From: a bacterium BMS3Bbin10
GTDB taxonomy: Bacteria > Pseudomonadota > Alphaproteobacteria > Rhizobiales > Methyloligellaceae
NCBI GenBank assembly: GCA_002897995.1
Contig: BDTT01000127.1
Location: forward strand, 1-64,000
Direction of reading: 5' to 3'
Length of the DNA stretch: 64,000 bases
Shown here: positions 1 to 64,000 of the stretch, one piece after another
Layout: each line of letters begins with the position of its first letter
Position numbering within the stretch: the stretch's first letter is position 1
Program-made: the position numbers and the translations under genes
Notes under the pieces: model-generated
Seen by the model: only the letters and a program-made list of their open reading frames with translations
What the model was told of the DNA's origin: nothing
Databases searched by the model: none

Positions 1-2
1 CG

Positions 3-707
3 GGAACCTTCATCGCTTCCGCCATTGTGGCGGTTGTCGCGATGGCGGTGCTGGCGTTTGTGGATATTCCAGGCAACGCGGCAACCACCGACGAGGCGGA
101 TATCCCGCCACGGCCTTTGCGCGAGATACTCCGCCAGGCAAAACTCCGCATCGCCATACTTACCGGGATGGTGAGCTACGGCTCCATGACATTCATCATG
201 ACCGCGACGCCGCTGGCGATGGTCGCCAGCAATCATTCGGTCGAATCGGCCGCGTTTGCAATCCAGTGGCACATCGTGGCCATGTTCGCGCCGAGCTTTT
301 TTACCGGACAGCTTATCCAGAGATTTGGCCGCGAGCGCATAGTGTTGGCGGGCATGGTATTGCTGGCCTGCGCAGGGCTCGTGGCCGCGTCGGGTCAGGC
401 AATCTGGCAATTCAATCTGGTCCTGGCCCTGTTGGGCTTGGGCTGGAATTTCGGCTATATCGGCTCGACCACAATGGTGACAGATTGTCACCGTCCCGAG
501 GAACGCAACAAGGTTCAGGCGATCAATGAATTCATGGTGTTCGGCTTTGTGGCGCTCGCGTCTTATTCCTCTGGAAAAATACTCCATGAAGCCGGTTGGA
601 CGAGCGTAGCCGTAGCTTTTCTGCCGTTTGTGGCCCTGGCCGGGGGGCTGGCGCTGATGCTGGCGGTTCGCGGTGCAAACTGGGGCGGGCAAGGGTCGCA
701 GCGCTAG
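3..707 (+). CDS. MFS transporter, C-terminal part (truncated by window edge)
   Basis: The reading frame is open from base 3, so the GTG at 27 in the ORF track is internal and the true start lies outside the window. The visible 234 residues hold alternating hydrophobic segments consistent with the last six or so helices of a major facilitator superfamily permease. A conserved-looking loop (TDCHRPEERNKVQAINEF) falls between helices, as in a group of uncharacterised bacterial MFS proteins. The protein sits in the inner membrane; the substrate cannot be read from this part. The gene ends without an obvious terminator about 200 bases before hppA. Confidence 0.8.
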   Translation, partial: GTFIASAIVAVVAMAVLAFVDIPGNAATTDEADIPPRPLREILRQAKLRIAILTGMVSYGSMTFIMTATPLAMVASNHSVESAAFAIQWHIVAMFAPSFFTGQLIQRFGRERIVLAGMVLLACAGLVAASGQAIWQFNLVLALLGLGWNFGYIGSTTMVTDCHRPEERNKVQAINEFMVFGFVALASYSSGKILHEAGWTSVAVAFLPFVALAGGLALMLAVRGANWGGQGSQR

Positions 708-744
708 GCGGAATGAGGCGCGAGTTATGCTGCTCAGACCGGAA

Positions 745-773
745 TTGTCGAGTCAGATGTTGCCTTGTACACT
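745..773 (+). promoter_or_regulatory. Candidate sigma-70-type promoter upstream of hppA
   Basis: TTGTCG and TACACT are separated by exactly 17 bases, each matching four of six consensus positions. It would give a leader of roughly 135 bases before the hppA ATG. This is pattern matching only; alphaproteobacterial promoters are loose and it could be chance. Confidence 0.3.
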
Positions 774-916
774 CAATTTTGTCATGTTCCGCGCGACTTT
801 GGTCCGGGTTGGGGACGGGGCGCCTGGGTTCGGCTTGTCGGAAAGAGCCGGTCGCGGTCCTCCAGTTAAATCTTTATCCATGACCATCAAATCTATCCAA
901 AACAGGGACGGTCATT

Positions 917-3049
917 ATGAATACGGTTCTTTACCTGATCATCGCTTGCGGTGCGTTGTCGCTCGTATACGGCATCTGGGCATCTCAATCGGTGATGTCG
1001 GCGGATGCCGGCAGCAAGCGCATGCAGGAGATAGCAAGTGCAATCCAGGAGGGGGCACAGGCCTATCTGACACGGCAATACACAACGATCGCGATTGCCG
1101 GGGCGGTCATCTTTATTATCGTAGCAATGCTGCTGTCGCTAACGGTCGCAATTGGTTTTCTTGTTGGCGCCACGCTTTCGGGCGCCGCAGGCTTTATCGG
1201 CATGCTGGTGTCGGTGAGAGCCAATGTACGCACAACTCAAGCGGCCAGCAAAAGCCTTGGCGCGGGTCTCGAGATCGCCTTTCGCGCTGGAGCCGTAACG
1301 GGTATGCTGGTCGCAGGCCTGGCGCTTCTCTCGGTCGCGGTTTACTACGCTGTTCTCACCATAGGCATGGGGTTCTCGGCGGCTGACCGAACGGTTGTCG
1401 ATGCGCTCGTCGCGCTTGGTTTCGGGGCGTCTCTTATCTCGATTTTTGCCCGTCTTGGCGGCGGCATCTTTACCAAGGGCGCCGACGTGGGCGGCGATCT
1501 CGTCGGTAAGATCGAGGCCGGTATCCCGGAAGACGACCCGCGCAACCCGGCCACCATCGCCGACAATGTCGGCGACAATGTCGGCGATTGCGCCGGGATG
1601 GCCGCCGACCTTTTTGAAACCTATGCCGTGACGGTTGTGGCCACGATGGTGCTGGCGTCGATCTTTTTCGCCGGAACCGACGTGCTTGAGGTGATGATGC
1701 TCTTTCCGCTGGCTATTGGCGGCGTTTGTGTCGTGACGTCGATTATCGGTACTTTCTTTGTCAAGCTGGGCCCGAGCCAGTCGATCATGGGCGCACTCTA
1801 CAAAGGCTTTATCGCCGCGGGCGTTCTCTCGCTCATCGCGGTCTTCGGCGTGACCTATCTGTTGCTGGGACTGGATACGCAATTCACCGTACGCGGCCTC
1901 ACCTTTACGGGCCTGGATCTTTTCTGGTGCGCCCTTATAGGCCTTGTGGTGACGACGCTTATTATCGTCATCACGGAATATTACACCGGCACCAATTACC
2001 GCCCGGTTCAATCGATTGCGTCTGCCTCGGTGACCGGGCATGGAACCAATGTGATTCAGGGTCTTGCGGTTTCGCTTGAGTCAACCGCGCTGCCCGCTCT
2101 TGTCATCATATTTGGCATCATCACGACATTTAGCCTTGCCGGCCTGTTCGGGATCGCCATTGCGGTGACGACAATGCTGGCGCTTGCGGGTGTCGTGGTC
2201 GCGCTCGATGCGTTCGGCCCGGTCACGGATAATGCCGGCGGCATCGCGGAGATGGCCAAGCTCGATGACAAGGTCCGTAACACGACCGATGCGCTTGATG
2301 CGGTGGGCAACACCACCAAGGCGGTGACCAAGGGCTATGCCATCGGTTCAGCCGGTCTGGGTGCGCTGGTGCTGTTTGGGGCCTACACAGAGGATTTGAA
2401 ATTCTTCATTTCCAAAGCCAATGAAACCGGCGGCGCCATGTTCAGCTACTTTCAGGGCGTGGAACTGGATTTCTCGCTTTCCAACCCATATGTGGTTGTC
2501 GGCCTTTTTCTTGGCGGTCTGCTTCCCTATCTTTTCAGCTCGATGAGCATGATGGCGGTTGGCCGGGCTGCTGGAGCGATTGTCGAAGAGGTGCGCCGGC
2601 AGTTCAAGGAAAAGCCGGGCATCATGAAGGGCACGGAAAAGCCCGACTATGGCCGTGCGGTTGATATTTTGACCAAGGCCGCCATCAGGGAGATGATGTT
2701 ACCATCGCTCCTGCCGGTCCTCTCTCCCATCGTCTGCTTCTTTGCCGTGAGCGCTATTGCCGGCAAATCCGCGGCATTTTCCACCCTCGGCGCCATGCTC
2801 CTTGGCGTTATTGTGACAGGTTTGTTCACTGCGATTTCAATGACCGCGGGGGGCGGGGCCTGGGATAACGCGAAGAAGTTCATCGAGGACGGCAACTATG
2901 GCGGCAAGGGGTCCGAAGCTCACAAGGCCGCGATAACGGGCGATACGGTTGGCGATCCTTACAAGGATACCGCCGGTCCGGCTGTCAACCCGATGATCAA
3001 GATCACGAATATCGTGGCGCTACTGCTGCTTGCGGTGCTGGCCCACTAG
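917..3049 (+). CDS. hppA: Membrane-bound proton-translocating pyrophosphatase, K+-independent type
   Basis: This 710-residue integral membrane enzyme hydrolyses pyrophosphate and pumps protons across the inner membrane. About 15-16 hydrophobic segments are visible. The pyrophosphate-binding loop [14 protein letters not shown] lies near residues 187-200, followed by an acidic cluster ([12 protein letters not shown], 216-227) and a second conserved acidic site ([12 protein letters not shown], 431-442). The K+-dependence switch region reads [10 protein letters not shown] with lysine near residue 468. From family knowledge, lysine here marks the K+-independent subfamily, as in Rhodospirillum rubrum. 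The gene appears monocistronic: a long leader before it and a strong terminator directly after. Confidence 0.97.
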
Positions 3050-3077
3050 GGATCATCTGAATTGTGAAACTGGAGAG

Positions 3078-3107
3078 GGACCCTGCCTGTGGCGGGGTCC
3101 TTTTTTT
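3078..3107 (+). terminator. Rho-independent terminator of hppA
   Basis: GGACCCTGCC and GGCGGGGTCC form a 10-bp stem with one G-T wobble around a TGT loop, followed by seven T residues. It starts 28 bases after the hppA stop and separates hppA from the convergent bamE. Confidence 0.93.
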
Positions 3108-3158
3108 CCCGATCAACCGGCATTTGATTTTTTGGCCCGCCGATGGTTCAAAAAATAT

Positions 3159-3656
3159 TTACTGCTGCAATAGAGAGCGGCGGTTGGCGATGTTGCCGAA
3201 GAGCTGTTCCAGCGCGGTCAGCTTCTTGCCGTAAGTCGGCGTTTCACCGCTGATGATATCAATAATCTTTCCATCCTGCAGGCCATAATGCGAGACTTCA
3301 CGCACGCTTTGCTGCTGGTTGAAATAGATCGCGACGATTTTCCGGTCGATGACCTTGGGGCGCCCCATGGGCATAGTCTTCCGGACGCTGGAAATATAAT
3401 AGAAAACGTCGCCGTCGAGAGTGCCCTTTGTATCGGGCGTGCCAAGGGTGAGGCGGACCTGATCCTGTGACATGCCCGGTTGAATCTGCTCCAGATCGAC
3501 GTCGGTGAACAGATGGCCATGGCGATCAATCTGCCCGGCGCAGCCAACAAGAAGCAGCACAGCCAAATACACCGAAGCGCTCCCGAGGGAACGCAAAATA
3601 CGCGTTACGGCCGTTGTCCGCCGCGTTTTTATGCTGTCACCGGTGAGGTCTGTCAT
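3159..3656 (-). CDS. bamE: Outer membrane assembly factor BamE (SmpA/OmlA family lipoprotein)
   Basis: The 165-residue product has a hydrophobic stretch ending in a lipobox (LLLVGC, Cys39) and then the SmpA/OmlA fold, seen in IQPGMSQDQVRLTLGTPD. BamE is a lipoprotein accessory of the BAM complex that inserts beta-barrel proteins. The start at 3656 has GGACGAAA just upstream. An alternative ATG at 3689 is preceded by TAGGA, so the n-region length is uncertain, and the ORF-track start at 3845 would overlap the divergent gene. The tail after about residue 130 is longer than in E. coli, as is common in alphaproteobacteria. It is divergent from the cytochrome chaperone gene. Confidence 0.88.
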   Translation of the reverse strand: MTDLTGDSIKTRRTTAVTRILRSLGSASVYLAVLLLVGCAGQIDRHGHLFTDVDLEQIQPGMSQDQVRLTLGTPDTKGTLDGDVFYYISSVRKTMPMGRPKVIDRKIVAIYFNQQQSVREVSHYGLQDGKIIDIISGETPTYGKKLTALEQLFGNIANRRSLLQQ

Positions 3657-3758
3657 TTTCGTCCAATGGCGTTTAATACTCTTGAGCATTCCTATAACGT
3701 GAAATCGGTCGTTTGGGCATGATTTGTGGCGGCATGCGTTAAGGAATATCAGGCACCG

Positions 3759-4313
3759 ATGCTGAACTGGATTGCGAGGCGCGCGCGCCGCAAGAGGAAT
3801 GCGCACGATCTTTATGGCTCCATTGTGGCGCTCTCGCGTTCGCAAGTCCTATACGCGCAAATGGGCGTCCCCGATACGGTCGAAGGCAGGTTTGAAATTC
3901 TGGTGTTCCACGTCTTTGCGTGCCTGGACAGGATCGGCCGGATCAGCAGCGAGAATAGTTTTCTGGCGCAGGATCTGGTTAACGTATTTTTTGCCGATAT
4001 GGACACAACATCGCGTGAACTTGGTGTCGGCGATATGGCGGTTCCAAAGAAAATGAGGTCCTTGGCCGCGGTGTATGAAGAGCGAATGAAAACCTACAGG
4101 CAGGCCGGCGAAAAAAAATCCGGGAATTCGCTTGCGGCCGCTCTGGCCGGGAATATTTTCAGTCCCGCGGACGCGCCGGCGAAAGCGCCATGTCTCGCAA
4201 AATATGTGCGGGACCTTCAAAAATCATTGTCGGATACGGGAATTACAGACCTTGAAGCGGGTCGCATACGCGCGCCCGACACGTCAATGTCCGGCGGCGG
4301 AAGTGAAAAATGA
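3759..4313 (+). CDS. Ubiquinol-cytochrome c chaperone family protein (CBP3-like)
   Basis: This 184-residue protein shows the CBP3/UQCC1-type pattern: a short basic N-terminus, then LYGSIVALSRSQVLYAQMGV, and a helical core with FEILVFHVFACLDRI. In mitochondria the family assists assembly of cytochrome b in complex III; a similar role in the alphaproteobacterial bc1 complex is inferred. I chose the ATG at 3759 over the upstream GTG at 3726 because the family normally begins just before the basic segment. Its stop overlaps an ATG at 4310 (ATGA), and yceD begins 12 bases downstream, so the two are probably cotranscribed. Confidence 0.85.
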   Translation: MLNWIARRARRKRNAHDLYGSIVALSRSQVLYAQMGVPDTVEGRFEILVFHVFACLDRIGRISSENSFLAQDLVNVFFADMDTTSRELGVGDMAVPKKMRSLAAVYEERMKTYRQAGEKKSGNSLAAALAGNIFSPADAPAKAPCLAKYVRDLQKSLSDTGITDLEAGRIRAPDTSMSGGGSEK

Positions 4314-4324
4314 GGAGTGGCGCT

Positions 4325-4897
4325 ATGAACCGCAATCCGGACCCGTGCGGTGTGGAGCCGCTTTTCTCGCGTCCCTTTGCAACCGGCGAAATTCCGGCGA
4401 AAGGCGTGAAGGGCCTGGTGGAGGCCAGCGAGAGTGAGCGGGTGCGGATCGCGGCGGCTCTCGATTTGGCGGGGCTGGAAAATTTTTGGATGAATTTTCA
4501 GTTGAACCGCGCCGGACGGCGCCATTTCAAATTGTCCGGGCATATGGTGGCTTCGGCTACACAGATTTGTGTTATCTCACTGAAACCGGTGGAGACCAGG
4601 GTCGATGAAAAAATCGAGATTGAATTCTGGCCGCCCGAGGACGTCGCGCGGATAGAGGTTGAAGTTGAGTCGGAAAGCATGTCTGTTCCTCTCGATGGTC
4701 CCGAACCGATCCCGGACGGCGTTATCGATGTTGGACAGCTTGCCTATGAGCATCTGGCCGCGTCACTGGATCCTTACCCCAAAGAGGCCGGAGTGCATTT
4801 CGAATGGATCAATCCTGAGGCTGAGGATGTGTCTGCTGACCGGCCCTTTGCCGGGCTGGCCCGGCTGAGAGACCGCCGGTTCTCAAATTCAGACTAG
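4325..4897 (+). CDS. yceD: YceD family (DUF177) protein, 23S rRNA accumulation factor
   Basis: This 190-residue protein carries the DUF177 pattern: a central segment QICVISLKPVETRVDEKIEIEF near residues 80-100 and an acidic C-terminal half with GVIDVGQLAYEHLAASLDPYP. YceD proteins affect 23S rRNA levels in bacteria and plastids. Neither the zinc-type cysteine pairs nor rpmF, which follows yceD in many other bacteria, are present here. The start at 4325 has GAGGAG seven bases upstream; the ORF-track ATG at 4310 lies inside the stop of the previous gene. The order yceD, plsX, fabH, ihfA, merR is a standard alphaproteobacterial block. Confidence 0.88.
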   Translation: MNRNPDPCGVEPLFSRPFATGEIPAKGVKGLVEASESERVRIAAALDLAGLENFWMNFQLNRAGRRHFKLSGHMVASATQICVISLKPVETRVDEKIEIEFWPPEDVARIEVEVESESMSVPLDGPEPIPDGVIDVGQLAYEHLAASLDPYPKEAGVHFEWINPEAEDVSADRPFAGLARLRDRRFSNSD

Positions 4898-5021
4898 ATT
4901 TTTTTGATTGATGTTGTCACGCAAATGATATCCGGTATTTTCAAATAGAATTCAAAGCGCAGGGGGGGATGGCCACGGGAATTTACGTGCCGGTCCGCTT
5001 GCCCGGAACCTGGTCGTATAA

Positions 5022-6068
5022 ATGTCTGCCACACAAACGATAGCGCTTGATGTTATGGGCGGTGACCACGGACCCCGGGTCGTGATACCCGGCGCCGCCA
5101 TTTCTTTGGTGCGCCATCCCGAAATACATTACATCCTGTTTGGCGATGAAGCGCTTATTCGCGAGGAGCTCAAATCGCACCCGGAGCTTGCCGACAGATG
5201 TGAAATCGTTCACACCGACGTCGCCATTTCAATGGACGCCAAACCGAGTCAGGCGCTGCGCCAGGGTCGATGGAAGAGCAGCATGTGGAAGGCGATCGAA
5301 GCGGTGCGCGACGGCAATGCCAGCGCCGTTATCTCCGCCGGCAACACTGGCGCGCTTATGGCGATGTCGAGATTCTGCCTGAAGACGCTGCCGGAAATCG
5401 AGCGCCCCGCAATCGCCGCCATCTGGCCGACCGTGCAAAGTGAATGCATTGTGCTCGATGTGGGAGCCAATGTCGGAGCCGATGCACGCCAGCTGCTCGA
5501 TTGTTCCATGATGGGCGCGGCGATGGCCCGGGCGCTGTTTTCCCAAGACCGCCCGAGCGTGGGTTTGCTCAATATCGGCGTTGAGGAAGTCAAGGGACTC
5601 GGTGAAGTGCGCAAGGCGGCGGAGGCATTGCGCGATTCCGACCCGCCGTTTGAATATCATGGATTTGTGGAAGGCGACGATGTGGGGCAGGGCGTTGTCG
5701 ACGTAGTCGTCACGGAAGGTTTTTCCGGCAATATTGCGCTCAAGACCGCTGAGGGCACGGCGAAGCAGATCGCCGAATATCTCAAGGCGGCAATGACCCG
5801 TTCTCCCATGGCGCGCATCGGCGCTGTACTGGCGCGGGGGGCCTTTCAGGCACTGAAGGAGAAGATGGACCCGCGCCAATCCAATGGCGGCGTTTTTCTT
5901 GGACTGAATGGCATTGTCATCAAAAGTCATGGCGGAACGGATGCCATAGGGTTTGCGAGTGCGATTGATATTGGCTACGACATGGCCCGCGGCGATCTCG
6001 TGGCGCGCCTTGCGGTTGATATCGAGAAATTCCACGCATCCCTGAACATGGAGATAATTGCGAAATGA
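5022..6068 (+). CDS. plsX: Phosphate acyltransferase PlsX
   Basis: PlsX converts acyl-ACP to acyl-phosphate, the acyl donor for PlsY in phospholipid synthesis. The 348-residue protein begins with the family signature [12 protein letters not shown], and carries [10 protein letters not shown] near residue 108 and [16 protein letters not shown] near 230. Length and ends match the family. It lies 15 bases upstream of fabH and is surely in the same operon, coupling initiation of fatty acid and phospholipid synthesis. No FapR-type operator was recognised upstream. Confidence 0.96.
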
Positions 6069-6083
6069 GCGGAGTATCGTGAG

Positions 6084-7061
6084 GTGAGTCCCATCCGATC
6101 CGTCATACTGGGGTGCGGCGGTTATTTGCCGGAAACCGTGCTCACCAACAACGATCTGGCGAAAATCGTGGATACCAGCGATGAGTGGATTTTTGCGCGC
6201 ACCGGTATCCGCGAGCGCCATATCGCCGCGGAAGGCGAACTGACCTCCGATCTGGGCACCAAGGCCGCCTTGCAGGCGCTTGAGCACGCGGGAGTGGAGG
6301 CCAGGGATATTGACCTCATCATTCTGGCAACCTCAACGCCTGACAATACGTTTCCCGCCTCGGCCGTCACAATCCAGGCCAATCTCGGGATCACGCATGG
6401 GGCCGCGTTTGACCTGCAGGCGGTTTGTTCAGGCTTCGTCTTCGCGCTGTCAACCGCCGATAATTTTCTCAAATCCGGTCAATTCAGGCGCGCTCTGGTG
6501 ATCGGGGCCGAGACCTTCTCACGTATTCTCGACTGGGAAGACCGCAGTACCTGTGTCTTGTTCGGTGACGGCGCCGGGGCGGTGGTGGTTGACGCACAGA
6601 AGTTGAACGGCGCCGGTCTTGACCGGGGCATATTGATGTCGGAGCTCCGCTCCGACGGGCGCCACCGTGAAAAGCTCTATGTAGATGGCGGGCCATCATC
6701 GACCGGCACGGTCGGACATCTACGCATGAATGGGCGTGAGGTATTTCGTCATGCCGTCACCAATATCTCCGATGTCATTGAAGTGACGCTTGCCAAGAGC
6801 GGCTATAGTGCCGACCAGATAGACTGGTTTGTGCCGCATCAGGCCAATAAGCGGATACTTGACGGCACGGCGCGCAAAATTGGCCTGGACCCGGAAAAGG
6901 TCGTGATTACGGTCGAGAAACACGCCAATACCTCAGCCGCCTCGATACCGCTTGCCCTGAATGTCGCGCTGGAGGACGGCAGGATTCAGCGGGGCGATCT
7001 GGTCTTGATGGAAGCCATGGGAGGCGGATTTACCTGGGGCGCCGTTCTCGTTCGCTGGTAG
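6084..7061 (+). CDS. fabH: 3-oxoacyl-ACP synthase III (FabH)
   Basis: FabH condenses acetyl-CoA with malonyl-ACP to begin type II fatty acid synthesis. The 325-residue protein has the complete catalytic triad: Cys115 in AVCSGF, His252 in PHQANKRI and Asn282 in HANTSAAS. The CoA-binding region includes [14 protein letters not shown] near residue 33. It starts with GTG at 6084, supported by GGAG nine bases upstream and an N-terminus of normal length. It follows plsX closely and precedes ihfA after a 213-base gap. Confidence 0.96.
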
Positions 7062-7274
7062 CCGCGACCGGAAGTGATTTGCCGGGTGCGCCTGTTCACT
7101 CTCCTCCCAATCCTGAATTTTATTCCTCAAAAACCTGCCGAGGGACGCGTATTGCAAAAAAAAGAGAGAATTATTTCCTTGAATGCGCGCAATTACTCCA
7201 ATCGAACATTGACCCTCGTTCACCTTGTCCATTAGCATCACCAAATGGGATCTGTTGTTGTGGGGCGCACCTGA

Positions 7275-7592
7275 ATGGCTGGTAAAACACTGACTCGAGC
7301 GGATTTAGCTGAGGCGGTCTTTCAGAAAGTGGGCCTGCCGCGCAATGAATCTGCGGAGTTGGTTGAACTGGTCCTGAAAGAAATTACCGGCAGTCTGGAG
7401 CGCGGGTTATCAGTCAAACTGTCATCCTTCGGCTCCTTCGGCATTCGCGAAAAAGGCGAGCGGATCGGCCGCAATCCAAAAACCGGCGAAGAAGTGCCGA
7501 TCACGCCACGGCGGGTGCTTGTGTTCCGGGCCAGCAACATCATGAAGGAACAGGTCAACAATACACTGACAAAGAAGAATGCGGCCAGTTGA
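7275..7592 (+). CDS. ihfA: Integration host factor subunit alpha
   Basis: This 105-residue DNA-bending protein of the HU/IHF family begins [18 protein letters not shown] and carries the beta-arm region [23 protein letters not shown] near residues 65-87, where the intercalating proline lies. It pairs with IhfB to bend DNA at promoters, origins and recombination sites. The long gap before it (7062-7274) includes TTGACC at 7208 but only a poor -10, so the promoter is not resolved. It precedes a MerR regulator, an order widely conserved in alphaproteobacteria. Confidence 0.95.
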
Positions 7593-7631
7593 GTCACGGC
7601 TCGTTTAACGCGATTTTGTGGGGAATTGTAG

Positions 7632-8096
7632 TTGGACAAATCACCGGAGGCCTTTCGAACCATCAGCGAAGTTGCAGATGATCTTGATGTGCCAAAGCAC
7701 GTATTGAGATTTTGGGAAGGAAAATTTTCCCAGTTGCGCCCGCTGAAGCGCGGCGGTGGCCGGCGCTATTACAGACCCGAAGATGTGAATTTACTTCGAG
7801 GCATTCGCCAGCTTCTTTACGGGGACAAATACACAATCAAGGGCGTACAGCGGATTCTGCGCGAGCAGGGTGTGCGTCATGTCATGACGTGTTCGGAGAA
7901 TTCTTCCGACGGTGGCGTGCAAGCCAATGTAACCGATATCCCGGATGTCGCCGCTGAAGCGGCGCGGCGCGCCGCCGATCAGTTTGAGGATGGGTCGGGC
8001 GCCGAGGGAATGAATAAGTGGCAGGTGAATCAGTTGCGGGCGTTACTCGCCGAGCTTGAGGAATGCAAAAAATTGCTCATGGCTTCCAAGGGCTAG
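7632..8096 (+). CDS. MerR family transcriptional regulator (ihfA-linked)
   Basis: This 154-residue protein has the MerR winged helix near residues 9-80: [24 protein letters not shown] and [23 protein letters not shown]. The C-terminal part is helical and lacks the cysteines of metal-sensing MerR proteins. The start must be TTG at 7632, which has GGGGA upstream; no ATG precedes the DNA-binding domain. Its target is unknown, although the gene is conserved behind ihfA in this class. The stop TAG is immediately followed by a palindromic repeat that appears again at 15 kb. Confidence 0.9.
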
Positions 8097-8166
8097 TGCG
8101 TATCACCGATAAGCCTGTCCCCGCGAAGGCGGGGATGGGAACCGGTTATCGGAAAAATGATACGCA
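8097..8166. repeat. Palindromic repeat, copy 1 (nested hairpins)
   Basis: The left arm TGCGTATCACCGATAA matches copy 2 at 15116 exactly. The right arm is interrupted by about five A-rich bases before TGATACGCA. Between the arms sits a second hairpin, CCCCGC GAAG GCGGGG, followed by TGGGAACC, which also occurs in the loop region of copy 2. The element begins right after the merR stop codon. There is no T-tract, so it is not a classical terminator. Confidence 0.75.
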
Positions 8167-8286
8167 TAAATAAAAAGTTAGATCGCGGTTTTGATTCCAT
8201 CAAAACATGAAGCGATCTAGGCCGTTCCGGCGCATCTAGCGATTGACCCGCTCAACGGAAGCGGGCAAAACAAATTTATATTGTGG

Positions 8287-8364
8287 CGGAGCGTGGCGCA
8301 GCCCGGTTAGCGCACCGGTCTGGGGGACCGGGGGTCGCGAGTTCAAATCTCGCCGCTCCGACCA
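8287..8364 (+). tRNA. tRNA-Pro (anticodon GGG)
   Basis: The acceptor stem CGGAGCG pairs with CGCTCCG, the anticodon stem CCGGT pairs with ACCGG around the loop CTGGGGG (anticodon GGG), and the T-arm GCGAG/CTCGC holds TTCAAAT. An encoded ACCA completes the 3' end. It reads CCC and CCU proline codons. The downstream side holds a transposase remnant and an unrecognised gene, but I found no duplicate of the tRNA 3' end that would mark an integration site. Confidence 0.95.
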
Positions 8365-8550
8365 TTTTCCTTCTTTGCTTTAGTTCCCTGTGAAAAACTC
8401 AAACGCCATTAATTTGCATGGCCATTTTTCTGATTTGAAGTAACGGGATTTGCAAGAAACCAGCGGTTTGGCTGTTGTTTTCTTGCGATTTGGGATTCAT
8501 TTTCCGGTCCCTTTGTGATTCCCTCAAGACATTGAACTTGGAGGGATCGG

Positions 8551-8894
8551 ATGCGACCGAAACAACAGCACAAAGCGCGGCATGACGACCTTTTCCGCGC
8601 CCGCCTCGATCAGATCATCAACATGAAGCATGAGCTTGTGATCTTGTCGGACAGGATCGACTGGGCCTGGCTCGACGATGAGTTGGCGAGGAGTTTTTCC
8701 AACACGAACTGCCGCACGAGCGCTCCGGCATGAGCCATTGGCGCAAGCGTATTGGCGATCACCTGGACATTCTGTTGGCTGAAAGCCTGCGCATCGCCCA
8801 TGACACCGGCGCCTTGAAGAAGAGCATCGTGACTGCCGGACAGGGTGGGGACCACTCGCACAGTCGGCCCGACCCAGCGAAGCCGACATGGTGA
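8551..8894 (+). pseudogene. Decayed IS5-family transposase (internal deletion and frameshift)
   Basis: Two frames together match the N-terminal part of a common IS5-type transposase. Frame one gives MRPKQQ, then LFRARLDQIINMKHELV and DWAWLDDEL. The other frame, from about 8691 to the TGA at 8892, gives FFQHELPHERSGMSHWRKR and LDILLAESLRIAHDTGALKK. The roughly 60 residues that normally lie between these blocks are missing, as is everything after the second block, including the DDE catalytic core. It cannot be active. Terminal inverted repeats were not recognised. Family assignment is from memory of the sequence pattern. Confidence 0.75.
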
Positions 8895-9001
8895 CGATAG
8901 CCCCTGAGTAGAGGCGGATGGCGCAAAGTTTGAGGTATTGGTGAAACTAGTGAGGAAAACTTGCATCTCCAATTGGCGTAAATTTTGAGCGGGAGGTAGT
9001 C

Positions 9002-9616
9002 GTGACGAAGAGAAAGACATTTGAGGAACTTCTGGATACTGAATTCCGCTGGCCTACTAAGGGCGACATGCCGTTCGTCGCGGCGGACGACCCATACGAC
9101 AATGCGAAAATAGCAGGTGATGGGTTCACTCGCCTGGTGCTTATGATGAAGGGTTACAAGAAGGGGGCAGACTTGATGGTTGCTGAGGCCGCCGGTGGTC
9201 GTCCCAACCGCGACATCCTCGTCTTCCCGATCATTTTCAACTACCGTCAGTTCCTTGAGTTGTCGCTGAAGTACCAGCTCGCGACCTATGGGCCCGCCGT
9301 TGGTATTGAACCCAATTGGCAAAGTCACGATTTGGCACGTTTGTGGTCCGAGTTCTTGGCGCTTTTGGAGCTTTACGGCACGGAAGACCCAGATGAGGCC
9401 GATCCGGTGGTTGGTAAAATTATTCTTGAGTTCGCGAAGATCGACCCGGGCTCATATTCCTACCGATACCCGGTCGATAGGCAGGGGAATCCTGTCCCTG
9501 TTGCATATAATGACCTGCACCTCGCAACGCTGGCGGATGTCATGGAGGCGGTGGCGGGGTACTTTACCGGGTGCGATGGCTATTTGAGCAGTTTGCACGA
9601 TGCGAGTCCCTATTAG
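9002..9616 (+). CDS. Hypothetical protein, 204 aa, possibly HEPN-like
   Basis: I do not recognise this gene. GTG at 9002 is preceded by GGGAGG seven bases upstream, a good ribosome binding site. The soluble, acidic product has an N-terminal segment EFRWPTKGDMPFVAADDP and a central helix FPIIFNYRQFLELSLKY that resembles helices in poorly characterised HEPN-like or Abi-like proteins (typically with YRHYLELxLK). A clear HEPN RxxxxxH motif is not evident. It stands alone between a transposase remnant and a convergent YbdK gene, consistent with an acquired accessory gene. Confidence 0.65.
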   Translation: MTKRKTFEELLDTEFRWPTKGDMPFVAADDPYDNAKIAGDGFTRLVLMMKGYKKGADLMVAEAAGGRPNRDILVFPIIFNYRQFLELSLKYQLATYGPAVGIEPNWQSHDLARLWSEFLALLELYGTEDPDEADPVVGKIILEFAKIDPGSYSYRYPVDRQGNPVPVAYNDLHLATLADVMEAVAGYFTGCDGYLSSLHDASPY

Positions 9617-9842
9617 GCATTTTCCACTGCGCGCAACTGATCCGTCGCGTCGATGACCGCTATCTGTCTCAACGTCATGGCGGGTGTTTCATCCGGTTTG
9701 GGGCTACTTGAGGCACATCCGGATTTAGGGTGGAAGCTGGTCCGCATTCCATTCGTCATACCCGGATACGCCGTTTGCGTGGGCAGATGCCTGATCCGGC
9801 GGGGGGCGGAATGACGGAGGCGGATGCCGGATGGTCCTGACC
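9617..9842. other. Intergenic region with a degraded palindrome
   Basis: This stretch between convergent genes contains short complementary blocks: CATCCGG near 9691 and 9711 against CCGGATG near 9826, and GCATTCC against GGAATGAC. They look like a worn intergenic repeat, but I cannot define its ends. No gene is supported. Confidence 0.35.
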
Positions 9843-10991
9843 CTAAGCCCCTTCCAGGGTCTCTTTCAGCAACTCATCCACCACGGCCTTGAGCGCATCT
9901 TCATCGCTTTTGCCTTTCGCCCTTTCCGCCTCAAAGGTTTTGACCTGACGCTCGGCGCTGGTGCCGCGCTTAACCACGGTTTTCACGTGCTGCACCTCTT
10001 TCACGCAGCCCAGGCTTTCGGCGTCTTCGGCAACCAGGTCCAGAAGTTCCGTCATCAATTTCTTGCACGGCACCACCTCGCCTTCGCCAAAATCGATGAG
10101 CCCTTCCGACAGGCCGTAGCGCTGGGCGCGCCACCGGTTCTCGTTGATGAGGAAGGGTTGATAGTAACGCCAGCGCTGGTTGCCCCGCCGCAGCCGGTAT
10201 AAAAAGCGGCAAATGCACTGGAACAGCGCCGCGATACACAGCGCATCATCCAGCAGCGGGCAGACATCGGTGATCCGCATTTCAAGGGTCGGAAATCTGT
10301 GGCTCGGGCGCAGGTCCCACCAGATCTTGGTGGCGTCCTCGATCGCCTTGACATTCACCAGAACGGCGATGGTGCGGTCATATTCGCTGTGGCTCACGAA
10401 TTGCGGCGGCAGGCCCGTGCGCGGGAGTTCATCGAATACGGAGAGCCGGTAGGACCGCAGCCCGGTCTTTTCTCCCTGCCAGAAAGGCGAAGACGTGGAC
10501 AGCGCCAGCAGATGGGGCAGGAAGTAGGACGCCTGGTTCAGAATGTCGACGCGCACCTCTTCATCTTCAATCCCCACATGAACATGCATCCCGCAGATAA
10601 TCATCCGGCGGACAACGATGCGAAGATCGTTGGCGATATCGTGGTAGCGCTCCTTGTCGGTTTGTTGCTGGGCCGACCATTTGGCGAAGGGATGGGTCGA
10701 GGCCGCCATTGGCGCCATGCCGAATTCACCGGCAACTTCGGCGATTGTGCCGCGAAGATGGCGGAGTTCTTTTCCCGCCTCGGCCACAGTTTTGCACACC
10801 GGTGTCCCGATCTCGATCTGCGAGCGCAGGAATTCCGGGCTGACCTGCCCCTTGGGAAGGGCGGCCTCGCACTTCGCCATCAATTCCGCCGGCGGCTCGG
10901 AAACAAGGTCGCGGGTTTCCTTGTCGACGAGAAGATATTCCTCTTCGACGCCAATCGTAAAACTCGGTTCGGTTAAGGCCATGCGCGGCAT
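9843..10991 (-). CDS. YbdK-type carboxylate-amine ligase (glutamate-cysteine ligase 2 family)
   Basis: The 382-residue protein begins FTIGVEEEYLLVD, the signature of the GCS2/YbdK branch of ATP-dependent carboxylate-amine ligases, and includes GMHVHVGIEDEE near residue 133 and FPTLEMRITDVCPLLDDAL near residue 233, the expected metal and substrate elements. E. coli YbdK has weak glutamate-cysteine ligase activity in vitro; the physiological substrate is usually unknown, so a glutathione role is not assumed. An alternative start is the Met three codons in. It is followed upstream by a VIT-family gene on the same strand, 47 bases away. Confidence 0.88.
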   Translation of the reverse strand: MPRMALTEPSFTIGVEEEYLLVDKETRDLVSEPPAELMAKCEAALPKGQVSPEFLRSQIEIGTPVCKTVAEAGKELRHLRGTIAEVAGEFGMAPMAASTHPFAKWSAQQQTDKERYHDIANDLRIVVRRMIICGMHVHVGIEDEEVRVDILNQASYFLPHLLALSTSSPFWQGEKTGLRSYRLSVFDELPRTGLPPQFVSHSEYDRTIAVLVNVKAIEDATKIWWDLRPSHRFPTLEMRITDVCPLLDDALCIAALFQCICRFLYRLRRGNQRWRYYQPFLINENRWRAQRYGLSEGLIDFGEGEVVPCKKLMTELLDLVAEDAESLGCVKEVQHVKTVVKRGTSAERQVKTFEAERAKGKSDEDALKAVVDELLKETLEGA

Positions 10992-11038
10992 CGTGACATG
11001 AAATTACCGGCGGAAAAAGTGGTGCTCCGGGCGGTCCC

Positions 11039-11770
11039 TCAGATGATTTGCTTCAGGATATCCCCGACCAGAAAGGCGACCGCCGCCGAGGCTATCCCAA
11101 TGACGAGGGTTTCGGTGCCGGTACGCAGCCAGTGAATGGGAGACCAGCGGCTGCGCAGTGAACCGATAAGGAAGAAGGTGAGGGCGGCCATGGCGATTGA
11201 TACGACAACGCTGGCTTCCAGACTGAATAAAAATGGTGCAACGGGCAGAAACCCGCAAAAGACGAAAGCCAGAAACGTTACCAGCCCGGCAGTAAAGGGT
11301 GAGCGCGTAATTGGCGGGAGGCCGTGCTCTTCCGTCATCATCATGTCGATCCAGTGTTCCTTCTCGGATGTGATCACTTCAACGGCGGCCTCGAGCGTCT
11401 TTCCCTTGAATCCCTTGGCCGCGAATATCTGACGGACTTCCTCGCGTTCGCCGTCGGGGGCATGCTCGATATGGCGCTCCTCCATATGGCGGATGAAATT
11501 ATATTCCTCGATTTCCGCCTTGGTGCCTGAATAGTTCGCCGCGGCCATGGAAAATCCGTCCGCCAGCAGGTTCGCGACGCCAAGAATAAGCAGATAGCGA
11601 TTCGACAGATCCGCGCCGACGGCGGCGGCGACGATAGCGAAGGTTGTGACCGTTCCGTCGATGCCGCCATAGACCCAGTCGCGCAAATAGCTGATTCTGG
11701 GCCCGTCCCTGAGACGTCTGGCGATGTCGTGTGGCTCATGAGAGTGTTCGAGGAACTGGGTTAAGGGCAT
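11039..11770 (-). CDS. VIT1/CCC1-type iron/manganese transporter family protein
   Basis: This 243-residue membrane protein opens with a short cytosolic segment and then DWVYGGIDGTVTTFAIVAAAVGA, the first-helix signature of the vacuolar iron transporter family. A long charged loop (residues about 80-155, rich in E, H and K and including EEYNFIRHMEERHIEH) corresponds to the cytosolic metal-binding domain between helices 2 and 3. Three further hydrophobic segments follow. The family exports Fe2+ or Mn2+ from the cytosol. It may be cotranscribed with the downstream YbdK gene. Confidence 0.88.
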   Translation of the reverse strand: MPLTQFLEHSHEPHDIARRLRDGPRISYLRDWVYGGIDGTVTTFAIVAAAVGADLSNRYLLILGVANLLADGFSMAAANYSGTKAEIEEYNFIRHMEERHIEHAPDGEREEVRQIFAAKGFKGKTLEAAVEVITSEKEHWIDMMMTEEHGLPPITRSPFTAGLVTFLAFVFCGFLPVAPFLFSLEASVVVSIAMAALTFFLIGSLRSRWSPIHWLRTGTETLVIGIASAAVAFLVGDILKQII

Positions 11771-11800
11771 ATCTTGTCACTCTATAAATGGGTCCCGAGC

Positions 11801-11863
11801 CTAGGGTCTGTTGAGGTTCAGGGCCGCGCCAGCGCCACAACCCTGAACCTCAACAGACCCTAG
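11801..11863. repeat. Perfect 23-bp inverted repeat bordered by CTAG
   Basis: CTAGGGTCTGTTGAGGTTCA plus GGG (11801-11823) is matched without error by its reverse complement at 11841-11863, around a 17-base GC-rich loop. Both ends carry CTAG. It sits in the gap between the VIT gene and the DAHP synthase gene, which are divergently transcribed. No ORF or T-tract is associated, so a solo mobile-element end pair or MITE-like remnant is more likely than a terminator. Confidence 0.85.
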
Positions 11864-11998
11864 TCAGGGTGTGGTCAATGTCATATACAGCGACGCATGT
11901 TGTCGCGCGGCAGGATTGCATTGCCATCTGACGTAATGCAAAGCGCTGGCAGAAGCCAGTCTCCCGCGAATTAATGCTGCTTTTGGAGTTCATGAGTC

Positions 11999-13387
11999 AT
12001 GGCCAAGACCTGGTCCCCCGATACCTGGAGATCGAAGCCGATTATTCAGGTCCCCGACTACCCCGACCAAGCCGCGCTTGAGGCGGTTGAGGCACAGCTT
12101 GCCACCTTCCCCCCGCTTGTATTCGCCGGGGAAGCGCGCGCGCTGAAGAGGCAGCTCGCCGCCGTTTCGCGCGGTGAGGCCTTTCTGCTTCAGGGTGGCG
12201 ATTGCGCGGAGAGTTTTGCCGAGCACGGGCCGGACAATATTCGCGATTTCTTTCGCGTGTTCCTGCAAATGGCGGTCGTGCTGACCTTCGCCGGCGGCTG
12301 TCCGGTGGTGAAGCTGGGGCGGATCGCCGGCCAGTTCGCCAAGCCGCGTTCCTCCGATACCGAAAAGCAGGGCGACATCGAATTGCCGAGCTACCGCGGC
12401 GATATCGTCAATGAGATCGAGTTCACCGAAGCCGCGCGTATTCCCGACCCTTCGCGCATGCTCAAGGCCTATCGCCAGTCGGCGGCGACGCTCAATCTTT
12501 TGCGGGCGCTGGCGCAAGGCGGCTATGCCAACCTCAATCATGTGCATCAGTGGAACCTCGGTTTCTTAAAAGATGGTCCGGCTGAAAAGCATTATGAAGA
12601 AATCGCCAGCAGGATTTCCGAATCCCTGGCGTTCATGAAATCCTGCGGGCTGACCCCCGACAATACGCCGCAATTGCGCTCGACCGAATTCTTCACCAGC
12701 CACGAAGCGCTTCTTCTCGGCTATGAGGAGGCCTTCACGCGGGTCGATTCCACGTCGGGCGACTGGTATGCGACGTCGGGCCATTTCGTGTGGATTGGCG
12801 ACCGGACGCGCCAAGCCGATCACGGGCATGTTGAATATGCCCGCGGGATCAAAAACCCGATCGGCATGAAATGCGGTCCCTCATTGCAGGCCGACGATAT
12901 GCTGCGGCTGATAGATATTCTCAATCCGGAGAATGAGGCGGGCCGGCTCACGCTGATTTGCCGGTTCGGGGCGGAAGACTCAGGAGATCATCTGTCGACT
13001 CTCATCCGGGCCGCCGAGCGGGAAGGGAAGAATATCGTGTGGTCATGCGATCCCATGCACGGCAATACCATCAAGGCCGCAAACGGTTACAAGACACGCC
13101 CCTTCGATCTGATCCTGAAGGAGGTCGAGGCCTTCTTCGACATTCATCGCGCCGAGGGAACGCATCCGGGCGGTGTCCATCTGGAGATGACGGGCCAGAA
13201 TGTGACGGAATGCATCGGCGGTGCGCGCGAAGTCACTGAAACCGATCTTTCGGACCGGTATCACACCTATTGCGATCCGCGTCTCAATGCAGATCAGGCT
13301 CTCGAGTTGGCGTTTCTGATTGCGGATCGTCTGAAACGCGATCGCGCGCAAGCGCCGGATGCCAAAAAAACCGCGTCGGCCGGTTGA
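11999..13387 (+). CDS. Class II 3-deoxy-7-phosphoheptulonate synthase (DAHP synthase)
   Basis: This 462-residue enzyme condenses phosphoenolpyruvate and erythrose-4-phosphate, the first step of the shikimate pathway. Class II (plant-like) hallmarks are visible: the N-terminal [11 protein letters not shown], the metal-binding [14 protein letters not shown] near residue 62, [10 protein letters not shown] near 111, and [14 protein letters not shown] near 288. The ATG at 11999 is preceded by TTGGAGTTC. A small hairpin (CTGGC-AGAA-GCCAG, 11946-11959) lies in the leader; there is no sign of an attenuator peptide. NAD synthetase follows 50 bases downstream. Confidence 0.96.
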
Positions 13388-13437
13388 GGCGGGCTTGGTC
13401 CTTGCCTGACGGTCCGGCGCACCGGTAATCTGCGCCC

Positions 13438-15111
13438 ATGCCACGAGACATTACCGACAAGGTTTCCATTGCGCTGGCGCAACTGAACCCGGCGGTCGGC
13501 GACGTCGCCGGGAATGCCGCGCTGGCTCGCAGGGCGCGCGAAGAAGCCGCCGGTATGGGCGCGGACCTGCTGGTCTTTACCGAACTCTTCATCACCGGAT
13601 ATCCGCCGGAGGATCTGATCCTCAAGCCGGCGTTTCGCGCCGCCGCGCGCGCCTGTATTGAAGACCTTGCCGGGGAAACGTCGAATGACGGTCCGGCGAT
13701 ACTGATCGGAACGCCCTGGGAGGAGGGCGGACAGGTCTATAACGCCGCCGCGCTGCTGGATCGCGGCAAAATCGCGGGCCTAAGCTACAAGGCCGAACTC
13801 CCCAACTACGGTGTGTTTGATGAAAAACGCGTCTTTGAGCCGGGTCCGATGCCGGGTTCGCTCAATTTTCGCGGGTTACGGATTGGCGTCGCGATTTGCG
13901 AAGACATCTGGGTTGACGAGATTTGCGAATGCCTGGTGGAGACCGGCGCGGAAATACTGATCGTGCCGAACGGGTCGCCTTACTTTTCCGGCAAAATGGA
14001 TGTGCGCATGAATGTCGCCGCCCAGCGGGTGGCCGAGAATGGTGTGCCGCTGATCTATGTGAATCAGGTTGGCGGCCAGGATGAGCTTGTGTTTGATGGC
14101 GCGTCCTTTGCGCTCAGCAATGACAGCGCGCTGGCGGCTCAGCTCCCGGCCTGGCGGGAGAAAATCGAGTTGACGGAATGGTCGCGGAGCGATGGCGCAT
14201 GGCGCTGCGTGCCGAACATCTTCGAAATGGTTGAGGAGGGAGAGGAGGCGGACTATCTCGCCTGCGTGACGGGCTTGCGGGATTATGTGACCAAGAACGG
14301 GTTTCCGGGCGTCGTGCTGGGTCTGTCGGGCGGCATCGATTCAGCGCTCTGCGCTGCAATATCCGTCGATGCGCTGGGGCCTGAAAAAGTGCATTGCATC
14401 ATGCTGCCCTACACCTTTACCAGCGATCAAAGTCTGAGTGACGCGGCCGCATGTGCCGAGGTGCTGGATGTGCGCTATGAAATCGTACCGATTCACGCTC
14501 CCGTTGAGGGTTTTGCCGAATGCCTTCAGCCCTTTTTCGAGGGGCAGCCCGCCGGCACGGCGGAGGAAAATATCCAGTCGCGCACGCGCGGCACAATACT
14601 CATGGCCATCTCCAACAAGTTTGGCTCAATGCTGGTGACAACCGGCAACAAGTCGGAAGTGTCGGTTGGCTACGCCACGCTCTATGGCGATATGAATGGC
14701 GGTTTCAACCCGATCAAAGACCTCTACAAGACGCAGGTTTATGCTCTCTCGCGCTGGCGCAACGCGCATGTGCCGCAGGGCGCGCTCGGGCCCGGCGGCA
14801 TGGTCATCCCCGAAAATATTCTCACCAAGGCGCCAACCGCGGAATTGAAGGAAAACCAGAGGGATCAGGATTCTCTTCCCGCCTATGACGTGCTCGACGA
14901 TATTCTCGAATGTCTCGTTGATAACGAAATGCCGGTGGCGGATATTGTTGCGCGCGGCCATGACGAGGCGACCGTTTCGCATATTGAGCAGCTGCTCTAT
15001 CTCGCCGAATACAAACGCCGGCAATCGGCCCCGGGGGTCAAGATCACGCAGAAACTGTTCGGCCGGGACCGCCGCTATCCGATAACCAACGGATTTCGCG
15101 AGACGGAATAG
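13438..15111 (+). CDS. nadE: Glutamine-dependent NAD+ synthetase
   Basis: The 557-residue two-domain enzyme makes NAD from deamido-NAD using glutamine-derived ammonia. The N-terminal nitrilase-type amidase carries the catalytic triad Glu49 (VFTELF), Lys118 (YKAELPNYG) and Cys154 (AICEDIW). The C-terminal synthetase domain starts near residue 280 and has the P-loop LSGGIDS at 296-302 and NKSEVSVGYATLYGDMNGG near residue 400. The gene ends at a TAG followed at once by a perfect palindrome that separates it from the convergent DUF2865 gene. Confidence 0.96.
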   Translation: MPRDITDKVSIALAQLNPAVGDVAGNAALARRAREEAAGMGADLLVFTELFITGYPPEDLILKPAFRAAARACIEDLAGETSNDGPAILIGTPWEEGGQVYNAAALLDRGKIAGLSYKAELPNYGVFDEKRVFEPGPMPGSLNFRGLRIGVAICEDIWVDEICECLVETGAEILIVPNGSPYFSGKMDVRMNVAAQRVAENGVPLIYVNQVGGQDELVFDGASFALSNDSALAAQLPAWREKIELTEWSRSDGAWRCVPNIFEMVEEGEEADYLACVTGLRDYVTKNGFPGVVLGLSGGIDSALCAAISVDALGPEKVHCIMLPYTFTSDQSLSDAAACAEVLDVRYEIVPIHAPVEGFAECLQPFFEGQPAGTAEENIQSRTRGTILMAISNKFGSMLVTTGNKSEVSVGYATLYGDMNGGFNPIKDLYKTQVYALSRWRNAHVPQGALGPGGMVIPENILTKAPTAELKENQRDQDSLPAYDVLDDILECLVDNEMPVADIVARGHDEATVSHIEQLLYLAEYKRRQSAPGVKITQKLFGRDRRYPITNGFRETE

Positions 15112-15115
15112 CTGG

Positions 15116-15158
15116 TGCGTATCACCGATAAGTGGGAACCACTTATCGGTGATACGCA
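15116..15158. repeat. Palindromic repeat, copy 2 (perfect 20-bp arms)
   Basis: TGCGTATCACCGATAAGTGG (15116-15135) pairs perfectly with 15139-15158 around a GAA loop, and the pairing extends imperfectly into GCTGG/CTAGC on the flanks. The arm is shared with copy 1 at 8097. The right border CTAG contributes the TAG stop codon of the convergent DUF2865 gene. It may act as a bidirectional transcription block, but there are no T-tracts. Confidence 0.88.
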
Positions 15159-16265
15159 CTAGCGGGCCGGTTTCGCCTTGTTCTTTTCATCGACGAATTT
15201 CGCGCCGCCCGGGCCGGGCTTTTGTCCTTTCCCGCTTTCCGCTTTTTCGTTCGCGGCGGCGATCTCGCTCGGATTGTATTCAACCGCCTTGCAGGAGCAG
15301 CCCTTTACATATTCCTTGCGGTAGCGCCAGGCATTGGGCTGGTCGCTATAGGCGCGCCGCCCGTCGGCGGAAACCATTTGCTCGGGTTCCTCACCGGGGT
15401 TGCGGTACACGAACAACTCCGCGGGCGCCGCGCAGCGCGATTGGCATTTCCGCAGATCTTGTGCAAAACGGCTGGGCAGTGCCGAAAAACTTACAGGAAA
15501 GTAGTAACCGTCGCAGGATCTCACGCATAAAGTGCGATAGGTGGCGAAAGATTCGATCCGGGAAGTTTCCAGTCCGCGCCTTGGCGCGGTATCCCAGAAA
15601 TCCTCCTCGAACCAGCTCATGAACCCGCGTCCGCCGCCGCGCCGCCGCGTCTCCTGCTGGTAACTGGTTCTGCAACCGGCCCGGCTGAGTGCCGCGATAA
15701 GATCACTCTGGCGGCGGCTCTGGCCGCCGCGCGTGGCCGCGCGCTGTTCCTGGAGTAGCGCAAGCTGGCGCCTGGCGTCTTCGATCTTGCGGTTCAACCG
15801 AAGGCATCTGGGGGTGCGGACAAGCGAGCGCCCAAATATAAAGTTGCTCTGATAACAGCCCAGCCGGTTAGCCCTGGCCTGGGATGTCTGGAATATCCGG
15901 TCGAAATTGCGGATCTTCTTATCGAGCGCGGGACCATCGTTGCGCCCTTGCTGGCGCTGGACCCAGTCATTGGCCAGCTCCTGCTCAAGCTGCATGCAGC
16001 GCAACTCCTGCGCCGATGGGCGGCGCTGGCCCTGATATGCGGGCGGCGGCTGCTGATATCCAGGTTGAGGATAGGGTTGCGGATATGGCTGCGGATAGGG
16101 TTGCTGGGCAACTGCCAGCGACCAGATCCCGACAACCCCAAACACAATAGCGCTGCCGCAGGCTGCGGCGATACCGCTCTTGCGGTGCTGGGCAAATGAC
16201 TTTTGAAGAGTCGATATTGTACGCTTCAATTTCAAGACGACCTGGCCGCGTGAAAACATCACCAA
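15159..16265 (-). CDS. DUF2865 domain-containing secreted protein with PYPQ repeats
   Basis: This 368-residue protein has a hydrophobic segment near residues 30-50 that looks like an uncleaved or late signal peptide, then a tandem PYPQPYPQPYPQP tract near residues 55-68. The rest is Cys-rich (CMQLE, LGCYQSNF, CLRLN, CVRSCDGYYFPVSF, CQSRC, CSCK) and matches the DUF2865 pattern, including the RSCDGYYFPVSF core near residue 255. The family is found mainly in Rhizobiales and has no known function; a periplasmic location is inferred. The stop codon lies inside the palindrome border at 15159. Confidence 0.82.
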   Translation of the reverse strand: MVMFSRGQVVLKLKRTISTLQKSFAQHRKSGIAAACGSAIVFGVVGIWSLAVAQQPYPQPYPQPYPQPGYQQPPPAYQGQRRPSAQELRCMQLEQELANDWVQRQQGRNDGPALDKKIRNFDRIFQTSQARANRLGCYQSNFIFGRSLVRTPRCLRLNRKIEDARRQLALLQEQRAATRGGQSRRQSDLIAALSRAGCRTSYQQETRRRGGGRGFMSWFEEDFWDTAPRRGLETSRIESFATYRTLCVRSCDGYYFPVSFSALPSRFAQDLRKCQSRCAAPAELFVYRNPGEEPEQMVSADGRRAYSDQPNAWRYRKEYVKGCSCKAVEYNPSEIAAANEKAESGKGQKPGPGGAKFVDEKNKAKPAR

Positions 16266-16437
16266 TTATGAAACCTGACCGGGTAAAGGGTCAATGCGGC
16301 AGCTTTACGTTGCCCGGGCGCCGGGTTCAAGCGGCAGGGCGATCACTTTTGACCTGCGAAACGCACTGGCGATACTCTTGTCTCGCGTTTGCAGACGTCG
16401 GATATGTAACCGCTCAACGCCCTCATGGAGAGCTGCC

Positions 16438-17220
16438 TTGACACCGCAACAAATTGAACAGGCCGCCGGCGCGCTCAAAGCGGCACGCAAGGATAACAGA
16501 ATGCTCGCCGGTCTCGATGACGGCCTGACGCCCCGCAGCATGGAAGACGGCTATGCGCTTCAGGATGCCTTCATGCGCATTTGGGAGGAACCGGTCGCCG
16601 GCTGGAAAGTGGGAGCGACGGCTGAAAAAGTGCAGGAACTTTATGGGGTGAGCGAGCCTTTTTGCGGACCGTTCTATGTGCCAACCACATTTACCTCTCC
16701 GGCAGAGCCGAAAGCTCGGGATTTCGGGCATTTTTGCATCGAAAGCGAATTTGCCTTCCGGTTCGGCTCCACGCTTGCCGCGCGGAAACGCGCATATGAC
16801 CGGGAGGAAATCCTGGGCGCCATTGAGGCCGTCCTCCCGGCGTTTGAGCTGATTTCACCGCGCTTCGATACGCTTCTGCAGGACCGCATCGCGCTGGCGG
16901 CGGCGGATTGCGGGCTGAATGGCGGCTTCGTGCTGGGCGAAGATTACGCCAATTGGCGCGGCCTTGATCTTGCCGCGCATGGCGTGCGGCTGAGTGTCGA
17001 TGGCGAAGTAAAGGGCGAGGGGACCGGCGCAAACGCGCTCGGCCATCCCTTCAATGTGCTGGACTGGCTGGTCAATGAACTCTCGCGGCGCGGCATCGAC
17101 CTGAACGCCGGCGAGATTGTCTCCACAGGCACCTGTACTGGAATTGTTTTTCTGGAGCAGGGGCAAAAGGCGGTCGCCGACTATGGCGTCCTGGGGACGA
17201 TCGAAGTGACATTCGTCTAG
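16438..17220 (+). CDS. 2-keto-4-pentenoate hydratase-like protein (FAH superfamily)
   Basis: The 260-residue product resembles MhpD/DmpE-type hydratases: GWKVGATAEKVQELYG near residue 52, ESEFAFRFG near residue 101, and a C-terminal STGTCTGIVFLEQGQKAVADYG. Such enzymes hydrate 2-hydroxypenta-2,4-dienoate in meta-cleavage pathways, but no other catabolic genes are nearby, so the true substrate is open. The start is TTG at 16438 with GGAG seven bases upstream; the ORF-track ATG at 16294 would add an unrelated 48-residue extension. It stands alone between DUF2865 and cysS. Confidence 0.82.
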   Translation: MTPQQIEQAAGALKAARKDNRMLAGLDDGLTPRSMEDGYALQDAFMRIWEEPVAGWKVGATAEKVQELYGVSEPFCGPFYVPTTFTSPAEPKARDFGHFCIESEFAFRFGSTLAARKRAYDREEILGAIEAVLPAFELISPRFDTLLQDRIALAAADCGLNGGFVLGEDYANWRGLDLAAHGVRLSVDGEVKGEGTGANALGHPFNVLDWLVNELSRRGIDLNAGEIVSTGTCTGIVFLEQGQKAVADYGVLGTIEVTFV

Positions 17221-17416
17221 GTCCGTCCCAAATATGTTGACCTGACCGGCCTTCTTCACCATTGTCGCAGCCCATGACGGGAACGGCGCGTAAACCAGTT
17301 GCTATCATTTGCAGCATTATCATTACCGCCTAGCGAAAAAAGCTGGCGCGGCCGTTCTCCTGTTTAATTCATGAAATTGCTGATTTGGAGCGCCCCCGCC
17401 AGCCGGAGATGGACTG

Positions 17417-18784
17417 TTGGACCTCAGGCTCTACAACACGCTGACCGGGCGGAAAGAAACCTTTACACCGCTCGATGAGAACAATGTCCGCATGTATGTG
17501 TGCGGGCCGACCGTTTACGACCATGCCCATATCGGCAATGCGCGGCCCGTGATCGTGTTCGATGTGCTCTACCGGCTGCTGCGTCACCTCTACGGGAAAA
17601 CCCACGTTACCTATGCGCGCAACATCACCGACGTGGACGACAAGATAAACGCCCGCGCGGCGCAGGAGGGCGTGCCCATCGATGAGATAACCGCGCGCAC
17701 GACGAAGCAGTTTCACGACGACATCGCGGCGCTTGGCGTGCTGCCGCCCGACGTGGAGCCGCGCGCGACCGATCATATCGAACAGATGAAGGCGCTCATC
17801 GAGAAGCTGGTGGAAAAGGGCAATGCCTATGTGGCGGAAGGCCATGTGCTGTTCCACGTGCCCTCCATGGCGGATTACGGCAAGCTCTCGAAGCGCACGC
17901 TCGATGAGATGGAGGCCGGCGCGCGGGTCGAGGTCGCGCCCTACAAGAAAGACCCGATGGATTTCGTCCTGTGGAAGCCCTCGAAAGAGGGCGAGCCGGG
18001 ATGGGACAGCCCCTGCGGCATCGACGGGCCGGGACGCCCCGGCTGGCATATCGAATGCTCCGCCATGTCGGCGCAGCATCTGGGCGAAACCTTCGACATT
18101 CACGGCGGCGGGGTCGATCTCGTCTTCCCGCATCACGAGAATGAAATCGCCCAATCGCGATGCGGGTTCGGCACGGGGTTTATGGCGCAGGTGTGGATGC
18201 ATAACGGCTATCTGCAGGTCGAGGGACAGAAGATGTCCAAGTCGGCGGGTAATTTCATTACGATCCATGATCTGCTCAAGGAATGGCCCGGCGAAGCCAT
18301 CCGTCTGGCAATGCTCACGACCCACTACCGGCAGCCCTTCAACTGGACCGAGGCCGGCGTGAGGGAGGCCAAGCGTACGCTCGACCACTGGTATCAGTTA
18401 ACTGAAGATGCAGAGCCCGGCTGCGCCGTGTGCGCCGATGTGCTTGAAGCTCTGGGGGACGATCTCAACACCCCCAAGGCGCTGACCGCGATGCACCGGC
18501 TGCGCAGTGCAGCCGCCCGGGGTGAAAAAAGTGCGGCAGCCTCCTTGAAAGCCTGCGGGCAGTTTTTGGGGCTGTTGAACAAGTCGGGTTCGGAGTGGAC
18601 AGCCTGGCGGCCGGAAGCCGTCGAGATAGACGAGAGGCAAATCGAGCAACTGATCGCGGCGCGTCTGAAAGCGCGCGGATCGAAAGATTTCGCCGAGGCG
18701 GACCGTATCCGCGATGAGCTGGCGGCCATGGGCGTCGCACTCAAGGACAGCCCTGAGGGAACCACGTGGGAAATAGCGCGATGA
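17417..18784 (+). CDS. cysS: Cysteinyl-tRNA synthetase
   Basis: This 455-residue class I synthetase shows the HIGH motif as HIGNARPV near residue 36, the KMSKS loop as KMSKSAGNF near residue 273, and the zinc-binding residues of [16 protein letters not shown] and [10 protein letters not shown]. Translation starts at TTG 17417, with GGAG nine bases upstream and an N-terminus ([13 protein letters not shown]) of normal family length; the nearby ATG at 17409 is out of frame. A pair of palindromic repeats separates it from cimA. Confidence 0.96.
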
Positions 18785-18812
18785 ACGCTTGGCGTTTGCA
18801 TCATCATAAAAT

Positions 18813-18903
18813 CCTCATGCTGAGGAGCGATCCGTCAGGATCGCGTCTCGAAGCATGTGACGGCATCCTTCGAGACGGCGCTTTGCGCCTCCTCAGGATG
18901 AGG
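18813..18903. repeat. Paired palindromic repeats, locus A (REP/BIME-like)
   Basis: Two related palindromes lie in opposite orientation. The first (18813-18857) runs from CCTCATGCTGAGGAGCG to CGCGTCTCGAAGCATG. The second (18864-18903), read on the minus strand, runs from CCTCATCCTGAGGAG to CGTCTCGAAGGATG. Each can form a stem-loop with a variable middle. Related pairs occur at 40654 and 55799. The element fills most of the cysS-cimA gap. Confidence 0.88.
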
Positions 18904-18920
18904 CGCTGCGGGATCAAGAG

Positions 18921-20528
18921 ATGAGTAAGAAAAAAGAACGCCTCTATCTTTTCGACACGACGTTGCGTGACGGCGTGCAGACCATCGGCGTGGATTTTTC
19001 GCTTGAGGACAAGCTGCTCATTGCCGAGACGCTGGATGCGCTCGGGGTGGACTATATCGAGGGCGGTTATCCGGGCGCCAATCCGGTCGATACGGCGCTG
19101 TTTGAAAACAGGCGGCTCTACAAGAACGCGAATTTTACCGCTTTTGGCATGACCAAGCGGGCCGGGCGCAGCATTTCCAACGATCCGGGTTTCAAGGATT
19201 TGCTCAACGCCGAATGCGACGCCATCTGCCTGGTGGCTAAAACCTGGGACTATCACGTGCGCGTGGCGCTGGGCATTTCCAATGAAGAAAATCTGGACGC
19301 CATCTCCCAGTCGATCAGGGCGATCGGGGAAACGGACCGCGAGCCGCTGCTCGATTGCGAGCATTTCTTCGACGGCTACAAGGCCGACAGGGACTATGCG
19401 CTGGCCTGCGCCAAGGCAGCCTATGACGAAGGGGCGCGCTGGGTCGTGCTGTGCGACACCAATGGCGGGACGCTGCCCACCGAGATTGAGGAAATCGTCT
19501 CGGCCGTTACCAAAGTTGTGCCGGGCGATCATCTCGGCATTCATACCCACAACGATACCGAGAACGCGGTGGCCAATACGCTGGCCGCCATACGCGCCGG
19601 TGCGCGCCAGGTGCAGGGCACCCTCAACGGCCTTGGCGAGCGTTGCGGCAACGCCAACCTGACGTCGATCATTCCGACCCTGATGCTGAAATCCGAATTC
19701 GCCGACCATTTCGAGATCGGCGTCACGCCGGCGCAATTGCGCATGCTGACACATGCGTCTCGTGTCCTCGATGAAATCCTGAACCGGGCGCCGGACCGCC
19801 ATGCGCCTTATGTGGGCGAGTCGGCTTTCGCCACCAAGGCGGGGATTCATGCCTCGGCGATCTTCAAGGACCCGGCGACATATGAACATATCGACCCCGA
19901 ACTGGTGGGCAATCAGCGCCGTGTGCTGGTTTCAAATCAGGGCGGCAAGTCGAACATCATGGCGGAGCTTGAACGCCTCGGCATCAAGGCGTCGAAGGAC
20001 GATCCCAGGCTGGACATTCTTCTGGCCGAGGTGAAGAGCCGGGAAGCCACCGGTTATGCCTATGAAGGCGCGGACGCCTCATTTGAGCTTCTTGCCCGGC
20101 GCACGCTGGGTAACGTGCCGCGCTTCTTCGAAGTCGACAGCTTCCGCGTCATGGTGGAGCGCCGCCACAATGCGGTCGGAGAGCTGGTCACCATCTCCGA
20201 AGCGACCGTAAAGGTCCATGTGAACGGGGACACCATGTTGAGCGTGGGCGAAGGAAACGGCCCGATCAACGCGCTCGATACCGCGCTGCGCAAGGACCTT
20301 GGAAAATATCAGACCTTTATCGAAGATCTTGAACTGGTGGACTACAAGGTGCGCATTCTGACCGGGGGCTCCGATGCGGTGACGCGCGTGCTGGTGGAAA
20401 GCCGCGATGGCGCGGGCGCGCGCTGGTTCACGGTCGGTGTGTCGCCGAATATTGTCGATGCCTCGTTTGAAGCCCTGCTCGACTCCATCAACTACAAACT
20501 CATCCGCGATGGCGCCACCGCGCCGTAA
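18921..20528 (+). CDS. cimA: (R)-citramalate synthase
   Basis: The 535-residue enzyme belongs to the LeuA/HMGL family: FDTTLRDGVQTIGVDFS at residues 10-26, HTHNDTENAVANTLAAIRAGA near 211, LNGLGERCGNANL near 236, and a C-terminal regulatory (LeuA dimer-like) domain from about 400. Citramalate synthase of this length condenses pyruvate and acetyl-CoA and allows isoleucine synthesis without threonine; the name follows the family's usual annotation, and 2-isopropylmalate or homocitrate activity cannot be excluded. The ATG at 18921 follows AAGAG. Confidence 0.9.
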   Translation: MSKKKERLYLFDTTLRDGVQTIGVDFSLEDKLLIAETLDALGVDYIEGGYPGANPVDTALFENRRLYKNANFTAFGMTKRAGRSISNDPGFKDLLNAECDAICLVAKTWDYHVRVALGISNEENLDAISQSIRAIGETDREPLLDCEHFFDGYKADRDYALACAKAAYDEGARWVVLCDTNGGTLPTEIEEIVSAVTKVVPGDHLGIHTHNDTENAVANTLAAIRAGARQVQGTLNGLGERCGNANLTSIIPTLMLKSEFADHFEIGVTPAQLRMLTHASRVLDEILNRAPDRHAPYVGESAFATKAGIHASAIFKDPATYEHIDPELVGNQRRVLVSNQGGKSNIMAELERLGIKASKDDPRLDILLAEVKSREATGYAYEGADASFELLARRTLGNVPRFFEVDSFRVMVERRHNAVGELVTISEATVKVHVNGDTMLSVGEGNGPINALDTALRKDLGKYQTFIEDLELVDYKVRILTGGSDAVTRVLVESRDGAGARWFTVGVSPNIVDASFEALLDSINYKLIRDGATAP

Positions 20529-20629
20529 AAAATAGGTGTTAGTCCCTAATTTCGCGCACCCGGCTCCCCGGATGACTTAAAGTCGCGTGTGAAAAGACGA
20601 ATCGGGATGGCTGAACAACGGGGCGCGCG

Positions 20630-21556
20630 GTGACCACCAATGGTCTTGACGGTGGTTTGGGCGCGCAGCCGGCGCGCGCAATCGTCTGCATGCTGTTCGG
20701 CGCAGCCCTTATTTCCCTCAATGATGCGCTGGTCAAGACCTTGACCAGCACTTATCCGGTCGGTGAGGTGCTGCTGATTCGCGGGCTGTTCATTTTGCCG
20801 TGGATATTGTTTCTGGCTTACCGCGCGGGCAGCCTTGAGGTGCTCAGGGTCAAAAATCCCGGCGGGCAGGCTGTGAGAGCCCTGTGCGTTGTCGCCAGCT
20901 CATTTCTCTTTGTGAACGGGCTCATTCATCTGCAATTGGCCGATGCGATTGCAATTACCTTCACCGGTCCTTTGTTCATTACCGCTCTGGCGCCGTTTGC
21001 GCTAGGCGAGTTTGTCGGGTGGCGCCGCTGGCTTGCGGTTTCGATCGGTTTCGTCGGCATCCTGTTCATTTTCCGTCCAGGTTACGGGGCGATGCAATGG
21101 GCGGTTCTTTTTCCGTTGGGCGCGGCGCTTTGCGGTGGTGTCCGCGACCTCATCACCCGGCGCATTTCCAGGAGCGAAACGAGCGTTGCGGTTTTGCTCG
21201 TCACCACCTGCGCGGTGATCCTGGCCGGATTGGCGACGGTTCCATTTGCCTGGGTTCAGATCAGGGTTGGCGATCTGGGCACCTTTGCCGCAAGCGGAAT
21301 GCTGATTGCCGGCGGCCACTATCTTATGATCGAGGCTTTCCGGCACGGCGAGGCCGCCCTGGTGGCGCCGTTCAAATATACATCGATGGTCTGGGCCGTC
21401 CTGTTTGGCTTCCTGATCTTCGGGCAGCTCCCCGACCAATGGACGCTGGTCGGTACGGCAATCGTGATCGGCGCGGGGCTGTATGTCCTGCATCGCGAAG
21501 TAAGGCTGACAAGAAGTCCGATCGCGGCCGGGCCGCGGCCGCCGAGCCGGATGTGA
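20630..21556 (+). CDS. EamA/DMT family transporter
   Basis: The 308-residue protein has about ten hydrophobic helices in two EamA repeats (residues about 15-150 and 155-290), typical of drug/metabolite transporters of the RhaT/YdcZ-like group. Start is GTG at 20630 (VTTNGLDGG); an ATG at 20607 is out of frame. The substrate is unknown. It is convergent with the LOG-family gene 11 bases downstream. Confidence 0.87.
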   Translation: MTTNGLDGGLGAQPARAIVCMLFGAALISLNDALVKTLTSTYPVGEVLLIRGLFILPWILFLAYRAGSLEVLRVKNPGGQAVRALCVVASSFLFVNGLIHLQLADAIAITFTGPLFITALAPFALGEFVGWRRWLAVSIGFVGILFIFRPGYGAMQWAVLFPLGAALCGGVRDLITRRISRSETSVAVLLVTTCAVILAGLATVPFAWVQIRVGDLGTFAASGMLIAGGHYLMIEAFRHGEAALVAPFKYTSMVWAVLFGFLIFGQLPDQWTLVGTAIVIGAGLYVLHREVRLTRSPIAAGPRPPSRM

Positions 21557-21567
21557 CGCGTCAGCCC

Positions 21568-22203
21568 CTAGAATTTTTCAAGAGATGTGGCGTCTTCGCT
21601 TACCGCCTTGGATTTGGCGGCAAGATCCTGGACCACAGGCACGATTTCTTCTGCTTTGCGCACCGAGGTCAGCTTTACTTCCAGACCGGTGCGCACAAAT
21701 GTCTCGCCGCGCATATGGTCGATAAGTGAAAGCAGCGGACTCCAGAAGCCGTCGATGTCGCCCAGAACGATGGGTTTGGAGTTTTGGCCAAGCTGGGACC
21801 ATGTGAGCTGCTCCACCAGTTCCTCCAGCGTTCCCACGCCTCCGGGCAGCGCCACGAAAGCATCCGACCTTTCGAACATGATCTGCTTGCGCTCATGCAT
21901 GGAGCGGGTCACGATCAGTTCCTGAACATCCCTGAGCATTTTTTCCCGGCCGCTCAGAAATTCGGGGATGATGCCCGTCACATGGCCGCCCCGCCCAAGA
22001 ACGGCGCGGGCGATCTCGCCCATCAATCCCAGGCTGCCGCCACCGTATACAAGGCCGATCCTGGCCTCCGCCATCGTGTGGCCGAGCGTGCGCGCGGCTT
22101 CCGCATAGGCCGGGTTTTGGCCGGAGCCCGATCCGCAATAGACACAGATATTATTCACAAGTTTTTTCGTGTTCGCGTGTTTTTGCATCGGCGCATCTGG
22201 CAC
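21568..22203 (-). CDS. LOG family protein (TIGR00730, Rossmann-fold nucleotide phosphoribohydrolase-like)
   Basis: The 211-residue protein carries the family motifs CVYCGSGSG near residue 20, GLVYGGGSLGLMG near 50 and PGGVGTLEEL near 118 (GGxGTxxE). LOG proteins release active cytokinin bases or act on related nucleoside monophosphates; bacterial members are sometimes mislabelled lysine decarboxylases. Either the Met at residue 1 or the one at residue 6 may be the real start. It is divergent from the ABC exporter, with 235 bases between them and no recognisable operator. Confidence 0.9.
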   Translation of the reverse strand: MPDAPMQKHANTKKLVNNICVYCGSGSGQNPAYAEAARTLGHTMAEARIGLVYGGGSLGLMGEIARAVLGRGGHVTGIIPEFLSGREKMLRDVQELIVTRSMHERKQIMFERSDAFVALPGGVGTLEELVEQLTWSQLGQNSKPIVLGDIDGFWSPLLSLIDHMRGETFVRTGLEVKLTSVRKAEEIVPVVQDLAAKSKAVSEDATSLEKF

Positions 22204-22438
22204 GGTGGTCCGAACGGCGTCAAGGTTCTGGTGTTTGAGCCGCTTTGCGGCATGGCGGCGCCTCAGGCATATCGCTGTTTGGACCCGCGTTTGAGGGCCG
22301 GGTTTGCACCAGCACGCACACGGAGCGCTTGCCGCTTCACAGCTGCGCCTTTATTTCTGATAGAAGAAGGGGCAGGGGGCGCAGCACCGCCGCCCCGTTT
22401 TATTTTGCGCCACACGACAAGCCGCACCGAAGAGGACC

Positions 22439-24370
22439 ATGGCCGAACAGGACGAGTTTCGGACGCAAACGGGCATGTTTTCCGCGCGCGCCGGGCATAT
22501 TCACGTGCTGCGCGGGCTGCTTCCGTTTGTCTGGCTCGAAGAACGCCCGGACCTGAAGCTCCGTGTCGTCCTCGCCTTCGCGGCCCTGATCGTCTCCAAG
22601 ATCGTCACCGTCGCCGTGCCGCTCGCCTATAAGGGCGCCGTCGACTGGCTGACCGGCAGCGCAACCGGAGCGCAGGCGGTTCAGCTTTCACCTCTCTCCC
22701 TGGCCGCTGTTCCGGCAATGCTCATCATTGCTTACGGGGCCGGGCGATTGATGATGGTAGCCTTTGCGCAGATACGCGACGTGCTTTTCATCAAGGTCGG
22801 CCAGAATGCGGTGCGAGCGCTCGCCAACCGGACGTTCCAGCAGCTCCATCGTCTGTCGCTGCGCTTCCATCTGGAGCGCCGGACGGGGGGCCTGAGCCGG
22901 GTCATCGACCGCGGCATCAAGGCGGTGGAACTCATCATCCGCATGGCGATCCTGAACTCCATTCCGACCATCATCGAGGTCGGATTGATCGCCGCCATGG
23001 TGAGTTATTATTTCGGCTGGGAATTCGTCGTCATCATCGCGGTCACGCTGGTTCTCTATATCTGGTTCACCTTCAAGGCGAGCGAATGGCGGCTTGAAAT
23101 CCGCCGCGACTGGAATGCCGCCGATACGGAGGCCAACTCAAAGGCGGTCGACAGCCTGCTCAACTATGAGACGGTGAAATATTTCGGCAATGAGGCGCTG
23201 GAGTTGCGGCGTTTCGATGCCTCGATGGAGAAATATGAAGAAGCCGCTGTCAAGACATTCTACTCGCTGGGTGTGCTCAATTCCGGTCAGGCGCTGATTT
23301 TTGTCACCGGGCTGACCGTGTGTATGTATCTGGCGGCTCAGGGCGTTGTTGCCGGGACATTGACCCTTGGCGATTTCGTCATGGTCAATGCGCTGCTGAT
23401 ACAGCTGAATCAGCCGTTGAATCTGATGGGCATGGTCTACCGCGAGATCAAGCAGGGGCTGGTGGATCTGGAAACCATGTTCGCCCTGCTCGACAAAAAG
23501 CCTGAAATCCTTGATGCGCCGGATGCGAAGCCGCTCAAGGTGACCAGGGGCCATTTGGAGTTCAGAAACGTGTCCTTCGCCTATGATGCGGAACGCCCGA
23601 TCCTCAAGGATGTCAGCTTTGACGTGCCGGCGGGCAAGATGGTCGCCATTGTCGGGCCCTCGGGTGCGGGCAAGTCGACGATCTCGCGCATCCTGTTCCG
23701 CTTTTACGATGTCAGCGACGGTGAAGTGCTGATCGACGGACAGGATATACGGGATGTAACGCAGGCCTCATTGCGCGCCGCCATAGGCATGGTTCCGCAG
23801 GACACCGTGCTTTTCAACGACACGATCGCCTACAATATTCAATATGGCGATCCGGACGCATCCTGGGCGCAGGTGCGCAAGGCGGCGGAACTTGCGCAAA
23901 TCCATGACTTCATCATGGACCTGCCGGAGCAATATGAAACCATGGTGGGCGAGCGCGGGCTGAAACTCTCCGGCGGCGAGAAACAGCGTGTCGCCATCGC
24001 CCGCACGATCCTGAAGGCCCCGCCGATCCTGATGCTGGATGAGGCGACCTCGGCCCTCGACAGCTATACGGAGAAAGAAATACAGGAATCTCTGGAGCGC
24101 GTAGCCCGGGATCGTACGACCCTCGTAATTGCTCACCGTCTTTCAACCGTGGTTCATGCCGATAATATCATCGTCCTTGAAAAAGGGCGGATCCTGGAAC
24201 AGGGCACCCACGCTTCCCTGCTGGAACAGGGAGGCCTTTACGCCGGAATGTGGGAGCGCCAGCGCCAGGCGGACGAGGCGCGTGAGATACTGGCCAGCGC
24301 CCTCGACGACGAAGCCGGGCTGATCCCGGAAAAGCCGGTCTCGACGCGCAGGACGGAGCCGGTAAAATAG
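22439..24370 (+). CDS. Atm1/ABCB7-type ABC transporter (permease-ATPase fusion)
   Basis: This 643-residue half-transporter has six helices over residues about 40-330, followed by an ATPase domain with Walker A GPSGAGKST, signature LSGGEKQRVAIART and Walker B ILMLDEATSALD. The helix region NYETVKYFGNEALE is characteristic of the Atm1/HMT1 branch, which exports glutathione-linked sulfur or metal species; in alphaproteobacteria such proteins confer metal tolerance (NaAtm1). The ATG at 22439 has AGAGGA close upstream. The homodimer acts in the inner membrane. Confidence 0.92.
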   Translation: MAEQDEFRTQTGMFSARAGHIHVLRGLLPFVWLEERPDLKLRVVLAFAALIVSKIVTVAVPLAYKGAVDWLTGSATGAQAVQLSPLSLAAVPAMLIIAYGAGRLMMVAFAQIRDVLFIKVGQNAVRALANRTFQQLHRLSLRFHLERRTGGLSRVIDRGIKAVELIIRMAILNSIPTIIEVGLIAAMVSYYFGWEFVVIIAVTLVLYIWFTFKASEWRLEIRRDWNAADTEANSKAVDSLLNYETVKYFGNEALELRRFDASMEKYEEAAVKTFYSLGVLNSGQALIFVTGLTVCMYLAAQGVVAGTLTLGDFVMVNALLIQLNQPLNLMGMVYREIKQGLVDLETMFALLDKKPEILDAPDAKPLKVTRGHLEFRNVSFAYDAERPILKDVSFDVPAGKMVAIVGPSGAGKSTISRILFRFYDVSDGEVLIDGQDIRDVTQASLRAAIGMVPQDTVLFNDTIAYNIQYGDPDASWAQVRKAAELAQIHDFIMDLPEQYETMVGERGLKLSGGEKQRVAIARTILKAPPILMLDEATSALDSYTEKEIQESLERVARDRTTLVIAHRLSTVVHADNIIVLEKGRILEQGTHASLLEQGGLYAGMWERQRQADEAREILASALDDEAGLIPEKPVSTRRTEPVK

Positions 24371-24432
24371 GGTCAATATGAATTGATCATGCTCTGGGGA
24401 TTTGGGTTTCTCGGACCTTGAGGAGACGGGAC

Positions 24433-25164
24433 TTGCAGGAAAATCGTTCACTTTTGGACACAATTCTTTCGGTGTTCGTGCCCATCCACAAGGATGGCTA
24501 CAAATTTATCGCCGCATTTGCCGCCGGCACATTGGTGCTGTCCTGGATATCGCAGCCGCTTGGGTGGCTCGGTGTGCTGGCCACGCTTTGGTGTATCTAT
24601 TTCTTTCGCGATCCGGCGCGCGTTCCCCCCGAAGGTGAAAGCCTTGTCATCGCGCCCGCCGATGGCCGCATCAGTGCGATCGAAGTGGTGGCATCGCCCA
24701 GGGAACTCGATCTGGAGGGCGAAAGGCGGACGCGGATTTCAATCTTTCTGTCCGTCTTCGATGTACATATCAATCGCTCGCCAATCGCCGGCAGGATCAC
24801 GAAGATCGTCTATGTGCCAGGCAAGTTCCTCAATGCCGAACTCGACAAGGCGAGCGAGGAGAATGAACGCCAATGCCTGACCCTGGAGGGCGCAGGCGGC
24901 GTTCGTATCGGCTGTGTGCAGATCGCCGGGCTGGTGGCGCGGCGTATCGTGACATTTGTGGAGCAGGGGGATACGGTTGCGGCGGGCGAACGTTTCGGTC
25001 TGATCCGGTTTGGAAGCCGCACGGATGTTTATCTCCCCAAGGGCTGCGGCCCGCTGGTCAAGGTGGGCCAGACGGCAATCGGCGGTGAAACCGTTCTGGC
25101 CGATTTCGGGTCCGGCAAGAGCAACCGCCGGGGGTCACTGCCGCAGGAGACAGAGCCACTGTAA
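24433..25164 (+). CDS. psd: Phosphatidylserine decarboxylase
   Basis: This 243-residue Psd of the short (type II-like) bacterial class decarboxylates phosphatidylserine to phosphatidylethanolamine. An N-terminal hydrophobic anchor is followed by [21 protein letters not shown] and [12 protein letters not shown], with the pyruvoyl-forming cleavage region [10 protein letters not shown] near residue 198. The start is ambiguous: I prefer TTG at 24433 because GAGGAGA lies seven bases before it; the ORF-track TTG at 24418 would overlap that site. Its TAA overlaps the pssA ATG by one base, indicating translational coupling. Confidence 0.92.
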
Positions 25165-26069
25165 TGAGCCATGTTTTTCCACCCTTCGAGCCTGAAAAAC
25201 CGGCCCATCCGGAAAAGGCACGGCCGAAGAAGCGGCGCGCTATCGGTTTTCGCGGCCGTGAGGTCCCAATCCGTATTCTCATTCCAAGCATGTTCACGCT
25301 GCTGGCGCTGTGCGCCGGGCTGACGGCCATCCGCATGGCGATCGAAGGCCGTTTCGATGTGGCGATCGCGGCCATCGTTCTGGCGGCGGTTCTTGATGGC
25401 CTGGACGGCCGGATTGCGCGGCTGCTCAAGGCGTCGTCGCGGTTTGGGGCGGAACTGGATTCGCTCGCCGATTTTGTCAATTTCGGCGTTGCGCCGGCCA
25501 TAATCATATTCACCTGGGCCCTTGATGACCTGCGCTCCATGGGGTGGCTGGTCGTGCTGGCGTTCACGCTGTGCATGGCGCTGCGGCTGGCGCGCTTCAA
25601 TGTTACGCTGGACGCACCGGACCAGCCGGCCTGGAAAAGTGATTATTTCGTGGGCGTTCCCGCGCCCGCCGGTGCGTTGCTTGTGCTTCTGCCGCTGTAT
25701 CTGGACGGTATCGGTTTGCCCCCTGGCGTCGCCAACGCGCCGCCATTCGTTCTCGGCTATACCTTGGCCATCGCCTTCCTGACCGTGAGTTTCGTTCCCA
25801 CCTTTTCCGGCAAGCTCTTTGGTCAGCGCGTTGCCCGGGAATATGTATTGCCGGTTTTCATTCTGGCTGTACTCTTCGTTGCGGTGTTGCTGACATACCC
25901 CTATGTGACCCTCACGCTCGGCTCGCTCGCCTATCTGGCGGTCATACCTTTCAGCTTTATGAGTTACCGCAGGCGCGCGGCGCAGGCCGATCAAACCGCA
26001 AAGGCGCAAAACGGGTCCAGCAAACACAAGAAATCGCCTGCCGAAACCGACCAGCGCCCATCGGCCTGA
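25164..26069 (+). CDS. pssA: CDP-diacylglycerol-serine O-phosphatidyltransferase
   Basis: The 301-residue membrane protein makes phosphatidylserine, the substrate of the upstream Psd. The CDP-alcohol transferase signature DGLDGRIARLLK then FGAELDSLAD lies near residues 76-102 with the three expected aspartates. About eight hydrophobic segments follow a basic cytosolic N-terminus (KARPKKRRAIGF). The psd-pssA pair is a standard alphaproteobacterial phosphatidylethanolamine operon. The C-terminal 40 residues are polar and low in complexity. Confidence 0.95.
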   Translation: MSHVFPPFEPEKPAHPEKARPKKRRAIGFRGREVPIRILIPSMFTLLALCAGLTAIRMAIEGRFDVAIAAIVLAAVLDGLDGRIARLLKASSRFGAELDSLADFVNFGVAPAIIIFTWALDDLRSMGWLVVLAFTLCMALRLARFNVTLDAPDQPAWKSDYFVGVPAPAGALLVLLPLYLDGIGLPPGVANAPPFVLGYTLAIAFLTVSFVPTFSGKLFGQRVAREYVLPVFILAVLFVAVLLTYPYVTLTLGSLAYLAVIPFSFMSYRRRAAQADQTAKAQNGSSKHKKSPAETDQRPSA

Positions 26070-26115
26070 TCGACCGGTCAAACAGCTCTCCACCAAAAGA
26101 CATGAGGTCGCACGA

Positions 26116-27162
26116 ATGACGATCAGAACCCGGCCCATCGGCAAACTGGATGAGATGCCGCATGCGCGGCTGATGTCCGGCGAGACGCCGGTCGAGGACA
26201 TGCCCAATCTCGCGGCCAGGGCCGGCGCGGCGCGTTTATACGTGAAACGCGACGATCTGACGGGGCTGGCGTTTGGGGGCAACAAGGTCCGTCAGCTTGA
26301 ATATTATATCGGCGATGCAGTGGCCCGGGGCGCCGACACAATTCTGATTACCGGCGCGGTTCAGTCGAATTTCGTGCGCATGGCGGCGGCTTCCGCGCGC
26401 AAGATGGGGATGGAATGTCACATCCAGCTTGAAGATCGCGTGCCCAAGAATGATCCTGTTTATGCGACATCCGGCAATGTGCTCATCGACAAGATTCTGG
26501 GGGCGACACTTTATTCCTACGCCGATGGCGAGGACGAGGCGGGCGCGGATGCGCGGCTGGGCGAAATCGCGCAAGAGTTGAGCGCGAAGGGACGCACGCC
26601 CTACATCATTCATCTGGCGCCAGGTCATCCACCGCTTGGCGCGCTGGGCTATGTCGATGCCGCGCGCGAGCTGCTTTGGCAATGCGAGGCACAGGGGATC
26701 GAGCTTGATGAAATCGTGCTGGCGTCGGGAAGCGGGCACACTCATGGCGGAATGCTGTTCGGATTGCGCGCGCTTGGCTGCCCGGTTCGCGTAACCGGCG
26801 TGTGCGTGCGGCGCAGCGCCCAGGAGCAACGCGGCAGGATCTCAGGCCGTTGCGGGGAGCTCGCCGAGCTGCTGGATATGGAACCGGTGGTCGAGGATGG
26901 CGATATTATCCTGAGCGATGATCATCTGGGGACGGGCTATGGCCGTGTGAACGACGAAGTGTTTGACGCCATGCGTATGGCGGCGCAGTCGGAGGGTTTG
27001 ATCCTCGATCCGGTCTACACCGCGAAGGCGTTCCGCGGCTTTCTGGAGTGCGCCAAAGCGGCGGAAGAGGGACAGTCCCTGCTGTTTCTCCATACCGGCG
27101 GGACGCCCGCCATATTCGGTTATGAGCGGGAATTGAGCGCGGCTTTCGATGCGACCGCCTGA
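26116..27162 (+). CDS. D-cysteine desulfhydrase family PLP enzyme
   Basis: The 348-residue protein belongs to the ACC deaminase/D-cysteine desulfhydrase branch of fold-type II PLP enzymes. The PLP lysine lies in LAFGGNKVRQLEYY near residue 56, and the phosphate-binding glycine loop in ASGSGHTHGG near residue 203. Near the C-terminus is FLHTGGTPAIFGY. Dcy proteins release H2S, pyruvate and ammonia from D-cysteine; ACC deaminase or other beta-elimination activity is possible. It begins 46 bases after pssA on the same strand and is convergent with the FecR-domain gene. Confidence 0.88.
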   Translation: MTIRTRPIGKLDEMPHARLMSGETPVEDMPNLAARAGAARLYVKRDDLTGLAFGGNKVRQLEYYIGDAVARGADTILITGAVQSNFVRMAAASARKMGMECHIQLEDRVPKNDPVYATSGNVLIDKILGATLYSYADGEDEAGADARLGEIAQELSAKGRTPYIIHLAPGHPPLGALGYVDAARELLWQCEAQGIELDEIVLASGSGHTHGGMLFGLRALGCPVRVTGVCVRRSAQEQRGRISGRCGELAELLDMEPVVEDGDIILSDDHLGTGYGRVNDEVFDAMRMAAQSEGLILDPVYTAKAFRGFLECAKAAEEGQSLLFLHTGGTPAIFGYERELSAAFDATA

Positions 27163-27187
27163 TCCGGCGTAGGTGTAAAGAGCGCGA

Positions 27188-27967
27188 TCAGAATCGTTTG
27201 CGAATACGCGGCCGGGGAACAACCCTCCGCAGGGGCCGCCGCCGCGGGCGTACGCGCGGCACGACTCCGCGGCGCAGCAGCCGGCCACCAAGCAGGTCGG
27301 CGCGCCGGAACCGCACTTTGGGTGAAATCCTCAACCGCCTGCCGATAAACGGGAAGGCGCGGCCCAGGTCCACATTGCCGAGGAAGGTGCCGTCCCATTT
27401 TCGCGGATCGGAAATCAGGCCGTTGCGGCGTATGTGCAGAAAATAACCTTTTCGCTTGAGCCGTTTGCAGGCGCGCTTCGAGTTGCAGACGTCGATCTCG
27501 CCATCGACCAGCAGGAGGGCGATTTCACCGCTCTCATCGATGAATCCGTCAAAGGCCGTGCCGCGCACGCCGATGGTCGAAGCGGGTGTCTTGATGGTGT
27601 AGGCGCTCTTCGCGCTCTTGCCCGTAATGAAGCGGAAAGCGCCTTTGACGGCGTTGATCACCACCTCGCCGTCCTTCTTGGCCGGGTCGTAGATAAACGA
27701 GTCGAGGACGATTTCAGACATTGGCCCGACGGCGAGCTTGGTCTCGTCATCCAGGATGATTTCCGCCTCGCTGTCCTGCGCGGTGGCAATGACCTCGTTT
27801 TGATGAATCTTGTCGCCGGTTTTCAGTTTGCGCTCCGCCGTCTCAATTGTGCCGGTCACGTCCTTGGTGATGAGTTCCGCCCGGCCGACTTCAGGATTTT
27901 GGGCGGCAGAGGCGGCGGGAGCTATAAATGCAAAACTTGTAATAATTGCAAAGGTATAGGCGCGCAT
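27188..27967 (-). CDS. Secreted FecR-domain protein with Arg-rich C-terminal tail
   Basis: The 259-residue product has a cleavable signal peptide (MRAYTFAIITSFAFIAPAASA). A FecR-like beta domain spans residues about 45-160 (LKTGDKIHQNEVIATA, KGAFRFITG, YTIKTPASTIGVRGTAFDG). The last 60 residues are extremely rich in arginine and proline (VPRVRPRRRPLRRVVPRP). There is no FecR transmembrane segment or cytoplasmic anti-sigma domain and no sigma factor nearby, so a structural or envelope role is more likely than classical signalling. It is divergent from the CysNC-like gene across an AT-rich gap. Confidence 0.82.
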   Translation of the reverse strand: MRAYTFAIITSFAFIAPAASAAQNPEVGRAELITKDVTGTIETAERKLKTGDKIHQNEVIATAQDSEAEIILDDETKLAVGPMSEIVLDSFIYDPAKKDGEVVINAVKGAFRFITGKSAKSAYTIKTPASTIGVRGTAFDGFIDESGEIALLLVDGEIDVCNSKRACKRLKRKGYFLHIRRNGLISDPRKWDGTFLGNVDLGRAFPFIGRRLRISPKVRFRRADLLGGRLLRRGVVPRVRPRRRPLRRVVPRPRIRKRF

Positions 27968-28268
27968 ATTAAACCTATTTATTGACTAAATCAGGGGTTT
28001 TTGCGGCAAAATGCTCACAGCGCGATAATCGGTGTTCCCAATTATTGTAGGGTTGATATAGGGTCTCGCGCCGTGGGCGCAAATTTTATGGTCTTTTTGG
28101 TACGGTAAATTGTGTTAGGTCTCGCGGCCTGTTAAGCCGGTTTCGTGTTTATCCCCGCCATTGCGGCCGCGCCGGCGGGTGTTTGACGCGTGCAATCGAG
28201 AAACGCCATCGCCTCATGAATAGGGCAGCCTCCTCCATCGAACGAAAGAGACGTGAGGTCCAATAGGA
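27968..28268. other. AT-rich divergent intergenic region
   Basis: This 301-base gap between divergent genes is clearly richer in A and T than the flanks over 27968-28120 (for example CTATTTATTGACTAAATC). It must contain promoters for fecR-domain and cysNC-like genes, and sequences such as TTGACT and TTGATATAG could be parts of them, but no full promoter or operator stands out. No ORF or RNA gene was recognised. Confidence 0.5.
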
Positions 28269-30068
28269 ATGACCCCTCCCAGAGGCGTTAAACCGGCAAC
28301 AGGCCAGGACAACAGCGTGCCCGAGCGCCGGCCGGCTGGGGAACCGGATGTGGAGCTGATACGTTTCCTGACCGGTGGCGGCGCCGGCAGCGGCAAGAGC
28401 ACGCTTGCCGGTCTGCTGCTGGCGGAGTCCCAACAGGTCAGTGACGGCCGGGATTTAGCGCCGATTCCCGGCGCCATGCGTAAATTCATCTGCGCGGATG
28501 TGCCGGGGGACGGGCAATGGACGCGCAATATGGTGACCGGGGCGCCCGGTTGCGATTTCGCGATATTGGTGGTCGATGCCAGCAAAGGCGTGCAGACCCG
28601 GACGCGACGTCATTGTTGTATCGTGAATTTGCTTGGCATCCGGAAAATCGCTCTCGCCGTAAACAAGATGGATCTGGTGGACTGGTCGCAAGACCGCTTT
28701 GAGCGGATTGCGGCGGATTTCGCGCGTTTTTCAGAGCCGCTGGGTTTCGAGGAGGTAATCGCCATCCCGGTATCGGCGGCGCATGGCGACAACATCGCCG
28801 CCCCCGGCAAACAGATGGACTGGTATCGCGGCCCCGCGCTCAAGGCGCATCTGGAAACGGTCGATATCGCCCCGGACCAGGCGGCAGGCCCTTTCCGCAT
28901 GCCCGTGCAATCGGTCAGTGGGCCCGGTTCCGATTGTCCGGGGATCGCCGGAACCCTTACGGGGGGCGCATTGCATCCGGGCGATGAGATTGTCGTGCTT
29001 CCCTCCGGGCGCGGAACCAGGGTTGAGCGCATCGTTACGCATAACGGCGATCTGGACGCGGCCCGCACCGGAGATGCGGTGACTTTGACGCTTGGCGATG
29101 AATTCGATGTATCGCCGGGCGACGTGCTTTGCGCTCACGGCGCGGAGGCCGAGGTCTCCGATCAGATCGCGGCAAATGTCATCTGGATGGACGCGACGCC
29201 CATGCTGCCGGGCCGGAACTATATTTTCAGGTGCGGCAATCAAACGGCGACCGCCTCCATCTCCACCCTGAAACACAAGCTCAATATCGACACTCTCGAG
29301 CATCAGGCGGCGACAAAGCTTGAGCTCAACGAGGTCGGTTACTGCAATCTCTCGCTGCGCAAGGCGCTGGTGTTCGATGCCTATTCCCGGAACCGCGAAA
29401 TGGGCGGTTTTATCCTGATTGACCGCCAGACGAATGCAACCGTGGGCGCCGGTATGATCGAGTTCGGCCTGCGCCGCGCGACCAACATCAAGTGGCAGGC
29501 GCTTCAGATCGACAAGAGCGTGCGCGCCGTTCTGAAGGACCAGAAACCTTGCGCACTCTGGTTCACCGGGCTTTCGGGTTCGGGCAAATCGACCCTCGCC
29601 AGCCTGTTGGAGAAGCAACTGCACGAACGGGGCCGGCACACCTATGTGCTTGACGGCGACAATGTTCGCCATGGCCTCAACAAGGATCTCGGCTTCACCG
29701 ATGCCGACAGGGTGGAGAATATCCGCCGTGTCGCGGAGACCGCGAAACTTTTCGTCGATGCCGGGCTCATCGTCATGGTGTCCTTCATCTCGCCGTTCCG
29801 CTCCGAGCGCCGGATGGCGCGCGGCCTGTTCGAAGAAACCGAGTTCCTCGAGGTCTTCGTGGATACGCCGATTGAGATCTGCGAGCAGCGCGACCCGAAG
29901 GGGCTGTATAAGAAGGCCCGCGCGGGGGAGATCAAGAATTTCACGGGAATCGATTCCGCTTATGAGGAACCCGAACGGGCGGATATCATCCTGGAAGCCG
30001 GCAAATTATCTCCCGATGAAGTTGTGGCCACGCTGATCGCCCGCCTGGAAGAAATGGGCTTTATCTAG
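28269..30068 (+). CDS. CysN-CysC fusion with defective-looking GTPase domain and intact APS kinase
   Basis: The 599-residue protein is collinear with CysNC/NodQ. The N-terminal CysN-like GTPase has Walker [11 protein letters not shown] (37-45), [12 protein letters not shown] (77-88), NKMD (132-135) and a G5-like SAAHGDN, then EF-Tu-like beta domains (about 208-420). The C-terminal APS kinase is complete: GLSGSGKST (434-442), [16 protein letters not shown] (461-476), FISPFRSER and [12 protein letters not shown]. Compared with normal CysN, about 40 residues including switch I are missing after Walker A, and the DTPGHEQ element reads DVPGDGQ, so the switch II His is lost. No cysD is adjacent. 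APS kinase activity (PAPS synthesis) is likely; coupled ATP sulfurylase activation is doubtful. Confidence 0.85.
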
Positions 30069-30185
30069 TGTTTTCAGATGGATATCTGTCTCTACGCACC
30101 TTAAAATCATCGCCGGTACGCAAAAAAGCGCTTCCAGCGAGCACTGGCATCAACTCTGCTGGCCCGATATACACGGGGCATGTGT

Positions 30186-30259
30186 TGGGGCGTCGTATAA
30201 TGGCATTACGTTCGGTTCTGGTCCGAGATATCGGGGTTCGAATCCCTGCGCCCCAGCCA
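30186..30259 (+). tRNA. tRNA-Gln (anticodon CTG)
   Basis: The acceptor stem TGGGGCG pairs with CGCCCCA, the anticodon stem TTCGG/CCGAG encloses the loop TTCTGGT (anticodon CTG), and the T-arm GGGGT-TCGAATC-CCTG is typical. An encoded GCCA completes the 3' end. It reads CAG codons. It lies about 100 bases upstream of glnS on the same strand. Confidence 0.93.
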
Positions 30260-30360
30260 GCACAGGATTTTCTTCCGTGGCCCTCCGCATTGTTGCGGTC
30301 ACGCGGGTGCGGTTTGTCGCCTTGCGGCTGAAAAAACTGAAACTTAAAGGCAGGACGAGC

Positions 30361-32046
30361 GTGACCGAAGCTGAAGCCACGGCGGCAGACGCCCCGAGCA
30401 ATTTTATCCAGGACATCGTCAGGGACGATCTGGCAAGCGGACGCGTTGCGTCGCTCGTCACCCGCTTTCCGCCCGAGCCCAACGGCTATCTCCATATCGG
30501 CCATGCGAAATCCATTTGCCTGAATTTCGGTTTGGCGAAGGAATTTGGCGGGCGCTGCAATTTGCGCTTCGACGACACAAATCCGGCAAAGGAAGAGCAG
30601 GAATATATCGACGCCATCATGGAGGATGTGCGCTGGCTGGGCTTCGACTGGGGGGAACATCTCTATCACGCGTCGGATTATTTCGCGCAGCTCTACGACT
30701 GGGCGGAGTATCTCATTGTCGAGGGCAAGGCCTATGTTGAGGAGCTCTCGGCGGATGAAATGCGCCAATATCGCGGCACGCTGACCGAGCCGGGCAGAAA
30801 CAGTCCCCATCGCGAGCGTCCGGTTGAGGAAAACCTGGACCTGTTCCGCCAGATGCGCGCCGGCGCCTTCAAGGAGGGCGAGCGGGCCCTGAGGGCCAAG
30901 ATCGATATGGCTTCAGGCAACATAAATCTGCGCGATCCCGTCCTCTACCGCATTGTCCATGCCCCCCATCCGCGCACGCGGGATACATGGTGCATCTATC
31001 CGACTTACGATTTCGCCCATGGCCAGTCGGACGCCATCGAGGGCGTCACCCATTCGGTATGCACGCTGGAATTCGCGGACCACCGCCCGCTCTATGACTG
31101 GTTCATCGAGAACCTTCCCGTTCCCGCGCGCCCGAGACAGTTTGAATTTTCGCGGCTGAACCTGACCCACACCCTGTTGTCCAAGCGCGCGCTTGTTCAA
31201 CTGGTGGAGGAGGGGCATGTCGCGGGTTGGGATGATCCGCGCATGCCGACGATCTGCGGATTGCGCCGGCGCGGATTTCCCGCCGCCGCCATCCGCGAAT
31301 TCTGCGCCCGGGTTGGCGTGACCAAGCAGGAAAATGTCATTGAGACGGCGTTGCTCGAATTCTGCGTGCGCGAGCTGCTGAACGAACAGGCGCCGCGCCG
31401 CATGGCCGTCCTCAATCCCATCAGGCTGGTCATTGAGAATTACCCCGAAGGGCAAAGCGAAGAGCTTGAGGCCATCAACAATCCGGGCGATGAGTCGGCG
31501 GGAACCCGCAGAGTTCCGTTTTCGCGCGAACTCTTTATTGAGCGGGACGATTTCATGGAAGACCCGCCAAAGAAGTTCTTCCGGCTGGCGCCGGGGCGCG
31601 AAGTGCGTTTGCGCTATGCCTATTTCGTCACCTGCAACGAGGTTGTCAAAGACGAAACCGGGGAGGTGGTCGAGCTGCGCTGCACCTATGATCCCGAAAC
31701 GCGCGGAGGCAATGCGCCGGACGGGCGCAAGGTGAAAGCGACACTTCACTGGGTGTCGGCGGCGCACGCAATCCCGGCGGAGATACGGCTCTATGAGCCG
31801 CTGTTCCGCGATGAAATACCCGACATAAGCGAGGGTCTGGGCAATGCGATCAATCCGGACTCGCTCAAGACCCTGAGCAATTGCCGTCTTGAGCCGGCTC
31901 TGGCCCACGCGCTCGCCGGGACTTCGGTTCAATTCGAGCGTCTTGGATATTTCTGCCCCGACGCCGATTCCTCCGATGGAAACCATATCTTCAATCGGGT
32001 CGTGCCCCTGCGGGACAGCTGGGCCAAGATAAAGGCCAGGGGATAA
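30361..32046 (+). CDS. glnS: Glutaminyl-tRNA synthetase
   Basis: The 561-residue class I synthetase charges tRNA-Gln directly. HIGH is at residues 45-48 ([16 protein letters not shown]) and the KMSKS equivalent is LLSKR at 272-276; the GlnRS-type two-barrel anticodon domain follows from about 340, with [16 protein letters not shown] near residue 415. The start is GTG at 30361 with AGGA six bases upstream; the ORF-track start at 30277 adds a non-family extension. Many alphaproteobacteria lack GlnRS and use Glu-tRNA amidation, so its position right behind tRNA-Gln(CTG) is notable. Confidence 0.95.
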
Positions 32047-32098
32047 GGGTTTCGGCGAGGGCCGGAGATGGCCGGGAGTTCGGTTTGGGAGAGTTGAT

Positions 32099-33400
32099 TT
32101 GAATATCTGCATGATCGGCGCGGGCTATGTCGGCCTTGTATCGTCAGCCTGCTTTTCCGAGTTCGGGTGGCGCGTTGACTGCGTCGACAATGACGCGGCC
32201 AAGATCGAGCATTTGCGCAAGGGCATCTCACCGATTTACGAGCCGGGTCTGGATGACTTGCTCGCCCGGAATCTGAAAGACGGGCGTTTGAGCTTCTCCA
32301 CCGATCTGGGAAACGCGGTTTCGTCCGCCGATTTGATCTTTCTGGCGGTGGGCACACCGATGCGCCGCGGCGATGGCTATGCGGATTTGAGCTATGTCTA
32401 TGAGGCGGTCGAGGATCTGACGCCGCATCTGAGTGGGTTTAGCGTTATCACGACCAAATCGACCGTACCTGTCGGGACGAGCCGGGAAATCGAGCGGCGC
32501 ATTCTGGCGCTGCGCGAAGATGCCGACATTGCGGTTTGTTCCAATCCTGAGTTCTTGCGAGAAGGGTCCGCCATCCAGGACTTTACCCATCCGGACCGCG
32601 TACTGGTCGGCTGCGATGATGCGCGTGCGCGCGAGGTCATGGAGCGCGTCTATGAGCCGCTTACATTGCGCAACGCGCCGCTGATGTTCACCAGCCGCGA
32701 GTCGGCGGAGCTGGCCAAATACGCCGCCAATGCCTTCCTTGCGATGAAGATCAGCTACATCAACGAAATTGCCGATTTGTGCGAGCAGGTGGGCGCGGAT
32801 GTGCAGGAAGTGGCCAGCGCGATCGGGTCGGACGGGCGCATTGGCGGCAAGTTTCTTCACCCCGGTCCGGGTTATGGCGGATCCTGCTTTCCAAAGGATG
32901 TCGCGGCGCTCATTCGCACCGCGCGCGAAGCGAGCGCGCCGCTTTCCCTGATCGAGCAGGTGGACAAGGTCAACAGTGAACGCAAGATCGCCATGGTCAA
33001 GCGGGTGGAAGACGCCGTCGGCGGCGAGCTGCGCGGCAAAACGATTGCGGTACTCGGCGTGACCTTCAAACCCAATACCGACGACATGCGTGACGCACCC
33101 AGCCTGGTATTGATTCCCATGCTGCTGGCGCGCGGCGCAATCGTGCGCGCCTACGACCCGCAGGGACAGAAAAATGCGCAAGAACTGCTTGAAGGCGTGG
33201 ACTGGCGCGACAGCGCGCTGGACGCCGGCATGGGCGCGGACGCGACCGTTGTCCTGACCGAGTGGAATGAGTTTCGCGGCCTTGACCTCGGAGCGCTGAA
33301 GCAAAAGATGCGCGGCGCCGCGCTCATCGATCTGCGCAATGTTTACTCCGCCAAAATGGTGCAGGACGCAGGTCTGAAATATACCTCGATCGGCCGATGA
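32099..33400 (+). CDS. ugd: UDP-glucose 6-dehydrogenase
   Basis: The 433-residue enzyme oxidises UDP-glucose to UDP-glucuronate for polysaccharide or lipid A modification. The N-terminal Rossmann motif is MIGAGYVGLVSSACFSEFG, and the catalytic cysteine lies in GPGYGGSCFPKDVAAL near residue 262, with the hinge segment GVTFKPNTDDMRDAPS near residue 320. Start is TTG at 32099, giving the family's usual N-terminus directly; GGAGAG lies about seven bases upstream. No other sugar-nucleotide gene is adjacent. Confidence 0.95.
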   Translation: MNICMIGAGYVGLVSSACFSEFGWRVDCVDNDAAKIEHLRKGISPIYEPGLDDLLARNLKDGRLSFSTDLGNAVSSADLIFLAVGTPMRRGDGYADLSYVYEAVEDLTPHLSGFSVITTKSTVPVGTSREIERRILALREDADIAVCSNPEFLREGSAIQDFTHPDRVLVGCDDARAREVMERVYEPLTLRNAPLMFTSRESAELAKYAANAFLAMKISYINEIADLCEQVGADVQEVASAIGSDGRIGGKFLHPGPGYGGSCFPKDVAALIRTAREASAPLSLIEQVDKVNSERKIAMVKRVEDAVGGELRGKTIAVLGVTFKPNTDDMRDAPSLVLIPMLLARGAIVRAYDPQGQKNAQELLEGVDWRDSALDAGMGADATVVLTEWNEFRGLDLGALKQKMRGAALIDLRNVYSAKMVQDAGLKYTSIGR

Positions 33401-33525
33401 AGCTGAAAATTCATCAAGCCCGTTCCCCCCGGCGCTCCCCATGACCTGCGTGTGTCCGATCGCCCTTCCGTGGGGCCACACGTCCTGTTACACTTATTTC
33501 AACTAAACTTTCGGCAATATGCTTG

Positions 33526-33559
33526 AAAGCGCCGTTTCGTTTTCGGATTCCGGCGCTTT
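33526..33559. repeat. Inverted repeat upstream of ppx (possible terminator or leader hairpin)
   Basis: AAAGCGCCG (33526-33534) and CGGCGCTTT (33551-33559) pair perfectly over 9 bp around a 16-base loop. It lies between ugd and ppx and could be a weak terminator of ugd or a leader structure. No T-tract follows beyond TTTGTC. Confidence 0.4.
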
Positions 33560-33585
33560 GTCAGGCAAGCTGAGGGACAAGAGAT

Positions 33586-34851
33586 TTGACTGGGCCGAGC
33601 GACGAACCGCGCGCGGCTGCCAGGGAACCGTGTGGACCTGAGGGTTTGCGCGATGGCGCCGAGGACCGGGACAAATCCGGTGACCGGCCCAAGGCGGTTT
33701 CTTCCGGACCGGCTCATGGAGCGCCGGGCGGTCGCGGGAAGGCAGCCGAAGGAGGGAGCAACGCCGCGGCGCGACGCCGCCGGCAGGGCAAGCACCCTGC
33801 CTATGGCGCGCTTGATCTTGGCACCAACAACTGCCGTTTGCTTGTTGCGCGCCCCTCGCGGCGCGGCTTTGTCGTCATTGATGCATTCTCGCGTATCATC
33901 CGTCTTGGCGAGGGCGTCTCCCATTCGGGACGGCTTTCCGATGTGGCCATGGACCGGACCATTCGCGCGCTTATGGTTTGCCGGGACAAAATGCAGCGCC
34001 GGGGGGTCGAACGATCCAGGCTGATTTCAACCGAAGCCTGCCGTATCGCGGAGAACAGCGATGAGTTCATCGCCCGCGTGCATGATTATACCGGGCTTGA
34101 GCTTGAAATTGTCAGCCAGGAAACTGAAGCAAGACTCGCTGTTTCGGGGTGCGCGTCATTGCTGGATCCGGCCTGCGACGGGGCGCTCATTTTCGATATC
34201 GGCGGCGGCTCATCGGAATTGATCTGGCTCGATCTCTCGGAGAGATCGCATAATTGGCGCGCCTCGGTTTATGACCGGCTGGAGGCCCAGAACTGCATCT
34301 CCGCCTGGACTTCGCTGCCTGTAGGCGTTGTTACGCTGGCTGAAAAATTCGGCGGCTGTCACGTAACACCTGACATTTATGAAGCGATGGTCGCCGACGT
34401 TTCGCGGCAGCTTGAGACTTTTGAGAAAGCCAATGGTCTTCGGGAGAAAGTCGCCAACGGGAACTCCCATCTGCTTGGTACATCCGGTACCGTGACAACC
34501 ATAGCGGGGATCAAGCTCGATCTCCCCGCCTATGACCGCAAAAGAGTGGACGGATGCTGGCTCAAATCGGGTGAGGTCCGGGAGGTGTCGAAATTACTTG
34601 TCGGGATGACTTTCGAGCAACGCGTGGCGCAGCCCTGCGTGGGTGCGGACCGGGCGGACCTGGTGCTGGCGGGATGCGCAATTCTGGAAGCCATCATGCG
34701 CCTGTGGCCCTGTGAAAGATTGCGCGTTGCGGACCGCGGTCTGCGCGAAGGCATGCTGGCGACCATGATGGCGGAAGATGGATTTCGCGATACACGCCGC
34801 CGCCGCAAACGCCGCCGGGCCTCTTCAAATCCATCCCATTCGCCTGACTGA
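33586..34851 (+). CDS. Ppx/GppA family exopolyphosphatase
   Basis: The 421-residue protein contains the sugar kinase/actin-fold phosphatase motifs: YGALDLGTNNCRLLVARP near residue 73, ISTEACRIAENSDEF near 147, the nucleotide loop FDIGGGSSELIW near 204, and GTSGTVTTIAG near 305. It degrades polyphosphate or pppGpp. TTG at 33586 has GAGGGA eight bases upstream; the first 65 residues are basic, Gly/Pro-rich and outside the domain, a common alphaproteobacterial extension, so a later start is possible. The C-terminus ends in a basic run (RRRRKRRRASS). It forms a tight block with rlmE. Confidence 0.88.
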   Translation: MTGPSDEPRAAAREPCGPEGLRDGAEDRDKSGDRPKAVSSGPAHGAPGGRGKAAEGGSNAAARRRRQGKHPAYGALDLGTNNCRLLVARPSRRGFVVIDAFSRIIRLGEGVSHSGRLSDVAMDRTIRALMVCRDKMQRRGVERSRLISTEACRIAENSDEFIARVHDYTGLELEIVSQETEARLAVSGCASLLDPACDGALIFDIGGGSSELIWLDLSERSHNWRASVYDRLEAQNCISAWTSLPVGVVTLAEKFGGCHVTPDIYEAMVADVSRQLETFEKANGLREKVANGNSHLLGTSGTVTTIAGIKLDLPAYDRKRVDGCWLKSGEVREVSKLLVGMTFEQRVAQPCVGADRADLVLAGCAILEAIMRLWPCERLRVADRGLREGMLATMMAEDGFRDTRRRRKRRRASSNPSHSPD

Positions 34852-34866
34852 GCCGGCCTGAAGCCA

Positions 34867-37250
<2,384 letters not shown>

Positions 37251-37253
37251 TGT

Positions 37254-37697
37254 TCTCCCTCCCCTTCAGGGGAGGGTGCCACCGCAGGTGGCGGGTGGGG
37301 ACGAGCAATAATGGCAAATGAGACCGCACGTAATTTACGCAAGCGTATGACTCCGCAGGACGTGAAACTCTGGGTGCGGGTGAGAGAATTGAGAAGGCTT
37401 GGTTACCATTTCCGGCGTCAGTCACCCAGTCCACCCTATATTCTGGATTTCGAATGCCGTCGCGCCAAACTCGTCGTCGAGGTCGACGGAGGACAACACG
37501 GACGAAGTGATATGCAATTGAGAGATCAGGAGCGCGATAAACATATGGAACATAGTGATTTTACCGTGCTGCGTTTTTGGAACAACGAGATTGATAACAA
37601 TTTGGATGGGGTCATGGATACGATTGTGAGAGAGCTTGAAGCGAAATACCCCACCCGACCGCTGCGCGGCCACCCTCCCCACGATGGGGAGGGATAA
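37254..37697. mobile_element. DUF559 cassette bounded by ~45-bp imperfect terminal inverted repeats
   Basis: The left end (CTCCCTCCCCTTCAGGGGAG, GGTGCCACCGCAGGTGGCGG, GTGGGG) and the reverse complement of the right end (TTATCCCTCCCCATCGTGGG, GAGGGTGGCCGCGCAGCGGT, CGGGTGGGG) align over about 45 bases with the same internal hairpins. The ends enclose a single DUF559 gene and nothing else. The cassette lies directly between the guaB stop and the rsmB start. Target duplications were not recognised. Its status as a mobile element is inferred from the structure and from my recollection that DUF559 genes often carry such ends. Confidence 0.65.
37311..37697 (+). CDS. DUF559 domain protein (Vsr-like endonuclease fold)
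   Basis: This 128-residue protein has the DUF559 pattern: NARxxRK-like MANETARNLRKRMTPQDVKLW, then LGYHFRRQSPSPPYILDFEC and AKLVVEVDGGQH, which supply the Asp and Glu of a PD-(D/E)XK-like nuclease core, and VLRFWNNEIDNNLDGVMDTI. The last 17 residues (YPTRPLRGHPPHDGEG) are encoded by the right terminal repeat. The family is related to very-short-patch repair endonucleases, but its function is unknown. ATG at 37311 lacks a strong ribosome binding site. Confidence 0.88.
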   Translation: MANETARNLRKRMTPQDVKLWVRVRELRRLGYHFRRQSPSPPYILDFECRRAKLVVEVDGGQHGRSDMQLRDQERDKHMEHSDFTVLRFWNNEIDNNLDGVMDTIVRELEAKYPTRPLRGHPPHDGEG

Positions 37698-37698
37698 G

Positions 37699-39042
37699 TT
37701 GAAACCTGCCGGCAGGCTCCAGGCCGCCATCGAAATTCTGGCTGAGATTAAAACGCGCCATCGTCCCGCCAGCCAAGCGCTTTCGGACTGGGGCCGGGGG
37801 CACCGCTTCGCCGGGTCCGGCGACCGCGCGGCCATCGGCAACATCGTCTATGACGCACTGAGACACCGTGCCTCCATTGCGTGGCGCATGGGGAGCGCAG
37901 AGGCAAGGGCTCTGGCTCTGGGAGTCATGGTGTTCCATTGGGACGAGAGCGCCGAAAGCCTGGGCGAAATGTTCGCGCGCGACCCTCACGCACCGGAGAC
38001 TTTGAGCGAGGAGGAAGTCAAAGCGCTTGAAACAGGTACTCTGGAGGGCGCCCCCGGCTGGGTGCAGGGCGACATTCCTGAATGGCTGGAAGAGGCTTTC
38101 GAGGGTAATTTCTCCGAAGACTATATCGCGGAGGGGCAGGCGCTCGCCCTTCGCCCGCCAACGGATTTCCGCATCAATACGCTCAAAGCTGACCGCGGCA
38201 AGGTCATGAAGGCGTTAAAGCGCTTCAATCCGGAGCCAATGGAACTCTCGCCCATTGGGTTGCGCATCGCGCCCTCCGCCGGTCCCGCGCGCACGGCCAA
38301 TCTTCAGCCCGAAGCCGCCTACCAGAAAGGCTGGGTCGAGGTGCAGGACCAGGGCAGTCAGGTGTGTTCGCTGCTCGTTTACGCCCGCCCCGGAGAGCAG
38401 GTTCTGGACTATTGCGCTGGCGCTGGCGGCAAGACGCTGGCGATGGCGGCGGCCATGGAAAATAAGGGTCAGATCTTCGCCTATGACGCCGACCGGAACC
38501 GGCTCAAGCCCATTTATGAGCGATTGAAGCGGGCCGGAACCCGCAACGTGCAGGTGCGTAGCCCCGGCGAGTCTCTGGAAGACCTGACGGGCAAGATGGA
38601 CCGTGTTGTGGTTGACGCGCCATGTACCGGTTCGGGCGTGTGGCGGCGCAGGCCGGACGCCAAATGGCGGTTGACGCCGGACGCGCTGGAAAAACGTCTC
38701 GCGGAACAGGCACAGGTTCTGGAAGAGGCCAGCGGCTATGTCCGCCCCGGCGGGTATCTCTGCTACATCACCTGCTCGGTGCTGGCGCAGGAGAATGAGG
38801 GCCAGGTGTCCGGATTTCTTGAGACCCATGAAGATTTCGAGCTGCTTTCCGCAGGGGAGGTCTGGGAAGAACTATTCCAGGGCGCGGACGCAAAACCCTG
38901 GTCGTCGGACGATTGTACGATCACGCTGACCCCGGCCTCCACAGGCACCGATGGATTTTTCTTCGCCGTCATGGGGCGGCGGACGGGCGAGGGAACGCCC
39001 CCATTGCCGACTCAGGCCTCTTCCGGTAACACCCGCCCATGA
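37699..39042 (+). CDS. rsmB: RsmB/NOP family 16S rRNA m5C methyltransferase
   Basis: This 447-residue SAM-dependent RNA methyltransferase contains [17 protein letters not shown] near residue 235 and both catalytic cysteines: [20 protein letters not shown] near 307 and CYITCSV near 357. I prefer TTG at 37699 ([14 protein letters not shown]), because homologs begin here and GGGAGGG lies six bases upstream; that sequence is the end of the DUF559 cassette. The in-frame ATG at 37684 would encode five residues from the repeat. The stop overlaps the guaA ATG (ATGA). Confidence 0.9.
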
Positions 39043-40586
39043 GCGATCACATTCTCATTATTGATTTTGGCTCCCAGGTCACCCAGCTCATCGCGCGGCG
39101 GGTGCGCGAGGCGGGGGTCTATTGCGAGATCGTACCCTTTCAGAAGGCGGAAGAGGTCTTCAGGGATTTTGCTCCCAGGGCCGTCATTCTCTCCGGCGGC
39201 CCGGCGAGCGTCCATGAGGCCGACACGCCGCGCGTGCCGGGCATCGTGTTCGAGTCCGGTTTGCCCCTGCTTGGCATCTGTTATGGCGAACAGGCCATCT
39301 GCGGGCAGCTTGGGGGCCAGGTCGAGCCCTCCGGCGAACGCGAATTCGGCCGCGCATTCGTCGACGTGAAAAAAGACTGCGCCCTGTTCGATGGCGTGTG
39401 GGCGCCGGGCGAACGGCACCAGGTTTGGATGAGCCACGGCGACAAAATCTCCGCCATACCCGATGGCTTCGACGTGGTCGCCACGTCGGACAATGCGCCC
39501 TTCGCGGCCATTGCCGATGAGGAACGGCGCATTTACGGCGTCCAGTTCCACCCCGAAGTGATGCACACGCCGGACGGGGCGAAGCTGCTGGCCAATTTCG
39601 CGCGTAACATCGCTGGCTGTTCGGGCGACTGGACCATGGCGCATTTCCACACCGAGGCGGTTGCCAAAATCCGTGCGCAGGTGGGGAAGGGCAAAGTCAT
39701 CTGCGGGCTGTCGGGCGGAGTCGACTCCGCCGTGGCCGCCGTGCTGATCCACGAGGCGATTGGCGACCAGCTCACCTGTATTTTCGTCGATCATGGCCTG
39801 ATGCGCCTGAACGAGGGAGACGAAGTCGTCTCCATGTTCCGCGGGTCCTACAACATCCCGCTTGTGCATGTGGAGGCCGGCGAGCGGTTCATCGGCGCGC
39901 TTGAGGGCGTCGATGACCCGGAGAAAAAGCGCAAGATCATCGGTGGGCTGTTCATCGACGTGTTCGACGAGGAAGCTGGCAAGCTCGGCGGCGCCGACTT
40001 TCTGGCGCAAGGCACGCTCTATCCCGATGTCATCGAAAGCGTGTCCTTCACCGGCGGTCCGTCGGTCACCATCAAGTCGCATCACAATGTGGGCGGATTG
40101 CCCGAACGCATGAATCTCAAACTGGTCGAGCCGTTGCGCGAGCTCTTCAAGGATGAAGTGAGGATATTGGGGCAGGAACTTGGATTGCCTGATAAATTCG
40201 TTGGCCGGCATCCCTTCCCGGGGCCGGGCCTGGCGATCCGTATCCCCGGCGCGATAACCCGCGACAAGCTCGAGACCCTGCGCAAGGCCGACGCCATTTA
40301 TCTCGATGAAATCCGCAAAAGCGGATTGTATGACGCCATCTGGCAGGCCTTCGCCGTGCTGCTGCCGGTGCGAAGCGTGGGCGTCATGGGCGATGCGCGA
40401 ACCTATGAATCCGTCTGCGCCTTGCGGGCGGTGAATTCATCGGACGGCATGACGGCGGATTATTACGGCTTCGACCATGAATTCCTCAGCCGCACCGCCA
40501 CCCGCATCATCAATGAGGTGAAGGGCATCAACCGCGTGGTCTACGACATCACCTCGAAACCGCCGGGTACGATAGAGTGGGAATAG
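39039..40586 (+). CDS. guaA: GMP synthase (glutamine-hydrolysing)
   Basis: The 515-residue enzyme aminates XMP to GMP. The class I glutamine amidotransferase domain (1-190) shows the nucleophile Cys in [10 protein letters not shown] near residue 85 and the His/Glu pair in GVQFHPEV near residue 170. The ATP pyrophosphatase domain has [11 protein letters not shown] near 232, and the C-terminal dimerisation domain includes [16 protein letters not shown] near 390 and ends in KPPGTIEWE. It is translationally coupled to rsmB. Confidence 0.97.
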
Positions 40587-40653
40587 GGTGCAGGTGAGTC
40601 CGCATTGGCGGAGTCTGAGCTAATATCGGGGATATTGAATATGATACGTGGCG

Positions 40654-40763
40654 GATGCTTCGAGACGCGCCCTTAGGGGCGCTCCTCAGCATGAGGTATG
40701 TGCTTGTCGTTCACTCATAAAACCTCATCCTGAGGAGGCGCGCCAGCGCCGTCTCGAAGGATG
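40654..40763. repeat. Paired palindromic repeats, locus B (REP/BIME-like)
   Basis: The first palindrome (40654-40696) reads from GATGCTTCGAGACGCG to CTCCTCAGCATGAGG, and the second (40723-40763) from CCTCATCCTGAGGAGGCG to CGTCTCGAAGGATG, in the opposite orientation. They are separated by 26 unrelated bases. The locus lies in the gap between guaA and the convergent DksA-like gene. Confidence 0.88.
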
Positions 40764-40853
40764 TGCGGATCGGTCGGAGTGGGTGACAGCCGGCATAGCC
40801 TGCCAGGCCATATAAGTATTCGGTTTTAGCAAGAGGCGATCCGCGTGACTTTT

Positions 40854-41195
40854 TCATCCCCCCGCGCATCTGATGCAGTGGGTCGCGGCCGGGTCAATTG
40901 CCAGCCTTTTCCCGCCGATATCCTCGTCGCATTCGGCGCAGGCGCCATATTCATCTTCATCCAGGCGTTCCAGAGCTTTCTCTATGCGTGAAATCTCAAC
41001 GGCCCGCTGGCGTTCGGTGGCCTGCGCCATGGCTTGCTGCTGCAGGGCATCCATGCGCGACAGCCGTCCCACGCTGGCCTGATCCAGCGTTACGGTCTCG
41101 CGGGCTTCAGCCGAGCCCTCGGAGAGCTTTTCCAGTTCCTCGCGGCGCGCGACCAGCGCTTCGCGGGCCTGTTTGCCGTTCAGTGTCACCGCCAT
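40854..41195 (-). CDS. TraR/DksA family zinc finger protein
   Basis: The 113-residue protein has a predicted coiled-coil from about residue 10 to 80 (many E, R, A and Q) and a C-terminal zinc finger CAECDEDIGGKRLAIDPAAT followed by HCIRC, the CxxC-x17-CxxC layout of the DksA/TraR family. Such proteins act in the RNA polymerase secondary channel, often with ppGpp. It is shorter than DksA proper (about 140-150), so a paralogous role is likely. It is divergent from panB. Confidence 0.9.
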   Translation of the reverse strand: MAVTLNGKQAREALVARREELEKLSEGSAEARETVTLDQASVGRLSRMDALQQQAMAQATERQRAVEISRIEKALERLDEDEYGACAECDEDIGGKRLAIDPAATHCIRCAGG

Positions 41196-41313
41196 GCCTT
41201 TCGCAAATTGATGCGTTATGACCCAAGGCTAGCAGACGCAGATAAGAAGATGGCAAAAATCGTGCGGGCGGGACATTAGGGCGCGGGGTCTTTATTGCAG
41301 TGCAAAAAAAGCC

Positions 41314-41332
41314 TATATCTGGGGCAGATATA
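41314..41332. promoter_or_regulatory. 8-bp perfect inverted repeat upstream of panB (possible operator)
   Basis: TATATCTG and CAGATATA flank GGG, giving a 19-base dyad about 60-80 bases before the panB start and after an A-rich tract (TGCAAAAAAAGCC). It could be an operator or part of a promoter; no known regulator site is recognised. Confidence 0.35.
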
Positions 41333-41394
41333 CGGTTTTGCCCGGACGCCGTGTCCGGATTTCATCCGCATACATTTTGGAGGCTGGTTATCCC

Positions 41395-42255
41395 GTGTCG
41401 ATACAAAAACCCGTCAAACGCATCGCCGCCCCGGATATTGCCGCCCGCAAGGGCGGCGAGCCGATTGTCTCGCTGACCGCCTATCATGCGCATACAGCCA
41501 GGATTCTGGACCCTCACGTGGATTTTCTTCTGGTGGGAGATTCGCTCGGTATGGTCATGCATGGGTTTGAGAGCACCGTGCCTGTGCCGCTGGATCTGAT
41601 GATCATGCATGGCGCCGCGGTGGTGCGCGGATCGTCGCAATCCCTTGTCGTCGTCGATATGCCGTTCGGCTCCTATGAGGAAAGCCCGAATCTCGCATTT
41701 CGCAATGCGGCGCGGGTGATGAAGGAAACCGGCTGCGGCGCGGTGAAGCTCGAAGGCGGCTCGCGCATGGGCGAGACCGTCCATTATCTGACCGAACGCG
41801 GCATCCCGGTGATGGCGCATATCGGCCTGACCCCGCAGTCGGTGCATGTCATGGGCGGATTCAAAACCCAGGGGCGTGAACGCGCCGAATGGGCGGCGAT
41901 CGAGGAAGACGCCAGGGTCATCGCCGAAGCGGGCGCTTTTTCCGTGGTGCTTGAGGGCATGGCCGAATTGCTTGCCGCGCGGATCACCAGATCATGCCCG
42001 ATCCCGACAATCGGCATTGGTGCGTCGGTGGAATGCGACGGCCAGATTCTCGTGCTGGAGGATATGCTGGGCCTGTCGCCGCGCGTTCCCAAATTTGTGA
42101 AGGAATTTGCGCAAATCGGCGATGCGATAGAGGGCGCCGTACGGTCCTATGCGGATGATGTGCGCGCCCGCCGCTTCCCGGCCAGCGAACACACCTACGC
42201 CATGAAGGACGACAAGAGCGCGGCCACGAAAAAGACCAAAATGACAGGCAGCTAG
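41395..42255 (+). CDS. panB: 3-methyl-2-oxobutanoate hydroxymethyltransferase (PanB)
   Basis: The 286-residue enzyme makes ketopantoate for pantothenate and CoA synthesis. Motifs include [59 protein letters not shown] and [20 protein letters not shown], with the metal-binding aspartates in place. GTG at 41395 has GGAGG eleven bases upstream and gives the usual N-terminus; the ORF-track TTG at 41338 overlaps the palindrome region and is rejected. No panC is adjacent. The tail is Lys-rich ([12 protein letters not shown]). Confidence 0.95.
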
Positions 42256-42419
42256 GCCTTGGAATTATGCCGTTAACCAAAACATGAGCCCGCCGTTCCC
42301 CCGTTTGCTTCGGGGCGTCCGGCGCGGTATCAATTGAGCCGAAGGCTCAGGCTTGCCGGAACGCGGGTCTGGGTGCGGGAATTTTCAGATTATAACCAGC
42401 AATGGATGCGGGTCGCGCT

Positions 42420-43100
42420 ATGAGTGACGAAAGTATTTTCCGTGAAGTCGATGAGGCGATCCGGCAAGACCAGCTGAAGGTTCTGTTGCGCAAATATGGC
42501 CTGCTGGTTTTGGGTGGCGCTGTCGCTATCGTCGCGGGTGTCAGCGGCTACAAATTCTGGAACTATTGGACGGCCCAGCAGGCCAGCGATGCGGGCGGGC
42601 GTTTCGTCGGCGCCGTGACCCTGCTGAGGGACGGCAAGAACGCCGAGGCGATCGAAGTCTTCAAGGCTCTGGCCGATGAGGGGCCAAGCGGGTACCGCAG
42701 GCTCGCCCGGTTTCGTCTCGCCGCCGTTTACGCAAAGGACGGCAAGATAGCCGAAGCCATCAATATCTACGATAATCTGGCAGCGGATTCCGGCCTCGAC
42801 AAGATCCAGCAGAGCTTTGCCGTCATTCAGGCGGCGACGCTCAGGCTTGACGACGCGCCCTTTGATGAAATGAACAAGCGGCTCAAAGCGCTGGCGGTGA
42901 CCGGCAATCCCTGGCGTCATTCCGCGCGCGAACTTCTGGGGCTGTCCGCCTATCGGGAGGGCAAAATGGCGGTCGCGGAGCGCTATTTCAATGTGATGCT
43001 GGGCGATCAGCAGACACCGGCCAATATGCGCCGGCGCGCGGAAATGATGCTGTCTCTTCTGGTTCAGTCCACCGGCGCGCCCGCCCCGGCCGGCAATTAA
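42420..43100 (+). CDS. Membrane-anchored TPR-like protein (YfgM-type ancillary SecYEG factor family)
   Basis: The 226-residue protein has a cytosolic N-terminus (SDESIFREVDEAIRQDQLKVLLRKYG), one transmembrane helix at about 29-47 (LLVLGGAVAIVAGVSGYKFW), and a periplasmic helical-repeat region. Homologs called tetratricopeptide/DUF2133-like proteins lie upstream of bamB in many proteobacteria, where E. coli YfgM links the translocon to periplasmic chaperones. The second ATG at 42420 matches family N-termini; the first at 42402 would add six residues. It is ten bases upstream of bamB. Confidence 0.86.
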   Translation: MSDESIFREVDEAIRQDQLKVLLRKYGLLVLGGAVAIVAGVSGYKFWNYWTAQQASDAGGRFVGAVTLLRDGKNAEAIEVFKALADEGPSGYRRLARFRLAAVYAKDGKIAEAINIYDNLAADSGLDKIQQSFAVIQAATLRLDDAPFDEMNKRLKALAVTGNPWRHSARELLGLSAYREGKMAVAERYFNVMLGDQQTPANMRRRAEMMLSLLVQSTGAPAPAGN

Positions 43101-43110
43101 CGGTCTTGAG

Positions 43111-44436
43111 ATGCGCTCGCCGAGATTGCGTTCACTGATTGTCCTGCTCTCCCTGGCGCTGGGGCCCCTCGCGCTGGCGGGTTGCGGCGGTTTGCCGAAG
43201 AGCCTCAACCCGTTCAAGAAGGAGGAGGTGAAACTGCCGGGCGAGCGGATTTCCGTCCTCAAGTCGCAGAAGGGTTTCGAAGTAGACGCTTCGCTTGCAA
43301 AAAAACCCGTTGTTCTGCCGGCGGCCCGGAATAACCCGGATTGGGATCAGCCGGGCGGAGTGGCGTCGAATGCGCCTGGACATCTCGCGTTCGGCGGCGG
43401 ATTGGGAATTGTCTGGAGCGCGGATATCGGCACGGGGTCCAGCGACGAGGGTCGCCTCACCGCCAGTCCGATCGTTTATCGGAACAAGATTTATTCGCTT
43501 GATATCCGAGGCGTCGTCTCGGCCTTCTCCACTTCCAGCGGATCACGGCTCTGGCGCGTGAGCCTCGCGCCGGAGAATGAGAGGGGGAATGAAGGCTTCG
43601 GCGGCGGTATGGCCGCGAGCGGCGGGCGTATTTTCGTGACCACCGGATTCGGCATCGTCGTTGCGCTCAACGCGGACAGCGGCGCGGTGGAGTGGACGCG
43701 CAAGATCGGTGTGCCGCTGCGCTCATCGCCGACCGCGATTGAGGGAAAACTGTTCTTCGTTTCCGCCGAGAGCAAGCTCTACTCTCTTTCCACGGTGGAT
43801 GGCGTGGAACTGTGGACTTTCCGCGGCTTGCCGGAAACCGCTACGCTGTTGAGCAATGTCAGTCCCGCCGTTGCCGGCGATTTGGTCGTCGTTCCGTACC
43901 CTTCGGGCGAGATCATTGCCTACAACATCAAAGCCAAACAGCCGGCCTGGGTGGATTCCCTTTCGCGCGTGCGCGACGGTTCTTCGCTGGCGTCGCTGTC
44001 CGATCCCGCACGTCCGGTCATCGACCGGGGGATAGTCTTCGCGGTCGGTCATTCGGGACGCATGATCGCTACATCCCAGAAATCCGGTGAACGGTTGTGG
44101 ACGAAAGTCGTGCGCGGTACGCAGATGCCGTGGTCTGCGGGGAATCTGGTTTATGTCATCGACATCAACGGCGTGTTGATGGCGTTGACGCGCAAGGAAG
44201 GCCGGGTGCGCTGGCTGACCGAGCTCCCGAATACGTCACGATGGAGCGGGCCCGTTCTCGCGGGTGGCCGGCTATGGGTCGTCTCCGCGGAGGGTGTCAT
44301 GGTTAGCGTTGACGCCAAAACAGGAAGCATCATGTCCCAGCGCGATCTCGGCACGCCGGTATTTATCGCGCCGATCGTGGCGTCGGGACGGATGTATGTC
44401 CTCACCGACAAGGCGCGCCTTCTCGCCCTGAACTAG
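43111..44436 (+). CDS. bamB: Outer membrane assembly lipoprotein BamB (PQQ-like beta-propeller)
   Basis: The 441-residue precursor has a lipoprotein signal with lipobox LALAGC (Cys24) and then repeated beta-propeller blades with PQQ-type motifs (SPIVYRNKIYSLDIRGVVSAF, FVTTGFGIVVALNADSGAVEW, VYVIDINGVLMALTRKEGRVRW). BamB is a scaffold of the BAM complex. The order TPR anchor, bamB, der is conserved across proteobacteria. With bamE at 3.2 kb, two BAM lipoproteins are in this window. Confidence 0.93.
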   Translation: MRSPRLRSLIVLLSLALGPLALAGCGGLPKSLNPFKKEEVKLPGERISVLKSQKGFEVDASLAKKPVVLPAARNNPDWDQPGGVASNAPGHLAFGGGLGIVWSADIGTGSSDEGRLTASPIVYRNKIYSLDIRGVVSAFSTSSGSRLWRVSLAPENERGNEGFGGGMAASGGRIFVTTGFGIVVALNADSGAVEWTRKIGVPLRSSPTAIEGKLFFVSAESKLYSLSTVDGVELWTFRGLPETATLLSNVSPAVAGDLVVVPYPSGEIIAYNIKAKQPAWVDSLSRVRDGSSLASLSDPARPVIDRGIVFAVGHSGRMIATSQKSGERLWTKVVRGTQMPWSAGNLVYVIDINGVLMALTRKEGRVRWLTELPNTSRWSGPVLAGGRLWVVSAEGVMVSVDAKTGSIMSQRDLGTPVFIAPIVASGRMYVLTDKARLLALN

Positions 44437-44536
44437 TGACGGTAATTCCACGCTGTTCTATAGGCCCGCTTGAGGTTAATAAACACTCGCAGCATGCGAG
44501 AGACACAGTTGTTCTCAAGATACAAGAGCCAGACCT

Positions 44537-45910
44537 ATGGTTGCCAAGATCGCCATTGTGGGACGGCCCAATGTGGGCAAGTCGACCCTGTTCAACCGTT
44601 TGACCGGAAAGCGGCTGGCTCTGGTTCACGAGGCGCCGGGCCTGACCCGCGACCGGCGCGGGGGCGACGCGGTCATCGGTTCCACCAAAGTCCGCCTGAT
44701 CGATACCGCCGGTCTTGAAGAAGCCGGCGAAGGCACAATTCAAGCGCGTATGCGCGGCCAGACGGAAGCTGCGCTCAAAGAAGCCGATATTCTTCTTTTC
44801 GTCATGGATGCCAGGGCTGGCGTCGTCCCCGCCGATGAGGTGTTTGCCGATCTGGCGCGCGCCTCCGGCAAACCGGTCATCCTGGCGGCCAACAAATGCG
44901 AGGGCCGGGTCGGTCAGAGCGGCAGTTACGAGGCCTTTTCGCTGGGCGTTGGCGAGCCCATCGCAATATCGGCGGAACACGGGCAAGGGCTGATCGAGCT
45001 GGGCGCCGCGATCGAGGCGGCCTGGGCGGAGCTGTCGGGTGGCGGCGAGAGCGAAGCACAGGGCGGGGAAGGCGATATCGATGCCGAATCTCAGGACCGG
45101 CCGCTTCGCATCGCGATTGTGGGCCGGCCGAATGTCGGCAAGTCGACGCTTGTGAATGCGATCCTGGGAGAGGACCGGCTGATTACGGGCCCGGAAGCCG
45201 GACTTACCCGCGATTCCATATCGGTGGAGATGTCCTGGAGGGGGCAGGACATGCGGCTGTTCGATACCGCCGGACTGCGCCGCAAGGCCAGGGTGAAGGC
45301 GGGGGCTGAATATCTGTCCGTTGGCGACGCGCTGCGGGCCATTCAGTTCGCGGAGATCGTTATCCTGCTGGTGGATGCGCAGGCGCCCCTCGAAAAGCAG
45401 GATTTGCAGATCGCAGATCTTGTGGCCAGAGAGGGAAGGGCGCTTGTTATCGCCATCAACAAATGGGACCTGGTAAGCGACAAGAAAGAGCAGCTCAAGG
45501 AGTTGCAGCGCGAGATCGAACGGCTCGTGCCGCAGGTCAGGGGGGTGCGTCTGGTACCGGTATCGGCCCTGAAGGCCAGCGGGCTGACCAAACTCATGAC
45601 GGCGGTGCTGGATATTTACGAAATCTGGAACCGCCGCATTCCCACCGCCGAACTCAATCGCTGGCTTAAAGAGATGCAGGAGCGTCACCCGCCCCCCGCG
45701 GTGCGGGGCAAACGCATCCGCCTGCGCTTCATGACCCAGCCCAATGCCCGCCCGCCAACCTTTATCGTGTTTTCCTCACGCGCCGAAAAATTACCGGAAT
45801 CCTATCGCCGGTACCTTACACAAGGGTTGCGCACGGCGTTCGATCTGCTGGCGGTGCCCATCAGGCTCAATCTCCGCAAGGGCAAGAACCCCTATGCATC
45901 GAAACGCTAA
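44537..45910 (+). CDS. der: Ribosome-associated GTPase Der (EngA)
   Basis: Der has two tandem GTPase domains and assists 50S assembly. The 457-residue protein has P-loops GRPNVGKS at residues 9-16 and 196-203, DTAGL in both switch II regions, NKCE and NKWD as G4 motifs (the first with Glu in place of Asp), and a C-terminal KH-like domain ending in RKGKNPYASKR. An acidic linker joins the domains at about 168-188. A 100-base leader separates it from bamB. Confidence 0.96.
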   Translation: MVAKIAIVGRPNVGKSTLFNRLTGKRLALVHEAPGLTRDRRGGDAVIGSTKVRLIDTAGLEEAGEGTIQARMRGQTEAALKEADILLFVMDARAGVVPADEVFADLARASGKPVILAANKCEGRVGQSGSYEAFSLGVGEPIAISAEHGQGLIELGAAIEAAWAELSGGGESEAQGGEGDIDAESQDRPLRIAIVGRPNVGKSTLVNAILGEDRLITGPEAGLTRDSISVEMSWRGQDMRLFDTAGLRRKARVKAGAEYLSVGDALRAIQFAEIVILLVDAQAPLEKQDLQIADLVAREGRALVIAINKWDLVSDKKEQLKELQREIERLVPQVRGVRLVPVSALKASGLTKLMTAVLDIYEIWNRRIPTAELNRWLKEMQERHPPPAVRGKRIRLRFMTQPNARPPTFIVFSSRAEKLPESYRRYLTQGLRTAFDLLAVPIRLNLRKGKNPYASKR

Positions 45911-45932
45911 AGCCTGTAAAACTTCCCCCATC

Positions 45933-46397
45933 ATGCCGGACGCCAAAAGCACAGAAGTTCTTTTCTATCACCTTGACCGCACACCGCTTGAGCGCGTGCT
46001 GCCGGGTTTGCTGGAAAAGACGCTTGAGCGCGGCTGGCGGGCGGTCGTCCAGGCGGGGTCTCAGGAACGCGTTGAGGCGCTCGATACCGCTCTCTGGACT
46101 TATCGCGACGGCTCCTTTCTGCCCCATGGAACCCTGAGCGACGCGAGAGAAGAAGAACAGCCGATTTTTCTCACCTCGGGGCCGGACAGGCCAAATGGCG
46201 CCAACATCCGCTTCTTTGTCGACGGCTCCGATGCGGATGACCTCTCAGCTTATGAGCGGGTGGTTTATCTGTTCGACGGTCGTGACGAGGCGGCGGTGGC
46301 GCAGGCTCGAACCCAGTGGACAAATGCAAAAGAAGCCGGTTACGACGTGACTTATTGGCAGCAAACCGAGCAGGGCAGGTGGGAGCAAAAAGCATGA
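45933..46397 (+). CDS. holC: DNA polymerase III chi subunit (HolC)
   Basis: The 154-residue protein matches HolC: EVLFYHLDRTPLERVLPGLLEKTLERGWRAVV at the N-terminus, then ALDTALWTYRDGSFLPHG and a C-terminal VVYLFDGRDEAAVAQARTQW. Chi connects the clamp loader with SSB. The start is the ATG at 45933; the ORF-track start lies far inside der in another frame. Its TGA overlaps the ATG of the next gene, so translation is coupled. Confidence 0.92.
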   Translation: MPDAKSTEVLFYHLDRTPLERVLPGLLEKTLERGWRAVVQAGSQERVEALDTALWTYRDGSFLPHGTLSDAREEEQPIFLTSGPDRPNGANIRFFVDGSDADDLSAYERVVYLFDGRDEAAVAQARTQWTNAKEAGYDVTYWQQTEQGRWEQKA

Positions 46398-47095
46398 CCG
46401 GTAACTCGGACGATGATCTTGAGAGCCGCAAGGAAGAGGGTCGCCGCCGTGCCGATACGCTCAGGGATTTCTATGTGGAAAGCGGCAATCCCATCGGCTG
46501 GTTCGAGGCCTGTTACGAGCAGGCGGAGGGTGAAGCGGCGCTTATTCCCTGGGGCCATGAAATAGCGCGTCCCGAATTTGTCGAATGGCTTGAGAGATTG
46601 CCCGAGGAGCGCCGGCGCGGCCGCGCACTCGATGTCGGTTGCGGGCTTGGCGACAATGCCGCGTATCTGGCCGGCGCCGGGTTCGAGGTCACGGCATTCG
46701 ATCTTTCGCCAACCGCCATTCGATGGGCGGCAAAGCGGTTCCCCGGCCAGGGCATCGACTGGCGCGCAGCCAATCTGGTCGATCCGCCGGAGGAATTTCA
46801 GGGCGCCTTCGATCTCGTCAATGAGACCTACACATTGCAGGCGCTGCGCTCGCCAATTCGTGAAGCCGCCATCCGGGCTCTGGCGGGTTTTGTAAAGCCT
46901 GGAGGAACATTGCTGATCGTGGGCCGGGGACGGCTCCCGGAGGAACCCGAAGACCCGCCGCCCTGGCCGCTTTTGCGCCCGGAACTGGACTGCCTTATTG
47001 AGGCAGGGCTGACGCTGGTGGAGTTTGAGGATTTCCACACCGATCGTAAGGGCCGCCCCGTGCGTCATTTCCGTATTGAATATACGCGGCCCTAA
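46394..47095 (+). CDS. Class I SAM-dependent methyltransferase
   Basis: The 233-residue protein has motif I ALDVGCGLGDNAAYLAGAG near residue 78, motif II VTAFDLS, and post I/III elements FDLVNETYTLQ and FVKPGGTLLIVGRG. The N-terminal DTLRDFYVESGNPIGWFEACYEQAEG resembles thiopurine/small-molecule methyltransferase-like proteins rather than RNA methylases. The substrate is unknown. It overlaps holC by four bases and is followed after 21 bases by an ABC ATPase. Confidence 0.83.
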   Translation: MTGNSDDDLESRKEEGRRRADTLRDFYVESGNPIGWFEACYEQAEGEAALIPWGHEIARPEFVEWLERLPEERRRGRALDVGCGLGDNAAYLAGAGFEVTAFDLSPTAIRWAAKRFPGQGIDWRAANLVDPPEEFQGAFDLVNETYTLQALRSPIREAAIRALAGFVKPGGTLLIVGRGRLPEEPEDPPPWPLLRPELDCLIEAGLTLVEFEDFHTDRKGRPVRHFRIEYTRP

Positions 47096-47116
47096 AGATC
47101 GAGGGGGGGAGGCCAG

Positions 47117-47713
47117 GTGCTTCGCACCGATTCGCTTGAGGTATACGGGCTGCAACCGGTCTCTTTCGAGGTTGCCGGGGGCGAATGCCTTGCCGTTCAG
47201 GGCCCCTCCGGATCGGGCAAGACGGTATTGCTGCGGGCGCTGGCCGACCTTGATCCCGTGGCGGGGCGGATTTTTCTGGACGGCACCGAGCGCAATGCGC
47301 TTTCAGGCCCTGAGTGGCGTAAACGGGTGCGCTATGCGGCCGCGGAACCAGGCTGGTGGGGCGAGACGCCGCGAGAGCATTTTGCGCAAGGTGAGGGGCT
47401 GGACGAACTTGTGACCGCGCTGGGTTTGAGAGTTGCCCAGCTCGATCAAAGCATCGCTCTGCTTTCCACCGGAGAGCGCCAGCGCATGGCGCTCGCCCGC
47501 GCCATAATTGACGGCCCTTGCGTCTTGCTGCTGGACGAGCCGACAGGCGCTCTGGACGCCAAAGCAACGGCGCAGGCCGAAAGAGTGATAAAGCGGCAAC
47601 TCAAAAAGGGCCATGCGGTTATTCTCGTCAGTCATGACCCGGGACAGGTCAAGCGCCTGGCGGGCCGCAAGCTCACCATACGCGGCGGCAGAGTGAGGGT
47701 GAGCCGCGCATGA
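47117..47713 (+). CDS. FetA/YbbL-type ABC transporter ATP-binding protein
   Basis: This 198-residue ATPase has Walker A GPSGSGKT near residue 30, a signature-like LSTGERQRMALARAI near 117, and Walker B CVLLLDEPTGALD near 138. The signature begins LSTGE in place of LSGGQ, as in other FetA-like proteins. GTG at 47117 is preceded by GGGGGGAGG. Its stop overlaps the start of the permease gene (ATGA). E. coli FetAB exports iron and raises oxidative-stress resistance; the same role here is inferred from pairing and length. Confidence 0.86.
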   Translation: MLRTDSLEVYGLQPVSFEVAGGECLAVQGPSGSGKTVLLRALADLDPVAGRIFLDGTERNALSGPEWRKRVRYAAAEPGWWGETPREHFAQGEGLDELVTALGLRVAQLDQSIALLSTGERQRMALARAIIDGPCVLLLDEPTGALDAKATAQAERVIKRQLKKGHAVILVSHDPGQVKRLAGRKLTIRGGRVRVSRA

Positions 47714-48522
47714 CCCAGACCAGCTACATCGCGCTCACCTACTGGGATCTGGCGATGGCGGCATCCCTCATCCTGATCAATGGATTGTTGTCATTTGCCT
47801 TTCGGCTCGGGCTTGAGCGCACATTGTTCGTCGCGGCGATAAGAATGACCGTCCAGCTCATGGCCATTGGGTTCGTGCTCAAATTCATCTTCATCCAGAC
47901 TTCGCCATTATGGACCTTGGGCCTCGGGCTGCTGATGGTGCTGTTCGCGGGGCGCGAAGCAATGGCGCGCCAGACACGCCGCTATAAAGGGTGGTGGGCC
48001 TATGGGCTGGGTACCGGAACGCTTCTGTTCGTGGGGCTGCTGGGGGTGCTGTTCGGCGTCGGCGTGCTTATCGGTCCCGACCCCTGGCACACGCCGCGCC
48101 TGGTGCTGCCGATACTGGGGATGATTCTCGGCAACACGCTGAACGGAATATCATTGAGCCTGGAAACCCTGACCATGGCGGCTCAGCGCGAACGGACGAG
48201 CATCGAGGCGCGGATTGCGCTTGGCGCCACGCGCTTTGAGGCCCTTTCGGTCGTGATACGCCAGTCACTGAAAACCGGCATGATGCCGATTGTGAATGCG
48301 ATGGCGGCCACGGGCATCGTTTCGCTGCCGGGCATGATGACAGGGCAGATCCTCGCGGGAGTAGACCCGGTGGAAGCGACCAAATATCAGGTGCTCATCA
48401 CCTTCCTGATTGCCGGCGGGACGGCGCTGGGTGCATTCGTGGCCGTGCTTGGCGGCGCGCGCCTCCTTACCGACGAGCGCCACCGGCTGCGGCTTGACCG
48501 GCTCGAAAAGCCAGTTCAGTGA
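47710..48522 (+). CDS. FetB/YbbM-type ABC transporter permease
   Basis: The 270-residue membrane protein with about seven hydrophobic segments belongs to the UPF0014/FetB family: LALERTLFVAAIRMTVQLMAIGFVLKFIF-like N-terminal region, GMILGNTLNGISLSLETL near residue 139, and ALGATRFEA then MVNAMAATGIVSLPGMMTGQILAG-like stretch near 200. Together with the preceding ATPase it forms an exporter, probably for iron. Its 3' end overlaps the convergent FKBP gene by seven bases. Confidence 0.88.
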   Translation: MTQTSYIALTYWDLAMAASLILINGLLSFAFRLGLERTLFVAAIRMTVQLMAIGFVLKFIFIQTSPLWTLGLGLLMVLFAGREAMARQTRRYKGWWAYGLGTGTLLFVGLLGVLFGVGVLIGPDPWHTPRLVLPILGMILGNTLNGISLSLETLTMAAQRERTSIEARIALGATRFEALSVVIRQSLKTGMMPIVNAMAATGIVSLPGMMTGQILAGVDPVEATKYQVLITFLIAGGTALGAFVAVLGGARLLTDERHRLRLDRLEKPVQ

Positions 48523-48983
48523 ACCTTGAGCAACTCCACGATGAATATCAGCGTCGCGTTCGGCGGGATCGAGCCGCCCGCGCCGCCCGCGCCATAGCCG
48601 AGACTGGCGGGAATAACCAGTTCGTATTTGGCGCCTTCCTTCATCAGTTGCAGGCCCTCTGTCCAGCCGGTGATCACCCGGTTCAGCGGAAAACTTATGG
48701 ACTGGCCCCGATCATATGAACTGTCGAACACCTTGCCGTTGACAAGGGTGCCCTTGTAGTGGACCTCCACTGCATCGCTCGCCCCTGGTTTGCGTCCGTT
48801 GCCTTCGCGCAGAACGCGATATTGCAATCCCGAAGACGTCACCACGACGCCGGACTTCTTCCGGTTGGTCTCAAGATAGTCCGTATCGACGCTGGCTTGC
48901 GCATCGCCGGCAAAGGCGGTCATGAGAAAAAGAGCGGGCAGGATAACAATGCGCAGGAAGCGCGCGAGGGATGTGACGAACAT
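48516..48983 (-). CDS. Exported FKBP-type peptidyl-prolyl cis-trans isomerase
   Basis: The 155-residue precursor has a signal peptide (RIVILPALFLMTAFAGDAQA) and a C-terminal FKBP domain from about residue 45 with VEVHYKGTLVNGKVFDSS, PLNRVITGWTEGLQLMKEGAKY and IPASLGYGAGGAGGSIPPNATLIFIVELL. It likely assists protein folding in the periplasm. It ends inside the fetB coding region on the other strand. Confidence 0.92.
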   Translation of the reverse strand: MFVTSLARFLRIVILPALFLMTAFAGDAQASVDTDYLETNRKKSGVVVTSSGLQYRVLREGNGRKPGASDAVEVHYKGTLVNGKVFDSSYDRGQSISFPLNRVITGWTEGLQLMKEGAKYELVIPASLGYGAGGAGGSIPPNATLIFIVELLKVH

Positions 48984-49063
48984 TACAGAACTCCGTTTAT
49001 GTCATGTTGATTCGGGTGGGCGGGAACAGCGCGCCTTATAGCGCCATGCGGTGAGAGCTGCGA

Positions 49064-50959
49064 TCAAACACGCGCTTTTTCATAGGTCTCGCTGGCCTCA
49101 AGCCATTCCGCTTCGGCATATTCGAGCGCCTTGGCGAGCTCTCCGCGTTGCCGGGCCAATCGGGCGGCCTTGTCAGGGTCATTTTCATAGAGCGCCATAT
49201 CTCCCAATTTTGTATCGAGCGTGGCTATTTCGCCCGATATGGCCGCAACTTTCTGTTCTTTCTTTGTCATTTCCTTTTTTAACGGAGCAAGCTCGACACG
49301 GCGCGCTGCATCTTTGCGCCGTTTTTTCTGGCGCGAAACCCGGACGGCGCCCCCCGCCCCTTGCGACGTGGACCTGGTTGCCCGCCCGGCGCCGCGTTCG
49401 GACAGGCACTCCTCGCGATAGCCGCCGATATCGCCGTCATAGGGTGTCACGGTTCCATCCCTCACCAGCCAGAGCTGATCGGCGCAGGCCTCAAGCAAAT
49501 GCCGGTCATGGCTGATGAGGATGACCGCGCCGTCATAGTCGTTGATCGCGTGGATCAGCGCCTCGCGGCTGTCCACATCGAGATGGTTTGTCGGCTCGTC
49601 CAGTATCAGCAGATGCGGCCCTTCAAAGGCCGCCAGCGCAAACAGAAGGCGCGCCTTCTCACCGCCGGAAAGATCGCCGGCCGGTGTATCCGCCGTGTCG
49701 ATACCGAAGCCTAGCTTCCCCAGATGCGCGCGCTTTTGCGCTTCGGTTGCATCTGGCATCAGCTCGACGATGTGGTCATAAGGCGATCTGGCCGGATTCA
49801 GCTCATCGAGCTGATGCTGGGCGAAGTAGCCGGCGACCATTTTTTTGGAGCATCCTCGATGCCCCGATAATGGATCAAGCCGCCCGGCCAGCAGTTTGGC
49901 GAAGGTGCTCTTGCCATTGCCGTTGGCGCCGAGCAGCCCGATGCGGTCATCCTCATCGAGGCGCAGATCAAGGTTGCTCAGAACCGGCTCGCCCGGCGCG
50001 TAACCGGCGCTGACCTCCTCAAGGCGTATCAGGGGATTGCCGAGGCTCTTTTTCGGGTTGGGAAACTGGAACCCGGCAACCCGCTCATTGACCTGCGCGG
50101 CGATGGGCTGCATTTTCTCCAGCACCTTGACCCGCGCCTGCGCCTGGCGGGCCTTTGTCGCCTTGTAACGGAAGCGCTCGACAAAGGCTTCGAGGCGGCG
50201 GCGTTCATCGTCCTGGCGTTTCTTCAGTGAAAGATTGAGGCGCTGCTGTTCGCGCCGCATCGCTTCGAACGCGTCATAGCCCCCCGCATAGAGGTTCAGT
50301 TTCCCTTGCGAGAGATGCAGGATGCTGGTCACGGCGGTATTGAGCAACTCGCGGTCATGGCTGACGATCACGACCGTATGGGGATAGGTCTTGAGAAAAT
50401 TCTCCAGCCACAATGTGCCCTCCAGATCGAGATAGTTGGAAGGTTCATCCAGCAGCAGGACGTCCGGCGAGGCAAATAACGCACTGGCCAGGGCAACGCG
50501 CATGCGCCAGCCGCCTGAAAATTCCGCGCAGGGGCGCTGTTGTTCTTCTTCGTTAAACCCGAGCCCGGAGAGAATGGAAGCCGCGCGCGCCGGCGCCGAA
50601 TGGGCGTCGATATCGCCAAGGCGCATATGTATCTCCGCGATCCGGTCTGGATCCTGCGCCGTTTCCGCCTCTTCAAGCAGCGCCGCGCGTTCGCTATCCG
50701 CCGCCAGCACCGTGTCGAGAAGTGATTCCGGACCGCCGGGCGCTTCCTGACAGACGAGACACATACTGGCGTGTTTGGGCGTGCGGATTTCACCGTCATC
50801 GGGAGAAATTTCACCCGATATCAAGCGCAGCAGCGTGGTCTTGCCGGCCCCGTTGCGGCCCACAAGCCCGACCTTGTGGCGCGCCGGGATGCCGGCGCTG
50901 GTGCGCTCGAAAAGCAGCCGCCCGTCGATGCGGTATGTCAGGTCGTTGATATGGAGCAT
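49064..50959 (-). CDS. ABC-F family ATPase (Uup/YheS-like)
   Basis: The 631-residue soluble protein has two ATPase domains: Walker [10 protein letters not shown] near residue 35 and GANGNGKST near 341, signatures [12 protein letters not shown] and [12 protein letters not shown], and Walker [14 protein letters not shown] and [14 protein letters not shown] charged inter-domain linker (about 235-300, [25 protein letters not shown]) and a C-terminal coiled coil of about 100 residues are present. ABC-F proteins act on ribosomes; this one fits the housekeeping YheS/Uup type, not a resistance factor. It is divergent from ndk. Confidence 0.92.
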
Positions 50960-51066
50960 GCGGGGGTCCGGACCCTATGGTTGCGGGAGCAATAGGTGGC
51001 CGCTATAAGCGCCTCGACAGCCGAACGGCAAGCGAAATCAAATCAAGAAAACAGGAATTTACAATC

Positions 51067-51489
51067 ATGGCACTCGAACGCACCCTCTCGATGATCAAGC
51101 CCGACGCGACCGCACGCAATATTACCGGTGCGATCATTGCCAAGCTGGAAGGCGCGGGCCTGCGCGTCATTGCGCAGAAGCGCGTAAAATGGAGCGAAGC
51201 GCAAGCGCAAAAATTCTACGAAGTTCACAAAGAGCGCCCCTTCTATAATGACCTGGTTGCCTTCATGACCTCCGGTCCGATCGTTATGCAGGTTCTGGAA
51301 GGCGAGGACGCGGTAGCCAGGAACCGCGAAGTGATGGGCGCGACCAACCCGCAAGAGGCCGATGAGGGCACCATCCGGGCCGAGTTTGCCGAGAATATCG
51401 AGCGCAACTCCGTGCATGGTTCGGACAGCGCGGAAAATGCGGCCATAGAGATCGCGCTGTGCTTTGATGAATCTGAAATCGTGGGGTAG
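51067..51489 (+). CDS. ndk: Nucleoside diphosphate kinase
   Basis: The 140-residue enzyme equilibrates nucleoside di- and triphosphates. The catalytic His117 lies in [12 protein letters not shown], and the N-terminus [12 protein letters not shown] is canonical. Length matches the bacterial family exactly from the ATG at 51067; the ORF-track GTG at 50977 gives an unrelated extension. The ABC-F gene lies divergent upstream. Confidence 0.97.
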
Positions 51490-51536
51490 CATCGTCACAC
51501 GCATATAGCCGGGTCAGCAAAATGGAGGCGGGGAAC

Positions 51537-51863
51537 ATGGAGCGTGCAATTCTGGCAATAGCTGCGGCTGTTTATTTGTTTTCCGGCAACGCGGCGCTGG
51601 CAACAACCGGACCGGGTTGCTTCCAGGTGGTCAATGTCGCCAGCTGGGATGTGCTCAACATGCGCTCGGGTCCTTCGGCCTCTAATCCGATCGTGGATCA
51701 TCTGCCTCCCGGCCGGCACGGCATAATCAGCCAGAGCGGACCATGTATTCCGGCGCATGTGGCGCTGCGCTCGCGCTGGTGTCCTGTCACTCATTACAGT
51801 GGCGACCGGACCACCAGCGGCTGGGTCAAGCGGCATTTCGTTGCGCCCAGCGACTGCCCTTAG
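51537..51863 (+). CDS. Secreted SH3-like domain protein
   Basis: The 108-residue precursor has a signal peptide (AILAIAAAVYLFSGNAALA) followed by an SH3b-like fold: FQVVNVASWDVLNMRSGPSAS and GWVKRHFVA at the end. Four cysteines (GCFQ, GPCIP, RWCPV, DCP) could form two disulfides in the periplasm. Bacterial SH3b domains often bind cell-wall peptides. I chose ATG 51537 with GGCGGGGA upstream over 51522. It is convergent with an EamA gene. Confidence 0.78.
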   Translation: MERAILAIAAAVYLFSGNAALATTGPGCFQVVNVASWDVLNMRSGPSASNPIVDHLPPGRHGIISQSGPCIPAHVALRSRWCPVTHYSGDRTTSGWVKRHFVAPSDCP

Positions 51864-51937
51864 GCGGGGCGAATCCGGGAGGGCAATCCACATGGCGACC
51901 GGATTTGGCGCCAAGGCCGCCGGCACCGGTCCGGCGC

Positions 51938-52864
51938 TTATGCCCGGCGAGTGCGCGCGAAGAGGGAGAAAAACTGCCCGTTAATCGCCGCGACACCGAT
52001 CATGACCGCGCCCAGCCCGGCTGCAATCTGCCAGTTGAATGTCTCGCCTAGTAAAAGCACACCGATCATCACGCTGATGCCGGCGCGGGCGTAGGAGACG
52101 CTCGACGTGCCAACGGAGCCGAGCGTATTCACCAGGCGGAAATACAGCGTGAAGGCGCCGGCCGTTGAAAATACAGCCAGGGCGATAAGCGCCCAGATGG
52201 ATGTCCATGAAGGGGCGAGGTCCAGCGGGCGTTCAACTGCGAAGCTGGCGGGCAGCAATATGATTGCCGCGAGAGTCAGTGTGCAGGCCGCCGTTACTTC
52301 CGGCGCTATTCCCTTGAACCGTTTGCCGTAGATCATCGCGATTGCGTAGCTGATGGTGGCTCCGGTGATGGCAAGCTGTCCGGCAATATGCGTTCCGATG
52401 CCTGCCAAGGCTTCCATGCCGATCAGGAGGCTGACGCCGCCCAGACCCGCCAGAACGCCCAGTGAATTTTCCAGATTCACCCGTTCATGGCGGGTCCAGA
52501 AAAGGGTGATGAGGAAAACGAAGATTGGCGTCGTTGAATTGAGAATGCCCGCCAGCCCGCTCTCCACATATTGCTGACCCCAGGTGATCATGGTGAAGGG
52601 CACAATGAACCCAAACAGCGCCTGAATGGTGAGCTGACGCCATATTGGAAATCCTGTTGGAATTTTCCGCCGCCGCGCAATGACAACCAGCCACAACACG
52701 CCAGCCGCGATGGAAACCCTGACAGCGACAAGCGTCACCGGTGTGATGGTTTCGACGGCGAGTTTAATGAGCCCGTATGATGCGCCCCACAGGAGCGAAA
52801 GCAGGGCGAGCAATGCGAACTCAAAGGCGAGATTGGGCGTCTTGGATATGGATGGATATGTCAT
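51938..52864 (-). CDS. EamA/DMT family transporter
   Basis: The 308-residue protein has ten hydrophobic helices in two EamA repeats, with LLSLLWGASYGLIKLAVETITP in helix 1 and a conserved-looking PVTLVAVRVSIAAG. The substrate is unknown. It is divergently transcribed from an ArsR-type regulator across 64 bases holding a perfect inverted repeat, so it is the likely target of that regulator. Confidence 0.88.
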   Translation of the reverse strand: MTYPSISKTPNLAFEFALLALLSLLWGASYGLIKLAVETITPVTLVAVRVSIAAGVLWLVVIARRRKIPTGFPIWRQLTIQALFGFIVPFTMITWGQQYVESGLAGILNSTTPIFVFLITLFWTRHERVNLENSLGVLAGLGGVSLLIGMEALAGIGTHIAGQLAITGATISYAIAMIYGKRFKGIAPEVTAACTLTLAAIILLPASFAVERPLDLAPSWTSIWALIALAVFSTAGAFTLYFRLVNTLGSVGTSSVSYARAGISVMIGVLLLGETFNWQIAAGLGAVMIGVAAINGQFFSLFARTRRA

Positions 52865-52877
52865 AATTCATCTTTAG

Positions 52878-52915
52878 ACGAAATATGAAAGCCTTGTCGA
52901 GAAACTATATTTCGT
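52878..52915. promoter_or_regulatory. Candidate operator between EamA and ArsR genes
   Basis: ACGAAATAT (52878-52886) and ATATTTCGT (52907-52915) are perfect reverse complements separated by 20 bases in the 64-base divergent gap. The half-sites lie 29 bases centre to centre, close to three helical turns, which suits two regulator dimers or a long dyad. The gap is strikingly AT-rich. Confidence 0.55.
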
Positions 52916-52928
52916 TTAATACCGAACT

Positions 52929-53618
52929 ATGATTGAAGGCCCATATATTGCCGAAGCCGCCGCGCTGATCGGCGACCCGAGCCGGGCAACCATGCTCTCG
53001 GCTCTTATGGACGGCAGGGCGCTGACCGCGACCGAGCTGGCCTATTCGTCCGGAATTACCCCCCAGACGGCGAGTGGACATCTCGGCCGCTTGACGCAGG
53101 CCAGGCTGGTAGAAGTCGAAAAACAGGGGCGGCACCGCTATTACAGACTTGCCAACGCCCATGTGGCGCACGCGCTGGAGGCCCTCATGAATCTGGCGGT
53201 ACATGGACCCCCGCGTCACCGGCCGACCGGACCGCGCGATGAGGCCATGCGCTTTGCACGCACCTGTTACGATCATCTGGCGGGACGGGTCGGGGTTGCT
53301 CTGGCCCAGTCACTCCTTAAGAGCGGAATTCTCGAGGAGAGAAACGGCGCGTTTGAAATTACTGCCAATGGTGAGGCCTGGCTGGAAAAGCTCGGGCTGG
53401 ATCTAGCATCGCTGAACAAGGGACGCCGCGCGGTTGCAAGCCGGTGTCTGGACTGGAGCGAGCGCATGCCGCATCTGGGCGGCGCGCTGGGGGCAGTACT
53501 GCTGAAGGAACTGGAAGCGCGGGAGTGGCTTCTCAGGGTTGATGGAACGCGCGCCGTGACCCTGACCAAGTCAGGCAAAGCCGGTTTGCGCAGAAATTTC
53601 GGCATTTCGCTGGACTGA
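52929..53618 (+). CDS. ArsR-type winged-helix transcriptional regulator with C-terminal extension
   Basis: The 229-residue protein has an ArsR winged helix at about residues 5-80 (IGDPSRATMLSALMDGRALTATELAYSSGI, TPQTASGHLGRLTQARLVEVEKQGRHRYYRL). The 130-residue extension contains a further winged-helix-like region and CLDWSERMPHLGGALGAVLLKELEARGW-like motif shared with a large group of ArsR proteins beside DMT or MFS genes. There are no clear metal-binding cysteine motifs. It probably represses the divergent transporter. Confidence 0.88.
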   Translation: MIEGPYIAEAAALIGDPSRATMLSALMDGRALTATELAYSSGITPQTASGHLGRLTQARLVEVEKQGRHRYYRLANAHVAHALEALMNLAVHGPPRHRPTGPRDEAMRFARTCYDHLAGRVGVALAQSLLKSGILEERNGAFEITANGEAWLEKLGLDLASLNKGRRAVASRCLDWSERMPHLGGALGAVLLKELEAREWLLRVDGTRAVTLTKSGKAGLRRNFGISLD

Positions 53619-53682
53619 GCTTCTGCAAAGAGTGGCCTCTTGGCCCTCCGATGCTATTCTGCGGGCCTGCTTGGAGACCCCC

Positions 53683-55767
53683 ATGGATGCCCGCATTCCC
53701 ATAGGCTACAGCGCCTGCCCGCATGACTGCCCCTCGACCTGCGCGCTTGAGGTGGAGCTGCCGGGCGGCAACCGCATCGGGCGCGTGCGCGGCGCCAGGG
53801 ACAACAGCTATACCGCGGGCGTCATCTGCGCCAAGGTCGCGCGCTACACTGAGCGCATCCACCATCCCGGCAGGCTGATGACCCCGCTCCGCCGCAAGGG
53901 TGAAAAAGGCTCGCGCGATTTCGAGCCGGTCAGTTGGGACGATGCCCTCAATATCACGGCGGAGAAATTGCTGGAGGCCGAAGCCCGTTACGGGGCGGAA
54001 GCCGTGTGGCCTTATTATTTCGCCGGAACCATGGGGCTGTTGATGCGCGACGGCATCAACCGGCTGCGGCACGCCAAGCGCTATTCGCGCCAGTTCTCAA
54101 CCATTTGCACGACACTTGCGGACACAGGCTTCATGGCCGGTACGGGCAAGATCATGGGGCCGGACCCGCGCGAGATGGCGCGGGCGGATCTCGTGGTGCT
54201 GTGGGGCACGAATGCGGTCGCCACCCAGGTCAATGTGATGACCCATGCGACGCGCGCGCGCCGTGAGCGGGGGGCGAAGATCGCGGTGGTCGATGTTTAT
54301 AACAACGCGACCATGCAACAGGCTGATATTCCTGTAATAATTCGCCCCGGCACCGACGGGGCGCTGGCCTGCGCGGTCATGCATGTGCTGTTTCGCGATG
54401 GCTATGCGGACCGGAAATTCCTCGATGACTCAACGGATTGTCCGCGTGAATTCGAAGAATATCTGAAAAGCCGCACTCCCCAATGGGCTGCCGGGATCAC
54501 CGGACTGCCGGTTCAGGAAATAGATGAATTCGCGAAGGCTATCGGCACGACGCCGCGCAGCTATTTCCGCTTGGGTTATGGTTTTACGCGCTCGCGCAAC
54601 GGCTCGATCAACATGCATGCGGCGAGTTGTATCCCTTCCGTGACCGGCGCCTGGGCCCATGAAGGGGGCGGCGCGTTTTACTCCAACAAGGACATCTATT
54701 CCTGGGACAAGACCATGATCGAGGGCCTGGACGCCATCGACCCCGATGTGCGGATGCTCGATCTCACGCGCATCGGCGCCGTGCTGACCGGAGAGGAAGA
54801 GGACATTGGCGAGGGGCCGCCGGTCACGGCGCTGTTCATCCAGAATATGAATCCGGTGGCCGTTGCGCCGGATCAACGCAAGGTCAGGGCCGGGTTCGCG
54901 CGCGATGATCTGTTCGTTTGCGTGCATGAGCAGTTCATGACGGAAACCGCGCAACTGGCCGACATCGTGCTGCCAGCGACGATGTTCCTCGAGCATGACG
55001 ATTTCTATCAGGGGGGCGGGCACCAGCATATTCTGCTCGGGCCCAGGCTGATCGAGCCCCCCGGCGAATGCCGCTCCAACCACGATGTCATCTGCGCGCT
55101 TGCGGAGCGGGTGGGGGCGGAACATCCCGGATTTGAGATGACCGCCCGGGAGCTGATCGATCATACTTTGCGGGTATCGGGATGGGGTGCTCTGGCGGAA
55201 CTTGAGGCAAAGCGATGGATTGACTGCCAGCCGGATTTCGAGACCGCGCATTTCCGGGGCGGGTTCGGCTGGCCCGATGGAAAATTCCGCTTCCGGCCCG
55301 ACTGGGAAAATCTTCCCTATTCCGGTGTGGGATTCAAATCATCTAACCCGCGGGTGCCGGAATTTCCGGACTATTGGGAGGTGATCGAGGGCGCGGATGA
55401 AGCGCATCCCTTTCGCCTTGTGACCCCGCCGGCGCGCAATTATCTCAATACGACTTTCTCCGAGACCCCGACATCGCAGGCGAAAGAGGGCGCGCCGGCC
55501 GCCATGATCCATCCCGGCGATCTGGCGGAGCTCGGAATCAAGGACGGCGCGCGCATCAAGATGGGCAATGAGCGCGGCGAGATCAAACTGCTGGCGCGCG
55601 CCTTTGAGGGTGTGCAGAGGGGCGTGGTGATCGTCGAAGCCATTCCCAAAAACGACAAATTCGAAGGCGGGGAGGGCATCAACACGCTGACGGGCGCGGA
55701 TTCACCTTCGCCCTTCGGCGGCGCGGCGTTCCACGACAATCACGTGTGGATCAGGGAGGTTGTGTAA
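53683..55767 (+). CDS. Molybdopterin-dependent oxidoreductase (BisC/FdhF-like, with 4Fe-4S site)
   Basis: The 694-residue protein belongs to the DMSO reductase superfamily. Cys12, Cys16, Cys20 and Cys49 (CPHDCPSTC and VICAK) form a 4Fe-4S site. Cofactor regions include PVSWDDALNITAEKL near 82, VVLWGTNAVATQVN near 172, and a C-terminal molybdopterin dinucleotide-binding domain from about 575 (YLNTTFSETPTSQ, IHPGDLAELGIKDGARIKM). No Tat signal is seen, so it is cytoplasmic. No electron-transfer subunit is adjacent, and the substrate is unknown. ATG 53683 has GGAG seven bases upstream. Confidence 0.9.
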   Translation: MDARIPIGYSACPHDCPSTCALEVELPGGNRIGRVRGARDNSYTAGVICAKVARYTERIHHPGRLMTPLRRKGEKGSRDFEPVSWDDALNITAEKLLEAEARYGAEAVWPYYFAGTMGLLMRDGINRLRHAKRYSRQFSTICTTLADTGFMAGTGKIMGPDPREMARADLVVLWGTNAVATQVNVMTHATRARRERGAKIAVVDVYNNATMQQADIPVIIRPGTDGALACAVMHVLFRDGYADRKFLDDSTDCPREFEEYLKSRTPQWAAGITGLPVQEIDEFAKAIGTTPRSYFRLGYGFTRSRNGSINMHAASCIPSVTGAWAHEGGGAFYSNKDIYSWDKTMIEGLDAIDPDVRMLDLTRIGAVLTGEEEDIGEGPPVTALFIQNMNPVAVAPDQRKVRAGFARDDLFVCVHEQFMTETAQLADIVLPATMFLEHDDFYQGGGHQHILLGPRLIEPPGECRSNHDVICALAERVGAEHPGFEMTARELIDHTLRVSGWGALAELEAKRWIDCQPDFETAHFRGGFGWPDGKFRFRPDWENLPYSGVGFKSSNPRVPEFPDYWEVIEGADEAHPFRLVTPPARNYLNTTFSETPTSQAKEGAPAAMIHPGDLAELGIKDGARIKMGNERGEIKLLARAFEGVQRGVVIVEAIPKNDKFEGGEGINTLTGADSPSPFGGAAFHDNHVWIREVV

Positions 55768-55798
55768 TACAGAAGGCGCGAGGTCTGACCGGTTCGCA

Positions 55799-55904
55799 CA
55801 TCCTTCGAGACGCCGCTTCGCGGCTCCTCAGGATGAGGATGGTGCGCAGAAAAACAAGCTATACCTCATGCTGAGGAGCGCCCGCGGGGCGCGTCTCGAA
55901 GCAT
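55799..55904. repeat. Paired palindromic repeats, locus C (REP/BIME-like)
   Basis: The first palindrome (55799-55838) reads CATCCTTCGAGACG to CTCCTCAGGATGAGG, and the second (55864-55904) reads CCTCATGCTGAGGAGCG to CGCGTCTCGAAGCATC in the opposite sense, with 25 bases between. The locus separates the convergent molybdoenzyme and P450 genes. Confidence 0.88.
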
Positions 55905-55964
55905 CAAGCATGAAATATCGAAGGCAACAGCCCTTGATGTGAGTGGGCGCAACCGAGCGCGCTG

Positions 55965-57320
55965 TCAGCCCAACTCCCGTATCTTGAAATTCAGCCCGCC
56001 CTTGGGGCAGAGCGTCACGGTCGACTGAATCTTGGCCGGCACTTCGCCGACATATTCCGGGTCGAAACGCCTGAGCAGCGTCACCAGCGCCAGCATGTTC
56101 TCGATTTGCGACAGGGCTCCGCCGATACATGACCGCCTTCCCGCCGAGAACGGCAGGTAGGAATATTTCACGCGCTTTTTCATGCGCTCGGGCGCGAAGC
56201 GTTCGGGGCGAAACTCTTCGGGATCGGTCCAGTATTTCGGGCTGTGATGGACAAGATAGGTGCACATCACCACCTTGTCGCCTTCGTGGATTTCGTGGCC
56301 GTCGATAACATCGTCGCCGGCGGCGACCCGGATCAGCGCCCAGATGGGCGGATAGAGACGCATGGTCTCCTGAATGACCTGCCGGGTATAGCTCAATTGC
56401 GCGACCTGGTCCCAGGTCGGCTCCTTGTCGCCGCAAACCTCGTTGGCCTCGGCGCGGATTTTGTTGGCCGTGCCCGGATTTTGCGACAGCAGATAGAGGC
56501 ACCAGGCCAGCGTCAGCGCGGTCGTCTCGGTTCCCGCCCACAGATACTGTTTCATTTCATCGACCACCTGCTGGTGGTCGAATTCGGGGAAGTCCGGATC
56601 GGCTTCGGCGTCCAGGATCATCCTCAGCAGGGTTTTTTCACGATTTTCGAGGATCGGCGAGCCGAGGATGGAATCGGGGACCTTGGCCCAGTGCTCCATG
56701 GCCTTTGCGGCATCGGCCTCGCCCACTTCCTCGAGCTCGCCGGTCGTCTTTTTCAGACGGATTTCCTTGTGATTCATCACATCGGTATAGGTTTTGACCA
56801 TGCCGAACACGAAATGGGGGTTGAACGGCATTTTCCGGTCGAACAGGGCCTTGCACACCATGTCCGCGGCGAGCGTCCAGGTTTGCTCGACCATCTCAAC
56901 CGTTTCGCCGGACTTGGCATAGTCTTCCCATATCTTGGATTTGGTGCGGATCGCCTCCATGAGAAACGGGAAATATTCCTCGAATTTCTGGGGATGGAAT
57001 GCGGCCTGCTGGGGCTTGCGGATCTTCTGCCACAGGGCGCCGTCGACGGTGATCATGCTGTTGCCGAACACCGGACGCATGCCGTCGAAATATTTTGTGT
57101 AATTTTCCGCATTCTCAACCAGCACGCGCTTGAAATGCTCCACATCCGACAGCAGGATAATACGCTGGTTTTTCAGATTGATCGGGATAACGCCGCCATA
57201 TTTGTCCGCCAGCCTCATAAGAAGCTGCATCGGGTTGTCCTCGTTCATGAGTGGCGTGAGCTTGAACCAGATGCTCTGCTCGTCGCCGAGCCCGTGATCG
57301 TGAGAATAGGCGGCTGTCAT
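55965..57320 (-). CDS. Cytochrome P450
   Basis: The 451-residue haem monooxygenase has the I-helix oxygen-binding motif AGTETT at 262-267, the ExxR motif ETMR at 318-321, PERF near 372, and the haem ligand loop FSAGRRSCIG with Cys398. No membrane anchor or fused reductase is present, so it needs outside ferredoxin and reductase. The sequence is closer to the CYP4/CYP102-like style than to class I camphor types, by impression only. I use the ATG at 57320 with a GAGGGG site upstream; the longer ORF-track start is unsupported. The substrate is unknown. Confidence 0.92.
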   Translation of the reverse strand: MTAAYSHDHGLGDEQSIWFKLTPLMNEDNPMQLLMRLADKYGGVIPINLKNQRIILLSDVEHFKRVLVENAENYTKYFDGMRPVFGNSMITVDGALWQKIRKPQQAAFHPQKFEEYFPFLMEAIRTKSKIWEDYAKSGETVEMVEQTWTLAADMVCKALFDRKMPFNPHFVFGMVKTYTDVMNHKEIRLKKTTGELEEVGEADAAKAMEHWAKVPDSILGSPILENREKTLLRMILDAEADPDFPEFDHQQVVDEMKQYLWAGTETTALTLAWCLYLLSQNPGTANKIRAEANEVCGDKEPTWDQVAQLSYTRQVIQETMRLYPPIWALIRVAAGDDVIDGHEIHEGDKVVMCTYLVHHSPKYWTDPEEFRPERFAPERMKKRVKYSYLPFSAGRRSCIGGALSQIENMLALVTLLRRFDPEYVGEVPAKIQSTVTLCPKGGLNFKIRELG

Positions 57321-57497
57321 GGAGTGCCCCTCGGTGCTTTCAAATGTAACGCGCTGCGTGTTGCGTAATGGGTTGCTGTCTTCCGGCAGGACGCAATTCC
57401 ATTTGCCGGGATATTTATGGCGGCGACATCCCGTCAATTATGTGGAAGCTAGTAACATCGGCCCGTTGGCATTGTCCATATGGGCCAGCAACCAGGG

Positions 57498-58154
57498 TTA
57501 GCCGGGTTCCGGTGCGAAAAGCGTGTTGCCGGCTGAGTGAAATGCACGGTGGATGACCCGCTCCCCCTCGACTCTGGCGTTGCCCGAGGCCACCAGTTTC
57601 AGCGCCAGGGGATAGAGCCTGTGTTCTGCCTCGAGCACGCGCGCGGCAAGCTGGTCGGCCGTATCCCCGGCCAGAACCGGTACGGCCGCCTGCGCAACTA
57701 TTGGACCTGCATCCATTTGCGTGCGCACGAAATGCACCGTGCAGCCGCTGATTGTGACGCCGGCTTCGATCGCGCGCTCATGGGTGTGCAGCCCCTTGAA
57801 GGCAGGCAGCAGGGAAGGGTGGATATTGAGGTGCCGGTCACGCCAGGCCTCGACAAAGCCTTGCGTCAAAAGCCGCATGAACCCGGCATTGCAAATAAGT
57901 TCCACCTCAGCTTCATTCAGCGCCTTGTCGAGGTCCTTTTCAAAGGCTTCGCGCGAAGAATAGCTTGTGTGATCGATCACTTCCCCGGGGATACCGGCCA
58001 GGGCCGCGTTTTCCAGTCCGGGAGCTTCCGGCCGGTTTGAAATAACGGTAACGATTTCAGCTGGATAGTCCGGCTCTTTGCATGCGTTTATCAGCGCTGA
58101 CATATTGCTGCCGCGCCCCGAGATCAGCACCCCGATACGCTTGCGGACGGTCAT
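57498..58154 (-). CDS. purN: Phosphoribosylglycinamide formyltransferase PurN
   Basis: The 218-residue enzyme transfers formyl from 10-formyl-THF to GAR in purine synthesis. The motifs are [17 protein letters not shown] at the N-terminus, [21 protein letters not shown] near 110 and [19 protein letters not shown] near 132, containing the Asn/His/Asp active site. Its ATG overlaps the purM stop by four bases, so purM-purN form a coupled operon. Confidence 0.96.
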
Positions 58155-59239
58155 GATGTCAGGTCCAGTTCACCTGTGAAGCGCACGGTATCGCCATCCT
58201 CGCGGCTCTCGACTTCCCCGAGCAAAAAGGCGCTTTCTCCCGATCGGGCAAGGCTGGACAAAACGGCGTCCCCATCGCCGGCGGGCGCAATGATGACCAG
58301 GCCCGCGCCGCAATTGAAGGTGCGCAGCATTTCCGCGGGCGCCACATTGCCTTGCCCGGCGATCCAGCCGAACACGGGCGGTACGCCAAGATTGCCGAGA
58401 TCAATGCGTGCTCCAAGACCTTCCGGCAGCACGCGCGGCAGGTTTTCCGGCAGCCCGCCCCCGGTGATGTGCGCCAGCGCCTTCACCGCCCCGGTTTCCC
58501 GAATGGCGGCCAATACGCTTTTCACATAAATCCGTGTCGGCGTGAGCAGGGCCTCTCCTAAAGATGCGCCGGGATCGAAGGGGGCCGGGTCGCTCCACTT
58601 CGCTCCGCTCGTCTCCACCAGCTTGCGGATCAGTGAAAATCCGTTGGAATGAACGCCCGAGGACGCCAGCGCGATCAGAATGTCTCCTGCCTTGATATCG
58701 CCGCGCGGCAGGAGTTTGCCGCGTTCCGCCGCGCCAACCGCAAATCCGGCAAGGTCATAGTCGCCCTCGCCATAGAGGCCCGGCATTTCCGCCGTTTCCC
58801 CGCCGATCAGTGCAGCGCCGGCTTGCTCGCACCCAGCGCCCACGCCTGAGATCACTTGCTCTGCGATATGCGGGTCAAGTTTTCCGGTCGCGAAATAATC
58901 AAGGAAAAACAACGGCTCCGCGCCTTGAACTATGAGATCGTTGACACACATGGCGACGAGATCGATGCCGATTGTGTCATGGCGCCGCGTTTCAATGGCA
59001 ATTTTCAATTTTGTCCCCACGCCGTCATTGGCGGCGACCAGGACCGGATCAATGAAGCCCGCGTCCTTCAAATCGAACAGGCCGCCAAATCCGCCTATCC
59101 CCCCCATGACGCCGGCGCGCTTGGTGCGCGCGGCAATCGGCCCGATGGCGTCGACAAGGGCGTTGCCCGCATCGATATCCACGCCCGCCCCGGCATAGGT
59201 GAGCCCGTCATCTTTATTCGTTGGTTCGTGCTTTGCCAT
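58151..59239 (-). CDS. purM: Phosphoribosylformylglycinamidine cyclo-ligase PurM
   Basis: The 362-residue AIR synthetase shows [18 protein letters not shown] at the N-terminus, [10 protein letters not shown] near 69, VMCVNDL-like [26 protein letters not shown] near 92, and [16 protein letters not shown] near 262. It closes the imidazole ring in purine synthesis. It is divergent from the DUF2066 gene with about 180 bases between. Confidence 0.96.
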
Positions 59240-59417
59240 GGGTCCAACTCAAGCCTGGGTGATCCGGAGCCAGCTTGCGCATGTTACTTTCAGGTGAAGC
59301 GCCACCGCGTCAAGCGGCTTGGAAGCGCTGGCGAAAAATTTCAACAGTCTGGTTTGCAGGACGCATTCGTGATTTTCGGCATTCAATTGTCCGATTTTGG
59401 CGTATATCCTTCACCCC

Positions 59418-60512
59418 ATGGCAAGCGAATCCATATTTTTCAGAGCCGTTTGGCTGTTTTTCCTCGGTCTCTTGTTCGCGCTCGCGCCACTTTCCGCGCG
59501 GGCCCAGGACGCAAACGTCTACACGGTCGCGAAGCTCTCCGTGGATGTGAAGGCCAAGGATGCCGTCACCGCCAAGAAGACAGCGCTGGTTCTGGCCAAA
59601 CGTCAGGCTTTGCAAAAAGTGTTCCGGCGGATTGCCCCGTTCAACAGTTTCGACCGGCTACCCTCGGTCAAGGCCCCGGCGATTGAAGATATGCTGGAAG
59701 GGTTTTCCGTCCGGCGCGAGCGCAACTCCGCAACCCAGTATCTGGCGACGCTGGATTTCCGGTTCCGGGCTGACGATGTGCGCAAGCTGCTCGCCGGCAG
59801 GGACATACTGGTCACTGATCAGCAGGCTGAGCCGATCGCCGTGCTTCCGGTCTATATCGAGAAGGGCAAGATCAATCACACCGGCCGGGATGTCTGGCGC
59901 ACGGCCTGGAACCGGCTCGATCTGAACAATGCGATCACGCCGGTGCGTCTCGCCCGCGCGGGACCGTCCCTGACCATGGAAACCCTGTCCAGGCTTCTGG
60001 GCGGCGATTTGCAGGCATTTGTCGCCCTGCGCGAAAAGAACAAGGCGCAAAAGCTGGTTCTGGCGGTCGCCGAGCCGACCGCGGACGGGAAGATACTGAC
60101 AACCCGCCTGTTCGGCGTCGACCGCGCCGGGTCGCTGTCGCTGTCGCGTAATGACCGGGTGTATAATGGTAAGCTGAAGACCGCGGCCAGGAATGCCGCC
60201 GCGCTCACGCTTGGCATTCTGGAAGGACGGTGGAAGCTGATACGCGCTCCCGGCGGCGGAACAGGGGCGGCGGCACTTACGGCTATCGAAGTGATTGTGG
60301 AATTTTCCGGCATGTCGCAGTGGCGCGATGTTCGCTCGCGTCTTGTAAAGGTGCCGGGCGTACAGGGGCTCGATGTCAAATCGCTTTCGGCCCGCACGGC
60401 GCAGGTTTCACTTCAGTTTCCCGGCGGCGCCGAACGTCTTGCTCAGGCGCTCGGTTCCCATGGACTCACATTGCTAGGGGGAGGGGATTCATGGATTTTG
60501 CGCAGCAATTGA
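59418..60512 (+). CDS. DUF2066 domain-containing exported protein
   Basis: The 364-residue protein has a signal peptide (FFRAVWLFFLGLLFALAPLSARA) and the DUF2066 pattern: YTVAKLSVDVKAKDAVTAKKTALVLAKRQALQKVFRRI, then FSVRRERNSATQYLATLDFRF and KQP/RP-like LITDQQAEPIAVLPVY. The family has no known biochemical role. In alphaproteobacteria it precedes the CDP-alcohol transferase, PerM and Hda genes. ATG 59418 is preferred over the TTG at 59397 because it begins the signal sequence directly. Confidence 0.87.
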   Translation: MASESIFFRAVWLFFLGLLFALAPLSARAQDANVYTVAKLSVDVKAKDAVTAKKTALVLAKRQALQKVFRRIAPFNSFDRLPSVKAPAIEDMLEGFSVRRERNSATQYLATLDFRFRADDVRKLLAGRDILVTDQQAEPIAVLPVYIEKGKINHTGRDVWRTAWNRLDLNNAITPVRLARAGPSLTMETLSRLLGGDLQAFVALREKNKAQKLVLAVAEPTADGKILTTRLFGVDRAGSLSLSRNDRVYNGKLKTAARNAAALTLGILEGRWKLIRAPGGGTGAAALTAIEVIVEFSGMSQWRDVRSRLVKVPGVQGLDVKSLSARTAQVSLQFPGGAERLAQALGSHGLTLLGGGDSWILRSN

Positions 60513-60617
60513 CGGCTGGCGCGCCGCGCACTGAAAATTTGGAGGCATTGGCATTCACGCGATACAGTTTGGTTGAATGGCTTTCCGGCACAGGGCCGGG
60601 CCGGCGAGGGCAGTAAT

Positions 60618-61238
60618 TTGTATATACCAAACGCGATCACCGTGTTCCGGATATTCCTGGTGCCGATGGTGATCTGGCTCATGATCGACGGGCGCATGCG
60701 GACGGCATTCATGCTGTTCCTGATCGCAGGTTTGTCCGACGGCCTGGATGGGTATCTCGCCAAGCGCTATGGCTGGCAGACCGAACTTGGCGCCTATCTG
60801 GACCCGATTGCCGACAAGGCCCTGCTGGTCAGTATTTATGTGGTTCTGGGCCTTTTTACCCATTTGCCCGTATGGCTCGTTATTGCGGTGGTAACCCGGG
60901 ATATTCTCATTATCGGGGCCATCCTCCTGTCCTGGCTTCTGGCGCATCCGGTTCCGATGCGCCCGCTCCTCATTTCCAAGGCCAATACGGTTGCGCAAAT
61001 CGTACTGGCGGCGATGGTGCTCGGCAATTTGGGATTTTCGCTGGGTCTGGCTCCCGTCATCAATGCTTTTGTCTGGGTTACCGGAGGACTGACCATTCTT
61101 TCCGCCGGAGCCTATCTGGTGCGCTGGCTGAGATTTATGACGTCTTACGAAGACCAGCCGCAGAAAATGCCGGTTAAGCGCAGCACCCGGGGCGAGGGGC
61201 AAACCCAACGCCGCAAGGAGACCGTCACCGGGTCATGA
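60618..61238 (+). CDS. CDP-alcohol phosphatidyltransferase family protein (PgsA/cardiolipin synthase-like)
   Basis: The 206-residue membrane protein begins LYIPNAITVFRIFLVP, typical of PgsA, and has the catalytic signature SDGLDGYLAKRYGWQTELG then YLDPIADK at about residues 40-67. It probably makes phosphatidylglycerol-phosphate or, as in the eukaryotic-type branch, cardiolipin from CDP-diacylglycerol; the choice cannot be made here. Start is TTG at 60618 with GAGGGC eight bases upstream. Its stop overlaps the PerM-family start (ATGA). Confidence 0.87.
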   Translation: MYIPNAITVFRIFLVPMVIWLMIDGRMRTAFMLFLIAGLSDGLDGYLAKRYGWQTELGAYLDPIADKALLVSIYVVLGLFTHLPVWLVIAVVTRDILIIGAILLSWLLAHPVPMRPLLISKANTVAQIVLAAMVLGNLGFSLGLAPVINAFVWVTGGLTILSAGAYLVRWLRFMTSYEDQPQKMPVKRSTRGEGQTQRRKETVTGS

Positions 61239-62317
61239 GCGCCAGCAAGCAAACTTTTTTCTGGCTCGGGGCGACAGTCCTGCTGCTGTTTCTCATCGCG
61301 CTTCTGCGCGAGATTCTTCTCCCCTTCGTGGTCGGGGCGGCGATTGCCTATTTTCTCGATCCGCTGGCCGACCGTCTTGAGACCCTTGGCCTGACGCGGC
61401 TCTGGTCGACGATTCTCATCATGCTTGTTTTCGGCCTCTTCGTAGTTCTCTGCCTGGTATTCCTCCTGCCCTTGCTGGTGGATCAGCTGATCGACCTTGT
61501 CTCCCGGTTGCCGGGCTATTTTCAGTCGTTGCGCGATTTGTCCGTCAGCTATCTTGAACGCTGGTTCGGGGATCGCTGGACAAGTGCGGATATCGGACTT
61601 GACGGGAGCTTCAGTGAACTTGCCGGCAAGGCGACGGGATGGGCTGGTCAGCTGCTCGGGTCCGTTTGGAGCGGAGGTCTGGCGCTGGTGAATTTTCTCG
61701 CCCTGATCGTCATCACTCCCGTCGTGACGTTTTATCTGCTGCTCGACTGGGACCGGATGATGCAGCATATCTCGGACTGGCTGCCGCGCGACCATGCCGA
61801 GACGATCCGTCGAATTGGCCGCGAGATCGATGAGGTGATCTCCGGCTTCGTTCGCGGACAGATCACGGTGCTGGCTATTCTCGGGGTCTTCTACGTCCTG
61901 GGGCTGACGCTGATCGGGCTCAATTTCGGTCTGCTGATCGGTTTGGGCGCGGGTCTCATCAGCTTTATACCTTTTGTTGGCCCGGTGGTCGGATTCCTGG
62001 TTGGCGGTACTGTCGCCGTCGTTCAGTTCTGGCCGGAGTGGCAGTGGGTCGCCGCCGTGCTGGCGGTGTTTCTCGTCGGTCAGTTTGTCGAGGGCAATGT
62101 GCTCTCGCCAATGATTGTCGGCGACCGTATCAGGCTGCATCCGGTCTGGCTGATTTTCGCCCTGTTTGTATTTGGCTATCTGTTCGGCTTTGTCGGCATG
62201 CTGCTGGCGGTTCCCGCCGCCGCGGCAATCGGTGTTTTGGTCAGATTCGGCTTGCAGGCCTATTTGCAAAGCCCTGTATATCGCGGCTCGGCGAAAGCTG
62301 GTCAGAAGAAGCCCTAG
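61235..62317 (+). CDS. AI-2E family transporter (PerM-like)
   Basis: The 360-residue protein has about seven to eight hydrophobic segments and the UPF0118/AI-2E family pattern: LLPFVVGAAIAYFLDPLADRLE near residue 25, LVNFLALIVITPVVTFYLLLDWDRM near 150, and the C-terminal GLGAGLISFIPFVGPVVG near 232 and FVEGNVLSPMIVGDRIRLHPVWLI near 285. E. coli TqsA exports AI-2, but most members have unknown substrates or act as antiporters. It is coupled to the preceding gene by an ATGA overlap. Confidence 0.9.
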   Translation: MSASKQTFFWLGATVLLLFLIALLREILLPFVVGAAIAYFLDPLADRLETLGLTRLWSTILIMLVFGLFVVLCLVFLLPLLVDQLIDLVSRLPGYFQSLRDLSVSYLERWFGDRWTSADIGLDGSFSELAGKATGWAGQLLGSVWSGGLALVNFLALIVITPVVTFYLLLDWDRMMQHISDWLPRDHAETIRRIGREIDEVISGFVRGQITVLAILGVFYVLGLTLIGLNFGLLIGLGAGLISFIPFVGPVVGFLVGGTVAVVQFWPEWQWVAAVLAVFLVGQFVEGNVLSPMIVGDRIRLHPVWLIFALFVFGYLFGFVGMLLAVPAAAAIGVLVRFGLQAYLQSPVYRGSAKAGQKKP

Positions 62318-62346
62318 GCTCGGGCCTCGGGTTTCTGGTGGTTTTA

Positions 62347-63018
62347 ATGAGTGAACAACTGGTCTTCGATCTTCCGCACAGGCCCGCACTTGGTGCGGAT
62401 GACTTTCTGGTGAGTGCGTGCAACGAGGCCGCCGTCGAGGTCATCGACGCATGGCCCGGCTGGCCGCAGCCCGTGCATTTGATTGAGGGGCCAAGCGGGT
62501 GCGGCAAGAGCCATCTTGCCAATGTCTGGCGCCAGAAGGCGGGTGCGGAATTGTGGGAGGCTGCAAATCTCGCTGCTCCGCGTATCTCGCGAATCTCTCC
62601 CGGCAGCGCCATCGTTCTCGAAGATCTCGATTGTTCGGAGATAGACGAGCAATCGCTTTTTCATCTGCTGAATCTTTCAAAACAGCGCGGTATTTCGCTG
62701 CTTCTGACCGCGCGCGTGCCGCCGGCGCGGTGGGACATCGGACTGCCAGACCTGATTTCACGCCTTCGGGCCGTACCGGTGGCCGTGATCGGTGCGCCGG
62801 ACGATATATTGCTGAGCGCGGTTCTTCTTAAGCATTTTGGCGACCGGCAATTGAATGTTGAGCCGCAAGTAATCAAATTCCTGGCAAAACGTATGATACG
62901 CTCGATGGAGGTGGCGAATGGGCTTGTCGCGGCGATCGACCGGGCGGCGCTTGCCACGGGAAAGAAAATCACGCGGCAATTTTCCGGTGAGATTCTGGAG
63001 CGGTTTCAATCTGAATGA
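62347..63018 (+). CDS. Hda/DnaA-related AAA+ replication regulator
   Basis: The 223-residue protein begins EQLVFDLP, a clamp-binding motif like that of Hda, then carries Walker A EGPSGCGKSHL at 47-57, a degenerate Walker B AIVLEDLD near residue 92, and sensor-type LTARVPPARWDIGLPDLISRLRA near 120. Hda with the sliding clamp promotes hydrolysis of DnaA-ATP after initiation; the alphaproteobacterial form HdaA does the same in Caulobacter. It lies 29 bases after the PerM gene and directly before ppk. Confidence 0.88.
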   Translation: MSEQLVFDLPHRPALGADDFLVSACNEAAVEVIDAWPGWPQPVHLIEGPSGCGKSHLANVWRQKAGAELWEAANLAAPRISRISPGSAIVLEDLDCSEIDEQSLFHLLNLSKQRGISLLLTARVPPARWDIGLPDLISRLRAVPVAVIGAPDDILLSAVLLKHFGDRQLNVEPQVIKFLAKRMIRSMEVANGLVAAIDRAALATGKKITRQFSGEILERFQSE

Positions 63019-63040
63019 GTTCATGACCTAAGGGTGCTGA

Positions 63041-64000
63041 ATGAGCGTTACACATGTCAGCTTTGAAGAGAGTGAATCGGCGGAAGACCTGACGGGGAAA
63101 CCGGAGCGGTTTTTCAATCGCGAACTTTCCTGGCTGCAGTTCAACTCCCGCGTGCTGGCCGAATCTGGCAACAGGAATCAGCCTCTTTTGGAGCGGGTGC
63201 GATTTCTCTCGATCTCGGCAACCAATCTCGACGAGTTTTATATGGTGCGCGTTGCCGGTCTGCGCGGACAGGTATTGGCGGGAATAGACACCCCCAGCCA
63301 GGAAGGAATGACTCCGGCGGAGCAGTTGGACCGGATTGGCGCCTATGTGGACGAGCTGTCATCCCAGCAGCAGGAGCTTTGGGTCGAGCTGAGGAATGAG
63401 CTGGCCGAGAACAATATACGCATCATCGAGACACAGAATTTGACGGGCAAGGAGCGCGATTGGCTGGAAGACCGGTTCCTGAACCAGATTTTCCCCGTGC
63501 TGACGCCGATTGCGGTCGATCCGGCGCATCCGTTTCCTTTTATCCCCACGCAAGGCTTTACGCTTGGACTGGAGTTGAGCCGAGAGGGGCAGGACGAAAA
63601 CATGTATGCGCTGATGCCGATCCCCAGTCAGCTCGACCGTTTCATCCGGCTGCCCAAGGAGACGCAGAAGTCTGGGGACGAGAGTCCCGGCATCCGGTTT
63701 GTTCGTCTGGAATCCGTGGTGGCCAATTTCGTGACGCATCTGTTCCCGGGATGCCGGGTGCGGGCCCGGGGGGCCTTCCGGGTGCTGCGGGACAGCGATA
63801 TTGAAATCCAGGACAAGGCGGAAGATCTGGTGTTGCTGTTTGAGTCCGCGCTTAAGCGCCGCCGCCGGGGGTCAGTGATACGGCTTGAGATAGAGTCCTC
63901 GATGCCCGCCCGCCTGCAGCGCTTTGTCATCAAGAAGCTGGAGGTCACTGACCGCGAAGTCTTCCTGCAAAAAGGCCTCATCGGTATTGCGGATATAGCC
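63041..64000 (+). CDS. ppk: Polyphosphate kinase 1, N-terminal part (truncated by window edge)
   Basis: The frame is open to the window end (320 codons) and is absent from the ORF track because it has no stop here. It matches PPK1: RFFNRELSWLQFNSRVLAES near residue 27, FLSISATNLDEFYMVRVAGL near 55, and PVLTPIAVDPAHPFPFI near 155. PPK1 makes polyphosphate from ATP; full length is about 700-730 residues. ATG 63041 follows GGGTG weakly. Its active-site histidines lie outside the window. Confidence 0.95.
   Translation, partial: MSVTHVSFEESESAEDLTGKPERFFNRELSWLQFNSRVLAESGNRNQPLLERVRFLSISATNLDEFYMVRVAGLRGQVLAGIDTPSQEGMTPAEQLDRIGAYVDELSSQQQELWVELRNELAENNIRIIETQNLTGKERDWLEDRFLNQIFPVLTPIAVDPAHPFPFIPTQGFTLGLELSREGQDENMYALMPIPSQLDRFIRLPKETQKSGDESPGIRFVRLESVVANFVTHLFPGCRVRARGAFRVLRDSDIEIQDKAEDLVLLFESALKRRRRGSVIRLEIESSMPARLQRFVIKKLEVTDREVFLQKGLIGIADIA

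Follow-up and report, generated by a model that had tools for sequence, protein, structure and literature searches.

A REP-like palindrome family in an alphaproteobacterial genome occurs as non-identical inverted pairs, most head-to-head pairs deriving from a MITE-like element

The window (the whole stretch of 64,000 nucleotides that was analysed, from contig C127 of a 3.18 Mb draft genome in 137 contigs) carries three loci of a palindromic repeat. The best overall explanation, to which we give a probability of roughly 0.6, is a REP-like family that exists as non-identical inverted pairs, is copied by a MITE within the genus, passes an instability filter and is moved by a transposase other than a RAYT. 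The initial annotation had overlooked two features of this family. First, most head-to-head pairs, the 40654 and 55799 loci among them, are what is left of a MITE-like element of about 173 bp. Second, the deeper rule is the avoidance of identical partners, and the CATCC/CATGC combination described for the window is only its local form.

Palindrome pairs in the window and in the genome

Within the window, exact copies of the core CCTCATNCTGAGGAG are confined to 18813, 18889, 40682, 40723, 55824 and 55864. A covariance model trained on 16 copies (43 positions, 15 pairs) returned exactly those six palindromes when the window was scanned (E-values of 1e-14 to 1e-16). Rfam matched only two tRNAs in the window and no repeat family. 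Direct reading bore out the earlier description of each locus as one CATCC and one CATGC palindrome in opposite orientations (Table 1). The loci at 40654-40763 and 55799-55905 are head-to-head, with the CCTC ends facing inward across a spacer of 25-26 bp, while the locus at 18813-18903 is tail-to-tail with a spacer of 6 bp.

Table 1. Parts of the three repeat loci of the window. Names of neighbouring genes were assigned by reading translations.
Feature	Position	Strand	Remarks
G-type palindrome (CATGC...GCATG), tail-to-tail dimer	18813..18857	+	between cysS and citramalate synthase gene
C-type palindrome (CATCC...GGATG), same tail-to-tail dimer	18864..18903	-	6-bp spacer; no MITE arms
TAA, outer end of left arm	40621..40623	.	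possible target duplication, from comparison with intact copies
Left terminal MITE arm, degenerate (TATCGGGGATATTGAATATGATACGTGGCG)	40624..40653	+	compared with TACCAAGGGTCATTGATACTGACTCATAGC of intact copies
G-type palindrome, head-to-head dimer	40654..40696	-	downstream of guaA
MITE spacer, 26 bp	40697..40722	+	
C-type palindrome, head-to-head dimer at guaA	40723..40763	+	
Right terminal MITE arm	40764..40795	+	TGCGGATCGGTC conserved, outer part degenerate
C-side terminal MITE arm (TACAGAAGGCGCGAGGTCTGACCGGTTCGCA)	55768..55798	-	TAA precedes at 55765-55767
C-type palindrome, head-to-head dimer	55799..55838	-	between convergent molybdopterin oxidoreductase-like and cytochrome P450-like ORFs
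MITE spacer, 25 bp	55839..55863	-	
G-type palindrome, head-to-head dimer at the 55799 locus	55864..55905	+	
G-side terminal MITE arm, degenerate	55906..55937	+	

Across the genome the exact core occurs 109 times and its reversed control not once, an abundance far beyond chance. The covariance model found 143 palindromes of the family (E <= 0.1), mostly in inverted pairs, and these group into 66 clusters that include 55 inverted dimers (47 head-to-head, 8 tail-to-tail). As in REP and BIME systems, the unit is an imperfect palindrome of 20-45 bp in high copy number, distinct subtypes alternate in orientation, and placement is extragenic and downstream of genes. By simple ORF calling, the genes on either side of a head-to-head locus are convergent in 29 cases and tandem in 11; for tail-to-tail loci these counts are 2 and 5, and neither kind lies between divergent genes. 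Most loci are 10-100 bp from an ORF end, and seven overlap weak or open ORF calls.

When outer stems are classed as C-type (CAYCC) or G-type (CATGS), 52 of the 55 dimers combine a C with a G palindrome and the other three are C with C. The same exact outer subtype is found in both partners of just one dimer (CATCC/CATCC), compared with 17.6 expected when arms are re-paired (0/2000 shuffles). Additionally, no dimer has the first four inner-stem bases in common between its partners (null 17.6), and none has a perfect inter-arm match of 18 bp (null 25%). Collapsing the dimers at 85% identity left 25 clusters, 22 of which are mixed. The proposal of a BIME-like composite of two oppositely oriented subtypes thus holds genome-wide and also in relatives. 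The stricter claim that every locus pairs CATCC with CATGC is strong across the genome but not absolute, given a third outer subtype (CACCC), arrays of C palindromes, the CATCC/CATCC pair and about nine loci where no inverted partner can be recognised, several of these having a degraded one.

A MITE-like carrier and arrays of the C arm

Bacterial MITEs such as Correia elements and RUPs are about 100-200 bp long, have no ORF, end in terminal inverted repeats, are bordered by a TA-containing duplication and occur in many intergenic copies. The head-to-head loci fit this description. Their copies have more in common than the palindromes themselves, namely the spacer and the flank on each outer side. 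An intact unit reads TACCAAGGGTCATTGATACTGACTCATAGC, G palindrome, TATGTATCTGTTTTTCTGTCACAAA, C palindrome and TGCGGATCGGTCAATGCTAACGACCCCTCGTA over 172-175 bp, and its outer arms of about 30 bp are imperfect terminal inverted repeats (TACCAAGGGTCATTGATACTGAC against TACGAGGGGTCGTTAGCATTGAC). Most intact copies have TTA/TTA, TAA/TAA or TTAA/TTAA at their two ends and some copies are mismatched, which indicates a target site duplication that is not uniform among copies. The resemblance to Correia elements and RUPs therefore extends to size, ends, target duplication, lack of an ORF and the many copies between genes; the present element differs in that its core, a mixed REP-like dimer, is found outside the MITE too, in other genera, and in that no parent IS was found. 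Over essentially the full length of the 179-base query, eight copies match at 95-100%; many more are decayed, and full arms were seen only in this genome and in one of the same genus (G003). The 40654 and 55799 loci are decayed members (at 40654, TAG at 40796-40798 stands opposite the TAA at 40621-40623), and the tail-to-tail locus at 18813 lacks the arms. Because mixed pairs inside the MITE are copied as a unit, many of them are copies of one ancestor.

One copy (C24:14703) sits within a second repeat, and when one TTA is taken as the duplication the joined flanks align with the uninterrupted form of that repeat at window positions 15110-15161. The second repeat itself, at 15098-15176 of the window, is an unrelated palindrome (GTGCGTATCACCGATAAGTGG...CCACTTATCGGTGATACGCAC) with arms that are 82% complementary, and its relatives elsewhere in the genome served as MITE insertion targets at C24:14703 and probably on C48. 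In a sub-lineage of the MITE (L055, L062, L076, L077, L078, L080 and others) the outer stem of the G arm is broken, reading CATGGCTCGG...GCATC, with CATGGCTCGGAG in the G arm; that this sub-lineage multiplied all the same shows that spread does not require the G palindrome to be intact. A left-end fragment of 52 bp (L094:2379-2430; G000:C23:41378-41429), whose break falls within the G palindrome loop, directly follows its upstream ORF, and the TAA stop codon of that ORF coincides with the end of the element. In four loci, of C and G types (L040, C24:7135-7212; L065, C83:12462; L082, C114:78722-78797; L106:1443-1520), a GC-rich palindromic insert, CCCGGGTCTTGCC...GGCAAGCCC...GGACAGGCTCCGGG, takes the place of the palindrome loop and is apparently another repeat nested there.

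Neither the terminal-repeat pattern nor a search with the whole element recovered a parent IS in the 137-contig draft, the DDE_3 and DDE_Tnp_1 loci of the same draft are without MITE arms, and plasmid records gave no match to the repeat.

Tandem arrays are made of C palindromes only. Nine have 2-5 full units and a tenth (C76) has a degraded first unit, with a period of 36-38 bp. The junction TCTCGAAG/CCTCATCC is found in 20 of 21 cases, and the remaining case differs at one base. In older spacers (C61, C137 and C131:73352) CTCAAG stands directly before CCTCATCC, and the G arm has no repeat of the CTCGAAG/CTCAAG type. The observed junction is exactly what would arise if the CTCGAAG that closes the C palindrome slipped against the CTCAAG that closes an older spacer, and short-repeat slippage of this kind probably created the tandem C units. 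However, the same junction occurs once in a genome of another family (G033), so an ancient origin of the arrays is also possible. That genome additionally holds a stretch (L220, G033:C12:21700-26300) in which CATGC and CATCC palindromes alternate and tandem CATCC units occur, similar to a long BIME array.

Avoidance of identical partners among relatives

Of 101 genomes from the surrounding taxa, 29 contain palindromes of the family; in a sample of 385 genomes from across the class, 55 do. The outer subtypes that are paired differ between genomes: CACCC/CATGC and CATCC/CATGG in G016 and G025, CATCC/CATGG in G054 and G063, CATCC/CATGG and CACCC/CATGG in G009, and CATCC/CATCC in G474 and in one pair of G468. 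Since other genomes use other pairs, the CATCC/CATGC rule is local and lineage-specific. Over 24 genomes, 125 of 147 dimers are mixed by class, and none of the 147 has partners that agree in outer subtype as well as inner stem, where the null mean is 16.6. With the genome of the window left out, the count is still 0, compared with 6.3 under the null (P 0.0014). In all 13 dimers that share an outer subtype the inner stems are different, and in both dimers that share an inner stem the outer subtypes are; a perfect inter-arm match of 18 bp occurs once in 147. What holds in general is therefore the absence of homodimers. One caveat is that short-read assembly could under-represent perfect inverted repeats and so bias the dimer counts; the four most contiguous genomes alone gave 25 dimers, 0 of them identical and 1.2 expected (P 0.28), a sample too small to decide. 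In G016 and G025 it was also observed that CCTCAT dimers (L103, L122) adjoin separate palindromes of the CATTCCGGCNNAAGCCGGAAT type that resemble CGTC REPs.

In the preferred explanation, REP-like palindromes scattered through the class would persist as inverted pairs in which the two partners are prevented from becoming identical. Within the genus, a G-type arm, a spacer of about 26 bp and a C-type arm lie between imperfect terminal inverted repeats of about 30 bp, forming a non-autonomous MITE of about 173 bp that duplicates a short TA-containing target and is present in dozens of recent and decayed copies. Many pairs of this genome are then mixed through copying of the whole unit, as the common arms and spacers show. 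Across genomes, pairs would stay mixed through the instability of identical ones: a pair identical at outer and inner stem would be a near-perfect inverted repeat of about 40 bp, and presumably unstable. Slippage between CTCGAAG and CTCAAG may add tandem C units, as the junction suggests. The putative transposase would act in trans and is probably of the DDE type rather than a RAYT, because of the terminal inverted repeats and target duplications. Copies may survive at the 3' ends of genes, where their hairpins could be neutral or could serve as mRNA-end structures.

Descent alone explains much of the data and counts against this explanation. If one ancient mixed dimer had founded all copies, with no selection or instability against homodimers, a single 85% cluster holding 29 of the 55 dimers of this genome, arms and spacers common to copies, and C-class with G-class pairs in most relatives would all be expected. 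However, partners change between genomes (CACCC/CATGC, CATCC/CATGG, CATCC/CATCC) and yet the inner stem differs in every dimer in which the outer subtype does not, and tail-to-tail dimers without arms are likewise mixed. We consider an origin by descent alone possible but unlikely.

The folding results bear on the instability argument. Each window dimer, folded as DNA, has a joint minimum resembling a four-way junction, with a mismatch at the subtype position and an energy far below that of shuffles (z about -7 each). Mean energies were -24 kcal/mol for two separate hairpins, about -32 for the native joint duplex and -64 for a hypothetical homodimer. The idea that partners are unlike so that each arm folds alone was rejected, as the joint fold is the free-energy minimum of each window dimer. 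Because the joint fold is preferred, the instability argument has been restated as avoidance of long perfect inverted repeats. A more far-reaching version holds that non-identity is actively enforced across the class, being achieved either at outer-stem position 7 or in the inner stem, and that the dimer is a single functional four-way-junction element, its conserved parts pairing between the arms and its divergent inner stems folding alone, which would be recognised by some enzyme or by structure-specific nucleases. This version we regard as rather doubtful.

Also, the mixed pair could be selected as a site in its own right (a bidirectional terminator, an mRNA-end protector or a protein-binding cruciform), the asymmetry of its arms being the signal. 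The strict placement downstream of genes, never between divergent ones, and the low folding energies agree with such a role. So does outer-stem position 7: among 133 distinct elements from other genomes, 74 have C-G there and 58 have G-C (Watson-Crick in 132); pairing is kept through these swaps and the change is therefore compensatory. However, presence among relatives and across the class is patchy, the sub-lineage with a broken G-arm outer stem multiplied regardless, and purifying selection alone would also leave copies near gene ends. Selection for function is accordingly an improbable source of the mixed pairs.

Mobilisation and relation to known families

The initial annotation had proposed mobilisation in trans by a RAYT-type transposase. 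The genome has a single Y1_Tnp (RAYT-like) gene (C86:962-1630, 222 aa), which scores 73.7 bits against the NCBIfam model REP_Tyr_transpos, just below the cut-off of 80, and RAYT-like genes are also present in two relatives of the same genus. The gene is bounded by its own unrelated inverted repeats of the GGGGACAGTTTACTTAATTC type, as is the copy in G001 of the same genus, and no palindrome of the family lies within the 6 kb examined near it. The gene with its repeats (L093:850-1678; G000:C86) shows inverted repeats GGTTATTTCGGGGACAGTTTACTTAATTCC, again also at the G001 copy (L135), and is a TIR-flanked RAYT, similar to the RAYT-like genes with TIRs that Di Nocera et al. 2013 reported (PMC3733652). 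Among the 101 genomes, palindromes occur in 29 and Y1_Tnp in 18; the two coincide in 4 genomes, against about 5.2 expected, and the palindrome-rich G009, G016, G025, G028, G033 and G054 gave no Y1_Tnp match. In G063 one dimer is about 1.1 kb from a Y1_Tnp gene, but this may be chance because palindromes are dense there. The palindromes end in CCTC rather than in a GTAG-type tag, and the head-to-head copies have terminal inverted repeats and target duplications. The unrelated repeats at the gene and the lack of association across 101 genomes led us to reject RAYT action in trans as the best explanation, and movement of the palindromes as single-stranded heterodimers by a RAYT (HUH, Y1_Tnp) is highly improbable.

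The inverted doublet as replicating unit is a feature in common with REPINs (Bertels and Rainey 2011, PMC3116915), but a RAYT association was tested and was absent here, with terminal inverted repeats and target duplications in its place. E. coli BIMEs, with their Y and Z REP motifs, likewise have two subtypes alternating in orientation, extragenic and 3' of genes; the present family differs in sequence, has no GTAG tag and is not tied to a RAYT. Also close in kind are the REPs of the GTAG and CGTC superfamilies (PMC3733652), which likewise are short many-copy palindromes in head-to-head or tail-to-tail dimers, with heterodimers preferred in most families. The present family differs from these in its longer stem, variable inner part and GA mismatches, and in the quantified never-identical rule, the MITE carrier and the tandem arrays of one arm only. 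CGTC families are common in Alphaproteobacteria and are not flanked by transposase genes; CCTC is a reported variant of their tag, as is TGTC, their stems are reported to begin with AT, and a CCA tail is among their features (PMC3733652). Compared by this text description, the present palindromes end in CCTC followed by AT in most subtypes, although CACCC exists and no CCA tail was seen. The core CCTCATNCTGAGGAG was not found printed in the literature searched, where shorter strings matched unrelated primers among the matches listed. The family is apparently undescribed in that literature; the families of PMC3733652 were compared by their text descriptions, and the present one may belong among them.

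REP heterodimers themselves are already known. Di Nocera et al. found that REP dimers are mostly heterodimers, with 'no obvious explanation', and suggested that heterodimers may escape clearance of the SbcCD type (PMC3733652). What stands out here is the sharp non-identity rule and a MITE carrier without a RAYT link. A mixed REP pair lies inside a MITE that gives no sign of a RAYT, and heterodimers therefore need no explanation from RAYT biology. Exceptions to the unlike-partner rule at one site are always covered by the other site, which makes the rule in this family sharp enough to test.
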